A stretch of 64,000 nt of DNA from Streptomyces lydicus. GTDB lineage: Bacteria; Actinomycetota; Actinomycetes; Streptomycetales; Streptomycetaceae. The stretch is taken from positions 372,001 to 436,000 of the forward strand of contig NZ_CP017157.1 in the NCBI RefSeq assembly GCF_001729485.1, given 5' to 3'. The first letter of the stretch is position 1. Each line of letters opens with the position of its first letter. Under the pieces are notes generated by a model that made no database searches, had not been told where the DNA came from, and saw only the letters and a list, made by a program, of their open reading frames with translations. A program made the translations under genes and the position numbers. Of the stretch, positions 1 to 64,000 are shown one piece after another.

Positions 1-264
1 GTCCAGTTCATCGGGATCAACACCCGCGACTCCGAGAAGTCGCAGGCCACCAGCTTCGAGGAAGAGCACAAGGTGCCCTACCCGAGCCTGTTCGACCCCA
101 CCGGCCGGCTGATGCTGCGCTTCCCCAAGGGCAGCCTCAACCCGCAGTCCATCCCCTCCACGATCGCCATCGACCGGCACGGCAAGATCGCCGCCCGCTC
201 GATCGGCCCGCTCACCGAGGACGATCTGCGCAAGATGGTCGCCCCGCTGATCGCCGAGAAGTGA
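1..264 (+). CDS. resA: TlpA/ResA-like thiol-disulfide oxidoreductase, C-terminal part
   Basis: This is the C-terminal 87 residues of a thioredoxin-fold protein; the start lies upstream of the window. The visible part has the end of a TlpA/ResA fold: a strand with GINTRDS, then a region ending in the cis-proline loop (IPSTIAIDRHGKI), the usual pattern opposite the CxxC of thioredoxin-like proteins. The CxxC itself would be upstream and is not seen. Its stop overlaps the GTG start of ccdA (GTGA), so it is translationally coupled to the cytochrome c maturation genes. The likely role is to reduce apocytochrome c cysteines outside the membrane, using electrons passed on by CcdA. The symbol is assigned from family and context. 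Confidence 0.85.
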   Translation, partial: VQFIGINTRDSEKSQATSFEEEHKVPYPSLFDPTGRLMLRFPKGSLNPQSIPSTIAIDRHGKIAARSIGPLTEDDLRKMVAPLIAEK

Positions 265-1043
265 CCGGCCCCGCGATGCACCTCGTACCGCTCGCCGCTG
301 CCGCGGAGAACCAGACCGTCATGACCGGCGCCCTGCTCGCCGCCGTGCCCCTCGCCCTGCTCGGCGGGCTGGTCTCCTTCTTCTCCCCCTGCGTCCTGCC
401 GCTGGTCCCCGGCTACATGTCGTACGTCACCGGCGTCACCGGCACCGACCTCGCCGAGGCCCGCCGCGGCCGGATGCTCGCCGGCGCCTCCCTCTTCGTC
501 CTCGGCTTCACCGCCGTCTTCGTCTCCGGCGGCGCGCTCTTCGGGTACTTCGGGCAGACCCTGCAGACGTACAAGGACCCCATCTCGCGCGCGCTCGGCG
601 TGCTGATGATCCTGCTCGGCCTCGCCTTCGCCGGCGTGCTCAAACGCTTCGGCCAGCGCGAGCTGCGCTTCCACAAGAAGCCCACCATGGGACTCGTCGG
701 CGCGCCGGTCCTCGGGGTGCTCTTCGGCGTCGGCTGGACGCCGTGCCTGGGCCCCACCCTCACCGCCGTCAACACCCTCTCCCTCTACGAGGCCAGCGCC
801 GCCCGCGGCGCCCTGCTCACCGTCGTCTACTGCCTCGGCCTGGGCCTGCCGTTCATCGCCGTCGCCCTCGCCTTCCGGCGGGTGCTCGGCGCGTTCGGCT
901 GGGTCAAGCGGCACTACGCGTGGGTGATGCGGGCCGGCGGCGGCATGATGATCGCCCTCGGCATCCTCCTCGTCACCGGCGTCTGGGACAGTTGGATGTC
1001 CGGGCTGCAGAGCTGGGCGCAAAGCACCACCGTTGGGATCTGA
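261..1043 (+). CDS. ccdA: Cytochrome c biogenesis transmembrane protein CcdA
   Basis: A 260-residue polytopic membrane protein of the CcdA/DsbD-beta family, which carries reducing power from cytoplasmic thioredoxin across the membrane to the ResA-type protein. The two hallmark cysteines are visible: FFSPCVLPLVPGY (Cys44) in an early membrane segment and GWTPCLGPTL (Cys162) in a later one. Hydrophobic segments alternate along the whole length. The GTG start overlaps the stop of the upstream gene. An alternative ATG lies five residues further in. It is the second gene of the resA-ccdA-resB-ccsB operon; only three bases separate its stop from the resB start. Confidence 0.95.
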   Translation: MTGPAMHLVPLAAAAENQTVMTGALLAAVPLALLGGLVSFFSPCVLPLVPGYMSYVTGVTGTDLAEARRGRMLAGASLFVLGFTAVFVSGGALFGYFGQTLQTYKDPISRALGVLMILLGLAFAGVLKRFGQRELRFHKKPTMGLVGAPVLGVLFGVGWTPCLGPTLTAVNTLSLYEASAARGALLTVVYCLGLGLPFIAVALAFRRVLGAFGWVKRHYAWVMRAGGGMMIALGILLVTGVWDSWMSGLQSWAQSTTVGI

Positions 1044-1046
1044 CTG

Positions 1047-2786
1047 ATGTCCACCAAGACCGACACCCCCCGCGACCCGGAGAGCGGCGCAGCCGCCGAC
1101 GACGCGGGCAACGATCTCGGCGCGGCCGGATCCCAGCTCTCCACCGCGCCCAGGGAAGACGTCACCCTCCCCTCGCTCGGCCCCCTCGGCTGGGCGCGCT
1201 GGTTCTGGCGGCAGCTGACCTCGATGCGGGTGGCGCTGCTGCTGCTCTTCCTGCTGTCGATCGGCGCCATCCCCGGCTCGCTGATCCCGCAGACCAGCAT
1301 CGACCCCGTCAAGGTCGACCAGTTCAGGACCGACCACCCCACCCTCGGCGGCATCTACGACAAGCTCGGGATGTTCCACGTCTACAGCTCGGTGTGGTTC
1401 TCCGCGATCTACCTGCTGCTGTTCATCTCCCTGATCGGCTGCATCGTGCCGCGCAGCTGGCAGTTCGTCGGACAGCTCCGCGGCCGCCCGCCGGCCGCCC
1501 CGCGCCGGCTGACCCGACTGCCCGCCTACACCACCTGGCGCACCGACGCCGCACCCGACGACGTCCTCGACGCCGCCGGCCGGCTGCTGAAGAAGCGCCG
1601 CTTCCGCGCCCACCGCTCCGGCACCGCGGTCGCCGCCGAGAAGGGCTACCTGCGCGAGGTCGGCAACCTCGTCTTCCACGTCGCGCTGATCGTGATGCTG
1701 GTGGCGTTCGCCGTCGGCAGCCTGTGGAAGTCCGAGGGCGGCAAGCTGATCACCGAAGGCGACGGCTTCGCCAACAGCCTCACCCAGTACGACGATTTCA
1801 AGTCCGGTGCCTTCTTCGACACCGACACCATGGAGCCCTTCGGCTTCACCCTCGACAAGTTCGTCGCCACCTACGAGCGCACCGGACCCCAGAAGGGCAC
1901 CCCGCGCATCTTCCGCGCCGACGTCCGCTACTTCTCCGGCGCCGACGGCAAGGAGCACAAGACCTCCATCGAGGTGAACACCCCCCTCGACATCGCCGGC
2001 AACCGCGTCTACCTGCTGTCGCACGGCTACTCGCCGCAGGTCACCGTCAAGGACGGCCGCGGCAAGGTCGTCTACAAGGGCGCGGTGCCCTTCCTGCCGC
2101 AGGACAGCAAGAACTTCACCTCCACCGGCGTGGTGAAGGTGCCGGGCGCGCGCACCAAGGACGGCAAACGCAACCAGCTCGGCTTCCAGGGCTTCTTCGT
2201 GCCGACCTTCGGCGGCAAGGGCTCCGGCTCGATGTTCTCCCAGTTCCCCGCCCTGGACAATCCGCGGCTGGTGCTGACCGCCTACCACGGCGACCTGGGC
2301 GTCGACTCCGGACTGCCGCAGAACGTCTACCAACTGCAGATGAAGAACCTCAAGCAGTACAAGGTCGGCGGCCGGGCCGTCGCCCAGATGATGCAGCCCG
2401 GCCAGACGATGACCCTGCCCGGCGGCGACGGCAGCATCACCTTCAACGGCATCAAGACCTGGGCCAGCTTCAAGATCAGCCACCAGCCGGGCAACGGCCT
2501 CGCCCTCACCGGCGCGGCCGCCGCCCTGCTCGGCCTGGCCGGCTCGCTGTTCATCCAGCGGCGCCGCGTCTGGGTCCGCGCCGAGCCGGCCGACGACGGC
2601 AGCGGCGCCACCGTCGTCGAGATCGCCGGCCTCGGCCGCAGCGAGTCCGCCCGCCTCCCCGAGGAACTCGGCGCCCTCGCCGCCGCCCTGGAACCCGACG
2701 CCCCCCTCGCCCCGCACCCCGAAGACCCCGTGGAGCCCACCGACTCCGACGGCCCTGCTGAACCCTCCGAAGGAGCGCGCGCGTGA
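1047..2786 (+). CDS. resB: Cytochrome c biogenesis protein ResB
   Basis: A 579-residue ResB/Ccs1 protein, a subunit of the System II haem lyase that attaches haem to apocytochrome c on the outer face of the membrane. Hydrophobic segments occur near residues 60-85, 110-135 and 205-225. A large extracytoplasmic domain follows, and a last membrane segment near residue 485 (LTGAAAALLGLAGSLFIQ) ends before a cytoplasmic acidic, Pro-rich tail. The first 55 residues are an acidic low-complexity leader, common in actinobacterial ResB. The ATG lies three bases after the ccdA stop, and the end overlaps ccsB by GTGA. ResB and CcsB act as one complex. Confidence 0.95.
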   Translation: MSTKTDTPRDPESGAAADDAGNDLGAAGSQLSTAPREDVTLPSLGPLGWARWFWRQLTSMRVALLLLFLLSIGAIPGSLIPQTSIDPVKVDQFRTDHPTLGGIYDKLGMFHVYSSVWFSAIYLLLFISLIGCIVPRSWQFVGQLRGRPPAAPRRLTRLPAYTTWRTDAAPDDVLDAAGRLLKKRRFRAHRSGTAVAAEKGYLREVGNLVFHVALIVMLVAFAVGSLWKSEGGKLITEGDGFANSLTQYDDFKSGAFFDTDTMEPFGFTLDKFVATYERTGPQKGTPRIFRADVRYFSGADGKEHKTSIEVNTPLDIAGNRVYLLSHGYSPQVTVKDGRGKVVYKGAVPFLPQDSKNFTSTGVVKVPGARTKDGKRNQLGFQGFFVPTFGGKGSGSMFSQFPALDNPRLVLTAYHGDLGVDSGLPQNVYQLQMKNLKQYKVGGRAVAQMMQPGQTMTLPGGDGSITFNGIKTWASFKISHQPGNGLALTGAAAALLGLAGSLFIQRRRVWVRAEPADDGSGATVVEIAGLGRSESARLPEELGALAAALEPDAPLAPHPEDPVEPTDSDGPAEPSEGARA

Positions 2787-3871
2787 ACATCGCTGCCGCA
2801 GCCAACGAGACGCTGGCGCACAACAGCAATGTCCTGGTCTATTCGGCAATGGCGATCTACACGCTCGCCTTCGTCGCGCACATGGCCGAGTGGGTGTTCG
2901 GCAGCCGCAGCAAGGTCGCCCGCACCGCCGCCGCACTGACCACCCAGGCCACCGCCACCGCCGCGCCCCCCGCCGCAGCGAACCGGCAGGGCGGCGGCAC
3001 CGCCGTACTCGAACGCCCCAAGGTCATCACCAAGACCGCCGCCGGCAGCCGCGACGTCCCCGACGGCCCCGGCGCCGCGGGCGGCACCGAGAAGGGCGAC
3101 CTCTACGGCCGGATCGCCATCTCCCTGACCGTCCTGGCCTGGGCGCTGCACGTCGGCGGCGTCGTCACCCGCGCCCTCTCCGTACAGCGCGCCCCCTGGG
3201 GCAACATGTACGAGTTCTCCACGACCTTCGCCGCGGTCGCGGTCGGCATCTACCTGCTGCTGCTCACCCTCAGGAAGAACGTCCGCTGGATCGGCCTGCC
3301 CCTGGTCACCACGGTCCTGCTCGACCTCGGCCTCGCCGTCTCGGTGCTCTACACCGCCAGCGACCAGCTGGTGCCCGCGCTGCACTCGTACTGGCTGTGG
3401 ATCCACGTCAGCTGCGCCATCCTCTCCGGCGCGGTGCTCTACCTCGGCGCGGTCGCCACCCTGCTGTTCCTCTTCCGCGACCGCTACGAGGCCAAGCTCG
3501 CCGACCCGGCCGGCAAGCAGCCCGGCGCCTTCGCCGCCTCCGTCCTGGAACGGCTGCCCTCCGCCGCCTCGCTGGACAAGTTCGCCTACCGCGTCAACGC
3601 CACCGTCTTCCCGCTGTGGACGTTCACCATCATCGCGGGCGCCATCTGGGCCGAGGCCGCCTGGGGCCGCTACTGGGGCTGGGACCCCAAGGAGGTCTGG
3701 TCCTTCATCACCTGGGTCGCCTACGCCGGCTACCTGCACGCCCGCGCCACCGCCGGCTGGAAGGGCCGCAAGGCCGCCTGGCTCGGCCTGATCGCCTTCG
3801 CCTGCTACCTGTTCAACTACTACGGCGTGAACATCTTCGTGACCGGCCTGCACTCCTACGCCGGAGTCTGA
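2783..3871 (+). CDS. ccsB: Cytochrome c biogenesis protein CcsB/ResC (haem handling)
   Basis: A 362-residue CcsA/ResC-family membrane protein, the haem-channel partner of ResB. The tryptophan-rich haem-binding (WWD-type) motif is at residues 289-304 (WAEAAWGRYWGWDPKE). Candidate axial histidines stand at 123, 201/208, 319 and 357. WGNMYEFS near residue 139 is also typical. Residues 45-105 form a poorly conserved Ala/Thr-rich cytoplasmic loop between membrane segments 1 and 2. The GTG start overlaps the resB stop. A strong stem-loop follows the stop, so this is the last gene of the operon. Confidence 0.95.
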   Translation: MNIAAAANETLAHNSNVLVYSAMAIYTLAFVAHMAEWVFGSRSKVARTAAALTTQATATAAPPAAANRQGGGTAVLERPKVITKTAAGSRDVPDGPGAAGGTEKGDLYGRIAISLTVLAWALHVGGVVTRALSVQRAPWGNMYEFSTTFAAVAVGIYLLLLTLRKNVRWIGLPLVTTVLLDLGLAVSVLYTASDQLVPALHSYWLWIHVSCAILSGAVLYLGAVATLLFLFRDRYEAKLADPAGKQPGAFAASVLERLPSAASLDKFAYRVNATVFPLWTFTIIAGAIWAEAAWGRYWGWDPKEVWSFITWVAYAGYLHARATAGWKGRKAAWLGLIAFACYLFNYYGVNIFVTGLHSYAGV

Positions 3872-3895
3872 CCCGCCGGCCGCACACCCGCCCCG

Positions 3896-3950
3896 CGGTG
3901 CCGTACGGCAGGACGGGCCCCGACCGGGCCCGGCCCCGTACGGCACCGTT
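3896..3950. terminator. Bidirectional terminator between ccsB and the phosphoesterase gene
   Basis: A perfect 13-bp inverted repeat (CGGTGCCGTACGG at 3896-3908 and its complement at 3936-3948), with a smaller GGGCCC-rich hairpin inside the loop. It lies between two convergent genes and can serve both. There is no long T tract, which is usual for Streptomyces. Confidence 0.75.
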
Positions 3951-3985
3951 CTGTGTGCACACGGTGGCCCGGCCCGCTCCGGCGC

Positions 3986-5413
3986 TCAGCGCCGCTTGCG
4001 CCGCCCGCGCTCCTGACGCGGAGGCCGCTGCCCCGCCCCCGGCAGCGTCGGCTTCGGCAGATGCGCCACCTCCCACTGCGCCTCCGCCAGCTTCTCGGCC
4101 GTGTCGTCCGGCAGCCGCGGCGGCCGGTGCGCCGCCCGCCGGAAGCCGAACGCCGACGTCAGATCGCCGAACGCCGACCGCCGCCAGTCGCTGATGTTCG
4201 GCTCCTCCACCCCCGTCCAGCGCTCCAGGAACTGCAGCACCGACGTGTGGTCGAACGCGTCCCCGGCCGCCCAGCCGCCCACCGTCCACGGCGAGACGAT
4301 CAGACACGGCACCCGGAAACCTCCGCCGATCGGCAGGCCCCCGACGAACTCGTCCTTCGTGCCCGCCGGCGGCACCGGCGGCGGCACATGATCGAACAGA
4401 CCGTCGTTCTCGTCGTAGTTCAGGATGAAGACCGTCTTCGCCCACACCCTCGGGTTCGAGGCGATCGCCTCGATCTTCTGCGCCACGTAGTCGGCACCGG
4501 CCGCCGGCAGGTAATCCGGGTGCTCCGACTGGTGGCTGGTGGGGATCAGCCAGGACACGGCCGGCAGCCGGTCGTTGCGGGCATCGTCCTCGAACGTGCC
4601 GGCCGGCTGCGGCCGCATGCCCCGCTCGTACAGCGGCTCACCCGGCTTGGAGTCCCGGAAGGTCTGGAACTGCTCCAGCAGATTGCAGCCGTAGTCGTCC
4701 TCCTCCTGGTACACCTTCCAGCTGATGCCGGCCGCCTCCAGCCGCTCCGCGTACGTCGTCCAGCGGTACGGCTTGGGCGCGGTGTTGTTCAGCACCGGAC
4801 CGCCGAGCTTGCCGCCCGGGTCGAGGGTGCCGGTCATCCAGTACAGCCGGTTGGGCCAGGTCGGGCCGAAGACCGAGCAGAAGTAGTTGTCGCACAGCGT
4901 GAACGCCTCGGCGAGGGCGAACTGGAAGGGGATGTCGTCGCGGGTGTGATAGCCCATCACGTACGGCCCGTTGACCCCGTCGGCCTTGCGGTGCGCCGGC
5001 AGCCAGCGGTCCATCTTGCCGCCGTTCCACGCCTCGTGCTGCACCGACCAGGCGTGGCTGGTGGACGGGATGGCCTGCGCGCTGGAGGTGTGGGTGTTCA
5101 GGCGGAACGGCAGCAGATAGCCGTCCGGGTTCTGCGCGTCCGGCTGGTGGAAGACCGACCGGCCGTCCGGCAGGGTCAGCGCGTCCGGGTCGGCGAAGCC
5201 GCGGACACCGCTGAGCGTGCCGAAGTAGTGGTCGAACGAGCGGTTCTCCTGCATGAGCATGACGACGTGCTCGATGTCGTGCAGTGAGCCGTGACGTGCC
5301 GGTCCGGCGGCGACGGCCTTTTGGACACTGGGCGGCAGCAGTGACAGCGCCGCGGCGCCGCCGACCGCGCCGGCCGCGGAGCCGAGGAGTCTGCGTCGGG
5401 TCATGTCGGGCAT
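3986..5413 (-). CDS. Tat-exported phosphoesterase (phospholipase C / acid phosphatase family)
   Basis: A 475-residue secreted enzyme of the phosphoesterase family PF04185. I chose the ATG at 5413 because GGGAGAG lies at good distance upstream and the product then begins MPDMTRRRLLG, a twin-arginine signal followed by a hydrophobic stretch ending near AVAAG. The N-terminal HVVMLMQENRSFDHYFG motif supplies the metal and nucleophile region of the family. The later FILNYDENDGLFDHVPPP block is the second family signature. The substrate could be a phospholipid or a phosphomonoester; the sequence does not decide. The Arg-rich tail after about residue 455 is probably disordered. It is a single gene, convergent with ccsB. 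Confidence 0.88.
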   Translation of the reverse strand: MPDMTRRRLLGSAAGAVGGAAALSLLPPSVQKAVAAGPARHGSLHDIEHVVMLMQENRSFDHYFGTLSGVRGFADPDALTLPDGRSVFHQPDAQNPDGYLLPFRLNTHTSSAQAIPSTSHAWSVQHEAWNGGKMDRWLPAHRKADGVNGPYVMGYHTRDDIPFQFALAEAFTLCDNYFCSVFGPTWPNRLYWMTGTLDPGGKLGGPVLNNTAPKPYRWTTYAERLEAAGISWKVYQEEDDYGCNLLEQFQTFRDSKPGEPLYERGMRPQPAGTFEDDARNDRLPAVSWLIPTSHQSEHPDYLPAAGADYVAQKIEAIASNPRVWAKTVFILNYDENDGLFDHVPPPVPPAGTKDEFVGGLPIGGGFRVPCLIVSPWTVGGWAAGDAFDHTSVLQFLERWTGVEEPNISDWRRSAFGDLTSAFGFRRAAHRPPRLPDDTAEKLAEAQWEVAHLPKPTLPGAGQRPPRQERGRRKRR

Positions 5414-5627
5414 ATGTGCCACTCTCCCTGAGTCGCGTGAGCCCTCAGTGGGCCGACTTGACTGTGGCGGCGGGAGAGTTTCCCGGGCAGGGGGAGGCAT
5501 CTGAACGATGACTCAATTGGCTGTGAACGGACGTCAGTTGGCCAAAGCGCCCTACGTCCCGTACGTCACACGAAGCAGTGCCCCGCGGACCCTTCGAAGG
5601 CCGGAATTACGCGTTTGTGAAGCAACG

Positions 5628-6275
5628 TCAGGACACGCGGCCAAGCCCCGGAGTTCCCTCGGGTGCCGGGTACGGACGCTCCCGCGGCAGCAGCGCGGCC
5701 GCCGCCGCGACCTCCCCGGAACCCACCAGCGCCCGCACCTCACGCGCGAGCGGCGTGACATCCCGGATCGCCACCGTCCACTCGTCCGCGTACCGCCGCG
5801 ACGCCTCCCCCGCCAGTCCCAGCTGCAGCGAACGGTACGGCAGCGGCCGCAACCACAGATCCCGCTCCGGATCCCACTGCACCCGCGCCGGCGACTCCTT
5901 CAACTGCCGCTGCCACACCCCGCGGTTGGCATGCTCCCGGGGATCGTGGTGCGACAGACACGCCCGCCGCAACGCCCAGTCGAACCCCGCCCGCTCGATC
6001 TCCACCGCCAGCACCGTCTCCTGCCCGGCCTTCGCGCCCCACCCGCAGCGGTACATCATCCAGAGGAACGAGGGCTTGATCCACGTCATCCGGTCCCGCT
6101 TCCACGCCACCGGAAACCGCCCGTCCCGCGCCGCCGGCACCCCCAGCTCCGGCGCGTACGCCTGATAGACGGTGACGGTCCGCTCCGTGTACCGGGCGCG
6201 GATACGACGGAACGGCTCGGCAGGACACACCTCCGCGGCGACACCCGACGCGGAAACCCCCGGAACAGTGCTCAT
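5628..6275 (-). CDS. DUF4291 domain-containing protein
   Basis: A 215-residue protein recognised as DUF4291 from the conserved block WKRDRMTWIKPSFLWMMYR followed by GWGAKAGQETVLAVEIER near residues 58-95. The family's biochemical function is not known to me. CAGGA lies eight bases before the ATG. It lies downstream of, and on the same strand as, the deaminase gene (124 bases between them), so the two may be cotranscribed. The product is soluble, with no signal peptide or membrane segment. Confidence 0.85.
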   Translation of the reverse strand: MSTVPGVSASGVAAEVCPAEPFRRIRARYTERTVTVYQAYAPELGVPAARDGRFPVAWKRDRMTWIKPSFLWMMYRCGWGAKAGQETVLAVEIERAGFDWALRRACLSHHDPREHANRGVWQRQLKESPARVQWDPERDLWLRPLPYRSLQLGLAGEASRRYADEWTVAIRDVTPLAREVRALVGSGEVAAAAALLPRERPYPAPEGTPGLGRVS

Positions 6276-6399
6276 GCCCGCATCCTGACGGAACCCCGGA
6301 CGCCCGCTCCACCGAATTCCCCCGCGGAACCGCCGGGCGCCGGGACCCCACGCCGGCCCTGCTGACCAGGCGTCACCCGGCCGGGCTGCCCCGGACGGC

Positions 6400-6942
6400 T
6401 CACTCGTCGCCGATGTCCTCGTGCCACAGGGCCGGGTACGCGCCGATGAAGTCCCGCATCATCGCCGCGCACTCGGCGTCGTCCAGCAGCACGATCCGCA
6501 CCCCGTGCCGGGCCAGCCAGTCGTGGCCGCCGTGGAACGTCCGGGCCTCGCCGATCACCACCCGCGAAATGCCGAACTGGCGCACCAGACCGCTGCAGTA
6601 CCAGCAGGGCGACAGCGTCGTCACCATCGTCGTACCGCGGTAACTGCGCTGCCGGCCGGCCGCGCGGAACGCCGCCGTCTCCGCGTGCATCGACGGATCG
6701 CCGTCCTGGACCCGCCGGTTGCGGCCACGGCCGAGCAGGGCGCCGTCCGGCCCGTACAGCGCCGCACCGATCGGGATACCGCCCTCCGCCAGACCCGCGC
6801 GGGCCTCGGCGACGGCCGTCGCCAGCATGGCGCGCGCCTGCTCCTGGAGATGAACGGGATGCCCGGCCGGATCGCTGTGGCCGTCGCCGCCGTGCAGCCG
6901 CACCTCGTCGCGGTCCTGCCCCCAGTCCTGCGTACGGTCCAT
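6400..6942 (-). CDS. Cytidine/deoxycytidylate deaminase-family zinc enzyme
   Basis: A 180-residue nucleoside or nucleobase deaminase. Zinc and catalytic residues are in HAE (86-88) and PCWYC (Cys113 and Cys116). The block TTLSPCWYCSGLV resembles yeast-type cytosine deaminase more than CDA or TadA, but the substrate is inferred only. The first 30 residues are hydrophilic and variable. The start at 6942 leaves 28 bases after the upstream gene; the ribosome site is weak, so an upstream in-frame start within the neighbouring gene cannot be excluded. Confidence 0.85.
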   Translation of the reverse strand: MDRTQDWGQDRDEVRLHGGDGHSDPAGHPVHLQEQARAMLATAVAEARAGLAEGGIPIGAALYGPDGALLGRGRNRRVQDGDPSMHAETAAFRAAGRQRSYRGTTMVTTLSPCWYCSGLVRQFGISRVVIGEARTFHGGHDWLARHGVRIVLLDDAECAAMMRDFIGAYPALWHEDIGDE

Positions 6943-6970
6943 GGGAGCACCGTACGCGCTGCCGGGCGTC

Positions 6971-7396
6971 TCAGCCCTTGGCCGGCGGGGTGTCGTCCGG
7001 GCCGTTCGAGACCTCACCCTGCTTGCGCCGCAGCTCCTCCTCGCGGCGCCGCAGATCGGCCTCCCAGTCCTTCAGCAGGGCCTCGTCCTTCTTGTTCTCC
7101 TCCTTGAGGGAACGCAGGAACTCCGGATTGTCGTCCGGCGCGACCCACTTCGCCGTGCTGTGGCTGCGGTGCCACTCCGACGGCGTGGAGCCGCCGCCGC
7201 CCGCCACCGGGTGCCGGTGCTTGCCCGCCACCAGCCATGCGATCGGACCGATCAGCACCTCGCCGAAGAGCAGGATGACGATCACCCAGATCACCTTCGG
7301 CAGGCCGCGCACCTGCGATTCGGGGGTGTTCAGGCAGTCGATGAACGCGTAGATCCACAGTGCCAGCACCAGTAGGAACGGCAGATACCTGAGCAT
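6971..7396 (-). CDS. PLDc_N-domain small membrane protein
   Basis: A 141-residue protein with two membrane segments near residues 4-20 (YLPFLLVLALWIYAFIDC) and 32-55, matching the phospholipase D N-terminal (PLDc_N) domain: FIDCLNTPES, then LPKVIWVIVILLFGEVLIGPIAW. The C-terminal half is a charged, probably coiled-coil cytoplasmic tail (EENKKDEALLKDWEADLRRREEELRRK). There is no catalytic PLD motif. Its start is 89 bases from the divergent mqnL start, as in other Streptomyces, which makes this a shared promoter region. Confidence 0.8.
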   Translation of the reverse strand: MLRYLPFLLVLALWIYAFIDCLNTPESQVRGLPKVIWVIVILLFGEVLIGPIAWLVAGKHRHPVAGGGGSTPSEWHRSHSTAKWVAPDDNPEFLRSLKEENKKDEALLKDWEADLRRREEELRRKQGEVSNGPDDTPPAKG

Positions 7397-7472
7397 TGCG
7401 GAACGGGCCCCCTGTGCGCGACGGCGGGCCTCGCGACGGGGCCCGGTGACCCGCCCAGGGTAGTGCGTACCC

Positions 7473-7485
7473 GATACTGGAACGC
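7473..7485 (+). promoter_or_regulatory. Candidate leaderless promoter of mqnL
   Basis: GATACT at 7473-7478 is followed by seven bases and then the ATG at 7486, and no ribosome binding site is visible. This is the geometry of a leaderless mRNA. The -35 region is weak. Confidence 0.4.
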
Positions 7486-8946
7486 ATGGCTTATGACGAT
7501 CTCCGCTCGTTCCTGCGTGCACTTGAGCGGGAAGGCGACCTCAAGCGCATCAAGGCCGAGGTCGACCCGTACCTGGAAGTCGGCGAGATCGTGGACCGGG
7601 TGCAGAAGGCCGGCGGGCCCGCCCTGCTCTTCGAGAACGTCAAGGGCTCGGCGATGCCGCTCGCCATGAACGTCTACGGGACCGACCGCCGGCTGCTCAA
7701 GGCCCTGGGCCTGAAGGCGTACGAGGACATCAGCGGCAAGATCGGCGGGCTGCTCAAGCCCGAGCTGCCCCACGGCTTCGTCGGCATCCGCGAGGCGTTC
7801 GGCAAGCTCGCCGGCATGACGCACGTACCGCCGAAGAAGATCAAGGGCGAGAGCGCACCCGTCCAGGAGGTCGTGCTCACGGGCGACGACGTCGACCTGG
7901 ACCAGCTCCCCGCGCTGTTCACCTGGCCCAAGGACGGCGGCTCCTTCTTCAACCTCGGGCTGACGCACACCAAGCACCCCGAGACGGGCGTACGCAACCT
8001 CGGCCTGTACCGCCTCCAGCGCCACGACAAGCGCACCATCGGGATGCACTGGCAGATCCACAAGGACAGCCGCAACCACTACCAGGTGGCCGCCAAGCGC
8101 GGGGAGAGACTGCCGGTCGCCATCGCCTTCGGCTGCCCGCCGGCCGTCACCTACGCCTCCACCGCCCCGCTCCCCGGCGACATCGACGAGTACCTCTTCG
8201 CCGGCTTCCTCCAGGGCAAGCGGATCGAGATGGTCGACTGCAAGACCGTCCCGCTCCAGGTCCCGGCGCACGCCGAGGTCGTCATCGAGGGCTGGCTGGA
8301 GCCCGGCGAGATGCTGCCGGAGGGCCCGTTCGGCGACCACACCGGCTTCTACACCCCGCAGGAGCCCTTCCCGGCGCTGACCATCGACTGCGTGACGATG
8401 CGGAAGCGGCCGCTGCTCCAGTCGATCGTCGTCGGCCGCCCGCCGACCGAGGACGGCCCGCTGGGGCGCGCGACGGAGCGGTTCTTCCTCCCGCTCCTCA
8501 AGATCATCGTCCCGGACATCGTGGACTACCACCTGCCGGAGTCCGGCGGCTTCCACAACTGCGCGATCGTCTCGATCGACAAGAAGTATCCCAAGCACGC
8601 CCAGAAGGTCATGCACGCCATCTGGGGCGCGCACATGATGTCGCTGACCAAGCTGATCGTGGTGGTGGACGCCGACTGCGACGTCCACAACCTCCACGAG
8701 GTCTCCTGGCGCGCGCTCGGCAACACCGACTACGCCCGCGACCTGACCGTCGTCGAAGGCCCCGTCGACCACCTCGACCACGCCTCCTACCAGCAGTTCT
8801 GGGGCGGCAAGGCGGGCATCGACGCCACGAAGAAGTGGCCCGAGGAGGGCTACACGAGGGACGGGGGCTGGCCGGACATGGTCGAGTCCGACCCGCGCAC
8901 GGCGGCCCTCGTGGACCGCCGCTGGAAGGAGTACGGCCTCTCGTGA
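7486..8946 (+). CDS. mqnL: Menaquinone biosynthesis decarboxylase MqnL (UbiD family)
   Basis: A 486-residue UbiD-family decarboxylase that needs the prenylated FMN cofactor made by the UbiX-type enzyme. Visible family blocks include GPALLFENVKG (residues 44-54), VGIREAFGKLAG and EGPFGDHTGFYTP. In Streptomyces the futalosine pathway uses MqnL, MqnM and MqnP for the late decarboxylation and prenylation of the naphthoate ring; mqnP follows directly (GTGA overlap) and mqnM is 2 kb away. That context separates it from other UbiD decarboxylases. There is no SD before the ATG, so it is probably leaderless. Confidence 0.92.
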   Translation: MAYDDLRSFLRALEREGDLKRIKAEVDPYLEVGEIVDRVQKAGGPALLFENVKGSAMPLAMNVYGTDRRLLKALGLKAYEDISGKIGGLLKPELPHGFVGIREAFGKLAGMTHVPPKKIKGESAPVQEVVLTGDDVDLDQLPALFTWPKDGGSFFNLGLTHTKHPETGVRNLGLYRLQRHDKRTIGMHWQIHKDSRNHYQVAAKRGERLPVAIAFGCPPAVTYASTAPLPGDIDEYLFAGFLQGKRIEMVDCKTVPLQVPAHAEVVIEGWLEPGEMLPEGPFGDHTGFYTPQEPFPALTIDCVTMRKRPLLQSIVVGRPPTEDGPLGRATERFFLPLLKIIVPDIVDYHLPESGGFHNCAIVSIDKKYPKHAQKVMHAIWGAHMMSLTKLIVVVDADCDVHNLHEVSWRALGNTDYARDLTVVEGPVDHLDHASYQQFWGGKAGIDATKKWPEEGYTRDGGWPDMVESDPRTAALVDRRWKEYGLS

Positions 8947-9845
8947 CCAGCGCATCCGCAGCGATCCCGCAGCCCGGACGCACCAAGGCGTTCCTGCGCC
9001 TGGTGATGATCGAGCACTCCGTCTTCGCCCTGCCCTTCGCCTACATCGCCTCGCTGACCGCGATGTACCAGCGGGACCGGCGCATCGACTGGCTCCTGCT
9101 GCTCCTCGTCACCGTCTGCATGGTCGGCCTGCGCACCTTCGCGATGGCCGCGAACCGGATCATCGACCGCGAGATCGACGCCCGCAACCCGCGCACCGCG
9201 CACCGCGAACTGGTCACCGGCGCGGTGTCGGTGAAGTCCGCCTGGACGGGTGCGCTGATCGCCCTCGTCGTGTTCCTCGGCGCGGCGGCCCTGCTCAACC
9301 CGCTGTGCCTGGCGCTCGCGCCCGTCGCCGTGGTGCCGATGGTGGTCTATCCGTACGGCAAGCGGTTCACCAACTTCCCGCAGGCGATCCTCGGCGTCGC
9401 CCAGGCGATGGGCCCGATCGGCGCGTGGATCGCGATCACCGCGTCCTGGTCCTGGGAGGCGGTGATCCTCGGCCTCGCGGTCGGCATCTGGATCGGCGGC
9501 TTCGACCTGATCTACGCCTGCCAGGACGTGGAGACCGACCGCGAGGTCGGCGTCCGGTCGGTCCCGGCCCGCTTCGGCATCCCCGCCGCGATCCGGGGTG
9601 CGCGCGGCTGTCACCTCGTCACGACGGCGCTGTTCGTCTGGTACGCCCTGGCGACCGGCGCGGGCGCGTTCTTCTGGCTGGGCCTGCTGATCGTGGCGGC
9701 GGCCTTCGTCTACGAGCACACGATCGTCAAGCCGCACGACCTGACCCGCCTCAACCGGGCGTTCTTCCAGGTCAACGGCTTCATCGGGATCGCGCTCTTC
9801 GTCTGCGCCCTGCTGGATCTGCTGGTGCGGGGACTGGCGGTCTGA
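8943..9845 (+). CDS. mqnP: Menaquinone biosynthesis prenyltransferase MqnP (UbiA family)
   Basis: A 300-residue UbiA-family integral membrane prenyltransferase. The first Asp-rich motif is N71xxxD75xxxD79 (NRIIDREIDARNPRT) and the second is D194xxxD198 (YACQDVETDREVG); both bind Mg-diphosphate of the polyprenyl donor. The GTG start at 8943 overlaps the mqnL stop (GTGA), so longer forms starting inside mqnL are unlikely. It is expected to prenylate the 1,4-dihydroxy-6-naphthoate-derived ring. The specific assignment rests on coupling to mqnL. Confidence 0.92.
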   Translation: MTSASAAIPQPGRTKAFLRLVMIEHSVFALPFAYIASLTAMYQRDRRIDWLLLLLVTVCMVGLRTFAMAANRIIDREIDARNPRTAHRELVTGAVSVKSAWTGALIALVVFLGAAALLNPLCLALAPVAVVPMVVYPYGKRFTNFPQAILGVAQAMGPIGAWIAITASWSWEAVILGLAVGIWIGGFDLIYACQDVETDREVGVRSVPARFGIPAAIRGARGCHLVTTALFVWYALATGAGAFFWLGLLIVAAAFVYEHTIVKPHDLTRLNRAFFQVNGFIGIALFVCALLDLLVRGLAV

Positions 9846-10141
9846 GCCCGGCCTGCGGTTGAGGGGGAGCGGGGCGGACGGGCCGGGTCCTGGCGGGCCG
9901 TGGCGGGCGGGGGGGCGACGGGCCGAGCGCCTGTGGCTGCGGGTCGACGGTTCGAGCCCTGAGAGGTCGAGACCTGAGGGGTCGAGACCTGAGGGTGCGG
10001 GGTCGTGGGGGCGAGCCCTGGCGGGCTGACCGCCTGTTTGCTGTGCCCTCCGCCTTGCTCTCGCTCGTGCTTGCTCTCGCTCGTACCTCTGCCTCGCTCC
10101 TGCCGCGCCTCGCCCCGCCTCCCTTCCTTTTCCGGCAACGA
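9846..10141. other. GC-rich intergenic region between convergent mqnP and rhomboid genes
   Basis: No coding potential was recognised on either strand. The only structure seen is a short 15-bp tandem repeat, listed separately. Confidence 0.6.
9958..9996 (+). repeat. 15-bp tandem repeat, about 2.5 units
   Basis: The unit CCTGAGRGGTCGAGA occurs at 9958-9972 and 9973-9987, with a degenerate half unit after them. It is downstream of mqnP in non-coding DNA, with no obvious role. Confidence 0.6.
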
Positions 10142-10768
10142 TTACGGAGCGTAATCGGTTCCTCGCAGGTTGGTGGGGGTCGGGGTCGGGGATATCGAGC
10201 GGGGCCGGCGTTCCCGGAGGAGGGAGGCGGCCAGGACTCCGCCCGCCAGGCCGAAGAGGTGGGCCTGCCAGCTGATGCCGCTGGTGGTCGGGAGGGCGCC
10301 CCACAGGATGGAGCCGTAGACCAGGCCGACGGCGAGGCCGATGGCGATGTCGAGGGGCTTGCGTTCGATGAAGCCGCGCACCAGCAGGTAGCCGAAGAGG
10401 CCGAAGACGACGCCGGAGGCGCCGGCGGTGTTGCTGTGCGGGGCCGCGGTCAGCCAGACGCCCAGGCCGCTGGTGAGGATGATCAGCAGGACGACGGCGA
10501 GGAAGCGGCGCAGCCCGCTGCGCAGTGCGGCGACGAAGCCGAGCACCAGCAGCGGCAGGGTGTTGGCCGCCAGATGGCCGAACCCGAAGTGCATGAAGGC
10601 GGCGGGGACGACGTCGACGAGTTCGGCGGGCTCCCGCGGCTGTATGCCGAAGGTGTCCAGCGCGCCGCCGGTGACGACGTCGACGCCCTCCAGTACCCAG
10701 AGCAGGGCGACCCAGCCCAGCATCAGGCAGAGCGCGGGGCCCGCGCGTCGTGTCGTGCGTCCTGCCAT
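10142..10768 (-). CDS. Rhomboid-family intramembrane serine protease
   Basis: A 208-residue rhomboid with about six membrane segments. The catalytic pair is visible: Ser118 in NTAGASGVVFGLFG and His170 in WQAHLFGLAGG. The HFGFGHLAANT block (60-70) is the family's N-terminal His/Asn region. I chose the ATG at 10768, preceded by GGAAGGA, over longer GTG/ATG options that would run into the divergent mqnM promoter. The substrate is unknown. Such rhomboids sit beside mqn genes in related genomes (recollection), but no functional link is shown here. Confidence 0.9.
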   Translation of the reverse strand: MAGRTTRRAGPALCLMLGWVALLWVLEGVDVVTGGALDTFGIQPREPAELVDVVPAAFMHFGFGHLAANTLPLLVLGFVAALRSGLRRFLAVVLLIILTSGLGVWLTAAPHSNTAGASGVVFGLFGYLLVRGFIERKPLDIAIGLAVGLVYGSILWGALPTTSGISWQAHLFGLAGGVLAASLLRERRPRSISPTPTPTNLRGTDYAP

Positions 10769-10893
10769 CTCCGGCCGTCCTTCCCGTCCTTCGCCCCGGG
10801 CGCCCTCGGCGGGGCCCGGCATCCCCCGGTGGGGCCCGTCGGGACCTGTCGTCCCCCGGCGGGGCCCGGGAGGGCGCACAGGTAAGAACGGCC

Positions 10894-10931
10894 GTGACGG
10901 GGTCCGTGGTTCCGCCGGATAGGCTCGATGC
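10894..10931 (+). promoter_or_regulatory. Candidate leaderless promoter of mqnM
   Basis: TAGGCT at 10920-10925 is six bases before the GTG at 10932. A GTGACG-like -35 is at 10894-10899 with a spacer of 20. No ribosome binding site is present, so transcription probably starts at or next to the start codon. Confidence 0.5.
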
Positions 10932-11657
10932 GTGGAGCCGCCGCACATCGACACCAGCAAGCAGGACTCCGGACGGCGCCGTCCGTGGGTCGTGGGGATC
11001 TCCGGCGCGTCCGGGACGCCGTATGCGGCTTCCGTGGTGCGCGGGCTGCTCGCCGCCGGGGAGGCGGTGGACCTGATCGTGAGCCGGGCGTCGCGGCTGA
11101 CGTTGCTGGACGAGACCGGGATCGCGTTCCGGGACGCGCACTGGCGCGCCGACCTGCGGGAGTGGCTGGCGCGCGGGGCGGACGGGAAGCCCGCGACGTT
11201 TCCGGTGACGGACGCGGACCTGGCGCAGGTGCGTTACTGGGCGGCCGGTGATCTGGCGGCCGGGCCGTCGTCGGGCTCGTATCCGGTGAAGGGGATGCTG
11301 ATCGTCCCGGCGAGCACGGCGTGTGTGGCCGGGGTGGCGCTCGGGCTGTCGAAGGATCTGCTGCAGCGGGTGGCGAGCGTGACGCTCAAGGAGCGTCGGC
11401 GGCTGGTGGTCGCGGTGCGTGAGACGCCGCTGAACGGGCCGACGCTGAAGCATCTGGTGGCGCTGGACGAGGCGGGCGCCGTGGTGCTGCCCGCCTCTCC
11501 GGCGTTCTACGCGGGGGCGACGCACCTCCAGGATCTGGTGGACTTCGTCGCGGGCCGGGTGCTCGATGCGGCCGAGGTGCCGCACGGGCTGTACCGGCGC
11601 TGGGAGGGTGAGCTTCGGGGTGGCTCCAGGAACGAGGAGGCCCCGGACGCTCCTTAG
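10932..11657 (+). CDS. mqnM: UbiX-family flavin prenyltransferase MqnM
   Basis: A 241-residue UbiX/Pad1-type flavin prenyltransferase that makes the prenyl-FMN cofactor for the UbiD enzyme MqnL. The Rossmann-like FMN motif GISGASGTPYA is at residues 22-32, and the central block with STACVAGVALGLSKDLLQR and LKERRRLVVAVRETPL matches the family. A sequence of about 45 residues (RADLREWLARGADGKPATF) between strands 2 and 3 lengthens it over typical 190-200-residue UbiX proteins. Its TAG stop overlaps the stop of a tiny convergent gene by three bases. Confidence 0.92.
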   Translation: MEPPHIDTSKQDSGRRRPWVVGISGASGTPYAASVVRGLLAAGEAVDLIVSRASRLTLLDETGIAFRDAHWRADLREWLARGADGKPATFPVTDADLAQVRYWAAGDLAAGPSSGSYPVKGMLIVPASTACVAGVALGLSKDLLQRVASVTLKERRRLVVAVRETPLNGPTLKHLVALDEAGAVVLPASPAFYAGATHLQDLVDFVAGRVLDAAEVPHGLYRRWEGELRGGSRNEEAPDAP

Positions 11658-11788
11658 CGCTTCTTCGCGGCGGCGCGGCCGAAGCGGCGGCGGGCCCGCG
11701 GCTCGGCGGCGAGCTTGTGGACACGTGAACGATTGGCCTGGTCCTGCAGCTCGCGCATGCGGGCGTAGGCCATCTCGATCGAGTACAC
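11654..11788 (-). CDS. Small basic protein (44 residues), convergent with mqnM
   Basis: A short ORF with a good ribosome site (AGGAG, eight bases before the GTG at 11788). The product starts VYSIEMAYARMRELQDQ and ends in a very basic tail (RARRRFGRAAAKKR). The N-terminal half is predicted amphipathic helix. Codon third positions are G/C-biased as in real genes here. Its stop overlaps the mqnM stop by three bases on the opposite strand. Function is unknown; a nucleic-acid-binding role is possible from charge alone. It shares an AT-richer divergent promoter region with the Lrp gene. Confidence 0.75.
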   Translation of the reverse strand: MYSIEMAYARMRELQDQANRSRVHKLAAEPRARRRFGRAAAKKR

Positions 11789-11909
11789 GGTGACAACTCC
11801 TGTGAGATCGTCTTTGATCGTTTGAAAGATTCGCAGGGTCTAGGCCCTGTATGCCTTAGATTCTACATGCAGAACTCGAAAATGCGTAAAGATTGGAAGG
11901 CTTGAGGGC

Positions 11910-12368
11910 ATGGACGCGGTGGATAGGCAGCTCATCCAGGCACTTCGCGAGAACGGCCGGGCCTCGTACGCGGAGCTCGGCCGGCTCGTCGGCCTCTCCG
12001 GGCCCAGCGTCACGGACCGGATCAACCGCCTCGAAGCGGCCGGCGTGATCACCGGTTACCGCGCGACAGTCGACGCCGCCTCGCTCGGCCTCGGTGTCAC
12101 CGCACTGGTCGGCATTTCCCTCTCGGACGCCGCCGACCACGAGGACGTCGCCCGCCGGCTGCGCGACCTCGCCGAGATCGAGGACTGCTGGTTCATCGCC
12201 GGCGACGACTCGTACATGCTCAAGGTCAGGGTGGGCGACGTGGACGGGCTGGAGCGCACCATCCGCCGGCTCTCCGGCACCAAGGGCGTCTCCCGTACGC
12301 GCACCACGATCGTGCTCTCCACCAAGTGGGAGAACCGCGTCGGCGAACTGCCCGAGGAGGCCGAATAG
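11910..12368 (+). CDS. Lrp/AsnC-family transcriptional regulator
   Basis: A 152-residue Lrp/AsnC regulator. The N-terminal winged helix-turn-helix is clear: LIQALRENGRASYAELGRLV, then SGPSVTDRINRLEAAGVITG. It is followed by a RAM ligand-binding domain from about residue 65 (GVTALVGISL through SRTRTTIVLS). GGAAGG precedes the ATG. The 120 bases upstream are unusually AT-rich and are the natural site for autoregulation and for control of the divergent 44-residue protein. The effector is probably an amino acid; which one is not visible. Confidence 0.93.
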   Translation: MDAVDRQLIQALRENGRASYAELGRLVGLSGPSVTDRINRLEAAGVITGYRATVDAASLGLGVTALVGISLSDAADHEDVARRLRDLAEIEDCWFIAGDDSYMLKVRVGDVDGLERTIRRLSGTKGVSRTRTTIVLSTKWENRVGELPEEAE

Positions 12369-12541
12369 GCCACCGGGCAGCGGCCGGAGACGGCTCGGCG
12401 GACGGGCCCGCCACGGTTCCCGTCCGCCTCCGCGGGCGGCCCGTCCGTCGTCCGTCCGGGCGTCCCGCCGGCCGCCCGTCAGGGCGCCCCGTCCGCCGTC
12501 AGGGTGGGGGAGTAGGCTCGGCAAAGCTCGTTTTACGCATC

Positions 12542-12580
12542 GAAACGGCTAGAGACACGGCTGAAGAAACGGCTAGAGAC
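12542..12580 (+). repeat. Direct 15-bp repeat in the mqnE leader
   Basis: GAAACGGCTAGAGAC occurs at 12542-12556 and again at 12566-12580, 24 bases apart, with a partial copy (ACGGCTGA) between. It lies 35-70 bases before the mqnE start and could be a regulator site or a slippage product. Confidence 0.6.
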
Positions 12581-12614
12581 GCCTGACGACAGGGCGGAGA
12601 CGGGAGGCGACCGG

Positions 12615-13790
12615 ATGGCTGCGTCGATGGATGTGGGCCTCAAGCGGGAGCTGGAGGCGAAGGTCCACGCCGGGGAGCGGCTGACCCGCGAGGACGGCAT
12701 CGCCCTCTACGAGTCCGACGACCTGGCCTGGCTGGGCGGCCTCGCGCACGAGGTGCGCACCCGCAAGAACGGCGACGTCGTCCACTTCAACGTCAACCGT
12801 CACCTCAACATGACGAACGTGTGCACCGCGTCGTGCGCCTACTGCTCCTTCCAGCGCAAGCCGGGCGAGAAGGACGCGTACACGATGCGCATCGAGGAGG
12901 CCGTCCGCCTCGCCAAGGCGATGGAGAACGAGAACCTCACCGAGCTGCACATCGTCAACGGTCTGCACCCGACCCTGCCGTGGCGCTACTACCCGCGCTC
13001 GCTGCGCGAGTTGAAGAAGGCCCTGCCGAACGTCTCGCTGAAGGCGTTCACCGCCACCGAGATCCACCACTTCGAGACCATCTCGGGCCTGTCCGCCTCG
13101 GAGATCCTCGACGAGCTGATCGACGCCGGCCTGGAGTCGCTCACCGGCGGCGGCGCCGAGATCTTCGACTGGGAGGTCCGGCAGCACATCGTCGACCACG
13201 CCACCCACTGGGAGGACTGGTCGCGGATCCACCGCCTCGCGCACGAAAAGGGCCTCAAGACGCCCTCGACCATGCTCTACGGGCACATCGAGGAGCCCCG
13301 CCACCGCGTCGACCACGTGCTGCGGCTGCGCGAACTCCAGGACGAGACCGGCGGCTTCCAGGTCTTCATCCCGCTGCGCTACCAGCACGACTTCGTCGAC
13401 ATGCAGGACGGCAAGGTCCGCAACCGCCTCCAGGCGCGGACGACGATGGCCACCGGTGCCGAGGCGCTCAAGGTCTTCGCGGTCTCCCGTCTCCTCTTCG
13501 ACAACGTCCCGCACGTCAAGTGCTTCTGGGTGATGCACGGTCTGCAGACCACACAGCTCGCCCTCCAGCACGGCGCGGACGACATGGACGGCTCGGTCGT
13601 CGAGTACAAGATCACGCACGACGCGGACAACTACGGCACGCCGAACAAGCTGACGCGGGACGACCTGCTGGAGCTGATCCGCGACGCCGGCTTCCGCCCC
13701 GTCGAGCGCAACACCCGCTACGAGGCCATCCGCGAGTACCCGGGCCCGGACCCGGACCGCCGCGAGTCGCCCCAGCCGATGCGCGTCTGA
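12615..13790 (+). CDS. mqnE: Aminofutalosine synthase MqnE (radical SAM)
   Basis: A 391-residue radical SAM enzyme with the CxxxCxxC cluster motif at Cys70, Cys74 and Cys77 (NVCTASCAYCSF). It joins the MqnA product to SAM-derived adenosyl radical, giving aminofutalosine. It is distinguished from MqnC by ELHIVNGLHPTLPW, LTGGGAEIFDWEVRQH and the C-terminal THDADNYGTPNKLTRDDLLELI block. The ATG at 12615 follows GGGAGG; a second in-frame ATG four codons later is also possible. It has its own 246-base upstream region and is therefore probably a separate transcription unit. Confidence 0.95.
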   Translation: MAASMDVGLKRELEAKVHAGERLTREDGIALYESDDLAWLGGLAHEVRTRKNGDVVHFNVNRHLNMTNVCTASCAYCSFQRKPGEKDAYTMRIEEAVRLAKAMENENLTELHIVNGLHPTLPWRYYPRSLRELKKALPNVSLKAFTATEIHHFETISGLSASEILDELIDAGLESLTGGGAEIFDWEVRQHIVDHATHWEDWSRIHRLAHEKGLKTPSTMLYGHIEEPRHRVDHVLRLRELQDETGGFQVFIPLRYQHDFVDMQDGKVRNRLQARTTMATGAEALKVFAVSRLLFDNVPHVKCFWVMHGLQTTQLALQHGADDMDGSVVEYKITHDADNYGTPNKLTRDDLLELIRDAGFRPVERNTRYEAIREYPGPDPDRRESPQPMRV

Positions 13791-13835
13791 GCAGGTCGGA
13801 ACGGTCTGTCAGTGGCGGGCGTTAGGGTCCGGGTC

Positions 13836-14360
13836 ATGAACGTGCGTTTCGACCTGGACCCCGCCGTCACCCCCGAACTCCACGACGGTCTGTGTGAGTT
13901 GTGGACCGAGGTGTCCGACGCGGGCGGCGCGGTCGGCTTCGTCCCGCCGGTGACGCGCGAGGACATACGCCCCGACCTGCTCAGGAAGCTGACGGCGCTG
14001 GCCGAGGGGCGCGAGCGGCTGCTGGTCGGGCGCGACGAGGCCGGCCGGGTGGTGGCGACCGCGTACCTCGCCCCCAGCCCCCACCGCCTGATGAAGCACT
14101 GGATCTGGGTCTACACCGTCATGGTGCACCCCTCGCTCCAGGGGCAGGGCATCGGCCGGCAGCTGATGGCGGCCGTCGCGGAGGCCGCCCGCACCTTCGA
14201 CGGCGTCACGGCCATCCGCCTGACCTGCCGCGGCGGCACCGGCGCCCGCCGGTTCTACGAAGCCTGCGGCTACAAGGAGGTCGGCCGGGTGCCCGGCGCG
14301 ATCAAGGTCGCCGACGGTGACTTCCGCGACGACATCACCCTGTGGCTGGAGCTGGGCTGA
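13836..14360 (+). CDS. GNAT-family N-acetyltransferase
   Basis: A 174-residue GNAT acetyltransferase. The acetyl-CoA loop is VHPSLQGQGIGRQLM (Q/R-x-x-G-x-G/A type), followed by the RLTCRGGTGARRFYEACGY strand and helix typical of small-molecule GNATs. Start choice: TAGGGT at 13823-13828 lies seven bases before the ATG and no SD is present, so it is probably leaderless; a longer start at 13812 would overlap this promoter. The substrate is unknown. Confidence 0.88.
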   Translation: MNVRFDLDPAVTPELHDGLCELWTEVSDAGGAVGFVPPVTREDIRPDLLRKLTALAEGRERLLVGRDEAGRVVATAYLAPSPHRLMKHWIWVYTVMVHPSLQGQGIGRQLMAAVAEAARTFDGVTAIRLTCRGGTGARRFYEACGYKEVGRVPGAIKVADGDFRDDITLWLELG

Positions 14361-14501
14361 GGAGCGGCGGGGGAGGCCCGGCGACGGTGTCCCGGTGGCG
14401 GCGGCCGGTGACCCGGAGCCGGGGGCCCGGAAGATCACCTGTGCCGTGTGCTTGACTGGAGGGCGAGCCTTTCGGTTGCCGTTGAGAAGAAGGTCCCGTC
14501 C

Positions 14502-14792
14502 GTGAGTAGCCCCAAGTTCGCCACGCTCCGCTACACCGCCCTTCGCATCGGCCTCTTCGTCGCCTGCTTCGCCGTGGTGTGGGGGCTGGCCTACGTCCAC
14601 GTCATCCCGCTCGCGGTGGGCGCGTCCAACACCGTGTGGCTGCTGCTGCTGGCCATCGTGATCTCCGCGCCGCTCAGCTTCGTGCTGCTGCGCAAGCAGC
14701 GCGATGCGATGTCCGAGCAGATCGTCGCCAAGGTCGACCGCCAGCGTGAGCGGATCGCGGCCAACGCCAGCCAGGAGGACGGCCTGCAGTAG
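14502..14792 (+). CDS. DUF4229-type small membrane protein
   Basis: A 96-residue protein with two membrane segments: LRIGLFVACFAVVWGLAYV and NTVWLLLLAIVISAPLSFVLL. A charged C-terminal tail (RKQRDAMSEQIVAKVDRQRERI) follows. The pattern matches DUF4229. The GTG at 14502 is preceded by GAGAAGAAGG. Function is unknown; it is an actinobacterial core small membrane protein. Confidence 0.82.
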   Translation: MSSPKFATLRYTALRIGLFVACFAVVWGLAYVHVIPLAVGASNTVWLLLLAIVISAPLSFVLLRKQRDAMSEQIVAKVDRQRERIAANASQEDGLQ

Positions 14793-14891
14793 GGCGTGCC
14801 GCCCGCGCCGCGCGCAGCCCCTTCCGTCCCTCTCCGCAGGCGTCCCTTTTCCGCCGTTTCTGTAAGACGCCTCACAGTCGCCGTACGCGCC

Positions 14892-14935
14892 ACGGGCGCC
14901 CGTTGATGGAGTTCCGCTCCATGAACGGGCGCCTG
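14892..14935 (+). terminator. Strong terminator after the DUF4229 gene
   Basis: Two 20-base arms (14892-14911 and 14916-14935) with two mismatches and a five-base loop (TTCCG). It separates the DUF4229 gene from the cysteine-leader/symporter unit. Confidence 0.8.
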
Positions 14936-14978
14936 TCGCGTTGTTGGGGGTGCATTCGTCCGGTCCGCCCCCGCCGAT

Positions 14979-14998
14979 CCCAAAGATTTTCTTTGGGT
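14979..14998 (+). promoter_or_regulatory. Perfect palindrome over the -35 of the leader-peptide promoter
   Basis: CCCAAAGA-TTT-TCTTTGGG is an exact 8-bp inverted repeat at 14979-14997. It overlaps a TTGGGT -35 (14993-14998) which, with an 18-base spacer, faces TAACGT (15017-15022), seven bases before the GTG at 15030. A second, overlapping repeat is CTTTG-N7-CAAAG (14991-15007). This looks like a repressor operator. Confidence 0.55.
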
Positions 14999-15029
14999 TC
15001 CTCAAAGTTCAAGTGTTAACGTACTTGTC

Positions 15030-15134
15030 GTGAAGACAGCAGCCGCGCCCCCGTCCCCCATGAGCGTTCCGCTCGTGGCGCGCCTGCACGTCGATCTTTG
15101 CCGCTGTATGTCCGCGGCCTGTTGTCGCCGCTGA
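15030..15134 (+). CDS. Cysteine-rich leader peptide upstream of the symporter
   Basis: A short ORF of 34 residues if it starts leaderless at the GTG 15030, or 24 if it starts at the ATG 15060. It ends in ARLHVDLCRCMSAACCRR. Four cysteines fall in the last 11 residues, including a Cys-Cys pair just before the stop. This resembles the short actinobacterial leader peptides with an HVDLCR core, and the polycysteine uORFs shown in mycobacteria to act as cysteine-responsive attenuators. The TAACGT/TTGGGT promoter places the transcription start at about 15030; no SD precedes 15060. A stem-loop begins 12 bases after the stop. Inference: ribosome stalling at Cys codons sets expression of the downstream transporter. 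Confidence 0.72.
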   Translation: MKTAAAPPSPMSVPLVARLHVDLCRCMSAACCRR

Positions 15135-15146
15135 CCGATCTGATCC

Positions 15147-15188
15147 AGCGGCCGGAGATCCTGACGGAAGTACGGACCTCCTGGCGCT
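15147..15188 (+). promoter_or_regulatory. Stem-loop between leader peptide and symporter (candidate attenuator)
   Basis: The arms 15147-15161 and 15174-15188 pair at 12 of 15 positions with a 12-base loop. It sits between the leader stop (15134) and the symporter SD (GGAG at 15224). No U tract follows directly, so Rho-dependent or translational control is as likely as intrinsic termination. Confidence 0.4.
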
Positions 15189-15235
15189 CGTCCACGCCGT
15201 TTTCCGACGTTTCACCTGTCCCCGGAGTGTGTCCG

Positions 15236-16588
15236 TTGTCCACGTCTGCCGAGACCTCTGAGTCCTCACAGGCCCCCCAGACCCCGAAGTCCCGCATACC
15301 CAAGGTCCCGTTCTGGGCCCAGATCCTGATCGGCCTCGCCCTGGGCGTGCTGCTCGGCGGGATCGCCAAGAACGGTGACCTCGGCTGGCTCACCTCGACG
15401 CTCCAGCACATCGGCGATCTCTTCGTCCAGCTGCTGAAGCTGGCCGTCGCGCCGCTGGTGTTCTTCGCGATCCTGGTGTCGATCACCAACCTGCGGCAGG
15501 TCAACAACGCCGCCCGGCTCGCCACCCGCACCCTGCTGTGGTTCATGGCCACCTCGCTGATCGCGGTGGCGATCGGCCTGGCGATCGGTCTGCTGACCAA
15601 CCCGGGCGCGGGCACCGGCCTGACCCCCAAGGACGGCAAGCTCCCCGAGCACGCGGGTTCCTGGATCGACTTCCTGACCGGCATCGTCCCCACCGACGTC
15701 GTCACGCCGTTCACCGAGCTCAACGTCCTGCAGATCGTCTTCATGGCGGCCGTCGCCGGTATCGCCGCGCTCCAGCTGGGGGAGAAGGCCGAGCCGGTCC
15801 TCAAGATCAGCCGCTCGGTGCTGGAGCTGCTGCAGAAGGCCCTGTGGTGGGTCATCCGCCTCGCCCCGATCGGCACCGTCGGCCTCATCGGCAACGCCAT
15901 CGCGACGTACGGCTGGAACCTCATCGGCAAGTACGCGACGTTCACCCTCGACATCTACGTCGGCTGCGCGATCGTCCTGTTCGGCGTCTACCCGCTGCTT
16001 CTCTCGACCGTCGCCAAGGTCAACCCGCTGCAGTTCTTCCGCGGCGCCTGGCCCGCCATCCAGCTGGCCTTCGTGTCCCGCTCGTCGGTCGGCACCATGC
16101 CGGTCACCCAGCAGGTCACCGAGCGCCTCGGCGTGCCGCGGGAGTACGCCTCCTTCGCGGTGCCGTTCGGCTCGACGACGAAGATGGACGGCTGCGCCTC
16201 GATCTACCCGGCGATCGCCGCGATCTTCATCGCCCAGATCTTCGGCGTCCACCTCGGCATCGGCGACTACATCCTGATCGTCTTCGTCTCGGTCATCGGC
16301 TCCGCCGCCACCGCGGGCCTGACCGGCGCGACCGTCATGCTGACGCTGACCCTCTCGACGCTGGGCCTGCCCCTGGAGGGCGTCGGTCTGCTGATGGCCA
16401 TCGACCCGATCCTGGACATGATGCGGACGGCCACCAACGTCGCCGGTCAGTCGGTCATCCCGATCCTGGTCTCCGCCAAGGAGAAGATCCTGGACCGCGA
16501 CGCGTACGCCGGCGCCACGAGCATCAGCTTGGACGCGGCGACCGTCGAGGTCGCCGAGGAGAAGGTCCCGGCGACCGCTGCTGCCTGA
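15236..16588 (+). CDS. Dicarboxylate/amino acid:cation symporter (DAACS family)
   Basis: A roughly 450-residue DAACS (GltP/DctA/TcyP) transporter. Signatures are the serine-rich re-entrant loop FVSRSSVGTMPVTQQ, the FGSTTKMDGCASIYPA block and the substrate-site helix DPILDMMRTATNVAGQS. Start: TTG at 15236 with GGAG (15224-15227) eight bases upstream; the ORF is open further back, but the extra part overlaps the leader region. The family transports glutamate, aspartate, C4-dicarboxylates or, in TcyP, cystine. The Cys-rich leader upstream favours a sulfur-related substrate such as cystine, but this is inference. Its last eight codons lie inside a 149-bp repeat. Confidence 0.88.
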   Translation: MSTSAETSESSQAPQTPKSRIPKVPFWAQILIGLALGVLLGGIAKNGDLGWLTSTLQHIGDLFVQLLKLAVAPLVFFAILVSITNLRQVNNAARLATRTLLWFMATSLIAVAIGLAIGLLTNPGAGTGLTPKDGKLPEHAGSWIDFLTGIVPTDVVTPFTELNVLQIVFMAAVAGIAALQLGEKAEPVLKISRSVLELLQKALWWVIRLAPIGTVGLIGNAIATYGWNLIGKYATFTLDIYVGCAIVLFGVYPLLLSTVAKVNPLQFFRGAWPAIQLAFVSRSSVGTMPVTQQVTERLGVPREYASFAVPFGSTTKMDGCASIYPAIAAIFIAQIFGVHLGIGDYILIVFVSVIGSAATAGLTGATVMLTLTLSTLGLPLEGVGLLMAIDPILDMMRTATNVAGQSVIPILVSAKEKILDRDAYAGATSISLDAATVEVAEEKVPATAAA

Positions 16589-16713
16589 CCTGATCTCACG
16601 GATGCGCCCCGGCCTGCTCTGCAGGGCCGGGGCGCATTGGTGTGTGCTGCCGGAGGCGTTCGTTCGGCTGCGGATCAGACTGCGGGCCGGCTGTCGACGC
16701 AGCAGGCGTCACC
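16565..16713 (+). repeat. 149-bp direct repeat, copy 1
   Basis: It is identical to 18829-18978 except for one G missing in a run (CTGCGGGCC here, CTGCGGGGCC in copy 2). It contains the last symporter codons, the shared terminator, and 70-odd bases which on the minus strand encode the end of ArsI. Read from copy 1, that tail would be ...DACCVDSRPAV and stop. Confidence 0.97.
16602..16637. terminator. Terminator of the symporter gene (inside repeat copy 1)
   Basis: A perfect 13-bp stem (ATGCGCCCCGGCC at 16602-16614 and its complement at 16625-16637) with a 10-base loop. The same hairpin is repeated in copy 2 at about 18866-18901. Confidence 0.88.
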
Positions 16714-16805
16714 GGCCGGTTTGCTAATCGCTGCGGGAGTCGCCGAAGACATTGCCCGCACGCGAGAGATCACGCGGGAGGAGCTTCGAGCCGGCGGGGG
16801 CGACC

Positions 16806-16974
16806 GTGGACGCTGCTGAGCCGCGAGTGCTCCCGAGATGGGTACCTCCGGACGACTACGGCGCTCGCGTGTACGCCGTTGTCGCCGGATACCTATCCGA
16901 TCAAGCGAGGGCCGTTACGCCCCCCCGATGCGGTAGCCGCTCCCATTGGGCTGTCCGGGAGCGGGAGCCGGTGA
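16806..16974 (+). pseudogene. Frameshifted gene remnant
   Basis: A reading frame starting near the GTG at 16806 gives VDAAEPRVLPRWVPPDDYG, then ARVYAVVAGYLSDQARAVT. At a run of seven C (16920-16926) the sensible reading moves to another frame, PPDAVAAPIGLSGSGSR, and stops at 16974. The two halves together look like one small protein broken at the homopolymer. The N-terminal part may extend back to the repeat border. Family not recognised. Confidence 0.4.
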
Positions 16975-17542
16975 CGCTCCTACACCTCTTCCATGGGCCG
17001 TGCTGCTCCGTCAGATCCCCATGCTCCTACCAGCGATCCGTCCAGAGGGCGGTTACACGAATGACCGGACGGGCCCTTAGGCCGTGTTCTATGTGGCGGG
17101 GCTCGTAGGACGGAACACCTCCCCGCGTCAACAAGCTGCCATCGGTGGCGTTTTGGCCAGGTGGAGCACTTTGAGCCGTCAGCACTTAAATGCGTGGACC
17201 GTGCGTTCTCCGGTTCGATATAAATTTCGATATCGCGGTGCATCGCGGAGACGGGGGGACCGGTGAAGAGCACAAGGAGTGGCAGTTGCGTGCTATGGCG
17301 AAAAGAAACTGTCTGCGGCCCTCAGAGCCTCAAACTCTGCACACCGGTCGCCGGGTGAAACCACACGAATCAACGCTCGCCCGCCTCTGATCCTCCACTC
17401 CCTGCTGCGTCAAAGTGGCATCCGGTTTCGCGAGAATCCGCAGCATAGTTGCAGATTCTCCTGAGCCAAGAAAGAAACAGGGAATCGCGCCGTGCGGCGA
17501 TATCCAAGAAGAGGCCCATTCGGCCATAAGTGATCCATTTCG

Positions 17543-17567
17543 CGACACCCTCTGACCCAGGGTGTCG
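17543..17567 (+). promoter_or_regulatory. Stem-loop just before the RBS of the secreted orphan protein
   Basis: A perfect 9-bp stem CGACACCCT / AGGGTGTCG with a seven-base loop, ending three bases before the AGGGGGA ribosome-site region of the gene at 17585. It could modulate translation or terminate incoming transcription. Confidence 0.45.
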
Positions 17568-17584
17568 AAGGGGGATATGAATCA

Positions 17585-18145
17585 ATGAAGTGTGTCGGTA
17601 AATCCTCAATTGTCGCTGCAGTGGCATTGGCGTCAATGGTCGCGACAGTCGCGCCAGCGATGGCGTCAGCTCGAGATGAACGTTCTCCGGTGAAGTCTTA
17701 CGAGGTGTCAGTCTCCTCGCGCAGCGAAAGTGAAACGATCAAGGGCGGGGAGAGTCAGGGCGTAAGGGATAGTGGCTGGAGTGACACGACCTTCTTCTCT
17801 TTGAGGGATCCCGCCATCGCCGCAAACAGTCAGTACGGTCATTTCACAGGCCAGATCCACTTCGGGGAGAGCGAAACGTTTGCCTGGAGCTTCCGGCTGC
17901 ACCCGGGTACGGCAGCAGCGGCCAGGGGGATGATGTCAGAATCGGCAAGGCTCTACTTGAATGGAAGGGCCACGGGGTACAAGGATACGCACCCTTCGAT
18001 CGCCGCAAATTACCTGGTTCACTCGTCCACCAAGGTGCAGGCGAACAAGCCGTACAAGCTGGTGATCGACGAGCAATTCCCGATCGCGCGGCGGGGTACG
18101 CGACACATCAGGACGGAATTCAAGTTCATCGTCCACCCGATTTAA
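17585..18145 (+). CDS. Secreted protein of unknown function
   Basis: A 186-residue protein with a clear Sec signal peptide (MKCVGKSSIVAAVALASMVA, cleavage probably after AMA near residue 27). The mature part is polar, with several short beta-strand-like stretches (YGHFTGQIHFGESETFAWSF, HIRTEFKFIVHPI) and no cysteine, so a small beta-rich extracellular domain is plausible. I do not recognise a family. Codon use is less GC-biased than in the flanking core genes, and the gene lies inside the repeat-flanked insert, so horizontal acquisition is likely. The ATG has GGGGG about 10 bases upstream, preceded by a stem-loop. Confidence 0.75.
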   Translation: MKCVGKSSIVAAVALASMVATVAPAMASARDERSPVKSYEVSVSSRSESETIKGGESQGVRDSGWSDTTFFSLRDPAIAANSQYGHFTGQIHFGESETFAWSFRLHPGTAAAARGMMSESARLYLNGRATGYKDTHPSIAANYLVHSSTKVQANKPYKLVIDEQFPIARRGTRHIRTEFKFIVHPI

Positions 18146-18215
18146 CGCCAGAGTCGACGCTAATTGCTGATATGCTGCATCTCGCACCCGAGGTTCAAGC
18201 ATGGGAGGGCATGAG

Positions 18216-18581
18216 ATGACACGGATGTCCACACTGGTGGCCCAGGTGCTGCACGATCTCGATCCCGATGGCAAAAAATACGGCTCCACCGTCTCCTACC
18301 TTCCAGGAGACATCGAGAGTCATCTCGATCTTCTCGTTGAAGATGACACAGGCATGGGGTGCGGCTTCAGCGTGGACGCTTCGCGGAGTGACCAAGAGGT
18401 GCTTTACGAACTCGCCGACCGGTTGCCTACCGCCTTCGTGGAACTCTATGCCGTGGGCCTCCCCTTGGTGCCGGGAACGCAGCGGCCGGCAACACCAGAG
18501 ATCATCGGCAATGCAGTGGTCTGGAAGGATCCAACTGGCGGCGTCAGTTGGACATGCCCAGTAGGCCAATACGAGGCATAG
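18216..18581 (+). CDS. Hypothetical protein, 121 residues
   Basis: A soluble acidic protein starting MTRMSTLVAQVLHDLDPDG. GGGAGG at 18204-18209 is six bases before the ATG at 18216, which decides the start over the in-frame ATG at 18201. There is no signal peptide and no recognised domain. A compact alpha/beta fold is plausible from alternating segments (SHLDLLVEDDTGMGCGFSVD; LYELADRLPTAFVELYAVGL). It follows the secreted orphan by 70 bases on the same strand. A secreted protein with a small cytoplasmic partner invites an effector/immunity guess, but nothing in the sequence proves it. A terminator hairpin follows. Confidence 0.65.
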   Translation: MTRMSTLVAQVLHDLDPDGKKYGSTVSYLPGDIESHLDLLVEDDTGMGCGFSVDASRSDQEVLYELADRLPTAFVELYAVGLPLVPGTQRPATPEIIGNAVVWKDPTGGVSWTCPVGQYEA

Positions 18582-18600
18582 GTTGAAGGGGGCCATCCGG

Positions 18601-19374
18601 TCACCTCACGTGTGTTTGCCGCTTGGAAGGGTGTGAGCACGGATGCGTACAACTGCCGTGCTCACACCCTGATGGCACCTGCGGGCCTTGGTATCCGGGG
18701 GATTGCGCGCCAGCACGGCCACGATCAACGCAGGTTGACGCGGCCCGCCAGCCAGGTTGCTGGACTTCAGGCCCGCCCCCTTGTCCTGAAGGCGGCGGGT
18801 CGTCTTCAGTAATGCCCAGCCCTGACCCGTCCCGGCGACCGCTGCTGCCTGACCTGATCTCACGGATGCGCCCCGGCCTGCTCTGCAGGGCCGGGGCGCA
18901 TTGGTGTGTGCTGCCGGAGGCGTTCGTTCGGCTGCGGATCAGACTGCGGGGCCGGCTGTCGACGCAGCAGGCGTCACCTTCCTGGGCGGGGGACTTGCCC
19001 ATTCGGTCCGCGTCGCCCTTGACGACGTAGATCTCCCAGGGTTCCTTGCCGGGGCCGTGGACCCAGACCTTGTCCTGGAGGGCGTAGCAGCAGGAGGTGT
19101 CGTTCTCCTCGAAGGTCGCCAGCCCGGCTGCCTTGAGGCGGTCGGTGGCGACGGTGACCTGCTCGGTGGTGGCGACCTCGACGCCGAGGTGGTCCAGGCG
19201 GGTTTCCTGGCCGGCGTCGCCTTCGATCAGGACGAGCTTCAGCGGCGGTTCGGTGAGGGCGAAGTTCGCGTAACCGGGGCGGCGCTTGGCCGGCCGGGCG
19301 CCGAAGAGCTTGGAGTAGAACTCCACCGCGGCGTCGAGGTCGGGGACGTTGAGAGCGAGTTGGAGGCGGGGCAC
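18601..19374 (-). CDS. arsI: ArsI/CadI-family C-As lyase, C-terminus altered by frameshift
   Basis: A glyoxalase/VOC-fold enzyme of the ArsI/CadI family; ArsI is an Fe(II)-dependent dioxygenase that removes methyl groups from trivalent organoarsenicals. Residues 1-140 match the family: start PRLQLALNVPDLDAAVEFY, LDHLGVEVATTEQV, and the paired-Cys site TSCCYALQDKVWVHGP (Cys95-Cys96), with a second pair in DACC near 136. The GTG at 19374 has GGGAGG upstream. At residue ~142 an extra G (run 18948-18951) changes the frame: instead of ending RPAV, the ORF continues 115 residues through repeat copy 2, the terminator and insert DNA. The core enzyme should be intact; the tail is probably junk. Confidence 0.85.
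   Translation of the reverse strand: MPRLQLALNVPDLDAAVEFYSKLFGARPAKRRPGYANFALTEPPLKLVLIEGDAGQETRLDHLGVEVATTEQVTVATDRLKAAGLATFEENDTSCCYALQDKVWVHGPGKEPWEIYVVKGDADRMGKSPAQEGDACCVDSRPRSLIRSRTNASGSTHQCAPALQSRPGRIREIRSGSSGRRDGSGLGITEDDPPPSGQGGGPEVQQPGWRAASTCVDRGRAGAQSPGYQGPQVPSGCEHGSCTHPCSHPSKRQTHVR
18629..18669 (+). terminator. Terminator after the 121-residue orphan gene
   Basis: A perfect 14-bp stem (GGGTGTGAGCACGG at 18629-18642, complement at 18656-18669) with a 13-base loop, 48 bases after the stop. Confidence 0.75.
18829..18978 (+). repeat. 150-bp direct repeat, copy 2 (in the 3' part of arsI)
   Basis: Same sequence as 16565-16713 with one extra G at 18948-18951. It contains the last eight symporter codons out of context, the terminator hairpin, and the codons for the ArsI tail. 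Confidence 0.97.
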
Positions 19375-19417
19375 GGTGGCCTCCCGTCACGTTGCATTGA
19401 TGTGTGTCGATTCAAGC

Positions 19418-19446
19418 TTGCGTCTTGTATTGAAGTTCGTCAATAT
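19418..19446 (+). promoter_or_regulatory. ars promoter and ArsR operator
   Basis: TTGCGT (19418-19423), a 17-base spacer and CAATAT (19441-19446) precede the arsR ATG by six bases, which suggests a leaderless arsR mRNA. Between and over the -10 lies ATTGA-AGTTCG-TCAAT (19429-19444), a perfect inverted repeat of the form typical for ArsR sites. It also faces the divergent arsI start at 19374. Confidence 0.65.
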
Positions 19447-19452
19447 AGGTGC

Positions 19453-19854
19453 ATGTCGAATCAGGAGCTTGAGGTGCTGGGGCAGGACCAGGAGTGCTGT
19501 CCGGGGCTGCTGACCGCGCCGCTGGACGAGGACCAGGCCGCCGAACTGGCGAAGGTCTTCAAAGCGCTCGGGGACCCGGTGCGGCTGCGGCTGCTGTCGA
19601 TGATCGCTTCCCGGGCCGGCGGTGAGGTGTGCGTATGTGATCTGACGCCGGCCTTCGACGTGTCGCAGCCGACGATCTCCCACCACCTCAAGCTCTTGAA
19701 GCAGGCGGGGCTGATCGATTCGGAACGCCGCGGGACGTGGGTGTACTACCGGCTGCTGCCGCAGATGACCGATCGGCTGGCCGGCATCCTGGCCCGCCCT
19801 GCCGGACAGCCCCTTCCGCAGATCGGCCAGGAGCCCGCGGGGGCTCCCTCATGA
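19453..19854 (+). CDS. arsR: ArsR-family metalloregulator
   Basis: A 133-residue ArsR/SmtB repressor. The winged helix is at residues 30-100: VFKALGDPVRLRLLSMIASR, then the metal-binding ECVCDLT-like segment (VCVCDLTPAF, two cysteines) and recognition helix SQPTISHHLKLLKQAGL. An extra Cys pair (ECCPG) lies near residue 15 and may supply a third arsenite ligand. It is divergent from arsI and overlaps acr3 by ATGA. It should repress both sides of the ars cluster until As(III) binds. Longer upstream ORF forms read through the arsI antisense and are not real. Confidence 0.93.
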   Translation: MSNQELEVLGQDQECCPGLLTAPLDEDQAAELAKVFKALGDPVRLRLLSMIASRAGGEVCVCDLTPAFDVSQPTISHHLKLLKQAGLIDSERRGTWVYYRLLPQMTDRLAGILARPAGQPLPQIGQEPAGAPS

Positions 19855-20966
19855 CCGTGCGGAGCCCCGGGACGGTGGGGCCGGTCGCGGCCCGCCTGTC
19901 GTTCCTGGACCGCTTCCTGGCCGTGTGGATCCTGCTGGCGATGGCCGCCGGCCTCGGCCTGGGCCGCGCGGTGCCGGGCCTGGGGGACGCGCTGGCGAAG
20001 GTGACGGTCACCGGCGTCTCGCTGCCGATCGCGCTGGGCCTGCTGGTGATGATGTATCCGGTGCTGGCCAAGGTCCGCTACGACCGCCTGGATTCCGTCA
20101 CCCAGGACCGCCGCCTGCTGATCCCGTCCCTGGTGCTCAATTGGCTCGTCGGGCCCGCCGTGATGTTCGCGCTGGCGTGGATCTTCCTGCCCGACCTGCC
20201 GGAGTACCGGACCGGGCTGATCATCGTCGGGCTGGCCCGATGCATCGCCATGGTCGTCATCTGGAACGACCTGGCCTGCGGCGACCGCGAAGCAGCCGCC
20301 GTCCTGGTCGCCCTGAACTCCGTCTTCCAGGTCCTGGCCTTCGGCCTGCTGGGCTGGTTCTACCTCTCCGTCCTGCCCGGCTGGCTGGGCCTGGAACGGG
20401 CCGGGCTGAACGTGTCGGTGGGGGAGATCGCCCGCAGCGTGCTGATCTTCCTCGGCATCCCCCTGGCGGCCGGGTTCCTCACCCGCCGCCTGGGCGAGAA
20501 GGCCAAGGGCCGCGCCTGGTACGAGACGAAGCTGATCCCCCGCATCGGCCCGTTCGCCCTGTGGGGACTGCTGTTCACCATCGTCGTGCTCTTCGCCCTC
20601 CAGGGGAACGCGATCACTTCCCGCCCCCTGGACGTCGCGCGGATCGCGCTGCCGCTGCTGGTCTACTTCGCCGTCATGTGGGCCGGCTCCATGGCCCTGG
20701 GCAAGGCCGTCGGCCTGAACCACCCGCGGGCCACGACGCTGGCGTTCACCGCGGCCGGCAACAACTTCGAACTCGCCATCGCCGTCGCCGTCGCGACGTA
20801 CGGCGCGACATCCGGCCAGGCCCTGGCCGGGGTGGTCGGGCCGCTCATCGAGGTGCCGGTGCTGATCGGCCTGGTCCATGTCGCCCTGGCCGCCCGCCGG
20901 TTCTTCCCCGGCCCCCACGCCCTGGCCGCCGCGCCGGCCAACCTCCAGGAGACCGCCCGTGACTGA
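19851..20966 (+). CDS. acr3: ACR3-family arsenite efflux transporter
   Basis: A 371-residue ACR3 (BART superfamily) arsenite:H+ antiporter with about ten membrane segments. The essential cysteine of the family is Cys131 in IIVGLARCIAMVVIWNDLA, and the AAGNNFELAIAVA block in the ninth segment is typical. The ATG overlaps the arsR stop, so it is coupled. It exports As(III), including that made by ArsC. Confidence 0.95.
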   Translation: MTVRSPGTVGPVAARLSFLDRFLAVWILLAMAAGLGLGRAVPGLGDALAKVTVTGVSLPIALGLLVMMYPVLAKVRYDRLDSVTQDRRLLIPSLVLNWLVGPAVMFALAWIFLPDLPEYRTGLIIVGLARCIAMVVIWNDLACGDREAAAVLVALNSVFQVLAFGLLGWFYLSVLPGWLGLERAGLNVSVGEIARSVLIFLGIPLAAGFLTRRLGEKAKGRAWYETKLIPRIGPFALWGLLFTIVVLFALQGNAITSRPLDVARIALPLLVYFAVMWAGSMALGKAVGLNHPRATTLAFTAAGNNFELAIAVAVATYGATSGQALAGVVGPLIEVPVLIGLVHVALAARRFFPGPHALAAAPANLQETARD

Positions 20967-21366
20967 GCCCCGCAAGCCGTCGGTGCTGTTCGTGTGCGTC
21001 CACAACGCCGGACGCTCCCAGATGGCCGCCGCCTTCCTCGCCCACCTCGGCGGCGACCGGGTCGAGGTCCGCTCCGCCGGCTCCGCCCCCGCCGGCACCG
21101 TCAACCCGGCCGTGGTGGAGGCGATGGCCGAGAAGGGCATCGACCTGTCGGCCCGGACCCCGAAGCTGCTGACCGCCGAGGCCGTGCAGGCGTCCGACGT
21201 GGTGATCACCATGGGCTGCGGGGACGCCTGCCCCGTCTTCCCCGGCAAGAGGTACCTGGACTGGCAGCTGGACGACCCCGCCGGCCGCGGAGTCGACGCC
21301 GTCCGGCCCATCCGCGACGAGATCGAACGACACGTCCGCGACCTGCTGACCGAACTCACCGCCTGA
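20959..21366 (+). CDS. arsC: Arsenate reductase ArsC (LMW phosphatase type)
   Basis: A 135-residue arsenate reductase of the low-molecular-weight protein tyrosine phosphatase class. The P-loop CVHNAGRSQ has Cys13 and Arg19; the second redox segment MGCGDACPVFPG supplies further cysteines near residues 84 and 88 for the thioredoxin- or mycothiol-linked cycle. The GTG start overlaps the acr3 end by eight bases. The product As(III) is exported by Acr3. Confidence 0.93.
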   Translation: MTEPRKPSVLFVCVHNAGRSQMAAAFLAHLGGDRVEVRSAGSAPAGTVNPAVVEAMAEKGIDLSARTPKLLTAEAVQASDVVITMGCGDACPVFPGKRYLDWQLDDPAGRGVDAVRPIRDEIERHVRDLLTELTA

Positions 21367-21583
21367 GCGATGCCGACGGACCGGTGGCGCCGATGATCTG
21401 CGCGCGGTACCGCAGCTCGCCGATCTTCGTGACCTCGGCCGTCCAGCCGCCCGCGAGCGTGAAGGTGCCCGGGCCCTGGTGTCCGCCGCCCATCCAGGAA
21501 TGGACCCGGCCGTCCAGCGTGAGCGTGACGAACATGTCGTTGGCGTCGAGCCCGGCGTCGTCGTTGTCTCCTCGGTACGTCAC
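21356..21583 (-). CDS. Hypothetical protein, 75 residues, possibly a fragment
   Basis: The ORF product (DANDMFVTLTLDGRVHSWMG, then AGGWTAEVTKIGELRYRAQI) reads as a beta-rich domain, with codon bias consistent with coding. It overlaps the arsC 3' end by 11 bases on the opposite strand. The GTG start has a poor ribosome site, and the 145 bases upstream are non-coding, so it may be the C-terminal remnant of a larger gene. Family not recognised. Confidence 0.45.
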   Translation of the reverse strand: MTYRGDNDDAGLDANDMFVTLTLDGRVHSWMGGGHQGPGTFTLAGGWTAEVTKIGELRYRAQIIGATGPSASLRR

Positions 21584-21730
21584 CCACCCTGCTCGGAGCC
21601 GTTGGCGCGAGTCTGCCGCTCCGCTGATGCCCGGCTAACAGGGGCGCGAGTGGGGGGAGGAGGCCAAGGAGAGCCCGAGGAGCCGGGCCGCGGCCGTCCC
21701 GTGGCACTCGTGGGTGCCGCTGGTGCACCG

Positions 21731-22660
21731 TCAGGCCGTCGTGGTGTCCGCCCCCGTGACGTCCGTGGCTCCCGTGGCTCCTGCGGGCCCCGTTGCCCCG
21801 GTGTGCGTGAGGATCGCGTCGGCCAGTGGACCGAGGACGGCCGGGGGCAGCGCATGTCCCATGCCCGGGATCTCGACCACGTGGGCGCCGTTCACGCACT
21901 GCGCGAGGTGCTGGGGGTGCGGCGGCGGGAACACCGGCTCGGCGGGCGCGGCGACGACCAGCGTCGGCACCTGGTTCCGCGCGAGCTGCTCGGTGCGCAG
22001 CATGCCGTCGTGCTCGGCCCGACCGTGCGCGGTACCCGTCCGGTGGTGCCCGGTGTGCTCGATGACCCGCTCTTCGAGGGCGTGGAAGAACGCGGCGTCG
22101 AAGGGGAGTTGGTCACCGGCGAGTACCCGCCAGTGTTCGATCCGGCGGCGCAGCTCCGCGGCCGGGCCGTGATCCTCGACCGGGCGCGCCCACAGCTCCA
22201 GGACCTCGGGCGCGATACCGGGCAGTTCGTCGACCGGGACGGTGCTGCCGTCGGGGCGGGTGTAGGGGGTGGTGCTGAGGGCGCTGGTGCCGATGAGAGT
22301 GGCGCTGAGTACGCGGTCGGGGTGGTCCGCGAGGACCATCTGGGCCAGCATGCCGCCCAATGACATGCCGACGATGTGCGCCCGCTCGATGCCCAGCCCG
22401 TCCAGGACCGCGATCACGTCCTCGGCGAGGTCCGCGATCCGGTACGGATGCTCCTCGAACGGCCAGGTGGAGCGGCCGGTGTCGCGGTGGTCGTAGCGGA
22501 TGACCCGGTGGTGCGCGGCCAGCGCGTCGACCAGCGCGTCGGGCCAGCCGACGCCGGTGGCCTGGGCCCCCATGATCAGCAGCAGCGGGGGCGCCCCGGG
22601 GGCGCCGCGCTGCTCGGTCCACAGGCGGATGCCGGGGGCGGCGTCGATGAACTGCTGCAC
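21731..22660 (-). CDS. Alpha/beta-fold hydrolase
   Basis: A 309-residue alpha/beta hydrolase. The nucleophile elbow is GMSLGG (Ser near residue 101), the oxyanion HG-like region LLLIMGAQATG is near 28-38, and the catalytic His is in IPGMGHALPP near 270. The fold order DHRDTGRSTWPF resembles proline iminopeptidase or aromatic-acid hydrolases. The C-terminus ends in an Ala/Gly/Thr-rich repeat (TGATGPAGATGATDVTGADT), probably disordered. A perfect palindrome (22691-22709) lies 30 bases upstream of the start. Substrate unknown. Confidence 0.88.
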   Translation of the reverse strand: MQQFIDAAPGIRLWTEQRGAPGAPPLLLIMGAQATGVGWPDALVDALAAHHRVIRYDHRDTGRSTWPFEEHPYRIADLAEDVIAVLDGLGIERAHIVGMSLGGMLAQMVLADHPDRVLSATLIGTSALSTTPYTRPDGSTVPVDELPGIAPEVLELWARPVEDHGPAAELRRRIEHWRVLAGDQLPFDAAFFHALEERVIEHTGHHRTGTAHGRAEHDGMLRTEQLARNQVPTLVVAAPAEPVFPPPHPQHLAQCVNGAHVVEIPGMGHALPPAVLGPLADAILTHTGATGPAGATGATDVTGADTTTA

Positions 22661-22690
22661 GGTCTGACCTCCGGAAGCTATGACAACGTG

Positions 22691-22709
22691 ACGAGACGTA
22701 TCGTCTCGT
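22691..22709. promoter_or_regulatory. TetR-type palindrome upstream of the alpha/beta hydrolase
   Basis: ACGAGACG-TAT-CGTCTCGT is a perfect 8-bp inverted repeat 31 bases from the hydrolase start. Its form is typical of TetR-family operators. It differs from the GTAA/TTAC operator that lies closer to the tetR gene. Confidence 0.6.
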
Positions 22710-22755
22710 TGCGTCGGGTGGCTGTCAAGGAAGGAGGGGTCAGGGGGGCGAAGAT

Positions 22756-22776
22756 CGTAAACTTACTTTGCAGTAA
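22756..22776. promoter_or_regulatory. GTAA/TTAC operator upstream of the TetR gene
   Basis: CGTAAACTTACTTTGCAGTAA contains TTACT-TTGC-AGTAA. It is repeated with two changes before the acyl-CoA synthetase gene at 23728-23748. This is a candidate autoregulatory site. Confidence 0.65.
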
Positions 22777-22803
22777 AGGGGCGGGTATGGAGGGGTATTC
22801 AGG

Positions 22804-23496
22804 GTGGGAGCTGTGAAGAGCAAGCGGGTGCCACGCGCGGTCCGGGAGCAGCAGATGCTCGACGCCGCGGTGCTGACCTTCGCGCGACGCGGCTATCGGG
22901 CGGCCTCGATGGACGAGATCGCCGAGGTCGCGGGGGTGTCCAAGCCGCTGGTCTATCTCTACCTGAACTCGAAGGAAGAACTGTTCAGCGCCGTGATCCG
23001 GCGGGAGCGGGCGGCGCTGGTCGCGGCCGTGACGGCGGCCGTCCAGCCGGGGGAGGCGGCCGACCGCCAACTGTGGAGCGGCCTGCGGGGCTTCTTCGCG
23101 CACACCGCGGAGCACCCGGCGGGCTGGGCCGTGCTGCACCAGCAGGCCCGCACGCACGGCGAGCCCTTCGCGGTCGAGGTCGCCGACATGCGGGCGGAGA
23201 TCGTCGCCTTCGTCACGGAGCTGATCGGCATGGCCGCGAAGGAGGCGGGCTGCGTCGGCGAGCTGGCCGAACGGGAGGTGGCGGGCCTCGCGCACGCCCT
23301 GGTCGGCGCGGCCGAGTCGCTCGCCGAGTGGGCCAACACCCGTACGGATGAGGGACCTTCGGGTGACCAGGAGCATCCGACGGCGAAGGACGCCGCGGCC
23401 ACGATGATGAACTTCGCCTGGACCGGCCTGGGCCATCTGATGGGCGGCGAACGCTGGACGCCGGGGGGCGCCGGCGGCGAGGGCGGCCGCGGCTGA
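22804..23496 (+). CDS. TetR/AcrR-family regulator
   Basis: A 230-residue TetR regulator. The N-terminal helix-turn-helix is RYRAASMDEIAEVAGVSKPL with VYLYLNSKEELFSAVIR after it. The C-terminal ligand domain (residues 75-215) is Ala-rich and helical. The GTG at 22804 has GGAGGGG eight bases upstream; a second GTG at 22813 has SD-like bases too close. The operator shared with the downstream acyl-CoA synthetase promoter suggests that it controls that gene and itself, with a fatty acyl-CoA as a plausible ligand. Confidence 0.9.
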   Translation: MGAVKSKRVPRAVREQQMLDAAVLTFARRGYRAASMDEIAEVAGVSKPLVYLYLNSKEELFSAVIRRERAALVAAVTAAVQPGEAADRQLWSGLRGFFAHTAEHPAGWAVLHQQARTHGEPFAVEVADMRAEIVAFVTELIGMAAKEAGCVGELAEREVAGLAHALVGAAESLAEWANTRTDEGPSGDQEHPTAKDAAATMMNFAWTGLGHLMGGERWTPGGAGGEGGRG

Positions 23497-23727
23497 CGAG
23501 GGCGGTCCTCGCCCCGGCCCGCGCCGTCCGCCGGGCCGGCCCGGGTGCTCCGCCCGGCCGGCCCGGTGCCGGGTGCCGCGTCGTCAGCGCGTGTCCGTCC
23601 GGCGGGAAGCCGAGCGGGCGGACGGCTGACCGGTAGCGGGCCGGCGGGCGGTGCGGACGGTGCGGGCGGTGCGGGCGGATTCAACGTCCTTCACCGGCAA
23701 GGGAGTTCCCTTCCCTGTGGCACCTCA
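23497..23727. other. Intergenic region between tetR and the acyl-CoA synthetase gene
   Basis: Very GC-rich non-coding DNA without a recognised gene; a terminator for tetR may be among its GGCCGG-rich repeats. The last part before 23880 carries the operator and an A/G-rich leader. Confidence 0.5.
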
Positions 23728-23756
23728 CGTAAATTTACTTCGCAGTAAGGTTACTG
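23728..23756. promoter_or_regulatory. Double operator upstream of the acyl-CoA synthetase gene
   Basis: The 21-base element CGTAAATTTACTTCGCAGTAA matches the tetR site at 19 of 21 positions. Here it also extends into CAGTAA-GG-TTACTG, so three overlapping palindromes are present: GTAAATTTAC, TTACT-N4-AGTAA and CAGTAA-GG-TTACTG. Two TetR dimers could bind. Confidence 0.65.
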
Positions 23757-23879
23757 CCGGGTCAGGAGGTTCGGGGGTGAACTCCGCGTTCCCGGCAGGC
23801 AGTCCGCGCTCCGGCGGGGAGGGAAGGCCGCACTCCGCAGGAGCAGCTCGCACTCCACAGGAGAAACGAGGAACCGCTC

Positions 23880-25826
23880 GTGTCCCATCAGGAAAGTGCA
23901 CCCGCTCCCACACCCGCCGCACCGTCCGCCCCGCTGCCCGCCGTCGCCCCCGCCCCCGTGGAGCCGCAGAAAACCCTGGTTGACGGCCGGGTCCGGGAGG
24001 TGCACGTCCCCCCGCTCGTGCCGCCCGCCCGCCACGGCTCCCTCGGTGACCTCCCCTTCCACAACGCCGCCGAGGCCCCCACCGCGATCGTGCTGGCCCG
24101 CAAACAGCCCAGCGGCGCCTGGCGCGACATCACCGCCGCCGCGTTCGCCGCCGAGGTCCGCGCCGTCGCCAAGGGCCTGATCGCGCACGGCCTGCGCCCC
24201 GGCGACCGGCTCGCGATCATGGCCCGTACCACCTACGAGTGGACCCTCATCGACTTCGCCGCCTGGGCCGCCGGTCTGGTCACCGTCCCGCTGTACCCCA
24301 CCTCCTCCGCCCACCAGGCGCGGTGGATCCTGCACGACTCGGCCGCCCGCGCCTGCGTCGTCGAGGACGTCGACGAGGCCCGTCTGATCAGCGGCATCCG
24401 CGGCGACCTGCCCGCCCTCGACCACCTGTGGCAGTTCAACACCGGTGCGGTCTCCCAGCTCGTCTCCGCGGGCCGCGACCTCCCCGACGAGGCGGTGGAC
24501 GAGCGTCGCGCCGCACGTGCCCCGCACGCCCTCGCCACCCTCATCTACACCTCGGGCGCCACCGGCCGCCCCAAGGGTTGCGCCCTCACCCACGCCAACT
24601 TCTTCGCCGAGGTCGACAACGCCGTCGAACTCCTCCACCCGGTCTTCCGGGCGGTCAGCCAGGAGCCCGCCGCCACCCTCCTCTTCCTGCCCCTCTCCCA
24701 CGTCTTCGGCCGGATGGTCGCCGTCGGCTGCCTGCGCGCCCGGGTCCGCCTCGGCCACGCCCCCAGCATCCGGACGGACGACCTGCTCGCCGACCTCGCC
24801 GGCTTCCGCCCGACGTTCCTGCTGGCCATCCCCTACGTCCTCGAAAAGGTCTACAACACCGGCCGCGCCACCGCCGAGAAGATGGGCCGCGCCGCCTCCT
24901 TCGACCGCGCGGCCCGCATCGCCCGCTCCTACGGTGAAGCCGTCGAGGCGAAGGAACACGGCGCCGGCCCCGGCCCCGGCGTCGCCCTCAAGGCCGCCCG
25001 CAAGCTCTACGACCCCCTCGTCTACCGCCGCATCCGGGCCGCGCTCGGCGGCAAGGTCCGCTACGCCCTCTGCGGCGGCTCCCCCCTCGGCCACCGCCTC
25101 GCCGCCTTCTACACCGGCGCCGGCATCGAGATCTTCGAGGGCTACGGCCTGACGGAAACCACCGCCGCCGCCACCGTCACCCCGCCCCGGCGCCCCCGCA
25201 TCGGCACCGTCGGCTGGCCGCTGCCCGGCACCGCCGTACGCATCGCCGACGACGGCGAGATCCTGCTCCGCGGCGGCCACGTCTTCGCCGGCTACTGGGA
25301 CGCGGACCTCGGCGCCGCCCGCCCCGCCACCGACCCCCACGGCTGGCTCCCCACCGGCGACCTGGGCGCCCTCGACACCGACGGCTACCTCACCATCACC
25401 GGCCGCAAGAAGGAGATCATCGTGACGACGGGCGGCAAGAACGTCGCCCCCGCGCCCCTGGAGGACCGCCTCCGCTCCCACCCCCTGGTCGGCCAGTGCA
25501 TGGTCATCGGCGACAACCGCCCGTACATCACGGCACTGCTCACCCTCGAACCGGACGGCCTGGCCCACTGGCGCCAGATGCACAAGAAACAGCACCTGCC
25601 CCTGGAGGAACTCGTCCACGACGAGCGCCTGCTCGCCGACCTGCAACGCGCCGTCGACGACGCCAACGCCCTCGTCTCCCGGGCCGAGTCCATCCGCCGC
25701 TTCGCCGTCCTCCCGGTGGACTTCACCGAGCGCACCGGGCACCTGACCCCCTCCCTCAAGCTGCGCCGGTCCGCCGTCGCCCGCGATTTCGCCAAAGACA
25801 TAGCCGCCCTTTACGAAAGGACATGA
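23880..25826 (+). CDS. Long-chain acyl-CoA synthetase (AMP-forming)
   Basis: A 648-residue ANL-superfamily enzyme related to FadD15-type long-chain fatty acid:CoA ligases. The AMP-binding P-loop is LIYTSGATGRPKG (221-233); GYGLTET is near residue 425, and the hinge GDLGALDTDGYLTITGRKKE is near 500, followed by the catalytic Lys region. A 30-residue Pro/Ala-rich N-terminus precedes the fold. The GTG has GAGGA eight bases upstream. It activates fatty acids for lipid synthesis or oxidation. Expression is probably set by the upstream TetR protein through the shared operator. Confidence 0.9.
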   Translation: MSHQESAPAPTPAAPSAPLPAVAPAPVEPQKTLVDGRVREVHVPPLVPPARHGSLGDLPFHNAAEAPTAIVLARKQPSGAWRDITAAAFAAEVRAVAKGLIAHGLRPGDRLAIMARTTYEWTLIDFAAWAAGLVTVPLYPTSSAHQARWILHDSAARACVVEDVDEARLISGIRGDLPALDHLWQFNTGAVSQLVSAGRDLPDEAVDERRAARAPHALATLIYTSGATGRPKGCALTHANFFAEVDNAVELLHPVFRAVSQEPAATLLFLPLSHVFGRMVAVGCLRARVRLGHAPSIRTDDLLADLAGFRPTFLLAIPYVLEKVYNTGRATAEKMGRAASFDRAARIARSYGEAVEAKEHGAGPGPGVALKAARKLYDPLVYRRIRAALGGKVRYALCGGSPLGHRLAAFYTGAGIEIFEGYGLTETTAAATVTPPRRPRIGTVGWPLPGTAVRIADDGEILLRGGHVFAGYWDADLGAARPATDPHGWLPTGDLGALDTDGYLTITGRKKEIIVTTGGKNVAPAPLEDRLRSHPLVGQCMVIGDNRPYITALLTLEPDGLAHWRQMHKKQHLPLEELVHDERLLADLQRAVDDANALVSRAESIRRFAVLPVDFTERTGHLTPSLKLRRSAVARDFAKDIAALYERT

Positions 25827-25868
25827 CAACCCCTCTGGAGCCCAGGCCCCCGGCGCGTCAGACTGGAA

Positions 25869-25903
25869 CCCCGTGTCACCTCTGTGGGGGAGGTGGCGCG
25901 GGG
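25869..25903. terminator. Terminator between the acyl-CoA synthetase and HATPase genes
   Basis: The arms CCCCGTGTCACCTC (25869-25882) and GAGGTGGCGCGGGG (25890-25903) pair with two mismatches, and outer bases near 25855 and 25910 can extend the stem. It serves two convergent genes. Confidence 0.65.
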
Positions 25904-25920
25904 CCTGACGTGCGGTGGTG

Positions 25921-26292
25921 CTACGTCGCGACGACGTCGCACCAGACCGTCTTACGGCCGGCACCCAGCCGTACGCCCCACCGCACCGAGACGGCGGCCA
26001 GCAGCGCCATGCCCCGCCCGCACTCGTCCCCGCCCGCCGCCCGCACCGGTACGGGCAGCACCCGCGGCTCGGGATCGGTGACCTCGACCCGGAACCGCCC
26101 ACCCGCCGCGCCGCTGACCCGCACGACGACCGGGGTGCCCTCCCCGACGTGCCGGATCACATTGCCGACCAGCTCGCTGACGCAGAGCTGGACCTCGGCC
26201 CCCGGCCCGCCGCCCACATACGCGCCGACGGCACGCCGCAGCCCCGCCACCTCCTTGGGCACGGCGAGCAGCTCCAGCACCAGCGGCTTCAT
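25921..26292 (-). CDS. ATP-binding protein (RsbW-like HATPase)
   Basis: A 123-residue histidine-kinase-like ATPase of the anti-sigma-factor type. The N box is LCVSELVGNVIRHVG (residues 36-50) and the G2-like box is CGRGMALLAAVS (92-103). In Streptomyces such proteins commonly sit next to an XRE/DUF5753 regulator and DUF397 proteins, as here. Role inferred: a signalling partner of the cassette. It overlaps the upstream 69-residue gene by ATGA. Confidence 0.88.
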   Translation of the reverse strand: MKPLVLELLAVPKEVAGLRRAVGAYVGGGPGAEVQLCVSELVGNVIRHVGEGTPVVVRVSGAAGGRFRVEVTDPEPRVLPVPVRAAGGDECGRGMALLAAVSVRWGVRLGAGRKTVWCDVVAT

Positions 26293-26498
26293 CGCGCCGC
26301 GGCCTTACGGAGCGCTTCCGCCAGTTTGCGGGCGGTCGCCGCATTGCAGTTACCGAGCGCGACCAGCGGCGGCAGCCCGGGACTCGCCAACCCCGGGAGA
26401 TCGACCCCGAGCGACGGCAACGTGATGCCGTTGGCCTGCAGTGCGGCACGGAGGACCTCGGTGCAGTCGTGCACGTCGTCGTGAAGAGGGCTGGGCAT
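26289..26498 (-). CDS. Small protein (69 residues) paired with the HATPase
   Basis: The product runs MPSPLHDDVHDCTEVLRAAL and then NAATARKLAEALRKAAAR. It is helical and soluble, with no recognised domain. The ATG at 26498 is favoured because longer forms run toward the divergent XRE promoter. It is translationally coupled to the HATPase gene, so the two products probably act together. Confidence 0.65.
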   Translation of the reverse strand: MPSPLHDDVHDCTEVLRAALQANGITLPSLGVDLPGLASPGLPPLVALGNCNAATARKLAEALRKAAAR

Positions 26499-26615
26499 GC
26501 GGCGTACGCCTTCCTGTGCGCATGGTGACGAACTGCTCACAGCGTGGCGTCACGGGACGTAGCGTGGAAGGCAATCGGGTTGCGCAGGGCAACTTGCAGA
26601 GAGTGGTGGTGCGTT

Positions 26616-27467
26616 GTGCCTCCTCGTAAAGATCCTGACGCGTCGGCGAGCGTTCCGGCCTTCTACGGAGCCGAGCTGCGCTATCAGCGGGAAGCCGCGG
26701 GCCTCACGCTCGAACAGCTCGCGGAGGGCAGTTACCGAGGGATCTCGTTCCTCAGCCAGATCGAGCGCGGTGAGCGCCGGATGCCGGAAGATCTGGCCCG
26801 GCATGTCGACGAGAAGCTGAAGACGGACGGGTTTTTCCAGCGCCGTTGTGAAGATGCGAGGAAGGCGCGGCAGTCCGGTCTTTCGGAGTACTTCGCGGAT
26901 GCCGCGGAGATGGAGCAGTACGCGGAAGCGATCGAGGACTGGGCGCCGCTGGTGCTGCCGGGGCTGCTGCACACGGCGGCGTACTCGCTGGCGATCACGC
27001 GGTCGACCATGCCGTGGGCCTCCGGCGACGAGATCGAGCAGATGGTGGCCGCGAGGCTGAAACGAGCCAAGCTGTTCGACAAGGAGAAGCCCCCGCATTT
27101 CTGGGCGATCCTCGACGAGACCGTGATTCGGCGCCGCGTCCTCCCGCCGGAGCAGATGGCGGATCTGATGGATCACATCGCCGCCGTGATCAGGGCGACG
27201 TCGTCGATTCTGCAGATCCTTCCGGCAACCACCGTCGCTCACCCTTTCGCGATGGGCGTGACGCGAGTCATGACCTTCCCGGACGCTCCCACCGTCGTGT
27301 ACACGGAGGGCCTCCACAGCGGCCAACTCATCGACTACCCGGCGCTCGTGAAGCGGTACGAGCGGTCGTACGATCTGCTCAGGGCCGCCGCACTGCCGCC
27401 GGAGGCGTCCCTGGCAATGGTCGAGGCAGCGGCAGAGGAGTACCGAAATGGCAAGCAGAAAGCTTGA
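26616..27467 (+). CDS. XRE-family regulator with DUF5753 domain
   Basis: A 283-residue protein. The N-terminal helix-turn-helix is YGAELRYQREAAGLTLEQLA, then GISFLSQIERGERRMPEDLA. From about residue 90 comes the DUF5753 ligand-type domain, typical of the BldB/WhiJ-type Streptomyces cassettes (EDWAPLVLPGLLHTAAYSLA; ERSYDLLRAAALPPEASLAM). The GTG at 26616 (VPPRKDPDAS) is chosen because it matches the usual N-terminus; a longer form from 26544 is open but unlikely. It overlaps the DUF397 gene by 20 bases. Confidence 0.88.
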   Translation: MPPRKDPDASASVPAFYGAELRYQREAAGLTLEQLAEGSYRGISFLSQIERGERRMPEDLARHVDEKLKTDGFFQRRCEDARKARQSGLSEYFADAAEMEQYAEAIEDWAPLVLPGLLHTAAYSLAITRSTMPWASGDEIEQMVAARLKRAKLFDKEKPPHFWAILDETVIRRRVLPPEQMADLMDHIAAVIRATSSILQILPATTVAHPFAMGVTRVMTFPDAPTVVYTEGLHSGQLIDYPALVKRYERSYDLLRAAALPPEASLAMVEAAAEEYRNGKQKA

Positions 27468-27663
27468 CTTGAGTTCCGCACTCTGGCGCAAGAGCAGCTA
27501 CAGCACGAACGGCGGCGAATGCATCGAGATCGCCGACGGCATGCCCGGCCTGGTCCCCGTCCGGGACTCCAAGGACCCGCAGGGGCCTGCTCTGTTCATT
27601 CCGGCCGGGGCCTGGAGGACGTTCATCACGGCCGTCAGATCCGCAACCTTTCCCGCCGCGTAG
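27448..27663 (+). CDS. DUF397 protein, copy 1
   Basis: A 71-residue DUF397 protein: WRKSSYSTNGGECIEIADG, then VPVRDSKDPQGPALFIPAGA and WRTFITAVR. DUF397 proteins are partners of XRE/DUF5753 regulators in Streptomyces and influence development in the WhiJ/BldB-type systems. The start overlaps the XRE gene. A near-identical second copy follows. Confidence 0.93.
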   Translation: MASRKLDLSSALWRKSSYSTNGGECIEIADGMPGLVPVRDSKDPQGPALFIPAGAWRTFITAVRSATFPAA

Positions 27664-27733
27664 GCCGGGACCGGAAACGACGGCCGCCCACCCTCCCTGG
27701 TCATCGTCGAGGACGTAGCAAGGGGTTACCGAG

Positions 27734-27964
27734 ATGAAGCGCAGCAACAGGCTTGCCCTGAATTCTGCCCGCTGGCGCAAGAGCAGCTACAGCAACGGCA
27801 CCGGCGGAGAATGTGTCGAGATCTCGGACGACTTCCCCGGCCTCGTCCCCGTACGGGACTCCAAGGACCCGCAGGGACCGGCTCTGTTCATTCCGGCCGG
27901 GGCCTGGAGGACGTTCATCACGGCCGTCAGATCCGCAGCCTTTTCCCGTCGCGGAGGGCGGTGA
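27734..27964 (+). CDS. DUF397 protein, copy 2
   Basis: A 76-residue DUF397 protein and tandem paralogue of the gene at 27448. The last 35 codons are nearly identical in DNA (27561-27650 against 27853-27942), while the N-terminal parts differ more. Its end overlaps by 38 bases the 3' end of the convergent TPR-protein gene, so the last residues (SRRGGR) may be a consequence of the duplication. Confidence 0.92.
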   Translation: MKRSNRLALNSARWRKSSYSNGTGGECVEISDDFPGLVPVRDSKDPQGPALFIPAGAWRTFITAVRSAAFSRRGGR

Positions 27965-30605
27965 CCCGGCGCCGCGTCAGGCGGGGGACGTCACGCAGGG
28001 CGTGGCGGAAAGCGGTGTGTCCGGTCTCGCCCTCCAGCCAGTCGTCGAGGGTCTGCCAGGCCGCCGCGTATCCGGTGGACAGCCGGCGGACCGTCTTCGT
28101 CTCCAGCCGTGTCACACCGTCCGCGGCGCGTTCCCTGAGGAGTCGCTGACCCGCGTTGCTCATCGCGTAGGCACGGGCCTTTTCCATGTCGTGGTGCAGT
28201 GCCGCAAGTGTCTTCTCGATCTCCCCGGGGGCCGGGAGGCCGTTCGGGGACGCCGTCTCGTCCGGCACCAGCGGGGGCGGGAAATCCGGTGAAGAGGACG
28301 ACATCGGCTGGAAGTTGGCCTGGATGTAGCGGATGAGCGTCACCCTGTCCTGCCATCTGCGGTTGGACTCGTCCGCGGAGATCCCGTGCAGGGAATTCCA
28401 GAGCTTGCGCTCGGTGCGCAGCCATTCCGTCGCGTGCTGGATATCGACGTCGGCGCTCTCGCTCCGCAGGTTCCAGACCTGCTGCATCACCTTGGCGATT
28501 TCTTCGAGCAGCCGGTAGTCGTACTCCCGCAACTGCTTGTCGGACCGGCTGCTGGGCGGGCTCTGCTCGAAGGCTTCCGCGCTCGGGTACACCGTCCGCA
28601 CGAAGTTGTTGAAGAGGGCATTCGGGCGGGTGCCCTTTCTGCGGAGCAGCGCGAGGTCGGGGTCCTCGTCGACCATCCACGACCGTTCGACGGCGGCGGC
28701 GCGCCCGCACGTCGCCTGTACGGCCTGGTCGAGGTGGGCGACGGCATAGCGGGCGAGTTTCCGTTGCCGGGGCCGGTCGTGGCGATCGGCGTGCATCGCC
28801 ACGGCGTAGACACACGCGGAGTTGTAGTGGGTGTGCCAGTCGTGCCGCGAGCCGATCCACGGCGCGATACGGAGGCGCCTGCGGAGGGCCGGGACGTCCA
28901 CCCGTTTCCAGCCGAGCCATCTGCCGGGGCGCCGCCAGGCGTATTTCCGCCGCCACTTCTGCGGGTCCGGCACGCTGCCGTAATCGGTGCTCGCCCAGGC
29001 CAGGCGCAGCGGGGCCCACACCCTGCGGTTGATCTGGAATGCGCCGCGGGTGACGGAGGGCTGCGTTCCGCGTGTGCTCTGGTGGTAGGCGGCCGGCCAG
29101 CAGACCCGGGCCCAACTCCACAGCCAGGAGGGCCAGTAGAGCCACACGCGGGCCCAGGCGTCGTCGGCGGAGAGGCGTGCCGTTTCCTGGAGGGCGGCGC
29201 GTTGCATCACCAGGCGCACCGCGGCTTCGTTGTCGCTCTGCAGGGTGTCCCTGAGCCAATCCTGGCCTGCCTTTTTCCTCGCTTTGCGCGGCAGGCGGGC
29301 ACCTGTGCCGTGCAGGCCGGCGGCGGCGGGCCAATACCGTTCCACAAGGATCGGTGTCAGGTGTTCGCGCGTGAGGGCGCCATTGGTTCCGGTGTGCGCG
29401 CACCATTGTTCCGCGGTGGTTTCGGAGGTGCCGAGAATGATTGAATTTCGGTACCGGAGGCCGAGCATCTCGCGGTGCAGGCACGGGTGCCGGAAGTAGC
29501 GCAGCCGCCGCCAGTGCGGAATCCAGCGGTTCTGCCACAGTCGTTTCCGGTAGCGGCGGGCACTTTGGCCGTCGAGGGTCAGCGCCCGCTGGCAGGTGTC
29601 GAGGGCGTCGATGTGCAGGCCCATCTTTTCCTGGGTCTCCGCCAGCTCGGCCCGCAGTGCGGCATTCGTCGGGTCGAGGCGTACGGCCCGGAAGTACTGC
29701 TCCAGCGCCTCGTGGTAACGCCCGGCGCGGCTCAGTTCGTTCGCCGACTGATATGCCTCGTACAGCTCCGGCTTGATCTCCCGACCCCACCACCGGCGCC
29801 ACGGCGGCAGCCGCCCGGCGCGGGTGACGGGCAACAGCGTGCTGACGGTCCAGCTGCCGGCTTTCCGGATGACGTCGTCCCAGTCGCTGCCCCATACGGT
29901 GGTCGTGCGCGAGCCGCCGAAGAGGAAAGCGGTGACGGTGACCGTCGCGCCGTACTGATCCGGCAACGGGCTTTCGCGGAACTGGAGAATGCCGCTGACC
30001 CGGTAGGCCAGTTTCGGGCGCAGCCGGCTGAGCAGTTTCGGCAGTGCCGTCCCCAGCTTGTCGGGGTCGATCTCGATATCGCCGAGCAGTTCCAGAAAGG
30101 ACTCGGCGGGGGCCTGCGCCGGAAGCGTGGCCGGCGGATACATGCTGCTGTCGGACAGCCGGCGGCGGAGCCTGGCGGTGAGGTCGATGTCGCTCGGTTT
30201 CGGGGTGCCCTCGGGCGTGGCGTCCTCCAGCTGCTGCACGTCCACCGCGCCGGGCTTGTACGCCAGCCAGGCGCGCGTCGCCCGCCACAGCAGATACAGG
30301 AGCAGCAGCAGCACCAGGAAGAAGGCGAGCCGTGCGCCGATGGAGGCGCCGTGGTGGGACCCCGGCGTGAAGACCGCGCCGAGGCCGCCGAAGACCCGGC
30401 CCAGGAACCCGACGACCCCCTTGCCCGCCCAGGCCGTACGGCCGGCTCCCGCCGCGTAGAGCGCGGCGATCAGTCCGGCGCATCCGATACCGCTCCACAC
30501 CCACCAGGCCACGAACCGGGGCGCCGGCAACGGTGCCGTCAGGGTGCGTTCGTTATCTGCTCGGCCGTTGAACATGGCGACCACTGCCCGGGTGCTGTCA
30601 GGCAC
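27927..30605 (-). CDS. Large membrane-anchored TPR protein
   Basis: An 892-residue protein of unknown function. Two membrane segments lie near residues 31-53 (FVAWWVWSGIGCAGLIAALY) and 88-108 (ARLAFFLVLLLLLYLLWRA). A soluble domain (about 150-265) then leads to TPR-like repeats at about 280-345 (AYQSANELSRAGRYHEALEQ, then YFRAVRLDPTNAAL, IDALDTCQRALTL). A Trp/Arg-rich central region (350-640) is followed by a helical C-terminal third. No kinase, NTPase or protease motif is evident. The start at 30605 could move to 30575. Two mini zinc-finger genes lie directly upstream on the same strand. Confidence 0.75.
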   Translation of the reverse strand: MPDSTRAVVAMFNGRADNERTLTAPLPAPRFVAWWVWSGIGCAGLIAALYAAGAGRTAWAGKGVVGFLGRVFGGLGAVFTPGSHHGASIGARLAFFLVLLLLLYLLWRATRAWLAYKPGAVDVQQLEDATPEGTPKPSDIDLTARLRRRLSDSSMYPPATLPAQAPAESFLELLGDIEIDPDKLGTALPKLLSRLRPKLAYRVSGILQFRESPLPDQYGATVTVTAFLFGGSRTTTVWGSDWDDVIRKAGSWTVSTLLPVTRAGRLPPWRRWWGREIKPELYEAYQSANELSRAGRYHEALEQYFRAVRLDPTNAALRAELAETQEKMGLHIDALDTCQRALTLDGQSARRYRKRLWQNRWIPHWRRLRYFRHPCLHREMLGLRYRNSIILGTSETTAEQWCAHTGTNGALTREHLTPILVERYWPAAAGLHGTGARLPRKARKKAGQDWLRDTLQSDNEAAVRLVMQRAALQETARLSADDAWARVWLYWPSWLWSWARVCWPAAYHQSTRGTQPSVTRGAFQINRRVWAPLRLAWASTDYGSVPDPQKWRRKYAWRRPGRWLGWKRVDVPALRRRLRIAPWIGSRHDWHTHYNSACVYAVAMHADRHDRPRQRKLARYAVAHLDQAVQATCGRAAAVERSWMVDEDPDLALLRRKGTRPNALFNNFVRTVYPSAEAFEQSPPSSRSDKQLREYDYRLLEEIAKVMQQVWNLRSESADVDIQHATEWLRTERKLWNSLHGISADESNRRWQDRVTLIRYIQANFQPMSSSSPDFPPPLVPDETASPNGLPAPGEIEKTLAALHHDMEKARAYAMSNAGQRLLRERAADGVTRLETKTVRRLSTGYAAAWQTLDDWLEGETGHTAFRHALRDVPRLTRRRVTALRDGKRLRI

Positions 30606-30670
30606 ATGCTCTTCCTGATTTCCACGCTACCCACGGATCCGCTGGTAGACAGGGCAACCAAAAGCGGCGG

Positions 30671-30982
30671 CTACCGGGGAGGCAGGGCCACCGCCGTCTG
30701 CATCTCGCAGGAGTTGCACCAGAAGGCCCAGCCGTTGGCGTCGACGGACCGGGAGCCGCACGCCAGGCACGGGTCGCCGACGAAGCTCGCCGCGACCCAG
30801 GTGCCGGCCGTCGCCGCGCGTCGTCCCGCGGCCGCGCACTCCTCGGCGTAGCAGGGGATGCACAGCCCGCCCTGCCGTCCGGGCAGCTTCATCGACCGTA
30901 TTCCGCAGGTGGAGCACGGCAGTTTGCCGACGTACTCCGCTTCCAGGCCGACCGGCTTCCCGTTCTTGCTCAACGCTGCCAC
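30671..30982 (-). CDS. Zinc-ribbon protein, 103 residues
   Basis: Four CxxC knuckles form two zinc ribbons: LPCSTCGIRSMKL with CIPCY, and PCLACGSRSVD with FWCNSC. The GTG at 30982 has AGGAGG ten bases upstream, which sits in the gap after the mini DnaJ-type gene. Likely structural zinc sites for protein or nucleic-acid contact; the partner is unknown. It sits between the 45-residue zinc protein and the TPR protein in one probable operon. Confidence 0.75.
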   Translation of the reverse strand: MAALSKNGKPVGLEAEYVGKLPCSTCGIRSMKLPGRQGGLCIPCYAEECAAAGRRAATAGTWVAASFVGDPCLACGSRSVDANGWAFWCNSCEMQTAVALPPR

Positions 30983-30999
30983 GTCGCCTCTGCCTCCTC

Positions 31000-31137
31000 T
31001 TACGCCAGGACGGTGCCGGTGCCACCGCACCCGGAGCACAGCGTCGTGACCTCGTCGCCGGCCGGCGTCTCCCAGTCCACGGTTCCTCTGCCGCCGCAAT
31101 CGGGGCAGGGCTTCTGCGGGGGCAAGTGCTCGCTCAT
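31000..31137 (-). CDS. Mini zinc-finger protein with DnaJ-type CxxCxGxG repeats
   Basis: A 45-residue ORF (MSEHLPPQKPCPDCGGRGTV, ending LCSGCGGTGTVLA). Two CxxCGGxG elements match half of a DnaJ central zinc domain, without a J domain. The stop is 17 bases before the GTG of the 103-residue zinc-ribbon gene, whose SD follows the stop immediately. Possibly a chaperone-like or metal-site adaptor; function unknown. Confidence 0.72.
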   Translation of the reverse strand: MSEHLPPQKPCPDCGGRGTVDWETPAGDEVTTLCSGCGGTGTVLA

Positions 31138-31508
31138 TCTGCCCACGGTAGGCCGCGTCATGTCGCCATGTGACCACTTTCCGTGATCGCTTCGATACGT
31201 GCTCCGGGCAGGTTTACCGGGGCGGGCGCGGGCGCGGAGTGCGGGCCGTACCGGCCGCCGCCGCGGCCCGTACGGCCGGCCCGGCCTGCTCCCGGGGCCC
31301 GTCCTCCGGCCGGTTCCGTACCCGGCCGGTGCCGTTACCCGCCGGCATTCTTTCCGCGCCGGAGAAAGCGGGGGAGTTCGTGCGGAGAGGGGGCGCGGAG
31401 GTGGCCGAAAACGCTCTTAATCCGCCCGTCGGCAAGAGTTCATGCCACCGTCGTTCAAGCCGCCCGGAGTCGGTGCACCTGCAAAGGCGGCGCGGGGAAA
31501 CAAAAGGC
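31138..31508. other. Intergenic region between the mini zinc-finger gene and cspA terminator
   Basis: It should hold the promoter of the minus-strand zinc-protein/TPR operon near 31140-31200. Beyond that no gene or repeat was recognised. Confidence 0.5.
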
Positions 31509-31550
31509 AGGAGCCCCGCTCGCCACCTGAGTGGCGGAGCGAGGCTCCTT
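31509..31550 (-). terminator. Terminator of cspA
   Basis: The arms AGGAGCCCCGCTCGCCAC (31509-31526) and GTGGCGGAGCGAGGCTCCT (31531-31549) form a long stem with one bulge and a four-base loop, about 45 bases after the cspA stop. Confidence 0.8.
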
Positions 31551-31595
31551 GGGTACTACTTTGGTGCGACTCGGAAAGATTCCGGGCCGGGCAAC

Positions 31596-31799
31596 TTACT
31601 GCGGGGTCACGTTCTCCGCCTGCGGGCCCTTCGGCCCCTGGGTGACGTCGAAGTTCACCTGCTGGTTCTCCTCGAGGGAGCGGAAGCCGGAGGCGTTGAT
31701 CGCGGAGTAGTGGACGAAGACATCCGGGCCGCCGCCGTCCTGGGCGATGAAGCCGAAGCCCTTTTCAGCGTTGAACCACTTGACGGTTCCGGTAGCCAT
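31596..31799 (-). CDS. cspA: Cold-shock protein CspA family
   Basis: A 67-residue cold-shock domain protein with both RNA-binding motifs: [11 protein letters not shown] (RNP1) and DVFVHYSAI (RNP2). The start at 31799 has AGGAGG six bases upstream; the longer form from 31844 is 5' leader. It acts as an RNA chaperone. The long structured leader suggests post-transcriptional control. Confidence 0.97.
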
Positions 31800-31864
31800 A
31801 AGCCCTCCTTGGGCCAAAGGGTTGCCCTGCTCCAGAACCTGCAAACAAGTCTGAAAACTACAAA

Positions 31865-31935
31865 AGCCTGCGGGTTACATGCTCCGCAGGCTCTGTACTG
31901 CAAGGGAAACCAAACTGCAACTTGCGCTGAGCCTA
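31865..31935 (-). promoter_or_regulatory. cspA promoter and leader hairpin
   Basis: On the minus strand TAGGCT (31935-31930) is a candidate -10, giving a leader of about 125 bases. Within it AGCCTGCGG (31892-31884) and CCGCAGGCT (31873-31865) form a perfect 9-bp stem with a 10-base loop, followed directly by TTTTGTAGTTTT. That is the layout of an intrinsic terminator inside the leader. Confidence 0.5.
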
Positions 31936-32036
31936 GCATGGTGGACTCGTGAGGCGGAAGAGCCAAAGATCACGTTTAACCGTCAGCACTAACGTCCATA
32001 GGTTGCCCCGCCGCGGCGGGGCGAGTGCGGCAGGTC

Positions 32037-32939
<903 letters not shown>

Positions 32940-32949
32940 GGCGCCGCGG

Positions 32950-34017
32950 TCAGGGCCTGAGCCGCGGGCCGGGGTGCCGGTCGGCGGTCCCGGCCCGCGG
33001 CCCGGCGGTGTACGTGCGGTCCGGGCGGTCCTCGGGGGCCGGGCCGCGCAGCACCTTGCCGATCGCCTCCAGGCTCGCCTCCCGCATGCCCCTGACGTAG
33101 CCCTTGGCGTTGTGGCCGCCGCCCTGGATGACGTGCAGGGAGGCCGTGACGGGCCCCTTGGCGTAGCAGCGGATGAAGCGCTCCAGGCCGGCCCGGCCGC
33201 GTTCCTCCGTCCCTATCTGGAACTGGAGGTGCACGGGCGGGGCGCCGGCGCGGGCGGACAGTCGCGCGGCGAGGCGCTCGGGGTCGTTCGCGCGCCTCTC
33301 CCGCTCGTGGCCCCGCCAGAGGGGCGAGTCCGGCCGGAGGTCCGGCCCGCTGGCGATCACCGCCCGGAAGCGGTCCGGGTACTGCAGCACCGTCTTGAGG
33401 CCGACGAAACCGCCGGACGAGGACCCCATGAGGGCCCAGCCGTCGCGGCTGGCGAACGTCCGGAAGGTGGCTCTGACCAGGTCGGGGACGTCGTCGGACA
33501 GCCAGGTGCCGATCTTCGGGTGGCCCGGTATGTCGCTGCCGTCGTAGTAGTGGCGCGGGTCGGGGTTGAGCTGCGGCATGACGAGGACGAACGGCTTGCT
33601 GCGGCCCAGCGCGGCCAGGTCGGTGACGGCCTGTTGCAGCCCGAGGCGGGGGCGGTTCCAGTAGTTCGAGGGGTAGCCGCGGCCGCCGGGCAGCGCGATC
33701 AGCACCGGGAACGCGCTGTCCCGGTAGCGCTCCTGGTAGTACTCCGGCGGCGCCCAGGCCCACACCTTGCCGGTGAAGCCGGACTTCTTCCCGTGGAGCG
33801 TGGTGACGCCGATCCTGGTGCCGTCGGCGAGGGTGCTCGCCATACGGAACGGGGCCTGCGGGTGGCCCGCGAGCGGCCGGCCGAAAGCCATCGGCCGCCC
33901 GGTGTCGGGGAAGACGTTCCCGTATTTGACGACGGGGAAGAGGGCGAGCCCCAGGGCCGCGAGGACCGCGCCGAGGAGGCGGGCCCGTCTCCTTCGCTCG
34001 GGGTGGGACACGGGCAC
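32950..34017 (-). CDS. Membrane-anchored esterase (alpha/beta hydrolase, esterase D-like)
   Basis: A 355-residue protein with an N-terminal anchor (RARLLGAVLAALGLALFPVV) and an extracellular alpha/beta hydrolase domain. Features are LIALPGGRGYPSNYWN (oxyanion region), the nucleophile elbow MGSSSGGFVGLKT, and the catalytic His in IQGGGHNAKGY. This resembles the esterase D / mycolyltransferase-like family. The start at 34017 is preceded by GGAGAG. It converges with mqnA, with 10 bases between the stops. Substrate unknown. Confidence 0.85.
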   Translation of the reverse strand: MPVSHPERRRRARLLGAVLAALGLALFPVVKYGNVFPDTGRPMAFGRPLAGHPQAPFRMASTLADGTRIGVTTLHGKKSGFTGKVWAWAPPEYYQERYRDSAFPVLIALPGGRGYPSNYWNRPRLGLQQAVTDLAALGRSKPFVLVMPQLNPDPRHYYDGSDIPGHPKIGTWLSDDVPDLVRATFRTFASRDGWALMGSSSGGFVGLKTVLQYPDRFRAVIASGPDLRPDSPLWRGHERERRANDPERLAARLSARAGAPPVHLQFQIGTEERGRAGLERFIRCYAKGPVTASLHVIQGGGHNAKGYVRGMREASLEAIGKVLRGPAPEDRPDRTYTAGPRAGTADRHPGPRLRP

Positions 34018-34163
34018 GGGTTCTCTCCGGTTCTCTCCGGGCGGGTCCTGGGGGCGGGATGGTCGGTTACCTCCTGTTTGAGGGGAAAGGCAGCTGACGG
34101 GTTCAGGGAGCCCGGCATGACATGGGTCATAAGCTGGGCGCGGGGTATCGAGGGGGAGGCGCC

Positions 34164-35891
34164 ATGGAGCCGCTGGCAGCGGACGACCCACGGGTTCTGG
34201 GCGGGTACCGGCTGCTCGGCCGGCTCGGCGCGGGCGGGATGGGCCGGGTCTTCCTCGGGCGCAGCGCCGGTGGCCGCACGGTCGCCGTCAAGGCCGTCCA
34301 CGCGCACTTCGCCGTCGACGACCAGTTCCGGGCCCGCTTCCGGCGGGAGATCGAGGCGGCCCGCAAGGTGGGCGGCGCCTGGACCGCGCCCGTACTGGAC
34401 GCCGATCCGGACGCCGCTGTTCCGTGGGTCGCCACCGGCTACGTCGCCGGACCCTCGCTCGCCCAGGCCGTCACCGACGCCGAGCCGCTGACCGAACACT
34501 CCGTCAGGACCCTCGGTGCGGGACTGGCCGAGGCGCTGGCGGCGGTGCACGCGCTCGGGCTGGTGCACCGGGACGTCAAGCCGTCCAACGTGCTGCTGAC
34601 CCTCGACGGGCCACTGCTGATCGACTTCGGGATCGCCCGGGCCACGGACGGCACCGCGTCGCTCACCTCCACCGGGGTGTCGGTGGGCTCACCCGGCTAC
34701 ATGGCGCCCGAGCAGATCCTCGGCAAGGGCGCCGCGGGCGCCGCCGACGTGTTCTCGCTCGGCGCGGTGCTGGCCTTCGCGGCGACCGGCAGCAGCCCGT
34801 TCCGCGGCGACTCGTCCGCCGCCCTGCTCTACAAGGTCGTCCACGAGGAACCCGAACTCGGCACCCGGCTCACCGGCGGGCTGCGGGAGTTGGTGACCGC
34901 CTGCCTCGCCAAGGACCCCGCGCACCGCCCGGCGCCGGCCGAGCTGGCGGCCCGCCTCGCGGGGGACGGCGGCGCGGCCGGCCTGGTACGGGCCGGCTGG
35001 CTGCCCGGCCCCCTCGTGGAACGCGTCACCCGTCAGGCGGTGGAGCTGCTGAACCTCGACGCGGCGGGCGGGGCAGGGGAGTTCGGGCCGCCGGACCCTT
35101 CGTACGGGGCGGGCCGCGGTGCGGGGGCCGGTGGTGAAGCGGCCTCGGGGCTGGTGCCGTTCGACGCCCCGGCGCAGGTCCACTCGGCGGAGGGGGCGGT
35201 GCCGCCGGGTGCCCCCTGGCCCGTCGCCGGAACGACCGGTGCCGGCCACCCGCCCACCGCCGCCCGTGTCGCCGATCTGCCCACCGGGGCGCCCCCGCTG
35301 ACCGCCCCGAAGGAGCGGCGGATCGCGCTGTCCGGTGCCGCCGGGGGCGCGGCCCGCCCACGGCGGGTGAGCTGCACGCTGGTGCTCTCGGTGGCCGGTG
35401 CGCTGGCCGCCGCGACGACCGCGGCGTTCGTCTTCCAGCTGCTGCCGGGGCTGGGCGGCAGCGCCTCCCGGGACCAGGCGGGCGCCGAGCCGCCGGGCGA
35501 CCGTACGCCGTCGGCCCGGCCCTCCGTCCCCGGCGGCCGGCCCGTCGTCCGCAAGCCCTTCCTCGGCACCTGGACGGGCAGCGTCACCACCTCGCACGGC
35601 ATCCCCAACGGCACGATGACCAGCACCATCACGGCCGGCGGCAAGGGCGACTACGTCATCCGCACCACCTACGACGCGGTGCTGGTGCGCTGCGAGGCGA
35701 AGGCGAAGCTGGAGTCGGCCACCGCGCGTCGCCTGGTGCTCGTCGAGCGGCCGGACGGCCGGCAGGGGCCCGGCTGCACCGGCAACACCTCCCGCGTGAC
35801 GTACACGCTCACCAAGGACGGCGGCTCGCTCGCGTTCGCCTCCGCAGACCCCGCGGGCGGCGCGCCGAAGGCCACCCTCACGAAGCGCTGA
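34164..35891 (+). CDS. Membrane Ser/Thr protein kinase (PknB-like)
   Basis: A 575-residue Hanks-type kinase. Gly-rich loop GRLGAGGMGRVFLGR (19-33), catalytic Lys43, Glu62, HRDVKPSN (135-142), DFG (154-156) and the APEQ segment are all present, so it should be active. A Pro/Gly-rich linker (about 300-385) leads to one membrane segment (LVLSVAGALAAATTAAFVF, about 390-415). A ~110-residue extracellular domain (FLGTWTGSVTTSHGIPNGTM ... GPGCTGNTSRVTYTL) has two cysteines and a lipocalin-like strand pattern that may sense a ligand. There are no PASTA repeats. The ATG at 34164 has GGGGGAGG upstream. Confidence 0.93.
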   Translation: MEPLAADDPRVLGGYRLLGRLGAGGMGRVFLGRSAGGRTVAVKAVHAHFAVDDQFRARFRREIEAARKVGGAWTAPVLDADPDAAVPWVATGYVAGPSLAQAVTDAEPLTEHSVRTLGAGLAEALAAVHALGLVHRDVKPSNVLLTLDGPLLIDFGIARATDGTASLTSTGVSVGSPGYMAPEQILGKGAAGAADVFSLGAVLAFAATGSSPFRGDSSAALLYKVVHEEPELGTRLTGGLRELVTACLAKDPAHRPAPAELAARLAGDGGAAGLVRAGWLPGPLVERVTRQAVELLNLDAAGGAGEFGPPDPSYGAGRGAGAGGEAASGLVPFDAPAQVHSAEGAVPPGAPWPVAGTTGAGHPPTAARVADLPTGAPPLTAPKERRIALSGAAGGAARPRRVSCTLVLSVAGALAAATTAAFVFQLLPGLGGSASRDQAGAEPPGDRTPSARPSVPGGRPVVRKPFLGTWTGSVTTSHGIPNGTMTSTITAGGKGDYVIRTTYDAVLVRCEAKAKLESATARRLVLVERPDGRQGPGCTGNTSRVTYTLTKDGGSLAFASADPAGGAPKATLTKR

Positions 35892-35967
35892 GCGGGCTCC
35901 GGGGCCGCCCGCGTCAGCGCTCCGCCGGCCCGGCCCGGCCGCCAGCGAGGCTGTCGGAGGGCTGACG

Positions 35968-35982
35968 TAGGCTGGTTCAGTC
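35968..35982 (+). promoter_or_regulatory. Candidate promoter of mqnC
   Basis: TAGGCT at 35968-35973 predicts a start near 35980-35983, giving either a leaderless GTG/ATG at 35983/35986 or a 30-base leader for the GTG at 36013. Confidence 0.45.
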
Positions 35983-36012
35983 GTGATGCCCGCCTGCGAA
36001 AGGGACGCCCCG

Positions 36013-37212
36013 GTGACCGAGAACGCCGACCTCCAGTCCGTACTCGACCGCGCCGCGCAGGGCGGTCGCATCACGCCGGAGGAGGCGCTCGACCTGTACC
36101 GCTCCGCGCCGCTGCACGCGCTGGGCAAGGCCGCCGACGCCGTACGCCGCCGCCGGTACGCCGGTACCGAGCACATCGCGACGTACATCATCGAGCGCAA
36201 CATCAACTACACCAACGTGTGCGTGACGGCCTGCAAGTTCTGCGCCTTCTACGCCGCGCCCAAGGACACCGCCAAGGGCTGGACCCGCGACCTCGACGAC
36301 ATCCTGCGCCGCTGCGCGGAGACCGTCGAACTGGGCGGCACGCAGATCATGTTCCAGGGCGGCCACCACCCGGACTACGGCGTCGAGTACTACGAGAAGC
36401 ACTTCTCGGCCATCAAGAAGGCGTTCCCGCAGCTGGTCATCCACTCCCTCGGCGCGTCCGAGATCGAGCACATGGCCCGGATCTCCGGGGTGTCGGTGGA
36501 GGAGGCGATCCAGCGGATCCACGCCGCCGGCCTCGACTCCTTCGCGGGCGCGGGTGCCGAACTCCTCCCGGCCCGCCCCCGCAAGGCCATCGCGCCGCTG
36601 AAGGAGTCCGGCGAGCGCTGGCTGGAAATCATGGAGGCGGCCCACCGGCTGGGCGTCGAATCCACCTCCACGATGCTGATGGGCACGGGCGAGACCAACG
36701 CCGAGCGGATCGAGCACCTGCGGATGATCCGTGACGTGCAGGACCGGACGGGCGGCTTCCGCGCGTTCATCCCGTACACCTACCAGCCGGAGAACAACCA
36801 CCTGAAGGGCCAAACGCAGGCCACGCTCTTCGAGTACCTCCGCATGATCGCCATCGCGCGGATCTTCCTCGACAACGTCGCCCACATCCAGGGCTCCTGG
36901 CTGACCACCGGCAAGGAGATCGGCCAGCTGTCGCTGCACTACGGCGCGGACGACCTCGGCTCGATCATGCTGGAGGAGAACGTGGTCTCCTCGGCCGGCG
37001 CCAGGCACCGCTCCAACCGCATGGAGATCATCGACCTGATCCGCAAGGCGGGCCGGGTCCCGGCGCAGCGCGCGACGACGTACGAGCACCTGGTCGTGCA
37101 CGACGACCCGGCCAACGACCCGGTCGACGACAAGGTCGTCTCGCACTTCTCCTCGACCGCCATCGAGGGCGGCACCGCCCACCCGGAGCTGAAGCTCGTC
37201 GAGGCCAAGTAG
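36013..37212 (+). CDS. mqnC: Cyclic dehypoxanthinyl futalosine synthase MqnC (radical SAM)
   Basis: A 399-residue radical SAM enzyme that cyclises dehypoxanthinyl futalosine. The cluster motif is CVTACKFC (Cys70, Cys74, Cys77). MqnC-type blocks are IMFQGGHHPDYGVEYYE, SFAGAGAELLPARPRK and IPYTYQPENNHLKGQ. The GTG at 36013 with AAAGGGA upstream gives the usual VTENADLQ N-terminus; an ATG at 35986 would add nine residues. The HUTI-composite gene follows after seven bases in the same operon. Confidence 0.95.
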   Translation: MTENADLQSVLDRAAQGGRITPEEALDLYRSAPLHALGKAADAVRRRRYAGTEHIATYIIERNINYTNVCVTACKFCAFYAAPKDTAKGWTRDLDDILRRCAETVELGGTQIMFQGGHHPDYGVEYYEKHFSAIKKAFPQLVIHSLGASEIEHMARISGVSVEEAIQRIHAAGLDSFAGAGAELLPARPRKAIAPLKESGERWLEIMEAAHRLGVESTSTMLMGTGETNAERIEHLRMIRDVQDRTGGFRAFIPYTYQPENNHLKGQTQATLFEYLRMIAIARIFLDNVAHIQGSWLTTGKEIGQLSLHYGADDLGSIMLEENVVSSAGARHRSNRMEIIDLIRKAGRVPAQRATTYEHLVVHDDPANDPVDDKVVSHFSSTAIEGGTAHPELKLVEAK

Positions 37213-37219
37213 GCGCCGG

Positions 37220-37819
37220 GTGCTGACACTTCACCGCGTGCGGGGGGTCCGGGTGGCGCCGGACGGCCCGTCGGTCCCCGGGCACGCGGTCGTCGTCGAC
37301 GGCACCCGCCTCGCCGCCATCGGCCCGTACGAGGAGCTGGCGGCGGCGTACGGCGTGACGGCCGCCGCCGAGCCGGGAGCTCCGGGCGGCCGGGCCCGGG
37401 TCCGTGAGTGGGACGGCATCGTCACCCCCGGCCGGCACGAACCCGACGGCGCGGCGCTGCTGGAGGCCGCCTACCACCCCGACCCGCGCGAGGCCGGCGC
37501 ACTGGGCAGCGAGCCGCTCACCGGCGCGGCGCTCGCCGCCCTCGGGGACAGTGAGGCGGGCATGCCCGAGTCCCGCTGGGGCGCCAGCGCCCGCCGCGGA
37601 CTGCAGCGTCTGCTGGCGGCCGGCACGACCTCACTGACCGGCCCGTTCACCCGTCCCGCGGTCCGTACGGCCGTCCAGCGCTCCGGCCTCCCGGAACGGC
37701 CCGGCCCGGACCCGCGGCCGCTGACCGTCGGCGGCCCGGCCACCTTCGCGATCGTCGCCGACGACGGCACCGCCCTGGCCACCGTCGTGGCCGGCCGCCT
37801 CGTCCACCGCCGCCACTGA
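37220..37819 (+). CDS. Imidazolonepropionase-like composite-domain protein
   Basis: A 199-residue protein whose N-terminal part ([20 protein letters not shown], then [11 protein letters not shown]) and C-terminal part ([20 protein letters not shown], then RLVHRRH) match the small beta 'composite' domain that frames amidohydrolases. The centre (residues 80-160) is too short for a TIM barrel and lacks the HxH metal motif. It is therefore not expected to be a hydrolase by itself. It lies seven bases after mqnC, which suggests a role in menaquinone synthesis, perhaps as a non-catalytic partner or a relic of an aminofutalosine deaminase-like enzyme. Confidence 0.75.
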
Positions 37820-37881
37820 CCCCCGGACCACCGGGCGGCGGGTCGGCGCATGCCCGGTGCGGGCGCCGGCCGCCCACGGTG

Positions 37882-37893
37882 GACAATGGCCGG
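37882..37893 (+). promoter_or_regulatory. Candidate leaderless promoter of menG
   Basis: GACAAT at 37882-37887 is six bases before the GTG at 37894; no SD is visible. Confidence 0.4.
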
Positions 37894-38595
37894 GTGACCC
37901 GAGCATCCCTGGACAAGCAGCCGCACGAAGTCGCCGCGATGTTCGACGACGTGGCGGCGCGGTACGACCTCACCAACGACGTGCTCTCCCTGGGGCAGGC
38001 GCGGTTGTGGCGCAAGGAGGTGGACCGCGCGGTGGCCGCGCGGCCCGCCGAGCGGGTGCTCGACCTCGCGGCCGGCACCGGCACCTCCTCCCTGCCGTTC
38101 GCCCGCACCGGTGCGTACGTCGTGCCGTGCGACTTCTCCGTCGGCATGCTGCGGGAGGGCAAGAAGCGGCACCCGTGGCTGCCGTTCACCGCGGGGGACG
38201 GGACCCGGCTGCCGTTCGCGGACGGGGTCTTCGACGCCGTCACCATCTCGTTCGGGCTGCGCAACATCCAGGACACCGACGCGGCGCTGGCCGAGCTCCA
38301 CCGGGTCACCAAGCCCGGCGGCCGGGTCGTGATCTGCGAGTTCAGCGAGCCGACCTGGGCGCCCTTCCGGACCGTGTACACCGAGTACCTGATGCGCGCG
38401 CTGCCGCCGGTCGCCCGCGCGGTGAGCAGCAACCCGGACGCGTACGTCTACCTCGCGGAGTCCATCCGCACCTGGCCCAACCAGCCCGAGCTCGCCGCCC
38501 GGATGCAGACCGCGGGCTGGCGCAAGGTCGCCTGGCGCAACCTCACCGGTGGGATCGTGGCGCTGCACCGGGGGACGAAGCCGCTCGGGGAGTGA
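37894..38595 (+). CDS. menG: Demethylmenaquinone methyltransferase (MenG/UbiE)
   Basis: A 233-residue SAM-dependent methyltransferase that adds the ring methyl in the last menaquinone step. Family features are [20 protein letters not shown], the SAM motif [16 protein letters not shown], and the [20 protein letters not shown] block. The GTG at 37894 gives a [10 protein letters not shown] start and is probably leaderless. It is followed 1.8 kb later by a menJ-like reductase, as in mycobacteria. Confidence 0.94.
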
Positions 38596-38754
38596 ACGGC
38601 GGCGCCGTCGGGGGACGGCGCCGGTGGCGGACGCCCGGGTTGAGAAGGAGCAGCGGGGGCCGGCCGGCGGGAACCGTGTGTGCAGCAGTGGTGTCTGTAC
38701 GTACATTCAGCCGCGGCAGCCGTTCGCTCTGCCCTTGACCCTCCGGAGTCCGTC

Positions 38755-39711
38755 TTGCCGTCGTTCTGCCCGGACTGTGGTTCCTCCGCGCCGCCCGAGG
38801 CGCGTTTCTGCATGGGGTGCGGGCGGCTGCGGCAGGCTGCCGGCGCGGCCACGCCGGCCGTCCCGGCGACCCCCACCGCCCCGGATCTCCCGGCGCTGGT
38901 CCCGGACGTCACACCGGCCGCCCCGTCCGGCTCGGCCCGGCCCTCGCGCCGGGTGCTGAAGTGGGTGGCGATCGGGCTGGCCGCCTTCCTGGCCGGCGGA
39001 GTCGCCACCGCCGCCGCGCTGTACGTCGGGGACCGCGGCGGCAGCGGTCACCGCGCCGACCGGGCCGGCACACCGTCCGGGGCCACCACCCGGGCGCCCG
39101 GCCCCGGCCCGTCAGCGGACGCGTCCCCCACGGCCACCACGACCGGGAACCCGACCGGCTCCCCGACCGGGAACCCGACCGGCTCCCCGACCGGGAACCC
39201 GACGGGCGCCCCGGTCGGGGAGCCGAGTGGCGGCCCGACCGGTGGCCCGGCCGCCGCCCTGCCCGCCGGCTTCGTCCGGAGGTACGACCCCAACGGCTTC
39301 TCGCTCGCCGTGCGGAGCGACTGGCAGCGCTCGCCGAAGGGCACCCAGACCGACTACCGGGCGCCGGTCGGCGAGCAGTACCTGCGCGTCGGCGTCATCG
39401 CCGCCGCGCCGCAGTCGTCGTACGAGAACTTCCTCGGCATGGAGCGGGGCGCCAGGAAGCGGGTCGACTACCAGCGGGTGGAGATGCGGAAGAACACCTT
39501 CCAGGACCGCCCGGGGGCCCGCTGGGAGTTCACCTACGTCAATGACGCGGGGGACACCGTGCACGCTGTCGACCAGGCGTACGTCGCCGCCGACGGCACC
39601 GAGTACAGCATCTATTACGAGTGCCCGGAGGCGCTGTACGCCCCGGCCGCCGACCAGGTCTTCAGCACGGCGCTGGCCACCTGGTCGGTGAGCGCCACGG
39701 ACGTGGACTGA
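38755..39711 (+). CDS. Membrane protein with zinc ribbon and extracellular domain
   Basis: A 318-residue protein. An N-terminal zinc ribbon (FCPDCGSSAPPEARFCMGCG) is followed by a Pro/Ala linker, one membrane segment (WVAIGLAAFLAGGVATAAAL, about 63-84), a Thr/Pro/Gly-rich spacer with tandem repeats, and an extracellular domain of about 150 residues (NGFSLAVRSDWQRSPKGTQT onward). The TTG at 38755 is chosen for GGAG six bases upstream; longer forms are open. The layout, a cytoplasmic ribbon with an outside alpha/beta domain, is common among Streptomyces membrane proteins near kinases. Function unknown. Confidence 0.75.
   Translation: MPSFCPDCGSSAPPEARFCMGCGRLRQAAGAATPAVPATPTAPDLPALVPDVTPAAPSGSARPSRRVLKWVAIGLAAFLAGGVATAAALYVGDRGGSGHRADRAGTPSGATTRAPGPGPSADASPTATTTGNPTGSPTGNPTGSPTGNPTGAPVGEPSGGPTGGPAAALPAGFVRRYDPNGFSLAVRSDWQRSPKGTQTDYRAPVGEQYLRVGVIAAAPQSSYENFLGMERGARKRVDYQRVEMRKNTFQDRPGARWEFTYVNDAGDTVHAVDQAYVAADGTEYSIYYECPEALYAPAADQVFSTALATWSVSATDVD
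39145..39216 (+). repeat. 24-bp tandem repeat in the zinc-ribbon gene
   Basis: Three 24-bp units (39145-39168, 39169-39192, 39193-39216; the last degenerate) encode (GNPTGSPT)n in the extracellular stalk. The copy number is likely to vary between strains. Confidence 0.85.
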
Positions 39712-39735
39712 CCGGGTACGGCACGGGCGGCCCGC

Positions 39736-40278
39736 TCACAGCTCCAGCCGGTGGCAGCAGGCCGTCCGGTTCTCCCCCGGGGGGATCACCGTCTCGGCCG
39801 GCCGCATGCCCAGACGCCGGGTCACCGCGATCGACCGCTCGTTGCGGGTGTCCACCACCGCGACGACGTGGCGGACGCCGGCCGCCCGTACGGCCGCGAG
39901 TGCCGCCTCCGCCGCGGCGGTGGCGTACCCGCGGCCCCAGTACGCCCGGCCCAGCCGCCAGCCGATCTCGATCTCGCCGGCCGGGCCCCAGTCGCGCGGC
40001 CACGGCTGGGCGCCGGTGAAGCCGATGACCGCGCCGTCCGCCGGGTCCAGCAGGGTGTACAGGCAGAAGCCCAGCTCCGCGTGGTGCCGGCGCTGGCGTG
40101 CGGTGAGCTCCTCGTAGACCGAGAGTTCGGCGGGGGAGCCGCCGTGGTACTCCATCACCTCGGGGTCGTTGAAGACCCGGTGCCAGTTCAGGGCGTCCTC
40201 GTCGGTGGGGACCCGCAGTTCGACGGCGGGCGGCACGGGGGATGCGGGGGGCGCGGTGGCGGGCTTCGCGGTCTTCAT
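39736..40278 (-). CDS. GNAT-family N-acetyltransferase (RimJ/RimL-like)
   Basis: A 180-residue GNAT protein of the RimJ/L type: LRVPTDEDALNWHRVFNDPE, IGWRLGRAYWGRGYATAAAE (acetyl-CoA loop) and VVAVVDTRNERSIAVTRRLG. The C-terminal HRLEL is also typical. Its start at 40278 faces the divergent menJ-like gene. Substrate unknown. Confidence 0.9.
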   Translation of the reverse strand: MKTAKPATAPPASPVPPAVELRVPTDEDALNWHRVFNDPEVMEYHGGSPAELSVYEELTARQRRHHAELGFCLYTLLDPADGAVIGFTGAQPWPRDWGPAGEIEIGWRLGRAYWGRGYATAAAEAALAAVRAAGVRHVVAVVDTRNERSIAVTRRLGMRPAETVIPPGENRTACCHRLEL

Positions 40279-40383
40279 GGGACAACCCTTCAGGTTCTGA
40301 TCACCAAGGCCCCCATAGACTGCACATGCCCGGTGCCGGTCGGCACCCAGATATCCAGATATCGACTTCCGGGAGACCACGCC

Positions 40384-41745
40384 GTGACCGAGTCCGCGCC
40401 TGCGTCCGAGTCCGCATCCGTGTCCGAGCCCGCGTCGGTGACCGGCTCGCGGGCCGGTTCCGGGAGCACCGCCTCCTCGGAGCGCACCGCGGACGTGATC
40501 GTCGTCGGTGCCGGGCCGGCCGGCTCGGCCACCGCCTACCACCTCGCCAAGTCCGGCCTGGACGTCCTCCTTCTGGAGAAGACCGCGTTTCCGCGCGAGA
40601 AGGTCTGCGGCGACGGCCTGACGCCGCGCGCGACCAAGCAGCTGGTCGCGATGGGCATCGACATCTCCGAGGAAGCCGGCTGGCTGCGCAACAAGGGCCT
40701 GCGGATCATCGGCGGCGGCTCCCGGCTCCAGCTGGATTGGCCGGAACTGGCCTCGTTCCCGGACTACGGCCTGGTGCGCAAGCGTGACGACTTCGACGAG
40801 CAGCTGGCCCGGCAGGCGCAGAAGGCCGGGGCGCGGCTGTACGAGCGCTGCAACGTGGGCGCGCCCGTCATCGACGAGCTGACCGGCCGGATCACCGGTG
40901 TGCACGCCAAGCTCGGCGAGGAGAAGACCCCGGTCACCTTCCACGCCCCGCTCGTCGTCGCCGCGGACGGCAACTCCACCCGGCTGTCGCTGGCGATGGG
41001 GCTGCACCGCCGCGAGGACCGGCCCATGGGCGTCGCGGTCCGTACGTACTTCACCTCGCCCCGGCACGACGACGACTACCTGGAGTCCTGGCTGGAGTTG
41101 TGGGACCGGCGCGGCGCCCAGGACCGGCTGCTGCCGGGCTACGGCTGGATCTTCGGCATGGGCGACGGCACGAGCAACGTCGGCCTCGGCATCCTCAACT
41201 CCAGCTCCGCGTTCCGGGAACTGGACTGGCGCGAGATCCTCAAGGCGTGGTGCGCGTCCATGCCGGAGGACTGGGGCTACACGCCGGAGAACATGACCGG
41301 ACCGATCCGCGGTGCCGCGCTGCCGATGGCCTTCAACCGCCAGCCGCACTACACCAGGGGCCTGCTGCTGGTGGGTGACGCGGGCGGCCTGGTCAACCCG
41401 TTCAACGGTGAGGGCATCGCCTACGCGATGGAGTCCGGCGCGATCGCCGCCGAGGTCATCGTGCAGGCGCACGCCCGCGCCACGTACGCCCAGCGCGAGC
41501 TGGCCCTGCAGCGCTACCCGAAGATCCTCAAGGACACCTACGGGGGCTACTACTCGCTGGGCCGCGCCTTCGTGAAGCTGATCGGCAACCCCAAGGTCAT
41601 GCAGATCGCCACCCAGCGCGGTCTGACCCACCCGCTGCTGATGCGCTTCACCCTCAAGATGCTCGCCAACCTCACCGACCCCACGGGCGGCGACGCGATG
41701 GACCGGATCATCAACGGGCTGAGCAAGGTGGCCCCGCGCTCGTGA
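40384..41745 (+). CDS. Geranylgeranyl-reductase-family flavoprotein (MenJ-like)
   Basis: A 453-residue FAD enzyme. The dinucleotide motif is ADVIVVGAGPAGSATAYHLA (36-55); FPREKVCGDGLTPRAT and LLLVGDAGGLVNPFNGEGIA are family signatures. In mycobacteria the homologous MenJ saturates one isoprene unit of menaquinone, and its gene lies close to menG; the same neighbourhood here suggests side-chain reduction of menaquinone, consistent with the partly saturated MK-9 of Streptomyces. The first 34 residues are a Ser/Ala-rich leader. The GTG has GGGAG upstream. The symbol is withheld because the substrate is inferred. Confidence 0.88.
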   Translation: MTESAPASESASVSEPASVTGSRAGSGSTASSERTADVIVVGAGPAGSATAYHLAKSGLDVLLLEKTAFPREKVCGDGLTPRATKQLVAMGIDISEEAGWLRNKGLRIIGGGSRLQLDWPELASFPDYGLVRKRDDFDEQLARQAQKAGARLYERCNVGAPVIDELTGRITGVHAKLGEEKTPVTFHAPLVVAADGNSTRLSLAMGLHRREDRPMGVAVRTYFTSPRHDDDYLESWLELWDRRGAQDRLLPGYGWIFGMGDGTSNVGLGILNSSSAFRELDWREILKAWCASMPEDWGYTPENMTGPIRGAALPMAFNRQPHYTRGLLLVGDAGGLVNPFNGEGIAYAMESGAIAAEVIVQAHARATYAQRELALQRYPKILKDTYGGYYSLGRAFVKLIGNPKVMQIATQRGLTHPLLMRFTLKMLANLTDPTGGDAMDRIINGLSKVAPRS

Positions 41746-41753
41746 CGCCCCGG

Positions 41754-41787
41754 CCGGCGCCGGCGGGGGGACCCGCGCCGGCGCCGG
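41754..41787 (+). terminator. Terminator after the menJ-like gene
   Basis: The arms CCGGCGCCGGCG (41754-41765) and its complement (41776-41787) form a strong GC stem. A run of six A lies further downstream at 41817. Confidence 0.6.
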
Positions 41788-41901
41788 TCCCGGCAGCGGG
41801 CCGCCGGCCGCCGGCCGAAAAAACCTCGCCCCGTCCCGTCACACTCTCCGGCCGGGATCCGTCAGTGCGGTAACGACGAGATCCTGATGAGGAGAGCAGT
41901 G

Positions 41902-42357
41902 ATGGAAGCACGCATGAAGAACCCCGCAGTGGTCCTTCCCGAGGCCATGCAGCCCCTTCTCGACGTGGTCAAGGCCACCCGTAAGGCCGGGGTGCCGGAG
42001 GAGACGCTGGAGCTGGTGCACCTGCGGGCCAGCCAGATCAACGGCTGCAGCTACTGCGTCGACGGCGGCGTCAAGAACGCCCGTAAGGCGGGCGTCAGCG
42101 ACGACAAGCTCTTCGCGGTGGCCGCCTGGCGGGAGGCGCCCTACTTCACGGACGCCGAGCGCGCCGCCCTGGCGCTGACCGAGGCGTCCACCCGCCTCGC
42201 GGACAGCTCCGACCCGGTGCCGGACGCCGTCTGGGACGCGGCCGCCGACCACTTCGACGAGCGGCAGTTGGCGGCGATCATCCTGACGATCGGCGTCACC
42301 AACCTCTTCAACCGCCTCAACGCGACCACCAGGCAGCCGGCGGGAGCGGGCTGGTAA
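41902..42357 (+). CDS. Carboxymuconolactone decarboxylase-family (AhpD-like) protein
   Basis: A 151-residue CMD/AhpD-like protein. The core is LVHLRASQINGCSYCVDGGV with the CxxC pair Cys49/Cys52; Glu34 or Glu37 is in the expected position. The histidine usually four residues after the second Cys is Gly here, so the proton-relay chemistry of AhpD may be changed. GAGGAGAG precedes the ATG at 41902. It is a single gene with its own terminator. Probably a peroxide or thiol-related antioxidant enzyme, but the family also contains non-redox members. Confidence 0.88.
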   Translation: MEARMKNPAVVLPEAMQPLLDVVKATRKAGVPEETLELVHLRASQINGCSYCVDGGVKNARKAGVSDDKLFAVAAWREAPYFTDAERAALALTEASTRLADSSDPVPDAVWDAAADHFDERQLAAIILTIGVTNLFNRLNATTRQPAGAGW

Positions 42358-42392
42358 CCACCGGCTCCGTTCCGTGGGCCGGCGGGCTACGG

Positions 42393-42434
42393 CGAAGGAC
42401 CGCCTCTCCCGGGCGGCGGGAGGGCGGTCCTTCG
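42393..42434. terminator. Bidirectional terminator between the AhpD-like and NlpC/P60 genes
   Basis: The arms CGAAGGACCGCCTCTCCC (42393-42410) and GGGAGGGCGGTCCTTCG (42418-42434) have one bulge. It lies between convergent stops. Confidence 0.85.
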
Positions 42435-42458
42435 TGCGGAACCGAAGAGGCGGTGGTC

Positions 42459-43253
42459 CTACAGGACGCGCACCGCACCGGTCGGCATGTCGTAGCTGAG
42501 CGGACGCTCGACGATGCCGGTGCTCGGGTTCTGGGCGCCGATGAACTTGCCGCCACCGACGTAGACGCCGACGTGGTAGGCGCTGCCCGCGCTGCCCCAG
42601 TAAAGGAGGTCGCCGACCTGGAGGTTGTCCAGGCCGACCTGGGTGCCGGCGGTGGACTGGTCCTGCGAGACGCGCGGCAGGTCGATGCCGATCTGGCTGA
42701 ACGCGGCCTGGGTCAGGCCGGAGCAGTCGTACGACGAGGGGCCGCTGGAGCCGAGCACGTACGCCTTGCCGAGCTGGGCCTTGAGGAAGGCGACGAGCGT
42801 GGCGGTGGAGCCGGTGGCGGACGACGGGGCGGACAGCGTGGTCCGCTCGGCGGAGCGCGAAGCCCGGGCCTGCGCGGCCTCCTTGGCCTTGCGCGCCTCC
42901 TCGGCCTTCTTCTTGGCCTCGGCCTTGGCCTTCTTCACGGCCTCGGCCTTGTGCTTCTCAGCGGCCTTGGCGGCCTGCGAGAGGGCAGTGTCCTGGAGCG
43001 CCTGCCGCTCGTAGTTGAACGCGACCTGCTCGGCGGTGTCGGCGCTCCTGGCGGCGCTGGTGGCCAGCGCCGTCGTGATCGTCGGCATCTCCTGCGTTTC
43101 GGAGACGGGCTTTTCCGCGGCGTTCGCCGGCACGGTCGCGCCGGTCACCGCGAGGGTGAGGAAGCCACCGGTCACGCCCGCGCGCAGCGCCCGGGAGGAC
43201 GCGGAAGGGCGGCGGGGCTTCCGGTGGCTGGGTATGAGTGCGTTCGGGGACAT
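42459..43253 (-). CDS. Secreted NlpC/P60 peptidoglycan hydrolase
   Basis: A 264-residue cell-wall endopeptidase. The signal peptide is near residues 22-46 (ALRAGVTGGFLTLAVTGATV ... ANA). A Lys/Ala-rich coiled coil follows (about 85-130, KAEAVKKAKAEAKKKAEEA). The C40 domain has catalytic Cys177 (YDCSGLTQAAF), His227 (YHVGVYVGGG) and the polar residue region IGAQNPSTGIV. It cleaves peptide stems of peptidoglycan during growth or germination. The ATG at 43253 lacks a strong SD; the mRNA leader is about 370 bases long. Confidence 0.92.
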   Translation of the reverse strand: MSPNALIPSHRKPRRPSASSRALRAGVTGGFLTLAVTGATVPANAAEKPVSETQEMPTITTALATSAARSADTAEQVAFNYERQALQDTALSQAAKAAEKHKAEAVKKAKAEAKKKAEEARKAKEAAQARASRSAERTTLSAPSSATGSTATLVAFLKAQLGKAYVLGSSGPSSYDCSGLTQAAFSQIGIDLPRVSQDQSTAGTQVGLDNLQVGDLLYWGSAGSAYHVGVYVGGGKFIGAQNPSTGIVERPLSYDMPTGAVRVL

Positions 43254-43660
43254 GGCAATAACGGCTATCAGGCGCCCCAGGTTGCTGCCAAGAAAGGTGC
43301 AGTGCGCCACACTTGACGCGTACGCGACGAACAAAAGGGACTTTTGGCCGCCGGTCGAGTCGTCGGCGGGATGTCCGTATTTCGCGATCATGTTCCTACG
43401 CACGGCATTTGCTGCTCGGTGCGGGCTCACAAGGCGCTTACCACTTCTTCACGCGCCACGCCAAGGCTTCCCGGGCGTCAAGGACTTAGCCCCCGAAATC
43501 GCGTGGGATAGGTCACTCTTGAGTGTCCGTTATGTTCCCGTGATCCGGCGCCGCGGGGTCGCTCGTGAACGGAGGCACGTACCGACGATCACGACCGGGT
43601 CACGGCCGCGCCGCGTCGACGGCCGCGCCCCCTATAGCAGTTGAGGGTGCCCAGCGCCAA
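43254..43660 (-). promoter_or_regulatory. Promoter and ~370-base leader of the NlpC/P60 gene
   Basis: On the minus strand TTGGCG (43660-43655), an 18-base spacer and TATAGG (43636-43631) form a good housekeeping-type promoter. Transcription from about 43624 gives a leader of about 370 bases with no ORF I trust and several stems, for example CCAAAAG-TCC-CTTTTG at 43347-43332 followed by T-rich sequence. Streptomyces cell-wall hydrolase genes often carry c-di-AMP (ydaO) riboswitches; I could not match the conserved ydaO core here. Confidence 0.5.
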
Positions 43661-43736
43661 TTTGCCTGCCAGGGCTACCACTTGATATTGGCCAAACGGG
43701 CCTGACCAGCGGTAACCCAGGAAATTGTCACCTCTC

Positions 43737-43847
43737 GTGATCACTCGCGCGCTTCACGTATGAAGATCACCGCTCATCCGACTTCATGATCCTTCGCCGG
43801 GTGGTGGAGATCACAAAGGCGTTGTTCACCCCCGTGTCGCAGATCAC
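43737..43847 (+). promoter_or_regulatory. Four spaced GATCAC elements upstream of the nuo promoter
   Basis: GATCAC occurs at about 43739, 43765, 43809 and 43842; the first is within the palindrome GTGATCAC (43737-43744). They lie within 110 bases upstream of the proposed nuo -10, so a regulator binding several sites is plausible. Confidence 0.4.
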
Positions 43848-43860
43848 AGACCAGCGGGCA

Positions 43861-43899
43861 TAAGATGCAGGCGGCTCGGGCTTGTGAACTGCCTCACAT
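43861..43899 (+). promoter_or_regulatory. nuo operon promoter and Rex-like operator
   Basis: TAAGAT (43861-43866) is a candidate -10. Just downstream TTGTGAA-CTGC-CTCACAT (43882-43899) matches the Rex consensus TTGTGAA-N4-TTCACAA at 12 of 14 informative positions. Rex is a redox-sensing repressor that responds to the NADH/NAD ratio, which fits control of NADH dehydrogenase. The leader is about 100 bases, ending with AAGGGAG before the nuoA GTG. Confidence 0.65.
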
Positions 43900-43979
43900 A
43901 CGCACGATCTCTACGGGGCGATTCAAAGGGCCCGAGCGGACCGCCATCCAGTCATCGTCGACTGAAGGGAGCGAGGACG

Positions 43980-44339
43980 GTGAACGCTTACGCGCCCATC
44001 CTCGTACTGGGAGCCCTCGGGGCAGGCTTTGCGATCTTCTCCGTCGTCATGGCCGCCCTCGTCGGGCCCAGGCGCTACAACCGGGCCAAGCTCGAGGCGT
44101 ACGAGTGCGGAATCGAACCGACGCCGACACCGGCCGGAGGCGGTCGCTTCCCGATCAAGTACTACCTGACGGCGATGCTCTTCATCGTCTTCGACATCGA
44201 GATCGTCTTCCTCTATCCCTGGGCCGTCACCTTCGACGCCCTGGGGCTATTCGGGCTCGTCGAGATGCTCCTCTTCGCGCTCACCGTCTTCGTCGCCTAC
44301 GCCTATGTATGGCGTCGTGGCGGCCTGGAATGGGACTAG
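43980..44339 (+). CDS. nuoA: NADH-quinone oxidoreductase subunit A
   Basis: A 119-residue NuoA membrane subunit with three helices. Signatures are KLEAYECGIEP (the loop cysteine near the quinone channel) and the FDIEIVFLYPWAV helix. The GTG at 43980 has AAGGGAG nine bases upstream. It is the first gene of the 14-gene operon and encodes part of the junction between peripheral and membrane arms. Confidence 0.96.
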   Translation: MNAYAPILVLGALGAGFAIFSVVMAALVGPRRYNRAKLEAYECGIEPTPTPAGGGRFPIKYYLTAMLFIVFDIEIVFLYPWAVTFDALGLFGLVEMLLFALTVFVAYAYVWRRGGLEWD

Positions 44340-44348
44340 GGGCCACCC

Positions 44349-44903
44349 ATGGGACTTGAAGAGAAGCTGCCCAGCGGCTTTTTGCTGACCACCGTCGAAC
44401 AGGCCGCGGGCTGGGTGCGCAAATCCTCGGTCTTCCCGGCGACCTTCGGGCTGGCCTGCTGCGCGATCGAGATGATGACGACCGGCGCCGGGCGCTACGA
44501 CCTGGCCCGCTTCGGCATGGAGGTCTTCCGCGGCTCACCGCGCCAGGCGGACCTGATGATCGTGGCCGGCCGGGTGAGCCAGAAGATGGCCCCCGTCCTG
44601 CGGCAGGTCTACGACCAGATGCCGAACCCCAAGTGGGTGATCTCCATGGGGGTTTGTGCCTCCTCGGGCGGAATGTTCAACAACTACGCGATCGTCCAGG
44701 GCGTCGACCACATCGTCCCCGTCGACATCTACCTGCCGGGCTGCCCGCCGCGTCCCGAGATGCTGATGGACGCCATCCTCAAGCTGCACGACAAGATCCA
44801 GCACACCAAGCTCGGGGTCAATCAGCAGCAGGCCGCCCGCGAGGCCGAGGAAGCGGCGCTCAAGGCGCTCCCGCTGATCGAGATGAAGGGGCTGCTGCGG
44901 TGA
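44349..44903 (+). CDS. nuoB: NADH-quinone oxidoreductase subunit B
   Basis: A 184-residue NuoB that holds the terminal N2 [4Fe-4S] cluster next to the quinone site. Ligands Cys37-Cys38 (LACCAIEMM), Cys103 ([10 protein letters not shown]) and Cys132 (GCPPRPE) are all present. It begins nine bases after nuoA and overlaps nuoC by GTGA. Confidence 0.97.
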
Positions 44904-45664
44904 GTGAGCGGAAGAACCCCGAAGGTCCCGGGCCGAACGGCACCGAGGACGCCGTCCCGGCGCAGCGCGACGACACCGGCGAGGTGATCGCCACCCGCCG
45001 CGGGATGTTCGGCGCCGACAACGGCGGCGACACCAGCGGCTACGGCGGCCTGGTACGGACCGTCCGGCTGCCCGGCGCGTCGCAGCGGCCGTACGGCGGG
45101 CCGGGCGGTGGCGAGGAGGGCTTCGGCGCGTTCGACGAGATCGCCGACGAGCTGGAGGGCGCCCTCGAGGAGCAGGGACTGATCCCCGAGAACGTCATCG
45201 ACAAGACCGTCGTCGACCGCGGCGAGCTGACCTTCCACATCGAGCGGGAGCACTTGCCGGTCGTCGCCAGGACCCTGCGCGACGACCCGGCGCTGCGCTT
45301 CGAGCTGTGTACCGGCGTCAGCGGGGTGCACTTCCCCGGCGACAAGGGCCGCGAGCTGCACGCCGTCTACCACCTGCGCTCGATCACCCACAACCGGCTG
45401 ATCCGGCTGGAGGTCTCCGCCCCCGACAGCGACCCGCACATCCCCTCGCTCGTCGGCGTCTACCCGACCAACGACTGGCACGAGCGCGAGACCTACGACT
45501 TCTTCGGCCTGATCTTCGACGGCCATCCTGCGCTGACCCGGATCATGATGCCCGACGACTGGCAGGGCTTCCCGCAGCGCAAGGACTACCCGCTCGGCGG
45601 CATCCCCGTCGAGTACAAGGGCGCCCAGATCCCGGCTCCCGACCAGCGGAGGTCGTACAGCTGA
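44900..45664 (+). CDS. nuoC: NADH-quinone oxidoreductase subunit C
   Basis: A 254-residue NuoC, not fused to NuoD. The conserved core is [15 protein letters not shown], then [20 protein letters not shown] and the [20 protein letters not shown] signature. The first ~85 residues are an extra Gly-rich, charged extension typical of actinobacteria. The GTG overlaps nuoB; the stop overlaps the nuoD start (TGATG). Confidence 0.96.
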
Positions 45665-47040
45665 TGACTACTGCACCGCACTCCCACTCCTCGGCGGGCC
45701 GCCACACCGCGAGCGACTTCGACACGACCGAGTCCCTCGCCCGCGAGACGACCGAGGGGACGGTCTACAACGTCTCGGGCGGGGACTGGGACGAGATCGC
45801 GGCGTCGGTCGTGAAGTCCGACGACGAGCGGATCATCGTCAACATGGGGCCGCAGCACCCCTCCACGCACGGCGTGCTCCGGCTGATCCTGGAGATCGAC
45901 GGGGAGACCGTCACCGAGGCCCGCTGCGGCATCGGCTACCTGCACACCGGCATCGAGAAGAACCTCGAATTCCGGACCTGGACGCAGGGCACCACCTTTG
46001 TCACGAGGATGGATTACCTCACCCCCTTCTTCAACGAGACGGCCTACTGCCTGGCCGTGGAGAAGCTCCTCGGCATCACCGGCGACATCCCCGACCGCGC
46101 CTCCGTCATCCGCGTGATGCTGATGGAGCTCAACCGGCTGTCGTCGCACCTCGTCGCCATCGCCACCGGCGGCATGGAGCTGGGCGCCACCACGATCATG
46201 ATCTACGGCTTCCGGGACCGCGAATTGATCCTGGACATCTACGAGCTGATCACCGGCCTCCGGATGAACCACGCCTACATCCGGCCCGGCGGCCTGGCCC
46301 AGGACCTGCCCCCGGGCGCCGTCGACCAGGTCCGCGCCTTCGTGAAGAAGATGCGCAAGAACCTTCCCGAGTACGACAAGCTCGCCACCGGCAACCCCGT
46401 GTTCAAGGGGCGCATGGAGGGCATCGGCTACCTCGACCTGGCCGGCTGCATGGCCACCGGCGCCACCGGCCCGATCGTGCGCTCCGCGGGCCTGCCGCAC
46501 GACCTGCGCAAGTCCCAGCCGTACTGCGGCTACGAGGACTACGAGTTCGACATCCCGACCGCGGACACCTGCGACTCCTACGGCCGGTTCCTGATCCGGC
46601 TGGAGGAGATGCGCCAGTCGCTGCGGATCGTCGAGCAGTGCCTGGACCGGCTGGAGCCGGGCCCGGTGATGGTCGCGGACAAGAAGATCGCCTGGCCCGC
46701 GCAGCTGGCCCTGGGCCCGGACGGCCTGGGCAACTCCCTCGACCACATCAAGAAGATCATGGGCACCTCGATGGAGGCCCTGATCCACCACTTCAAGCTG
46801 GTGACCGAGGGCTTCCGGGTCCCGCCCGGCCAGGCGTACGCGGCCGTCGAGTCACCCAAGGGCGAGCTGGGCGTGCACGCGGTCAGCGACGGCGGCACCC
46901 GCCCCTACCGGGTGCACTTCCGCGACCCGTCCTTCACCAACCTGCAGGCCATGGCGGCGATGTGCGAAGGCGGCCAGGTCGCCGACGTGATCGTGGCCGT
47001 CGCGTCCATCGACCCCGTGATGGGAGGCGTCGACCGGTGA
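45664..47040 (+). CDS. nuoD: NADH-quinone oxidoreductase subunit D
   Basis: A 458-residue 49-kDa-type subunit that forms the quinone-binding cavity with NuoB. Visible are [15 protein letters not shown] (quinone-site His), the [12 protein letters not shown] block and [16 protein letters not shown] near the C-terminus. About 50 N-terminal residues are extra. The ATG overlaps the nuoC stop. Confidence 0.97.
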
Positions 47041-47945
47041 CCACTGTGTCTTCCCGGGGCCAAACCCCCGAACCCCCGACCAGCTTGGGGATGCCCGCGC
47101 TGCCGGCCCCCGACTACCCGGCCGAGGTACGGGCCCGGCTGGCGGCGGACGCCAAGGAGGTGATCGCCCGCTACCCCGGCCCGCGCTCGGCGCTGCTGCC
47201 GCTGCTGCACCTCGTACAGGCCGAGGAAGGGCACGTCACCCGCACCGGCATCCGCTTCTGCGCCGAACAGCTCGACCTCACCACCGCCGAGGTCACCGCC
47301 GTCTCGACCTTCTACTCCATGTACCGCCGCAAGGCCGGCGGGGACTACCAGGTCGGGGTCTGCACCAACACGCTGTGCGCGGTGATGGGCGGGGACGCCA
47401 TCTTCGAGGAACTCCAGGACCACCTCGGCGTCGGCAACGGCGAGACCACCGAGGACGGCGCCGTCACCCTCGAACACATCGAATGCAACGCGGCCTGCGA
47501 CTTCGCTCCCGTCGTGATGGTCAACTGGGAGTTCTTCGACAACCAGACACCGGAGTCCGCCCGGCAGCTGGTCGACGACCTGCGCGCGGGCCGGACCGTC
47601 GAGCCCACCCGCGGCGCCCCGCTGTGCACCTTCAAGGAGACCGCGCGGATGCTCGCCGGATTCCCCGACGAGCGCCCCGGCGCCGTCGCGGCCACCGGCA
47701 GCGCAGGCCCCGCCTCCCTGATCGGGCTGCGCCTGGCCAAGGGGGAGGTGGCCCCCGGACGCGGCACCGACGGAGCCGGCCACGTCGTCTCGCCCCGCAC
47801 CGCCGCCCCCGCCGAGGAACCGCCCGCCGGCCACCCCGGCGAACAGGCACCCCCGGGGCACCCCAGTTCGCACGACGCCCCGCAGGAAACCTCGGCCTCC
47901 GACGACCAGCACCCGGCCGGGCCCACCGCAGAGGAGGGGGAGTGA
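47037..47945 (+). CDS. nuoE: NADH-quinone oxidoreductase subunit E, with long C-terminal tail
   Basis: A 302-residue NuoE carrying the N1a [2Fe-2S] cluster: Cys109, Cys114 ([12 protein letters not shown]), Cys150 and Cys154 ([10 protein letters not shown]). The thioredoxin-like core ends near residue 205. It is followed by ~95 residues rich in Pro, Ala, Glu and His ([20 protein letters not shown]), not present in most bacterial NuoE. Some actinobacteria have a similar tail. It overlaps both neighbours (GTGA, TGATG). Confidence 0.95.
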
Positions 47946-49327
47946 TGACCGTGGCAGCCGATTACGGGGGCGCGTCCCGGCCGCAGGCCGGGGGAGAGGC
48001 GAGCCCCGAAAAGCTCCTCGCACCCGTCCTGTCCGCCTTCTGGGACCAGCCGGAATCCTGGACCCTGGAGACCTACCGCCGGCACGAGGGCTACGAGGGC
48101 CTGCGCAAGGCGCTCGCGATGCCCCCCGACGACGTCATCGCCTACGTCAAGGACTCCGGGCTGCGCGGCCGCGGCGGCGCGGGCTTCCCCACGGGGATGA
48201 AGTGGCAGTTCATCCCCCAGGGCGACGGCAAACCGCACTATCTAGTTGTCAACGCGGACGAATCGGAGCCCGGGACCTGCAAGGACATCCCCCTCCTCTT
48301 CGCCAACCCGCACTCCCTCATCGAGGGCATCGTGATCGCCTGCCATGCGATCCGGTCGAACCACGCCTTCATCTACCTGCGCGGTGAGGTCGTACCCGTC
48401 CTGCGCCGGCTGCACGAAGCCGTGCGCGAGGCGTACGCGGCGGGCTTCCTCGGGAAGAACATCCTCGGCTCGGGACTCGACCTGGACGTGATCGTGCACG
48501 CGGGCGCCGGCGCGTACATCTGCGGTGAGGAAACCGCGCTGCTCGATTCCCTGGAGGGCCGTCGCGGACAGCCCCGGCTGCGTCCTCCCTTCCCCGCGGT
48601 GGCCGGCCTCTACGCCTGCCCCACTGTCGTCAACAACGTCGAATCCATCGCGTCGGTTCCCGCGATCCTGAACAAGGGCAAGGACTGGTTCAGGTCGATG
48701 GGCAGCGAGAAGTCCCCGGGCTTCACGCTGTACTCGCTCAGCGGCCACGTCGCCCGCCCCGGCCAGTACGAAGCCCCGTTGGGCATCACGCTGCGCCAGC
48801 TGCTCGACATGAGCGGCGGCATGCGCCGCGGCCACCGGCTGAAGTTCTGGACGCCGGGCGGCTCCTCGACGCCGATGTTCACCGACGAACACCTCGACGT
48901 CCCCCTGGACTACGAGGGCGTCGGCGCGGCCGGTTCGATGCTCGGCACCAAGGCGCTGCAGTGCTTCGACGAGACCACCTGCGTCGTACGGGCGGTCACC
49001 CGCTGGACCGAGTTCTACGCCCACGAGTCCTGCGGCAAGTGCACGCCCTGCCGCGAAGGGACGTACTGGCTGGTGCAGTTGCTCCGCGACATCGAGGCCG
49101 GCAAGGGCGTGATGGGCGACCTCGACAAGCTGAACGACATCGCCGACAACATCAACGGCAAGTCCTTCTGCGCCCTCGGTGACGGCGCCGCCTCGCCGAT
49201 CTTCTCCTCGCTGCAGTACTTCCGCGAGGAGTACGAGCAGCACATCACCGGCAACGGCTGCCCCTTCGACCCCGCCAGGTCGACCCTGTGGGCCGACAAC
49301 GACGCTCACCTGGGGGTGAACGCATGA
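47945..49327 (+). CDS. nuoF: NADH-quinone oxidoreductase subunit F (NADH-binding)
   Basis: A 460-residue NuoF with the NADH and FMN sites: [16 protein letters not shown], then [21 protein letters not shown]3 [4Fe-4S] ligands are in [16 protein letters not shown] with a later Cys (KSFCALGD). This is the electron entry point of complex I. The start overlaps the nuoE stop. Confidence 0.97.
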
Positions 49328-51849
49328 CCGTCACCACAACGGGGTCGAACAGCGGCTCCGCCGCGGTCCCCCCGGAGGACCTCGTCACCCTGACGATCGA
49401 CGGCATCGAGATCTCCGTCCCCAAGGGGACGCTGGTCATCCGCGCCGCCGAACTCCTCGGCATCGAGATCCCGCGCTTCTGCGACCACCCGCTTCTGGAC
49501 CCGGCGGGCGCCTGCCGGCAGTGCATCGTCGAGGTCGAGGGCCAGCGCAAGCCGATGGCCTCGTGCACGATCACCTGCACCGACGGCATGGTCGTCAAGT
49601 CGCAGCTGACCTCCCCGGTGGCCGAGAAGGCCCAGCGCGGGGTGATGGAGCTGCTGCTGATCAACCACCCGCTGGACTGCCCGGTCTGCGACAAGGGCGG
49701 CGAGTGCCCGCTGCAGAACCAGGCGATGCAGGTCGGCGCCCCGGAGTCGCGCTTCGAGGGCAAGAAGCGCACCTTCGCCAAGCCGGTGCCGATCTCCACC
49801 CAGGTGCTGCTGGACCGCGAGCGCTGCGTGCTGTGCGCGCGCTGCACCCGCTTCAGCAACCAGATCGCCGGCGACCCGATGATCGAGCTGGTCGAGCGCG
49901 GCGCCCTCCAGCAGGTCGGCACCGGAGAGGGCGACCCCTTCGAGTCGTACTTCTCCGGCAACACCATCCAGATCTGCCCGGTGGGCGCGCTCACCTCCGC
50001 CGCGTACCGCTTCCGCTCCCGCCCGTTCGACCTGGTCTCCTCGCCGTCGGTGTGCGAGCACTGCGCGGGCGGCTGCGCGACCCGTACGGACCACCGGCGC
50101 GGCAAGGTCATGCGCCGGCTGGCCGCCAACGACCCCGAGGTCAACGAGGAGTGGATCTGCGACAAGGGGCGCTTCGCCTTCCGCTACGCGCAGCAGCGCG
50201 ACCGGCTGGAGCACCCGCTGGTACGCGACCGGGAGACCGGTGAACTGCAGCCGGCGAGCTGGCCGGAGGCACTGGCGGCGGCGGCCGGCGGGCTGGCCGC
50301 GGCCCGGGACCGCACCGGTGTGCTGACCGGGGGCCGGCTGACCGTCGAGGACGCCTACGCCTACGCCAAGTTCGCCCGGATCGCGCTGCACACCAACGAC
50401 ATCGACTTCCGGGCGCGGGTGCACAGCGCCGAGGAGGCCGACTTCCTGGCGGCCAGGGTCGCCGGCCGCGGCCGGGACCTGGACGGCGGCGGGAGTTCCC
50501 CGGAGGCCGGGGGCGTCACGTACACCGCCCTGGAGCAGGCGCCGGCCGTGCTGCTGGCCGGCATCGAGGCGGAGGAGGAGGCGCCGGGTGTCTTCCTGCG
50601 GCTGCGCAAGGCGCACCGCAAACACGGGCAGCGCACCTACGGACTGGCCAGTTATGCCTCGCGCGGCCTGATCAAGGCCGGCGGCACACTGCTGCCGGCC
50701 GCCCCCGGTACGGAAACGGAATGGCTGGACGCGCTGGCCGGCGGGGTCGGACTCGACGGCGAGGGGCACACCGCGGCCGAGGCGCTGCGCGCGGACGGCG
50801 CGGTGATCGTCGTGGGCGAGCGGCTGGCGGCGGTGCCCGGCGCGCTGACCGCCGCGGTCCGCGCCGCCTCCGCCACCGGCGCCCGGCTGGTGTGGATCCC
50901 CCGGCGGGCGGGCGAACGGGGCGCCGTCGAGGCGGGCGCGCTGCCCGGTCTGCTGCCCGGCGGCCGGCCGGCCACCGATCCCAGGGCCCGCGACGAGGTC
51001 GCCGCCGCCTGGGGCGTGGCCGCCCTGCCGCACCGGCACGGCCGCGACACCGGCCAGATCATCGAGGCCGCGGCGACCGGCGAACTCGGCGCGCTCCTGG
51101 TGGCCGGCGTCGAGGTCGCCGACCTCCCGGACCCGGCCCGGGCGCTGACCGCCCTGGAGGAGGTCGGCTTCCTGGTCAGCCTGGAACTGCGGCCCTCACA
51201 GGTCACCGAGCGGGCGGACGTGGTCCTCCCGGTGGCGGCCGTCGTCGAGAAGGCCGGCACGTTCCTCAACTGGGAGGGCCGGGCGCGGATGTTCGAGGCG
51301 GCGCTCAAGCCGGACCAGATGACCCGACGGCATCTGCAGCCGGACTCCCGGGTCCTGCAGATGCTCGCCGACGCCATGGACGTCCACCTGGGGCTGCCGG
51401 ACCTCCGCTCCGTACGCCACGAGATGGACCGGCTCGGCAGCTGGGACGGCGCGTACGCCGGCGGGCCCCTGGAGACGGGCCGGCCGCTGCCGCGCCCGGA
51501 CACCGGCGAGGCGGTACTCGCCGGCCACCGGCTCCTGCTGGACCAGGGTCTGCTCCAGGAAGGCGACGAGGCGCTGGCCGGCACCCGGCACGCCGCCGTC
51601 GCCCGGCTGTCCCCGACCACCGCGGAGGAGACCGGCGTCAAGGACGGTGACCTGCTGGCGGTCAGCGGGCCGTCCGGCGCGGTCCACCTGCCGCTGCGGG
51701 TCACGCCGATGCCCGACCGGGTGGTGTGGCTGCCGCTGAATTCCACGGGCGGTGGCGTCGCCGCCGACACCGGGGCGCTCCCCGGTGACCTGGTGAAGAT
51801 CTCCGCCGTCCCGGGCACGCCGGAGCCGGCCAAGGAGGTGGACGCATGA
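49324..51849 (+). CDS. nuoG: NADH-quinone oxidoreductase subunit G
   Basis: An 841-residue NuoG. N-terminal 2Fe-2S ligands are Cys53, Cys64, Cys67 and Cys81 ([17 protein letters not shown]). Next are the His/Cys cluster [12 protein letters not shown] and the [22 protein letters not shown] 4Fe-4S set. CEHCAGGC with a later WICDKGRF supplies the ligands of the off-pathway N7 cluster. The C-terminal half is a molybdopterin-oxidoreductase-like fold without cofactor function. The ATG overlaps the nuoF stop (ATGA). Confidence 0.96.
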
Positions 51850-53234
51850 TGCAGCTCGCTCACCTGGCCGCCGCGCCGACCGCGCTGGCCCAGGAGGACC
51901 TGTCGATGTTCGGCCGCGACCCGTGGTGGCTGATCGTCATCAAGGCGGTCTTCTGCTTCGCGTTCCTGATGCTGACGGTGCTGTTCTCGATCGTCTGGGA
52001 GCGCAAGGTCGTCGCCTGGATGCAGCTGCGCATCGGCCCCAACAGGCACGGGCCCTGGGGGATGCTGCAGTCGCTGGCCGACGGCATCAAGCTGATGCTG
52101 AAGGAAGACCTGATCGTCAAGCGGGCCGACAAGGCGGTGTACATCCTCGCGCCGGTCGTGGCGGCCATCCCGGCTTTCATGGCGGTCGCGGTGATCCCCT
52201 TCGGGCCGGCCGACAACGAGGTGTCGATCTTCGGCGTCCGCACCCCGATGCAGCTGACCGACCTGCCGATCGGCATCCTCTACATCCTGGCGACGGCCTC
52301 GGTCGGCATCTACGGCATCGTGCTGGCGGGCTGGTCCTCCGGCTCGACGTACCCGCTGCTCGGCGGCCTGCGGTCGTGCGCGCAGATGATCTCGTACGAG
52401 ATCGCGATGGGCATGTCGTTCGCGGCGGTGTTCCTGTACTCCGGGTCGATGTCGACGTCGACCATCGTGGAGGCGCAGCAGGACCGCTGGTACGTGCTGC
52501 TGCTCCCGGTGTCCTTCATCATCTACATCGTCGCGATGGTGGGCGAGACCAACCGCGCGCCGTTCGACATGCCGGAGTCCGAGGGCGACCTCGTCGGCGG
52601 CTTCAACACCGAGTACTCGTCGATCAAGTTCGCGATGTTCATGCTCGCCGAGTACATCAACATGGTCACCGTCTCGGCGGTCGCGGTCACCCTCTTCCTC
52701 GGCGGCTGGAAGGCCCCCTGGCCCGTCTCCACGTTCTGGGCGGGCGCCAACCACGGGTGGTGGCCGCTGCTGTGGTTCGTCATCAAGGTGCAGCTGCTGC
52801 TGTTCTTCTTCATCTGGCTGCGCGGCACGCTCCCGCGGGTGCGCTACGACCAGTTCATGAAGCTGGGCTGGAAGGTCCTCATCCCCGTCTCGATGGTCTG
52901 GCTGATGCTGGTCGCCACCGTCCGGGCGCTGAAGAACGAGGGCTACGACTTCTCCCAGATCGTGCTGTACGTCGCCGGCGGCGCGGTGGCGCTGCTGCTG
53001 ATCTCCCTCGTCGTGGACTTCTTCCGGCGCGGTGAGGTGGCGGAGGAGACCGACGGAGACGGGGAGTTCGACCCGATGGCCGGCGGTTTCCCCGTACCGC
53101 CGCTGCCCGGACAGAGCCTGCCGCCGGTGCCGCGCCGACGGCCGCGCCGGGACCGGGAGTTGATTGTCAGTGGTCGGGTGGACACTGTCAGTGACGGAAA
53201 TGAGACCGACGGAAAGGGGGGCGACGGTGCCTGA
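51846..53234 (+). CDS. nuoH: NADH-quinone oxidoreductase subunit H
   Basis: A 462-residue NuoH membrane subunit with about eight helices. It forms the quinone entry: [20 protein letters not shown], then [20 protein letters not shown] with its acidic loop. A ~65-residue hydrophilic tail ([20 protein letters not shown] onward) extends beyond the usual end. It overlaps nuoG (ATGA) and the nuoI GTG (eight bases). Confidence 0.96.
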
Positions 53235-53844
53235 GTTCCAGAACCCCGTGGCCGGCTTCGGCGTGACCTTCAAGGCCATGTTCAAGAAGCGGCTGACCGA
53301 GCAGTACCCGGAGGAGAAGAAGCCGACGGCGCCGCGTTTCCACGGCCGCCATCAGCTCAACCGCCATCCGGACGGGCTGGAGAAGTGCATCGGCTGCGAG
53401 CTGTGCGCCTGGGCCTGTCCGGCGGACGCGATCTACGTCGAGGGCGCGGACAACACCGACGAGGAGCGCTACTCCCCGGGCGAGCGGTACGGCCGCGTCT
53501 ACCAGATCAACTATCTGCGCTGCATCCTGTGCGGCCTGTGCGTCGAGGCGTGCCCGACCCGTGCGCTGACCATGACCAATGAGTACGAACTCGCCGACCG
53601 GTCCCGCGCCTCGCTCATCTACACCAAGGAAGAGCTGCTCGTCGGGCTGGCGGAGACGATGGTCGACTCGCCGCACGCGATCTACCCGGGCATGACGGAG
53701 AAGGACTACTACAACGGGCTGGTCACCGAGGCCGCCCCGGGGACGGTCCGTCAGGAGCCGGTCTCCAAGGGCGGGAAGCCGCAGGAGGCCGCCGCGACGA
53801 CCGGTCCGGCCGAGCCCGCGGCGCGGGAGGTGACCGAGCGATGA
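53227..53844 (+). CDS. nuoI: NADH-quinone oxidoreductase subunit I
   Basis: A 205-residue NuoI with two [4Fe-4S] ferredoxin motifs (N6a, N6b): Cys54/57/60/64 ([12 protein letters not shown]) and Cys99/102/105/109 ([12 protein letters not shown]). The GTG at 53227 follows AAAGGGGGG and starts [12 protein letters not shown], the normal N-terminus; an in-frame ATG at 53200 would add nine residues. The tail is Ala/Pro/Glu-rich. Confidence 0.95.
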
Positions 53845-54704
53845 GCACCCTCGCCGCCGCGGCCTCCACCGGTGAGGCCGTCCAGTTCTGGCTCCTGGGC
53901 ACGGTCGCCGTCATCGGCGCGCTGTGCACGATCCTGATGAAGCGGGCCGTGCACAGCGCCCTCTCGCTGGCCGGCACCATGATCGTCCTGGCGGTCTTCT
54001 ACCTCGCCAACGGGGCGTACTTCCTCGGCGTCGTCCAGATCGTCGTCTACACCGGCGCGATCATGATGCTGTTCCTCTTCGTCGTCATGCTGGTCGGCGT
54101 CACGGCCGCGGACTCCCTCAAGGAGACGCTCAAGGGCCAGCGCTGGCTCGCCGCCGGACTGGGCATCGGCTTCGGCATCCTGCTGATCGCCGGCATCGGC
54201 AACGCCTCGCTCAAGGAGTTCAACGGCCTGGGCGAGGCCAACGCCGGCGGCAATGTGCAGGGCCTGGCCGCGCTGATCTTCACCAAGTACGTCTTCGCCT
54301 TCGAAATCACCGGCGCCCTGCTGATCACCGCCGCCGTCGGCGCGATGGTGCTCACCCACCGGGAGCGCACGGAGCGCGCCAGGACGCAGCGCGAACAGTC
54401 CGAGGCGCGGATCCGCGAGGGCAAGCAGGTCCCGCCGCTGCCCGCGCCGGGTGTCTACGCCCGGCACAACGCCGTCGACATCCCGGGCCTGCTGCCCGAC
54501 GGCACCCCGTCCGACCTGACCGTCAGCCCGACGCTGCGCGAGCGCGGCCAGATCCGCGACGTCTCCGGTGAGTCGCTCGCCGAACTGAAGGCACTGGAGC
54601 GGCGCACCGAGGACTGGCTGGGGCGCACGTCCGGGGAGGAACCCCGGCCCTCGTCGTCCGGCGGTACGACGCCGACGGAGCGCAAGGAGGAGGCGAAGAA
54701 GTGA
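53841..54704 (+). CDS. nuoJ: NADH-quinone oxidoreductase subunit J
   Basis: A 287-residue NuoJ. Five helices lie in the first ~180 residues, including the conserved [18 protein letters not shown] (the pi-bulge helix). The remaining ~100 residues are a hydrophilic C-terminal extension ([17 protein letters not shown] onward), about half again the length of E. coli NuoJ. The ATG overlaps nuoI; the end overlaps nuoK (GTGA). Confidence 0.95.
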
Positions 54705-55000
54705 ATCCCGTCTACTACCTCTACCTCGCCGCCCTGCTGTTCACCATCGGCGCGGCCGGGGTGCTGATCAGGCGGAACGCCATCGTGGTGTTCATGTGCA
54801 TCGAGCTGATGCTCAACGCCTGCAATCTCGCCTTCGTCACCTTCTCGCGGATGCACGGGAATCTGGACGGCCAGATCATCGCCTTCTTCACGATGGTCGT
54901 CGCCGCGGCCGAGGTCGTGGTCGGCCTGGCGATCATCGTGTCGATCTTCCGCACCCGTCATACGGCCTCGGTCGACGACGCCAGCCTGATGAAGCTGTAA
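54701..55000 (+). CDS. nuoK: NADH-quinone oxidoreductase subunit K
   Basis: A 99-residue NuoK with three helices and the two conserved membrane glutamates ([16 protein letters not shown] and [18 protein letters not shown]). It forms part of the proton path. The GTG start overlaps nuoJ; 13 bases separate it from nuoL. Confidence 0.97.
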
Positions 55001-55013
55001 GGGGTCGCACAAA

Positions 55014-56897
55014 GTGGAGAACTTGATCGCGCTGCTCGTCGCGGCACCGCTGGTCGGTGCGGCCCTGCTGTTGTGCGGCGGCAAACGACTCGACCGCACC
55101 GGCCACTGGATCGGCACCCTCCTCGCGGTGGCGTCGTTCGCCGTCGGAGTGGCGCTCTTCGCCGACATGCTCGGCAGGAGCGCCGAGCACCGGGCGATGC
55201 ACCAGCACCTGTACACCTGGATCCCGGTCGGCGGCTTCCGCGCCGACGTGGCCTTCCAGCTCGACCAGCTGTCGATGACCTTCGTCCTGCTGATCACCGG
55301 TGTCGGATCGCTGATCCACATCTACTCGATCGGCTACATGGAGCACGACGAGCGGCGCCGCCGCTTCTTCGGCTACCTCAACCTCTTCCTCGCGGCGATG
55401 CTGCTGCTCGTCCTCGCCGACAACTACCTCCTGCTGTACGTCGGCTGGGAGGGCGTCGGCCTCGCCTCGTACCTCCTCATCGGGTTCTGGCAGCACAAGC
55501 CCAGCGCGGCCACCGCCGCCAAGAAGGCGTTCCTGGTCAACCGCGTCGGCGACATGGGCCTGTCCATCGCGATCATGTTGATGTTCACGACGTTCGGGAC
55601 GTTCGCCTTCGGCCCGGTGCTCGCCGCCACCGGCGACACCTCCGAGGGCAAGCTGACCGCCATCGGCCTGATGCTGCTGCTGGCCGCCTGCGGCAAGTCC
55701 GCCCAGGTGCCGCTGCAGTCCTGGCTCGGTGACGCGATGGAGGGCCCGACCCCGGTCTCCGCCCTCATCCACGCCGCCACCATGGTCACCGCCGGCGTCT
55801 ACCTCATCACCCGCTCCGGAGCCGTCTTCAACGCCGCACCGGACGCCCAGCTCGCGGTCGTCGTGGTCGGCGCGGTCACGCTCCTCTACGGTGCCGTCGT
55901 CGGTTGCGCCAAGGACGACATCAAGAAGGCGCTGGCCGGCTCGACGATGTCGCAGATCGGCTACATGGTCCTGGCCGCCGGCCTCGGCCCGATCGGCTAC
56001 GCCTTCGCGATCATGCACCTCGTCACCCACGGCTTCTTCAAGGCGGGCCTCTTCCTCGGCGCCGGTTCCGTGATGCACGGGATGAACGACGAGGTCGACA
56101 TGCGCAAGTACGGCGGCCTGCGCACGTACATGCCGGTCACGTTCCTCACCTTCGGCCTCGGCTATCTGGCGATCATCGGGTTCCCCGGCCTCTCCGGCTT
56201 CTTCTCCAAGGACAAGATCATCGAGGCGGCGTTCGCCAAGGGCGGCACCGAGGGCTGGATCCTCGGCGGCGCGGCCCTCCTCGGCGCCGCGGTCACCGCG
56301 TTCTACATGACCCGGGTGATGCTGATGACCTTCTTCGGCGAAAAACGCTGGGACCCGAAGGAGACCCACCCGCACGAGTCGCCGAAGGTCATGACGCTCC
56401 CGATGATCGTGCTGGCCGTCGGATCCGTCTTCGCGGGCGGCCTGTTCAGCATCAACGAGAGCTTCGTGACCTGGCTGGAGCCGGTCACCTCGTTCGCCCA
56501 CGGGCACTCCCCGGTCAGCGCCACCACCGTCACCGCCTCGACCGTCGTCGTGCTGCTCCTCGGCGTCGGCACCGCCTGGCTGATGTACGGCCGCAAACCC
56601 GTCCCGGCGCTCGCCCCGCGCGGTTCGCTGCTCACCCGCGCCGCCCGACGCGACCTCCTCCAGGACGACTTCAACGACCTCGTCTTCGTCCGCGGCGGCA
56701 CCCACCTCACGACCACGCTCGTCCAGCTCGACCGCTCCCTGGTGGACGGCGCGGTCAACGGCACGGCGGCGTCCATGGGCGGACTCTCCGGCCTGCTGCG
56801 CCGGTTGCAGACCGGCTTCGTCCGCTCGTACGCGGTCCAGATGCTGGGCGGGGCCGCCGTTCTCGTCGCCGCGACCCTGCTGATGAGGGGTGTCTGA
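55014..56897 (+). CDS. nuoL: NADH-quinone oxidoreductase subunit L
   Basis: A 627-residue antiporter-like subunit. Its signatures are [19 protein letters not shown] (with the key Glu), [20 protein letters not shown] and [20 protein letters not shown] (pumping Lys). A long lateral helix is expected at the C-terminal end after residue ~520. There is a GTG start 13 bases after nuoK. Confidence 0.97.
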
Positions 56898-56900
56898 GCC

Positions 56901-58559
56901 ATGTCGTTTCCCCTGCTGACGGCGACGGCCGTGGTACCGGCGGTCGGCGCGATCGCCACCGCCGCGCTGCCCGCCGCCAAGCGCACCGCCGCCAAATGGC
57001 TCGCGCTGCTCTTCTCGCTGATCACCTTCGTACTGGCCCTGGTCGTCGCCTTCCGCTTCGACCCCGGCGCCGGTGCCCCGTACCAGCTCACCGAATCCCA
57101 CGCCTGGATCCGGGACTTCGGAGTCCGCTACGAACTCGGCGTGGACGGCATCGCGGTCGCCCTGATCGCGCTCACCACCCTGCTGATCCCCTTCATCATC
57201 CTGGCGGGCTGGCACGACGCCGACCCCCTCGAAGAGGCCACCCCCAACCGCCGCTGGCGGCCCACCCAGGGCTTCTTCGCCCTGATCCTGGCCGTCGAGG
57301 CGATGGTGGTGCTCTCCTTCGAAGCCACCGACGTCTTCCTCTTCTACATCTTCTTCGAAGCCATGCTGATCCCGATGTACTTCCTCATCGGCGGCTTCGG
57401 GGACCGTGCGGGACGGGGCGGCGAGGAGGAGGCCGCGGGCCGCCGCTCGTACGCCGCGGTGAAGTTCCTGCTCTACAACCTCGCCGGCGGCCTGATCATG
57501 CTCGCCGCGGTGATCGGGCTGTACGCGGTCACCGCCGACCAGCTCGGCACCGGCACCTTCTCGCTGCAGCAGATCGTCGAGGCGCGCACCGCCGGCACGC
57601 TGAACATCGGCACCGGCACCGAACGGCTGCTCTTCCTCGGCTTCTTCTTCGCCTTCGCGGTGAAGGCGCCGCTGTGGCCGCTGCACACCTGGCTGCCCGG
57701 CGCCATGGGCGAGTCGACCTCACCGGTCGCCGTACTCATCACCGCGGTCGTCGACAAGGTCGGCACGTTCGCGATGCTCCGCTTCTGCCTCCAGCTCTTC
57801 CCGGAGGCCAGCAGCTGGGCCACCCCCGTCATCCTCGTCCTCGCGCTGATCAGCATCGTCTACGGCGCGCTGCTCGCGGTCGCCCAGCGGGACATCAAGC
57901 GTCTGATCGCGTACGCCTCGATCTCCCACTTCGGCTTCATCATCTTGGGCATCTTCGCCATGACGTCCCAGGGCCAGGGCGGCGCCACGCTCTACATGGT
58001 CAACCACGGCATCTCGACCGCCGCGCTGATGCTGGTGGCGGGCTTCCTGATCAGCCGCCGCGGCTCGCGGCTGATCGCGGACTACGGCGGCGTCCAGAAG
58101 GTCGCCCCGGTCCTCGCCGGCACGTTCCTCATCGGCGGTCTGGCCACCCTGTCGCTGCCCGGCCTGGCGCCGTTCGTCAGCGAATTCCTGGTCCTGGTCG
58201 GCACGTTCACCCGCTACCCGGTGATCGGCATCATCGCCACCCTCGGCATCGTCCTCGCCGCGCTCTACGTCCTCGTCCTCTACCAGCGGACGATGACCGG
58301 CCCGGTGAAGGCCGAGGTGACGAACATGCCCGACCTCAGGGTGCGGGAACTGGTCGTGGTGGCGCCGCTGATCGCGCTGCTGCTCTTCCTCGGGGTCTAC
58401 CCGAAGCCGCTCACCGACCTCGTCAACCCGGCGGTCCAGCACACCCTGTCCGTCGTCGACAAGAAGGACCCCAAGCCCACTGTGCAGGTGAACGCCGTAC
58501 CCGGTGAAGGCCGGCACGGCCACGCCGCGAACGATCAAGACGTGGAGGCCGCGAAGTGA
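56901..58559 (+). CDS. nuoM: NADH-quinone oxidoreductase subunit M
   Basis: A 552-residue antiporter-like subunit: FYIFFEAMLIPMYFLIGGFG (Glu), TWLPGAMGESTSPVAVLITA and AQRDIKRLIAYASISHFGFI (Lys). It has a 30-residue hydrophilic insert at ~170 (DRAGRGGEEEAAGRRS) and a charged tail. It begins three bases after nuoL and overlaps nuoN (GTGA). Confidence 0.97.
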   Translation: MSFPLLTATAVVPAVGAIATAALPAAKRTAAKWLALLFSLITFVLALVVAFRFDPGAGAPYQLTESHAWIRDFGVRYELGVDGIAVALIALTTLLIPFIILAGWHDADPLEEATPNRRWRPTQGFFALILAVEAMVVLSFEATDVFLFYIFFEAMLIPMYFLIGGFGDRAGRGGEEEAAGRRSYAAVKFLLYNLAGGLIMLAAVIGLYAVTADQLGTGTFSLQQIVEARTAGTLNIGTGTERLLFLGFFFAFAVKAPLWPLHTWLPGAMGESTSPVAVLITAVVDKVGTFAMLRFCLQLFPEASSWATPVILVLALISIVYGALLAVAQRDIKRLIAYASISHFGFIILGIFAMTSQGQGGATLYMVNHGISTAALMLVAGFLISRRGSRLIADYGGVQKVAPVLAGTFLIGGLATLSLPGLAPFVSEFLVLVGTFTRYPVIGIIATLGIVLAALYVLVLYQRTMTGPVKAEVTNMPDLRVRELVVVAPLIALLLFLGVYPKPLTDLVNPAVQHTLSVVDKKDPKPTVQVNAVPGEGRHGHAANDQDVEAAK

Positions 58560-60208
58560 GTTCCGTGGCAAGTGTCCACAGCCTGTGGACAGTGGCGGCC
58601 GGGGCGCCGGGCAAGATCCCCGGGCCGCACATCGAGTACGCCCAGCTGTCACCGACGCTGATCGTCCTCGGCGCGGCCGTGGCCGGCGTCCTGATCGAGG
58701 CTTTCGTGCCGCGCGCCGCCCGCTACTACTCCCAGCTGCTGCTGTCGCTGGTGGCGCTGGCCGCCGCGTTCGCCGCGGTGATCGGCCTGGCGGCCGGTGG
58801 CTTCGGCTCGTCCAAGGCACACATCGCCGCGATGGGCGCGATCGCCGTCGACGGGCCCGCGCTCTTCCTGCAGGGCACGATCCTGCTGGTCTCCCTGATC
58901 GCCGTCTTCACCTTCGCCGAGCGGCGGCTCGACCCGGCGGCGCACGGCAAGCGGGTGGACTCCTTCGCGGCCGAGCCCGCCGCCGTCCCCGGCGGAGCGG
59001 CCGAACAAGCCGCGGTGAAGGCCGGTTTCACCACCACCGAGGTCTTCCCGATCCTGCTCTTCGCGGTCGGCGGCATGCTGGTCTTTCCCGCGGCCAACGA
59101 CCTGCTGACGCTGTTCGTCGCCCTGGAGGTCTTCTCCCTCCCGCTGTACATCCTGTGCGCACTCGCCCGCCGCCAGCGGCTGCTCTCGCAGGAGGCCGCG
59201 GTCAAGTACTTCCTCCTCGGTGCCTTCTCCTCCGCCTTCCTCCTGTTCGGCGTCGCCCTGCTGTACGGCTACGCCGGGACCGTGACGTACGCCGGGATCG
59301 CCGAGGTGGTCTCGGACGGCGCCAAGCAGATCGATCCGGCGCTGGCCGGCACGATGGGCAATGACGCGCTGCTGCTGATCGGCGGGGCGCTGGTGCTGAT
59401 GGGGCTGCTGTTCAAGGTCGGTGCGGTCCCGTTCCACATGTGGACCCCGGACGTCTACCAAGGCGCCCCCACCCCGGTCACCGGCTTCATGGCGGCGGCC
59501 ACCAAGGTCGCTGCGTTCGGCGCGCTGCTGCGGCTGCTGTACGTCGTCCTGCCGGGCCTGCGCTGGGACTGGCGGCCGGTGATGTGGGGCGTCGCGATCA
59601 TCACCATGCTGGGCGGCGCCATCGTCGCCATCACCCAGACCGACATCAAGCGTCTGCTGGCGTACTCCTCCATCGCCCACGCCGGATTCATCCTCGCCGG
59701 TGTCATCGCCACCAGCGAGGACGGCGTCTCCTCGGTGCTCTTCTACCTGGGCGCCTACTCCTTCGTGACGCTCGGCGCCTTCGCCGTCGTCACCCTGGTG
59801 CGGGACGCGGGCGGCGAGGCCACCCAGCTGTCCAAGTGGGCCGGACTCGGCAGGCGTTCGCCCCTGGTGGCCGCGGTCTTCGCGGTGTTCCTGCTGGCGT
59901 TCGCCGGCATTCCGCTGACCTCCGGTTTCGCCGGAAAGTTCGCGGTCTTCAAGGCGGCCGCGCAGAGCGGTGCGGGCTGGCTGGTCGTGGTCGGTGTCAT
60001 CTCGTCCGCCATCGCCGCGTTCTTCTACATCCGCGTGATCGTCCTGATGTTCTTCAACGAGCCCAAGGCGGACGGCCCGACCGTCGCGGTGCCCAGCCCG
60101 CTGACGACCACCGCCATCGCCGTCGGCGTCACGGCCACGCTCGTCCTCGGCCTGGCGCCGCAGTACTTCCTCGATCTCGCCGGCCAGGCCGGCGTCTTCG
60201 TGCGCTGA
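58556..60208 (+). CDS. nuoN: NADH-quinone oxidoreductase subunit N
   Basis: A 550-residue antiporter-like subunit: EVFSLPLYILCALARRQ, HMWTPDVYQGAPTPVTGFMA and TQTDIKRLLAYSSIAHAGFI (Lys). A ~45-residue hydrophilic insert near residue 125 (RRLDPAAHGKRVDSFAAEP) links two helices. It is the last gene of the operon; a strong terminator follows. The first codons contain the perfect palindrome TGTCCACAG-C-CTGTGGACA (58573-58591). Confidence 0.97.
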   Translation: MSSVASVHSLWTVAAGAPGKIPGPHIEYAQLSPTLIVLGAAVAGVLIEAFVPRAARYYSQLLLSLVALAAAFAAVIGLAAGGFGSSKAHIAAMGAIAVDGPALFLQGTILLVSLIAVFTFAERRLDPAAHGKRVDSFAAEPAAVPGGAAEQAAVKAGFTTTEVFPILLFAVGGMLVFPAANDLLTLFVALEVFSLPLYILCALARRQRLLSQEAAVKYFLLGAFSSAFLLFGVALLYGYAGTVTYAGIAEVVSDGAKQIDPALAGTMGNDALLLIGGALVLMGLLFKVGAVPFHMWTPDVYQGAPTPVTGFMAAATKVAAFGALLRLLYVVLPGLRWDWRPVMWGVAIITMLGGAIVAITQTDIKRLLAYSSIAHAGFILAGVIATSEDGVSSVLFYLGAYSFVTLGAFAVVTLVRDAGGEATQLSKWAGLGRRSPLVAAVFAVFLLAFAGIPLTSGFAGKFAVFKAAAQSGAGWLVVVGVISSAIAAFFYIRVIVLMFFNEPKADGPTVAVPSPLTTTAIAVGVTATLVLGLAPQYFLDLAGQAGVFVR

Positions 60209-60229
60209 GCACCCGCAGCGCGGCACGGC

Positions 60230-60276
60230 AACGGCCGCCGTCCGGAACCCTCGGGGGGTTCCGGACGGCGGCCGTT
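60230..60276 (+). terminator. Terminator of the nuo operon
   Basis: A 21-bp perfect stem (60230-60250 and 60256-60276) with a five-base loop starts 22 bases after the nuoN stop. Confidence 0.93.
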
Positions 60277-60340
60277 CGCTGTGCCGGGGGCCGACGATCG
60301 CCGCCGGCCTCCGGACGGCCTCCGGCCCCTGACGGTCTAC

Positions 60341-60450
60341 TGCGCGGTGACCGTCTCCGGTGCGGTGGTGACCGTCTCCGGTGTGTTGACCGTCTCCCGC
60401 GCGTTGACGGGTCCGGTGTGTTGACGGATTCGGTGCGTTGACGGGTCCGG
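60341..60450 (+). repeat. Degenerate tandem repeat after nuo
   Basis: Repeated TGACCGTCTCCGGTG / GTTGACGGGTCCGGTG units of about 19-21 bases run over ~110 bases in the non-coding gap before the lipoprotein gene. The role is unknown; slippage expansion is likely. Confidence 0.6.
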
Positions 60451-60462
60451 TCCGGCTGGTGG

Positions 60463-60948
60463 TCAGCTCTTGGGCATGCCGCTCGGCAGCTCGGGCATGT
60501 CGGGGATCTTCACGCTGCCGTCGCTCGACTTGGTGTACTTCTCCGTGGGCCCGTTCTTCCAGTCGACCGTGAGGGTCTTGCCGTCCGAGCCGGGCTTGAG
60601 GGTGCCCATGGTGCGGGTGGTGTCCCCGTCCGTGCACTTGAGAGCGGCCATGGTCATCCCGGCCATCGACTGGACCTTGCCGAGGCAGGCCGACTTGTGA
60701 CCGTTGCTGAACGCGACGGTGCCCTTGGTGATCACCAGGATCAGCGGACTGCTGCTGGAGCCGCCCTTCCAGGCACCCTCCATCGCGTTGGGGCTCGCGG
60801 GCTTGTCGGCACCCCCCGGAGTCGACGGCGCGGCCTCCGGCGTCTTGCTCGGCTTGCTGTCGCTGCTGGTGTCGCCGCTGCTTCCGCAACCGCTGAGCAG
60901 CATGGCGGCGACGACTGCCGCCCCGGCGAACTGTGCTGCCTTGCGCAC
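60463..60948 (-). CDS. Lipoprotein of unknown function
   Basis: A 161-residue lipoprotein. The signal peptide runs into the lipobox LLSGC (Cys near residue 20), and a Ser/Pro/Thr-rich stalk follows (SSDSKPSKTPEAAPSTPGG). The folded part (about 60-160) has two cysteines that could form a disulfide (KSACLGKV, ALKCTDGD). The GTG at 60948 has GGAGGAG upstream; longer forms run into low-complexity DNA. Possibly a small extracellular binding domain. Confidence 0.8.
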   Translation of the reverse strand: MRKAAQFAGAAVVAAMLLSGCGSSGDTSSDSKPSKTPEAAPSTPGGADKPASPNAMEGAWKGGSSSSPLILVITKGTVAFSNGHKSACLGKVQSMAGMTMAALKCTDGDTTRTMGTLKPGSDGKTLTVDWKNGPTEKYTKSSDGSVKIPDMPELPSGMPKS

Positions 60949-61447
60949 GTGCGTCTCCTCCGTTGTGGGACAGGGAGACGTGAGGCTAGCAAGCGCCCCC
61001 GCCTCCTCCACTCCCTCACCCGAATTGCGGCAGCGCCGGTACGGACTTGGTGTGGGCCTGTGACGCAACAAGGGTGCGAACCGGGCAAAGGGGAGGTTAG
61101 GGGGTGTGCGGGTGGGGCGTGGGGGGCGAGGGGGGCGCGGGGGCGCAGTGGTCCCTTCACCTTCTTCGGGCTTCCCCCCCCGCCCCCGCCCCTCCCACCC
61201 CCACCCCTCACCACCCGCCACAGACCACAGACCACAGGCCCCACGGACCGCGGTCTCGCGGACCGCAGGCTCATAGCCCGTGGGTCACAGCCCCACCCCG
61301 GCCACCGGCCCCGCCCGTCGCCCCAACCCGATCACCGGCCCCCAACCACCACCCCCAACTCGATCACCGAAGCCGCGCCCCCCGCGTCCACTCCCACCAC
61401 CGAAGCCGCGCCCGCCGCCCCCAGCCGTGCCCCGGCGCTCGCGGGGG
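60949..61447. other. Low-complexity intergenic region
   Basis: Strongly strand-asymmetric G- or C-rich tracts (for example C-rich at 61170-61440), with short repeats such as ACCACAGACCACAG and ACCGAAGCCGCGCCC. No gene was recognised; it contains the promoter of the lipoprotein gene near its left end. Confidence 0.5.
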
Positions 61448-62092
61448 TTAGGAGCCCGCTGCTGCGCTTTTGTCGTGTTGTACGGCGCGGTAGGCGGCGT
61501 AGGCGGTCCACTCCTCTCTCGCGAGGCGTCTCAGGTCGCGGCGGAGCGGGCGGAAGCCGCCGCCGGGCAGGAGCTTGGTGTCCAGGTCTGTCGCCGAGGT
61601 GTACGCGGCCAGCAGCCGGGCGCGCCGGTCGGGGAGGTGGGCGTCGACCGCCGCTTTGAAGCGGGCGCGGGCCGGGCCGGTCAGGTCCACCGCGCCGGCC
61701 GGGAATCGCTCGTACGGGAAGAGGCCCAGGGCGCGTCGGGTCTCTCGGCGCAGCGCGCCGCGTTCCTCCAGGCGGCGCAGGCACAGCTCCTGGACACGAC
61801 GGCCGGAGCCGCGTACCCAGCGGTGGGCCTTGAGGCCCCGGCCGCCCTTGGCCGGGGCGGGCAGCGCCGCCAGGGCGCCGTCGAGTATCGGGTCGCCCAG
61901 GGGCAGCGGGTTGGTCACCGTGATCCGGTCGCCGTGCTCGGTGGCGATCCGGCCGGCCGCCTCCAGATCCGCCAGGGCGGCGCCCGCGAGCCCGTACCAG
62001 AGGTACTTCGGGAGGGTCAGCGGACGGCCGCGGACCGGATCGTGGGCGAGGAGGAACAGCTCCTCGGGGAGGGTGAGCGGGGCGTCGGTCAT
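61448..62092 (-). CDS. GPP34-family phosphoprotein
   Basis: A 214-residue protein of the GPP34/GOLPH3 family: LTLPEELFLLAHDPVRGRPL at the N-terminus, then YGLAGAALADLEAAGRI, LCLRRLEERGALRRETRRAL and the C-terminal LAREEWTAYAAYRAVQ helix. The eukaryotic relatives bind phosphatidylinositol-4-phosphate; the role in Streptomyces is not established. The ATG overlaps the stop of the fumarylacetoacetase gene (ATGA), so the two are coupled. Confidence 0.88.
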   Translation of the reverse strand: MTDAPLTLPEELFLLAHDPVRGRPLTLPKYLWYGLAGAALADLEAAGRIATEHGDRITVTNPLPLGDPILDGALAALPAPAKGGRGLKAHRWVRGSGRRVQELCLRRLEERGALRRETRRALGLFPYERFPAGAVDLTGPARARFKAAVDAHLPDRRARLLAAYTSATDLDTKLLPGGGFRPLRRDLRRLAREEWTAYAAYRAVQHDKSAAAGS

Positions 62093-63315
62093 GGCGTCTC
62101 GTGGCCCGGGACGGCGGGAGCGGGCAGGATGCGGCCGGTGACCTCGCCCAGGCCGATCCGGACCCCGGCGGGGCCCGGTGCCCAGGCGGTGAGCGTGACC
62201 TCGTCGCCGTCCTGGAGGTAGGGGCCCTTGCCCTCGGTGAGTTCGAGCAGGCAGCCGAGCTGGTCCGGGTCGGGCCCGGAGACCGTGCCGGAGGCGAAGA
62301 GGTCGCCGGTGCGCAGGGAGGCGCCGTTGACGGTCATGTGGGCCAGTTGCTGGGCGGCCGTCCAGTACATGGCGGAGAACGGCGGCCGGGAGACGACCGC
62401 GTCGTTGACGCGCACCTCGATGTGGATGTCGATGCCGCCCGGCTCCAGGGCCGCGTCGTCGAGGTACGGCAGCAGCGGGACGTCGCGGGCCGGCGGCGCC
62501 GTACGGGCCTCGTCGAGGGCGTCGAGCGGGGTGATCCACGCGGAGACGGAGGTGGCGAAGGATTTGCCGAGGAACGGGCCGAGCGGCACGTACTCCCACG
62601 CCTGGATGTCTCGGGCGGACCAGTCGTTGACGAGACAGACGCCGAAGACGTGGTCGCGGAAGGAGTCGAGTCCGACGGGCTCGTGGAGCGCGGAGGGCGC
62701 GCCGACGACGAAGCCGACCTCGGCCTCGATGTCGAGGCGGGTGGAGGGGCCGAAGGTCGGTGCCTCGTCGGCAGGGGTCTTGCGCTGGCCGTTGGGCCGC
62801 ACCACGGGGGTGCCGGTGGCGACGACGGTGCCCGCCCGGCCGTGGTAACCGATCGGCAGATGCTTCCAGTTGGGAGGCAGCGCCGCGCCGTTCGGGCGGA
62901 AGATGCGGCCGACGTTGGTGGCGTGGTGCTCGCTGGAGTAGAAGTCGACGTAGTCGGCGACCTCGAAGGGGAGGTGCAGGGTCACCTCGTCGAGCGGGTG
63001 GAGCAGCGGCGCCACTTCGTCGCGGTGGGCGGGGTCGGTGACGGCGCTGTGGACGGCCGCGCGGATCTGCTGCCATACCGGCCGGCCGGCGGCGAGCAGG
63101 GGGTTGAGGGTCGGTCCGGCGAGCAGTTCGGCGTGCGGGTGGATGGCGGCGGGCAGGGCGCTGGGCAGGGCACTCAGATCGAGCACGTGGCTGCCGTAGC
63201 GGACGCCCACCCGGCGCTGGTCGGGCACGTCGGTGGTACTGAAGACGCCGTAGGGAAGGTTGTGCGGGCCGAAGGGGTCGCCTTCCGCCAGCTCGAACGG
63301 GCTCTGCTCGGGCAT
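62089..63315 (-). CDS. fahA: Fumarylacetoacetase (tyrosine degradation)
   Basis: A 408-residue fumarylacetoacetate hydrolase, the last step of tyrosine and homogentisate breakdown (to fumarate and acetoacetate). Visible are DFYSSEHHATNVGRIFRP (metal and active-site region), DIEAEVGFVVGAPS, FGVCLVNDWSARDIQAWEYV, PLGPFLGKSFATSVSAWITP and GDLFASGTVSGPD. The N-terminal SH3-like part (residues 1-110) is shorter than in mammals. The ATG at 63315 has GAGGAG upstream. The upstream enzymes HppD and HmgA are not in the window. Confidence 0.95.
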   Translation of the reverse strand: MPEQSPFELAEGDPFGPHNLPYGVFSTTDVPDQRRVGVRYGSHVLDLSALPSALPAAIHPHAELLAGPTLNPLLAAGRPVWQQIRAAVHSAVTDPAHRDEVAPLLHPLDEVTLHLPFEVADYVDFYSSEHHATNVGRIFRPNGAALPPNWKHLPIGYHGRAGTVVATGTPVVRPNGQRKTPADEAPTFGPSTRLDIEAEVGFVVGAPSALHEPVGLDSFRDHVFGVCLVNDWSARDIQAWEYVPLGPFLGKSFATSVSAWITPLDALDEARTAPPARDVPLLPYLDDAALEPGGIDIHIEVRVNDAVVSRPPFSAMYWTAAQQLAHMTVNGASLRTGDLFASGTVSGPDPDQLGCLLELTEGKGPYLQDGDEVTLTAWAPGPAGVRIGLGEVTGRILPAPAVPGHETP

Positions 63316-63811
63316 GGACAGCTCCTCGCGTTCTTCGTCGCCGGTGACCGGCCGGACCGGCCGGGGCCTGGTGAAACCCCGGGCGGGCGGCTCGTTGATC
63401 AGAGTACGGCCGGGCGCGGCGCGGAGAAGTGCCCTGTGGATAACTTGCGCCACGTGGTCGGGTCGGGTGGCGGAACGGTGGCGGGAGAGCGCCCGGCGCC
63501 GAGGCGATGGGGCGCCCGGGAAGCGGTCGGGCCCAGGGCCGGGAGCCCGTGGGCGAGTTGAGTCGCTGCCGGTGGCTCGTGCTCGTCCGTGATCTTGAGG
63601 TGTCGGCGGGGCGCGGGCGTCGTGCGCGCGTAGGGACGGTGCGGGAGAGCGCGCCGTCACGTACGCCCCAAGTCTCGGTAATGTCCGGAAAAGCCTTGCT
63701 GGAGCGTGCAATTCGGGCCTAGCTTCCTTTCCTGGCACGGGCCGGGGAGGACTGTTCCGCCGGGGTCCGCCGGGGTCTGTGGAGGTCCGCTGGGTTCCGT
63801 TGGGGGGACAC
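63316..63811. other. Divergent promoter region between fahA and the ATP-grasp gene
   Basis: No gene was recognised. Toward the right, TTGCTG (63696-63701), an 18-base spacer and TAGCTT (63720-63725) form a good candidate promoter for the ATP-grasp gene, giving a leader of about 80 bases. Near fahA a single perfect DnaA-box-like TGTGGATAA lies at 63435-63443. Confidence 0.55.
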
Positions 63812-64000
63812 GTGGCGCGCAGGGGCACACGGCTCGCGGTCGACCGGACGGTTCCGGGGCTGATCCTCAAGATCGGGGCCTACCCCCTGCACCACGGCGG
63901 CGTGGGGGCGATCCGCAGCCTGGGGCGGCTCGGTGTGCCCATGTACGCCGTCACGGAGGACCGGTTCACGCCCGCGGCGGTGTCCCGCTACCTCAGCGGC
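63812..64000 (+). CDS. ATP-grasp superfamily protein, N-terminal part
   Basis: An open frame from the GTG at 63812 (GGGGGGA upstream) to the window end gives 63 residues: VARRGTRLAVDRTVPGLILK, then IGAYPLHHGGVGAIRSLGRL and GVPMYAVTEDRFTPAAVSRY. This is the pre-grasp domain pattern of actinobacterial carboxylate-amine ligases of the ATP-grasp class (a strand, a Gly-rich turn, then VPxYAVTEDRxTPAAxSRY). The catalytic part lies beyond the window, so the substrate cannot be judged. Confidence 0.7.
   Translation, partial: MARRGTRLAVDRTVPGLILKIGAYPLHHGGVGAIRSLGRLGVPMYAVTEDRFTPAAVSRYLSG

Follow-up and report, generated by a model that had tools for sequence, protein, structure and literature searches.

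In this study, we analysed a 64,000-nt stretch of the Streptomyces lydicus genome, here called the window, in which a short open reading frame (MKTAAAPPSPMSVPLVARLHVDLCRCMSAACCRR) lies ahead of a symporter gene of the DAACS (Pfam SDF) family (Table 1). The encoded leader peptide terminates in ...LHVDLCRCMSAACCRR, with four Cys within its final 11 residues and at most two of them adjacent (CRCMSAACC), which falls short of a polycysteine run, and the motif RxH[VI]DLxRxxSAxC ends this short ORF in the form RLHVDLCRCMSAAC. The leader stop codon and the likely symporter start, a TTG with GGAG at 15224–15227, are 101 nt apart, and the symporter reaches 355.9 bits against the SDF gathering score of 27.9, placing it within the family. 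The original observation of a Cys-rich leader some 100 bases upstream of a DAACS symporter, made in a preliminary description of this DNA, is confirmed.

Table 1. Positions of the features at the leader–symporter locus, numbered within the window.
Feature	Position	Strand	Details
Operator-like element CAAAG-N5-CTTTG-N7-CAAAG	14981..15007	+	overlaps the -35 region
Promoter	14993..15022	+	-35 TTGGGT 14993-14998, 18-nt spacer, -10 TAACGT 15017-15022
Leader peptide ORF	15030 (GTG)..15134 (TGA)	+	34 codons/aa; kept among Streptomyces loci
HVDL codons	15087..15098	+	core of the conserved nascent-peptide motif
TGT (UGU) Cys codon	15120..15122	+	proposed sensing codon, 11 residues beyond the motif His
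Segment 1, GCCGCUG at leader end	15127..15133	+	complementary to CAGCGGC of segment 2
Segment 2, CAGCGGCCGGAGAUCC	15146..15161	+	5' hairpin arm; in 24 sequences selected by core GGCCGGA
Segment 3, GUACGGACCUCCUGGCGCU	15170..15188	+	3' hairpin arm and anti-Shine-Dalgarno (ACGGAC/CUCC)
Segment 4, GGAGUGUGUCCGU	15224..15236	+	Shine-Dalgarno and spacer to start codon
DAACS (Pfam SDF) symporter, TcyP-type candidate	15236..16588	+	450 aa from TTG; PF00375 3.6e-106

Conservation of the leader frame ahead of homologous symporters, on which the earlier reading had been made to depend, was indeed observed. The leader precedes 79 of 80 Streptomyces homologues in a first genus sample, scored with the looser motif H[VIL][DEN][LMVI], 96 of the 102 loci of a second Streptomyces sample (own locus included) and 28 of the 39 loci sampled from the class outside the family, compared with 2 of 1570 random control windows for the motif used in the 96/102 count. 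With the strict motif the counts are 96/102 in the genus, 12/29 in the family outside the genus and 26/39 in the class outside the family, against 0/1570 control windows. Within the family outside the genus, 12 of 29 symporter loci carry the leader and 17 are without a recognisable one. It should be noted that the two Streptomyces samples overlap in species, and that the 79/80 count includes L049 and the 96/102 count L143, both of which retain HVDL with a changed, longer end. The second sample comprised 103 symporter matches in 102 of 150 Streptomyces genomes, of which 102 loci were used and the partial match G085:C144 was left out, and the class sample comprised 40 matches, of which the contig-end match G286 was left out; L210 lies at a contig end, and the region of L211, a partial match, opens inside a leader end (CMSAVCCREL). 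Among the genus loci, the H, D, L and R codons of the motif differ at third bases only. In 45 distinct leaders from outside the genus and from paralogues in the same genome, R, D and L are found in all 45, H in 42 and V in 37; the third bases vary where the amino acids are constant, which indicates coding constraint. A chance ORF is ruled out by the leader counts in homologues compared with the 1570 control windows. Four loci (L056, L126, L196, L203) retain the promoter, either exactly or in nearly the same form, but have no leader, so that some lineages can evidently do without it.

At the final Cys of the motif, TGT is found in 138 of 141 symporter leaders (141/144 if three loci counted twice are included), whereas its background share is 13% (118 of 886 Cys codons). 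The same codon occupies this position in all 45 distinct sequences from outside the genus and among the paralogues, and in 67/67 parsed leaders among 70 loci of the NCBIfam family NF042934, the remaining three (L292, L310, L311) not being properly parsed. The three symporter leaders with TGC are L155, L199 and L143. The L199 leader holds a repeated stretch, and the position in L143 is probably a different Cys. In the portions of the family listings and literature covered by our search, no mention of a fixed Cys codon in NF042934-type leaders was found, and the near-fixed TGT is the new element here relative to known leaders. Many class-level leaders contain just this single TGT-encoded Cys, so that the Cys-rich character emphasised earlier stands for the window and does not extend to the class, whose common core is RxH[VI]DL with one TGT Cys. 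This pattern suggests that the single fixed UGU codon is the sensor. If cysteine is served by just one tRNA species in bacteria of this kind, selective isoacceptor charging, which the accessible part of PMC1183508 gives as a leading theory of attenuator codon choice, would not explain the fixed UGU.

Against the NF042934 profile, a cis_reg_atten family named 'putative leader peptide', the window leader scores 22.2 bits in its 34-aa form and 20.2 bits in a 24-aa form, both below the cut-off of 27, while of 10 orthologous leaders scanned four lie above the cut-off and all ten at E < 0.01. At a very lax threshold, weak matches to this profile also occurred in 10 of 14 control genomes, none above the cut-off. 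The family shares with our leader the core RxHVDLxRxxSAxC in a short ORF, the sulfur targets and UGU at the last motif Cys, and differs in that 22.2 bits remain under its cut-off; judged by these matches, the window leader is a divergent relative of NF042934, which bears out its supposed kinship to known Cys leader peptides. Nine further NF042934-type leaders are present in this genome. Six of them precede sulfur genes, encoding SfnG, a ThiS-like protein/cysteine synthase, an SsuA-type protein, a member of the cysteine dioxygenase family, a nitrite/sulfite reductase and a rhodanese; of the other three, one lies before a flavin reductase, one before a GST-like protein, and one has no recognised gene behind it. 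The gene directly after the window leader is the symporter, whose sulfur cargo is a prediction and whose orthologue is co-induced with sulfur genes.

Mycobacterial leaderless short ORFs with polycysteine runs have reportedly been described by Canestrari et al. in 2020, and the profiles NF042936 (Ms4527A) and NF042933 (Ms5788A) are presumably related to them; the window leader is a weak match to NF042936, with 16.3 bits at a cut-off of 45. They resemble our leader in a probable leaderless start, in Cys codons close to the stop and in a cysteine-related target, but the window leader lacks a long Cys run, and its target is a transporter instead of a biosynthetic operon. ORFs of this kind are also cited in the part of PMC13236596 available to us. 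A cysteine uORF with attenuator features is likewise found in uORFC-8-2 before Rhodobacterales cysS, for which the available part of PMC8632094 reports tandem Cys codons with UGC dominant and a U-tract terminator; the HVDL motif, which that part does not describe, sets the window leader apart. An Rfam search of the region yielded two matches, both under the gathering score and neither inside the leader.

It is conceivable that the peptide is a small trans-acting protein rich in Cys, perhaps a metal binder, instead of a sensor in cis, since its amino acid conservation would exceed what a plain codon-counting attenuator needs. However, a single Cys is all that many leaders of the class contain, one site is nearly invariant in its codon and not merely in its residue, and related leaders stand directly ahead of differing sulfur genes. 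We therefore regard a trans-acting peptide as very improbable.

The promoter ahead of the leader had been called well-formed, and its hexamers do lie within a block conserved in relatives, whereas a simple consensus promoter scan reported none at the leader. In the window, 7 nt separate the -10 hexamer from the leader GTG, and the same distance to the next start codon is kept in 61/70 and 70/82 parsed loci of the two genus samples; TAnnnT is the -10 consensus published for S. lividans (PMC8079986, in the part available). From this 7-nt gap a leaderless transcript is predicted, and the leader is thus probably translated from its very 5' end. The operator-like element occurs at exact spacing in 67/80 and 77/102 genus loci, in 5/29 of the family outside the genus and in 0/39 of the class outside the family. 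The 8.2 Mb genome contains a single copy of the element's inner palindrome CTTTG-N7-CAAAG, at this locus, although a reversed control pattern was likewise found once, so that this rarity by itself says little. Putative binding of a transcription factor to the element, for example of a neighbouring TetR-type protein, might exert the main control with the leader as an auxiliary. Within the genus the element is conserved, and it stays in place at L056, L126 and L203, where the leader is absent; L013, L043 and L060 have TetR-family genes (Pfam TetR_N) downstream of the symporter, and the TetR gene SCO4499 of S. coelicolor is co-induced with the symporter orthologue. On the other hand, the leader is present in 79/80 loci under amino-acid-level constraint, and class homologues outside the family carry the leader in 28 of 39 cases and the element in none, leaving main control by such a factor unlikely. 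Factor and leader layers may act together.

The S. coelicolor orthologue, SCO4498, was identified through a published 22-mer located 13 nt before its start. Of 392 genomes, only one contains this 22-mer, next to the same leader and to a symporter with 79.6% identity to that of the window; an MqnE neighbour, carrying the model name mena_SCO4494, likewise confirms this identity. Published RNA-seq reports SCO4498 mRNA up 12.3-fold under H2O2, co-induced with ssuABC, cysN/D/C/H/I, cysM, metI and metN, which supports the cysteine link proposed for the locus. Genes without an evident sulfur role sit in the same induction table, qRT-PCR gave 2.5-fold only, and the authors attribute the induction to SenR.

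With regard to the cargo, the symporter shares with E. coli TcyP the loop GCA-x-x-YPA, which has a one-residue insertion, and the motif (D/E)PxxDM, whereas GltP and the chains 9bgz and 3v8g have neither the loop nor the P of the latter motif. Of the 164 symporters read from overlapping samples, 163 retain KMDGCA[AS][IV]Y. Taking these two signatures to define a TcyP subfamily extrapolates from one TcyP sequence; on this basis the symporter is a candidate TcyP-type carrier of a sulfur amino acid, most likely cystine, and the binding-loop signature supports the cystine-type cargo that had been predicted. Overall identity does not place it closer to TcyP (31%, 149 bits) than to GltP (30%, 166 bits). 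An ordinary carrier of aspartate/glutamate or C4-dicarboxylates, coupled to sulfur status for some other reason, would agree with its top NCBIfam scores (DctA and GltP, both far under the cut-off), with its best solved relatives, which are aspartate transporters, and with the name gltP given to SCO4498 in the accessible part of a review. The TcyP-type signatures missing in GltP, 9bgz and 3v8g, the near-invariant KMDGCA[AS][IV]Y and the sulfur co-induction of SCO4498 speak against this assignment, which we consider improbable. The claim that cystine import is not normally annotated for DAACS carriers is not supported, as B. subtilis TcyP and E. coli YdjN both belong to this family and import cystine, and the function is not a new one for it. 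With these proteins the window symporter has the SDF family and both signatures in common, while it is only 31% identical, and E. coli ydjN is proposed as a member of the Cys regulon, with a CysB motif and not a leader peptide named in the available part of PMC4383340.

The most likely mechanism at this locus is a ribosome-mediated cysteine attenuator, and we hold cysteine-responsive control by the leader to be highly probable. Transcription would begin at the first codon of the leader, where a ribosome would enter and, with plentiful Cys-tRNA, pass quickly. With scarce Cys-tRNA, it would pause at the UGU at 15120, with the nascent RLHVDLCR inside the exit tunnel. In the clade of the window, the paused ribosome would hide segment 1 and leave segments 2 and 3 to pair, which would take up the anti-Shine-Dalgarno of segment 3 and allow the symporter to be translated; without a pause, 1:2 and 3:4 would form and the start site would be hidden. 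This logic would equal that of the trp attenuator, with the terminator replaced by a start-site sequestrator. The likeness lies in a leader with control codons and four segments pairing as 1:2/3:4 or 2:3, whereas the window differs by having no intrinsic terminator, the Shine-Dalgarno region as segment 4 and weak thermodynamic support.

In predicted folds, the partner of segment 3 is segment 2 when the hairpin is folded alone, and segment 4 once that is present. Mean duplex z-scores over 24 sequences are -1.06 (weak) for 1:2, -1.92 for 2:3 and -1.17 for 3:4. The attenuator-like hairpin at 15147-15188 folds as had been claimed, at -19.3 kcal/mol, but alone it does not go beyond chance for its composition (z -1.11, 25 of 200 shuffles equally good), and it is absent from 22/79 genus loci. 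Among the same 24 sequences, window included, which were selected by the presence of the first arm, the sequence of the second arm is similar throughout and the loop varies; the arms hardly vary in this clade, hence there is little room for covariation. In a larger clade, 36 of 38 loci fold into a stem-loop with both arms and hardly varying consensus pairs, a count that is not independent evidence for the hairpin since the loci were extracted by a pattern requiring both arms. Equilibrium folding of 79 sequences gave a mean Shine-Dalgarno opening of 0.17 in the free and 0.20 in the stalled state, and for the window 0.02 free and 0.01 stalled at UGU. Upon stalling, opening by more than 0.2 was seen in eight of the 79 sequences and closing in two, and six of the eight (L060, L062, L065, L070, L074, L075) are loci without the hairpin element. 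General release of the Shine-Dalgarno sequence by a stalled ribosome is therefore not supported by equilibrium folding of these 79 sequences. An RNA output switch is weakly supported, and we put forward this particular four-segment arrangement tentatively, with somewhat more doubt than belief.

Since SCO4498 induction was reported at the mRNA level, a purely translational switch provides no direct explanation for it. The same sensor could alternatively act through Rho, with the ribosome, under plentiful cysteine, leaving at the leader stop and Rho loading on the C-rich, G-poor spacer and ending transcription, whereas under cysteine shortage a stalled ribosome or an altered RNA fold would block termination. 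In agreement with such an output, no terminator-like site was found in 14500-15700 and no U-tract follows the hairpin, many spacers, also at loci without the hairpin, look rich in C on inspection, and the published induction is seen in mRNA. For mycobacterial cys leaders, a role of Rho has been put forward by Seliverstov et al. (PMC1262725), but the accessible part of that article itself notes that the candidate motifs are not conserved, and the recurrence of GGAG-TGTGTCC at the start site in many loci would be expected of start-site control. Termination by Rho is accordingly an output we can entertain with reserve, on a par with the four-segment switch.

We propose a model in which a cysteine-responsive leader attenuator governs a TcyP-type symporter, with cystine as the most likely cargo, as one unit of a genome-wide set of leaders that mostly stand before sulfur genes, and we consider this model probable as a whole. 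The leader is probably a cysteine-shortage switch for the import of sulfur amino acids. For the symporter found in 102 of 150 sampled Streptomyces genomes, this provides a likely substrate class and a regulatory input, and the leader could account for the published induction of SCO4498 together with cysteine genes. The near-fixed UGU beside a fixed nascent peptide predicts that a TGT to TGC exchange breaks the sensor with the peptide unchanged. A farther-reaching reading, which we find plausible without yet favouring it, is that HVDL leaders are class-wide codon-specific sensors, in which RxH[VI]DLxR would sit in the exit tunnel as the single UGU enters the A site, rendering its decoding rate-limiting and steeply dependent on Cys-tRNA. 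If this holds true, one Cys codon would suffice, unlike in classical attenuators that count several codons, and the leader would be a hybrid of arrest peptide and amino-acid attenuator, through which cysteine synthesis, the use of sulfonates and sulfones and cystine uptake would be coordinated in Actinomycetes.

The preliminary description placed a cysteine-rich leader peptide with a promoter and an attenuator-like hairpin before the symporter, and conservation of its reading frame upstream of homologous symporters is well borne out. An H[VI]DL-type leader (looser motif H[VIL][DEN][LMVI]) preceded the symporter in 79 of 80 Streptomyces loci collected with the symporter as query, the exception being L056. 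In a second sample sharing species with the first, 150 genus genomes were drawn, giving 103 matches in 102 genomes, and 96 of the 102 loci fetched (own locus included) carried the leader. Outside the genus it was present in 12 of 29 loci of the family, and outside the family in 28 of 39 of the class. Among 1570 random 760-nt windows from the first-sample loci, two matched the motif applied to the second sample and to the loci outside the genus, and none the strict one. Genus leaders differ from one another at third bases of the H, D, L and R codons with the residues constant, and outside the genus codons vary in all motif columns except one, a pattern which argues that the leader is very probably translated.

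Coordinates of features in the window and in related loci
Locus	Feature	Position	Strand	Remark
Window	Upstream genes	12615-14792		MqnE (aminofutalosine synthase), GNAT protein, DUF4229 protein
Window	Leader ORF	15030-15134	+	34 codons, GTG to TGA, read directly from the sequence
Window	TGT at +11	15120-15122		11th residue after motif His
Window	Segment 1	15127-15133
Window	Segment 2	15146-15161		hairpin 5' arm
Window	Segment 3	15170-15188		hairpin 3' arm, anti-Shine-Dalgarno
Window	Segment 4	15224-15236		Shine-Dalgarno and spacer
Window	GGAG	15224-15227		8 nt before symporter TTG
Window	Symporter	15236 (best start, TTG)		frame open from 15098; 450 aa; Pfam SDF domain at 3.6e-106
Window	Direct repeat, copy 1	16565-16686		starts within last 24 nt of symporter gene
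Window	Direct repeat, copy 2	18829-18950
L090	Subtype leader	1483-1569
L013	TetR-family gene	4463-5170		downstream of symporter
L043	TetR-family gene	6007-6714		downstream of symporter
L060	TetR-family gene	4330-5028		downstream of symporter

In many relatives the leader is preceded by a conserved block, CAAAG-N5-CTTTG-N7-CAAAG followed by GTGTTAACGT, with exact spacing of the three elements in 67/80 and 77/102 loci of the first and second genus samples and 7 nt between the -10 hexamer and the start codon that follows it in 61/70 and 70/82 parsed loci. The proposed promoter is thus supported by conservation, but a generic promoter scan of the leader region did not report it. In the related loci L203 and L056 an identical promoter leads directly into the symporter's own ATG, which fits a transcription start at the first codon. 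The block stands before a leaderless symporter in L056, L126 and L203 (intact) and L196 (nearly intact). Locus L128 has lost HVDL (RLPAGLCRCRCRRRCRSAACRR) and kept promoter block and hairpin arms, and this natural variant might show what the motif does.

A single codon is nearly fixed. The cysteine at +11 after the motif histidine is encoded by TGT in 101/104 genus, 12/12 family and 28/28 class leaders; three genus loci were counted twice, and without duplicates the count is 138 of 141 symporter leaders, with L143, one of three exceptions, having an altered leader end. As background, 118 of 886 Cys codons are TGT in long ORFs of the first-sample loci and the window. The constraint does not extend to other cysteine sites of these leaders: of 76 distinct sequences from the genus, 67 have TGC at +4. 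The constraint recurs in NF042934, an NCBIfam leader-peptide model: among the best 30 loci of the class search, all 27 parsed have TGT (other Cys codons: 47 TGC, 13 TGT), as do all of the next 40 matches (34 parsed directly, 6 with a widened motif; other Cys codons in those 34: 32 TGC, 3 TGT). Own-genome paralogues have a cysteine at this site in 8/9 cases, always TGT (8/8), the exception being L095. There may conceivably be a reason for the U at the RNA level, but the bases flanking the codon vary. Cysteine richness itself holds for the window ORF but not as a family trait, since many class leaders, e.g. RLHVDLRRQASSACPA, contain no second cysteine and 'polycysteine' is therefore not an apt description of the entire family.

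Among named kinds, NF042934 and the mycobacterial Cys leaders come closest. As the window leader scores below the cut-offs of both, we describe it as a divergent relative of NF042934, tied to it through orthologous leaders, 4 of 10 scanned being above that cut-off. A profile search of the genome gave nine NF042934 members above the cut-off, and the window leader at 21.0 bits. What we count as sulfur genes follow six of the nine, namely those for dimethylsulfone monooxygenase SfnG, a ThiS-like protein with cysteine synthase, an SsuA-type binding protein, a cysteine dioxygenase-family protein (Pfam CDO_I), a nitrite/sulfite reductase and a rhodanese-type sulfurtransferase; two more precede genes for a flavin reductase and a GST-like protein, and for L092 no gene was found in the 1.5 kb examined downstream. 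At E 1e-4, members occur in 79/118 class and 0/14 control genomes. A subtype, RRVH[LM]DLxRYAGCxCRP, was seen in L090, L331, L334-L336, L339 and L340; in L090 it precedes a cysteine dioxygenase-family gene, i.e. cysteine breakdown and not synthesis, which is unexpected for a switch that starvation would induce.

Overall identity, 31% to E. coli TcyP (YdjN, annotated as a cystine/sulfocysteine symporter) and 30% to GltP, does not decide the symporter's substrate. Both E. coli TcyP and its family member in B. subtilis, also named TcyP, are described as cystine importers (PMC4383340). The binding loop favours TcyP, since KMDGCASIYPAI of the window and QNGCAGLYPAM of TcyP have GCA, one extra residue and YPA in common; the corresponding stretch is NLDGS-TLYQS in GltP and NMDGTA-LYQG in 9bgz and 3v8g. 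A second site reads IDPILDM and VEPLIDM in window and TcyP, versus VDRILDM, IDRILDM and IDAILDM in GltP, 9bgz and 3v8g, and KMDGCA[AS][IV]Y is found in all but one of 164 symporters inspected (163), in samples that overlap. We infer that this loop determines the substrate, which is probably cystine or a close sulfur analogue.

Expression data exist for SCO4498 of S. coelicolor, whose identity as the orthologue of the window symporter was checked through its upstream sequence. A 22-base sequence placed 13 nt before its start in the HbpS-SenS-SenR study (PMC4991794) was found in 1 of 392 genus genomes, at a locus with the promoter element, a leader ending in ...LHVDLCRCASANCRP that has TGT at +11, and an ATG located 13 nt after the 22-mer; the symporter opened by this ATG shares 79.6% identity with that of the window across 427 residues. 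MqnE, the upstream neighbour at 12615, is identified by a model named after SCO4494. In that study SCO4498 rose 12.3-fold upon H2O2 treatment (2.5-fold by qRT-PCR), in a table also holding ssuABC, cysN, cysD, cysC, cysH, cysI, cysA (SCO4164), cysM (SCO2910), metI and metN, together with genes lacking an evident sulfur role. Its authors ascribe the induction to SenR control; the induction may reflect cysteine shortage, with H2O2 depleting thiols.

In the surroundings, ORFs similar to the window's upstream neighbours precede the symporter in L008. The placement of TetR-family genes in L013, L043 and L060 resembles that of SCO4499 adjoining SCO4498; among the ORFs listed immediately after the window symporter none was noticed to correspond. 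A perfect 122-nt direct repeat, its copies 2264 nt apart, looks like an insertion or duplication directly downstream of the symporter. ARAGORN found no tRNA gene in the window.

How the leader would control the symporter is less clear-cut. Segments 1 to 4 are recognisable in 24 sequences selected by the segment 2 core, with mean duplex z against shuffles of -1.06 (1:2), -1.92 (2:3) and -1.17 (3:4), and 3:4 pairing is absent in L007 and L110. The predicted full-length fold has leader:segment-2 and 3:4 pairing; removal of RNA up to 15113 favours 2:3, and with RNA free from 15135 3:4 wins, so the model requires that 2:3 would be kinetically trapped before segment 4 is made. The isolated hairpin has z -1.11, and 22/79 loci lack a CAGYGG element after the leader. 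Over 79 sequences, how open the Shine-Dalgarno site is predicted to be also changes little, so the case for the sensor is much stronger than that for the output; Rho-dependent termination as the output instead of this refolding is conceivable, though we consider it somewhat doubtful.

A literature search of partial coverage found no paper dealing with leaders of the HVDL type or with constancy of a UGU codon, which is no proof that they are unpublished. The S. lividans attenuator list holds eight leader peptides, none cysteine-dependent (PMC8079986), and the Rhodobacterales cysS leader (PMC8632094) prefers UGC, in contrast to UGU here. The device is of a known kind; new are its target and the newly seen, strikingly strict codon constraint.
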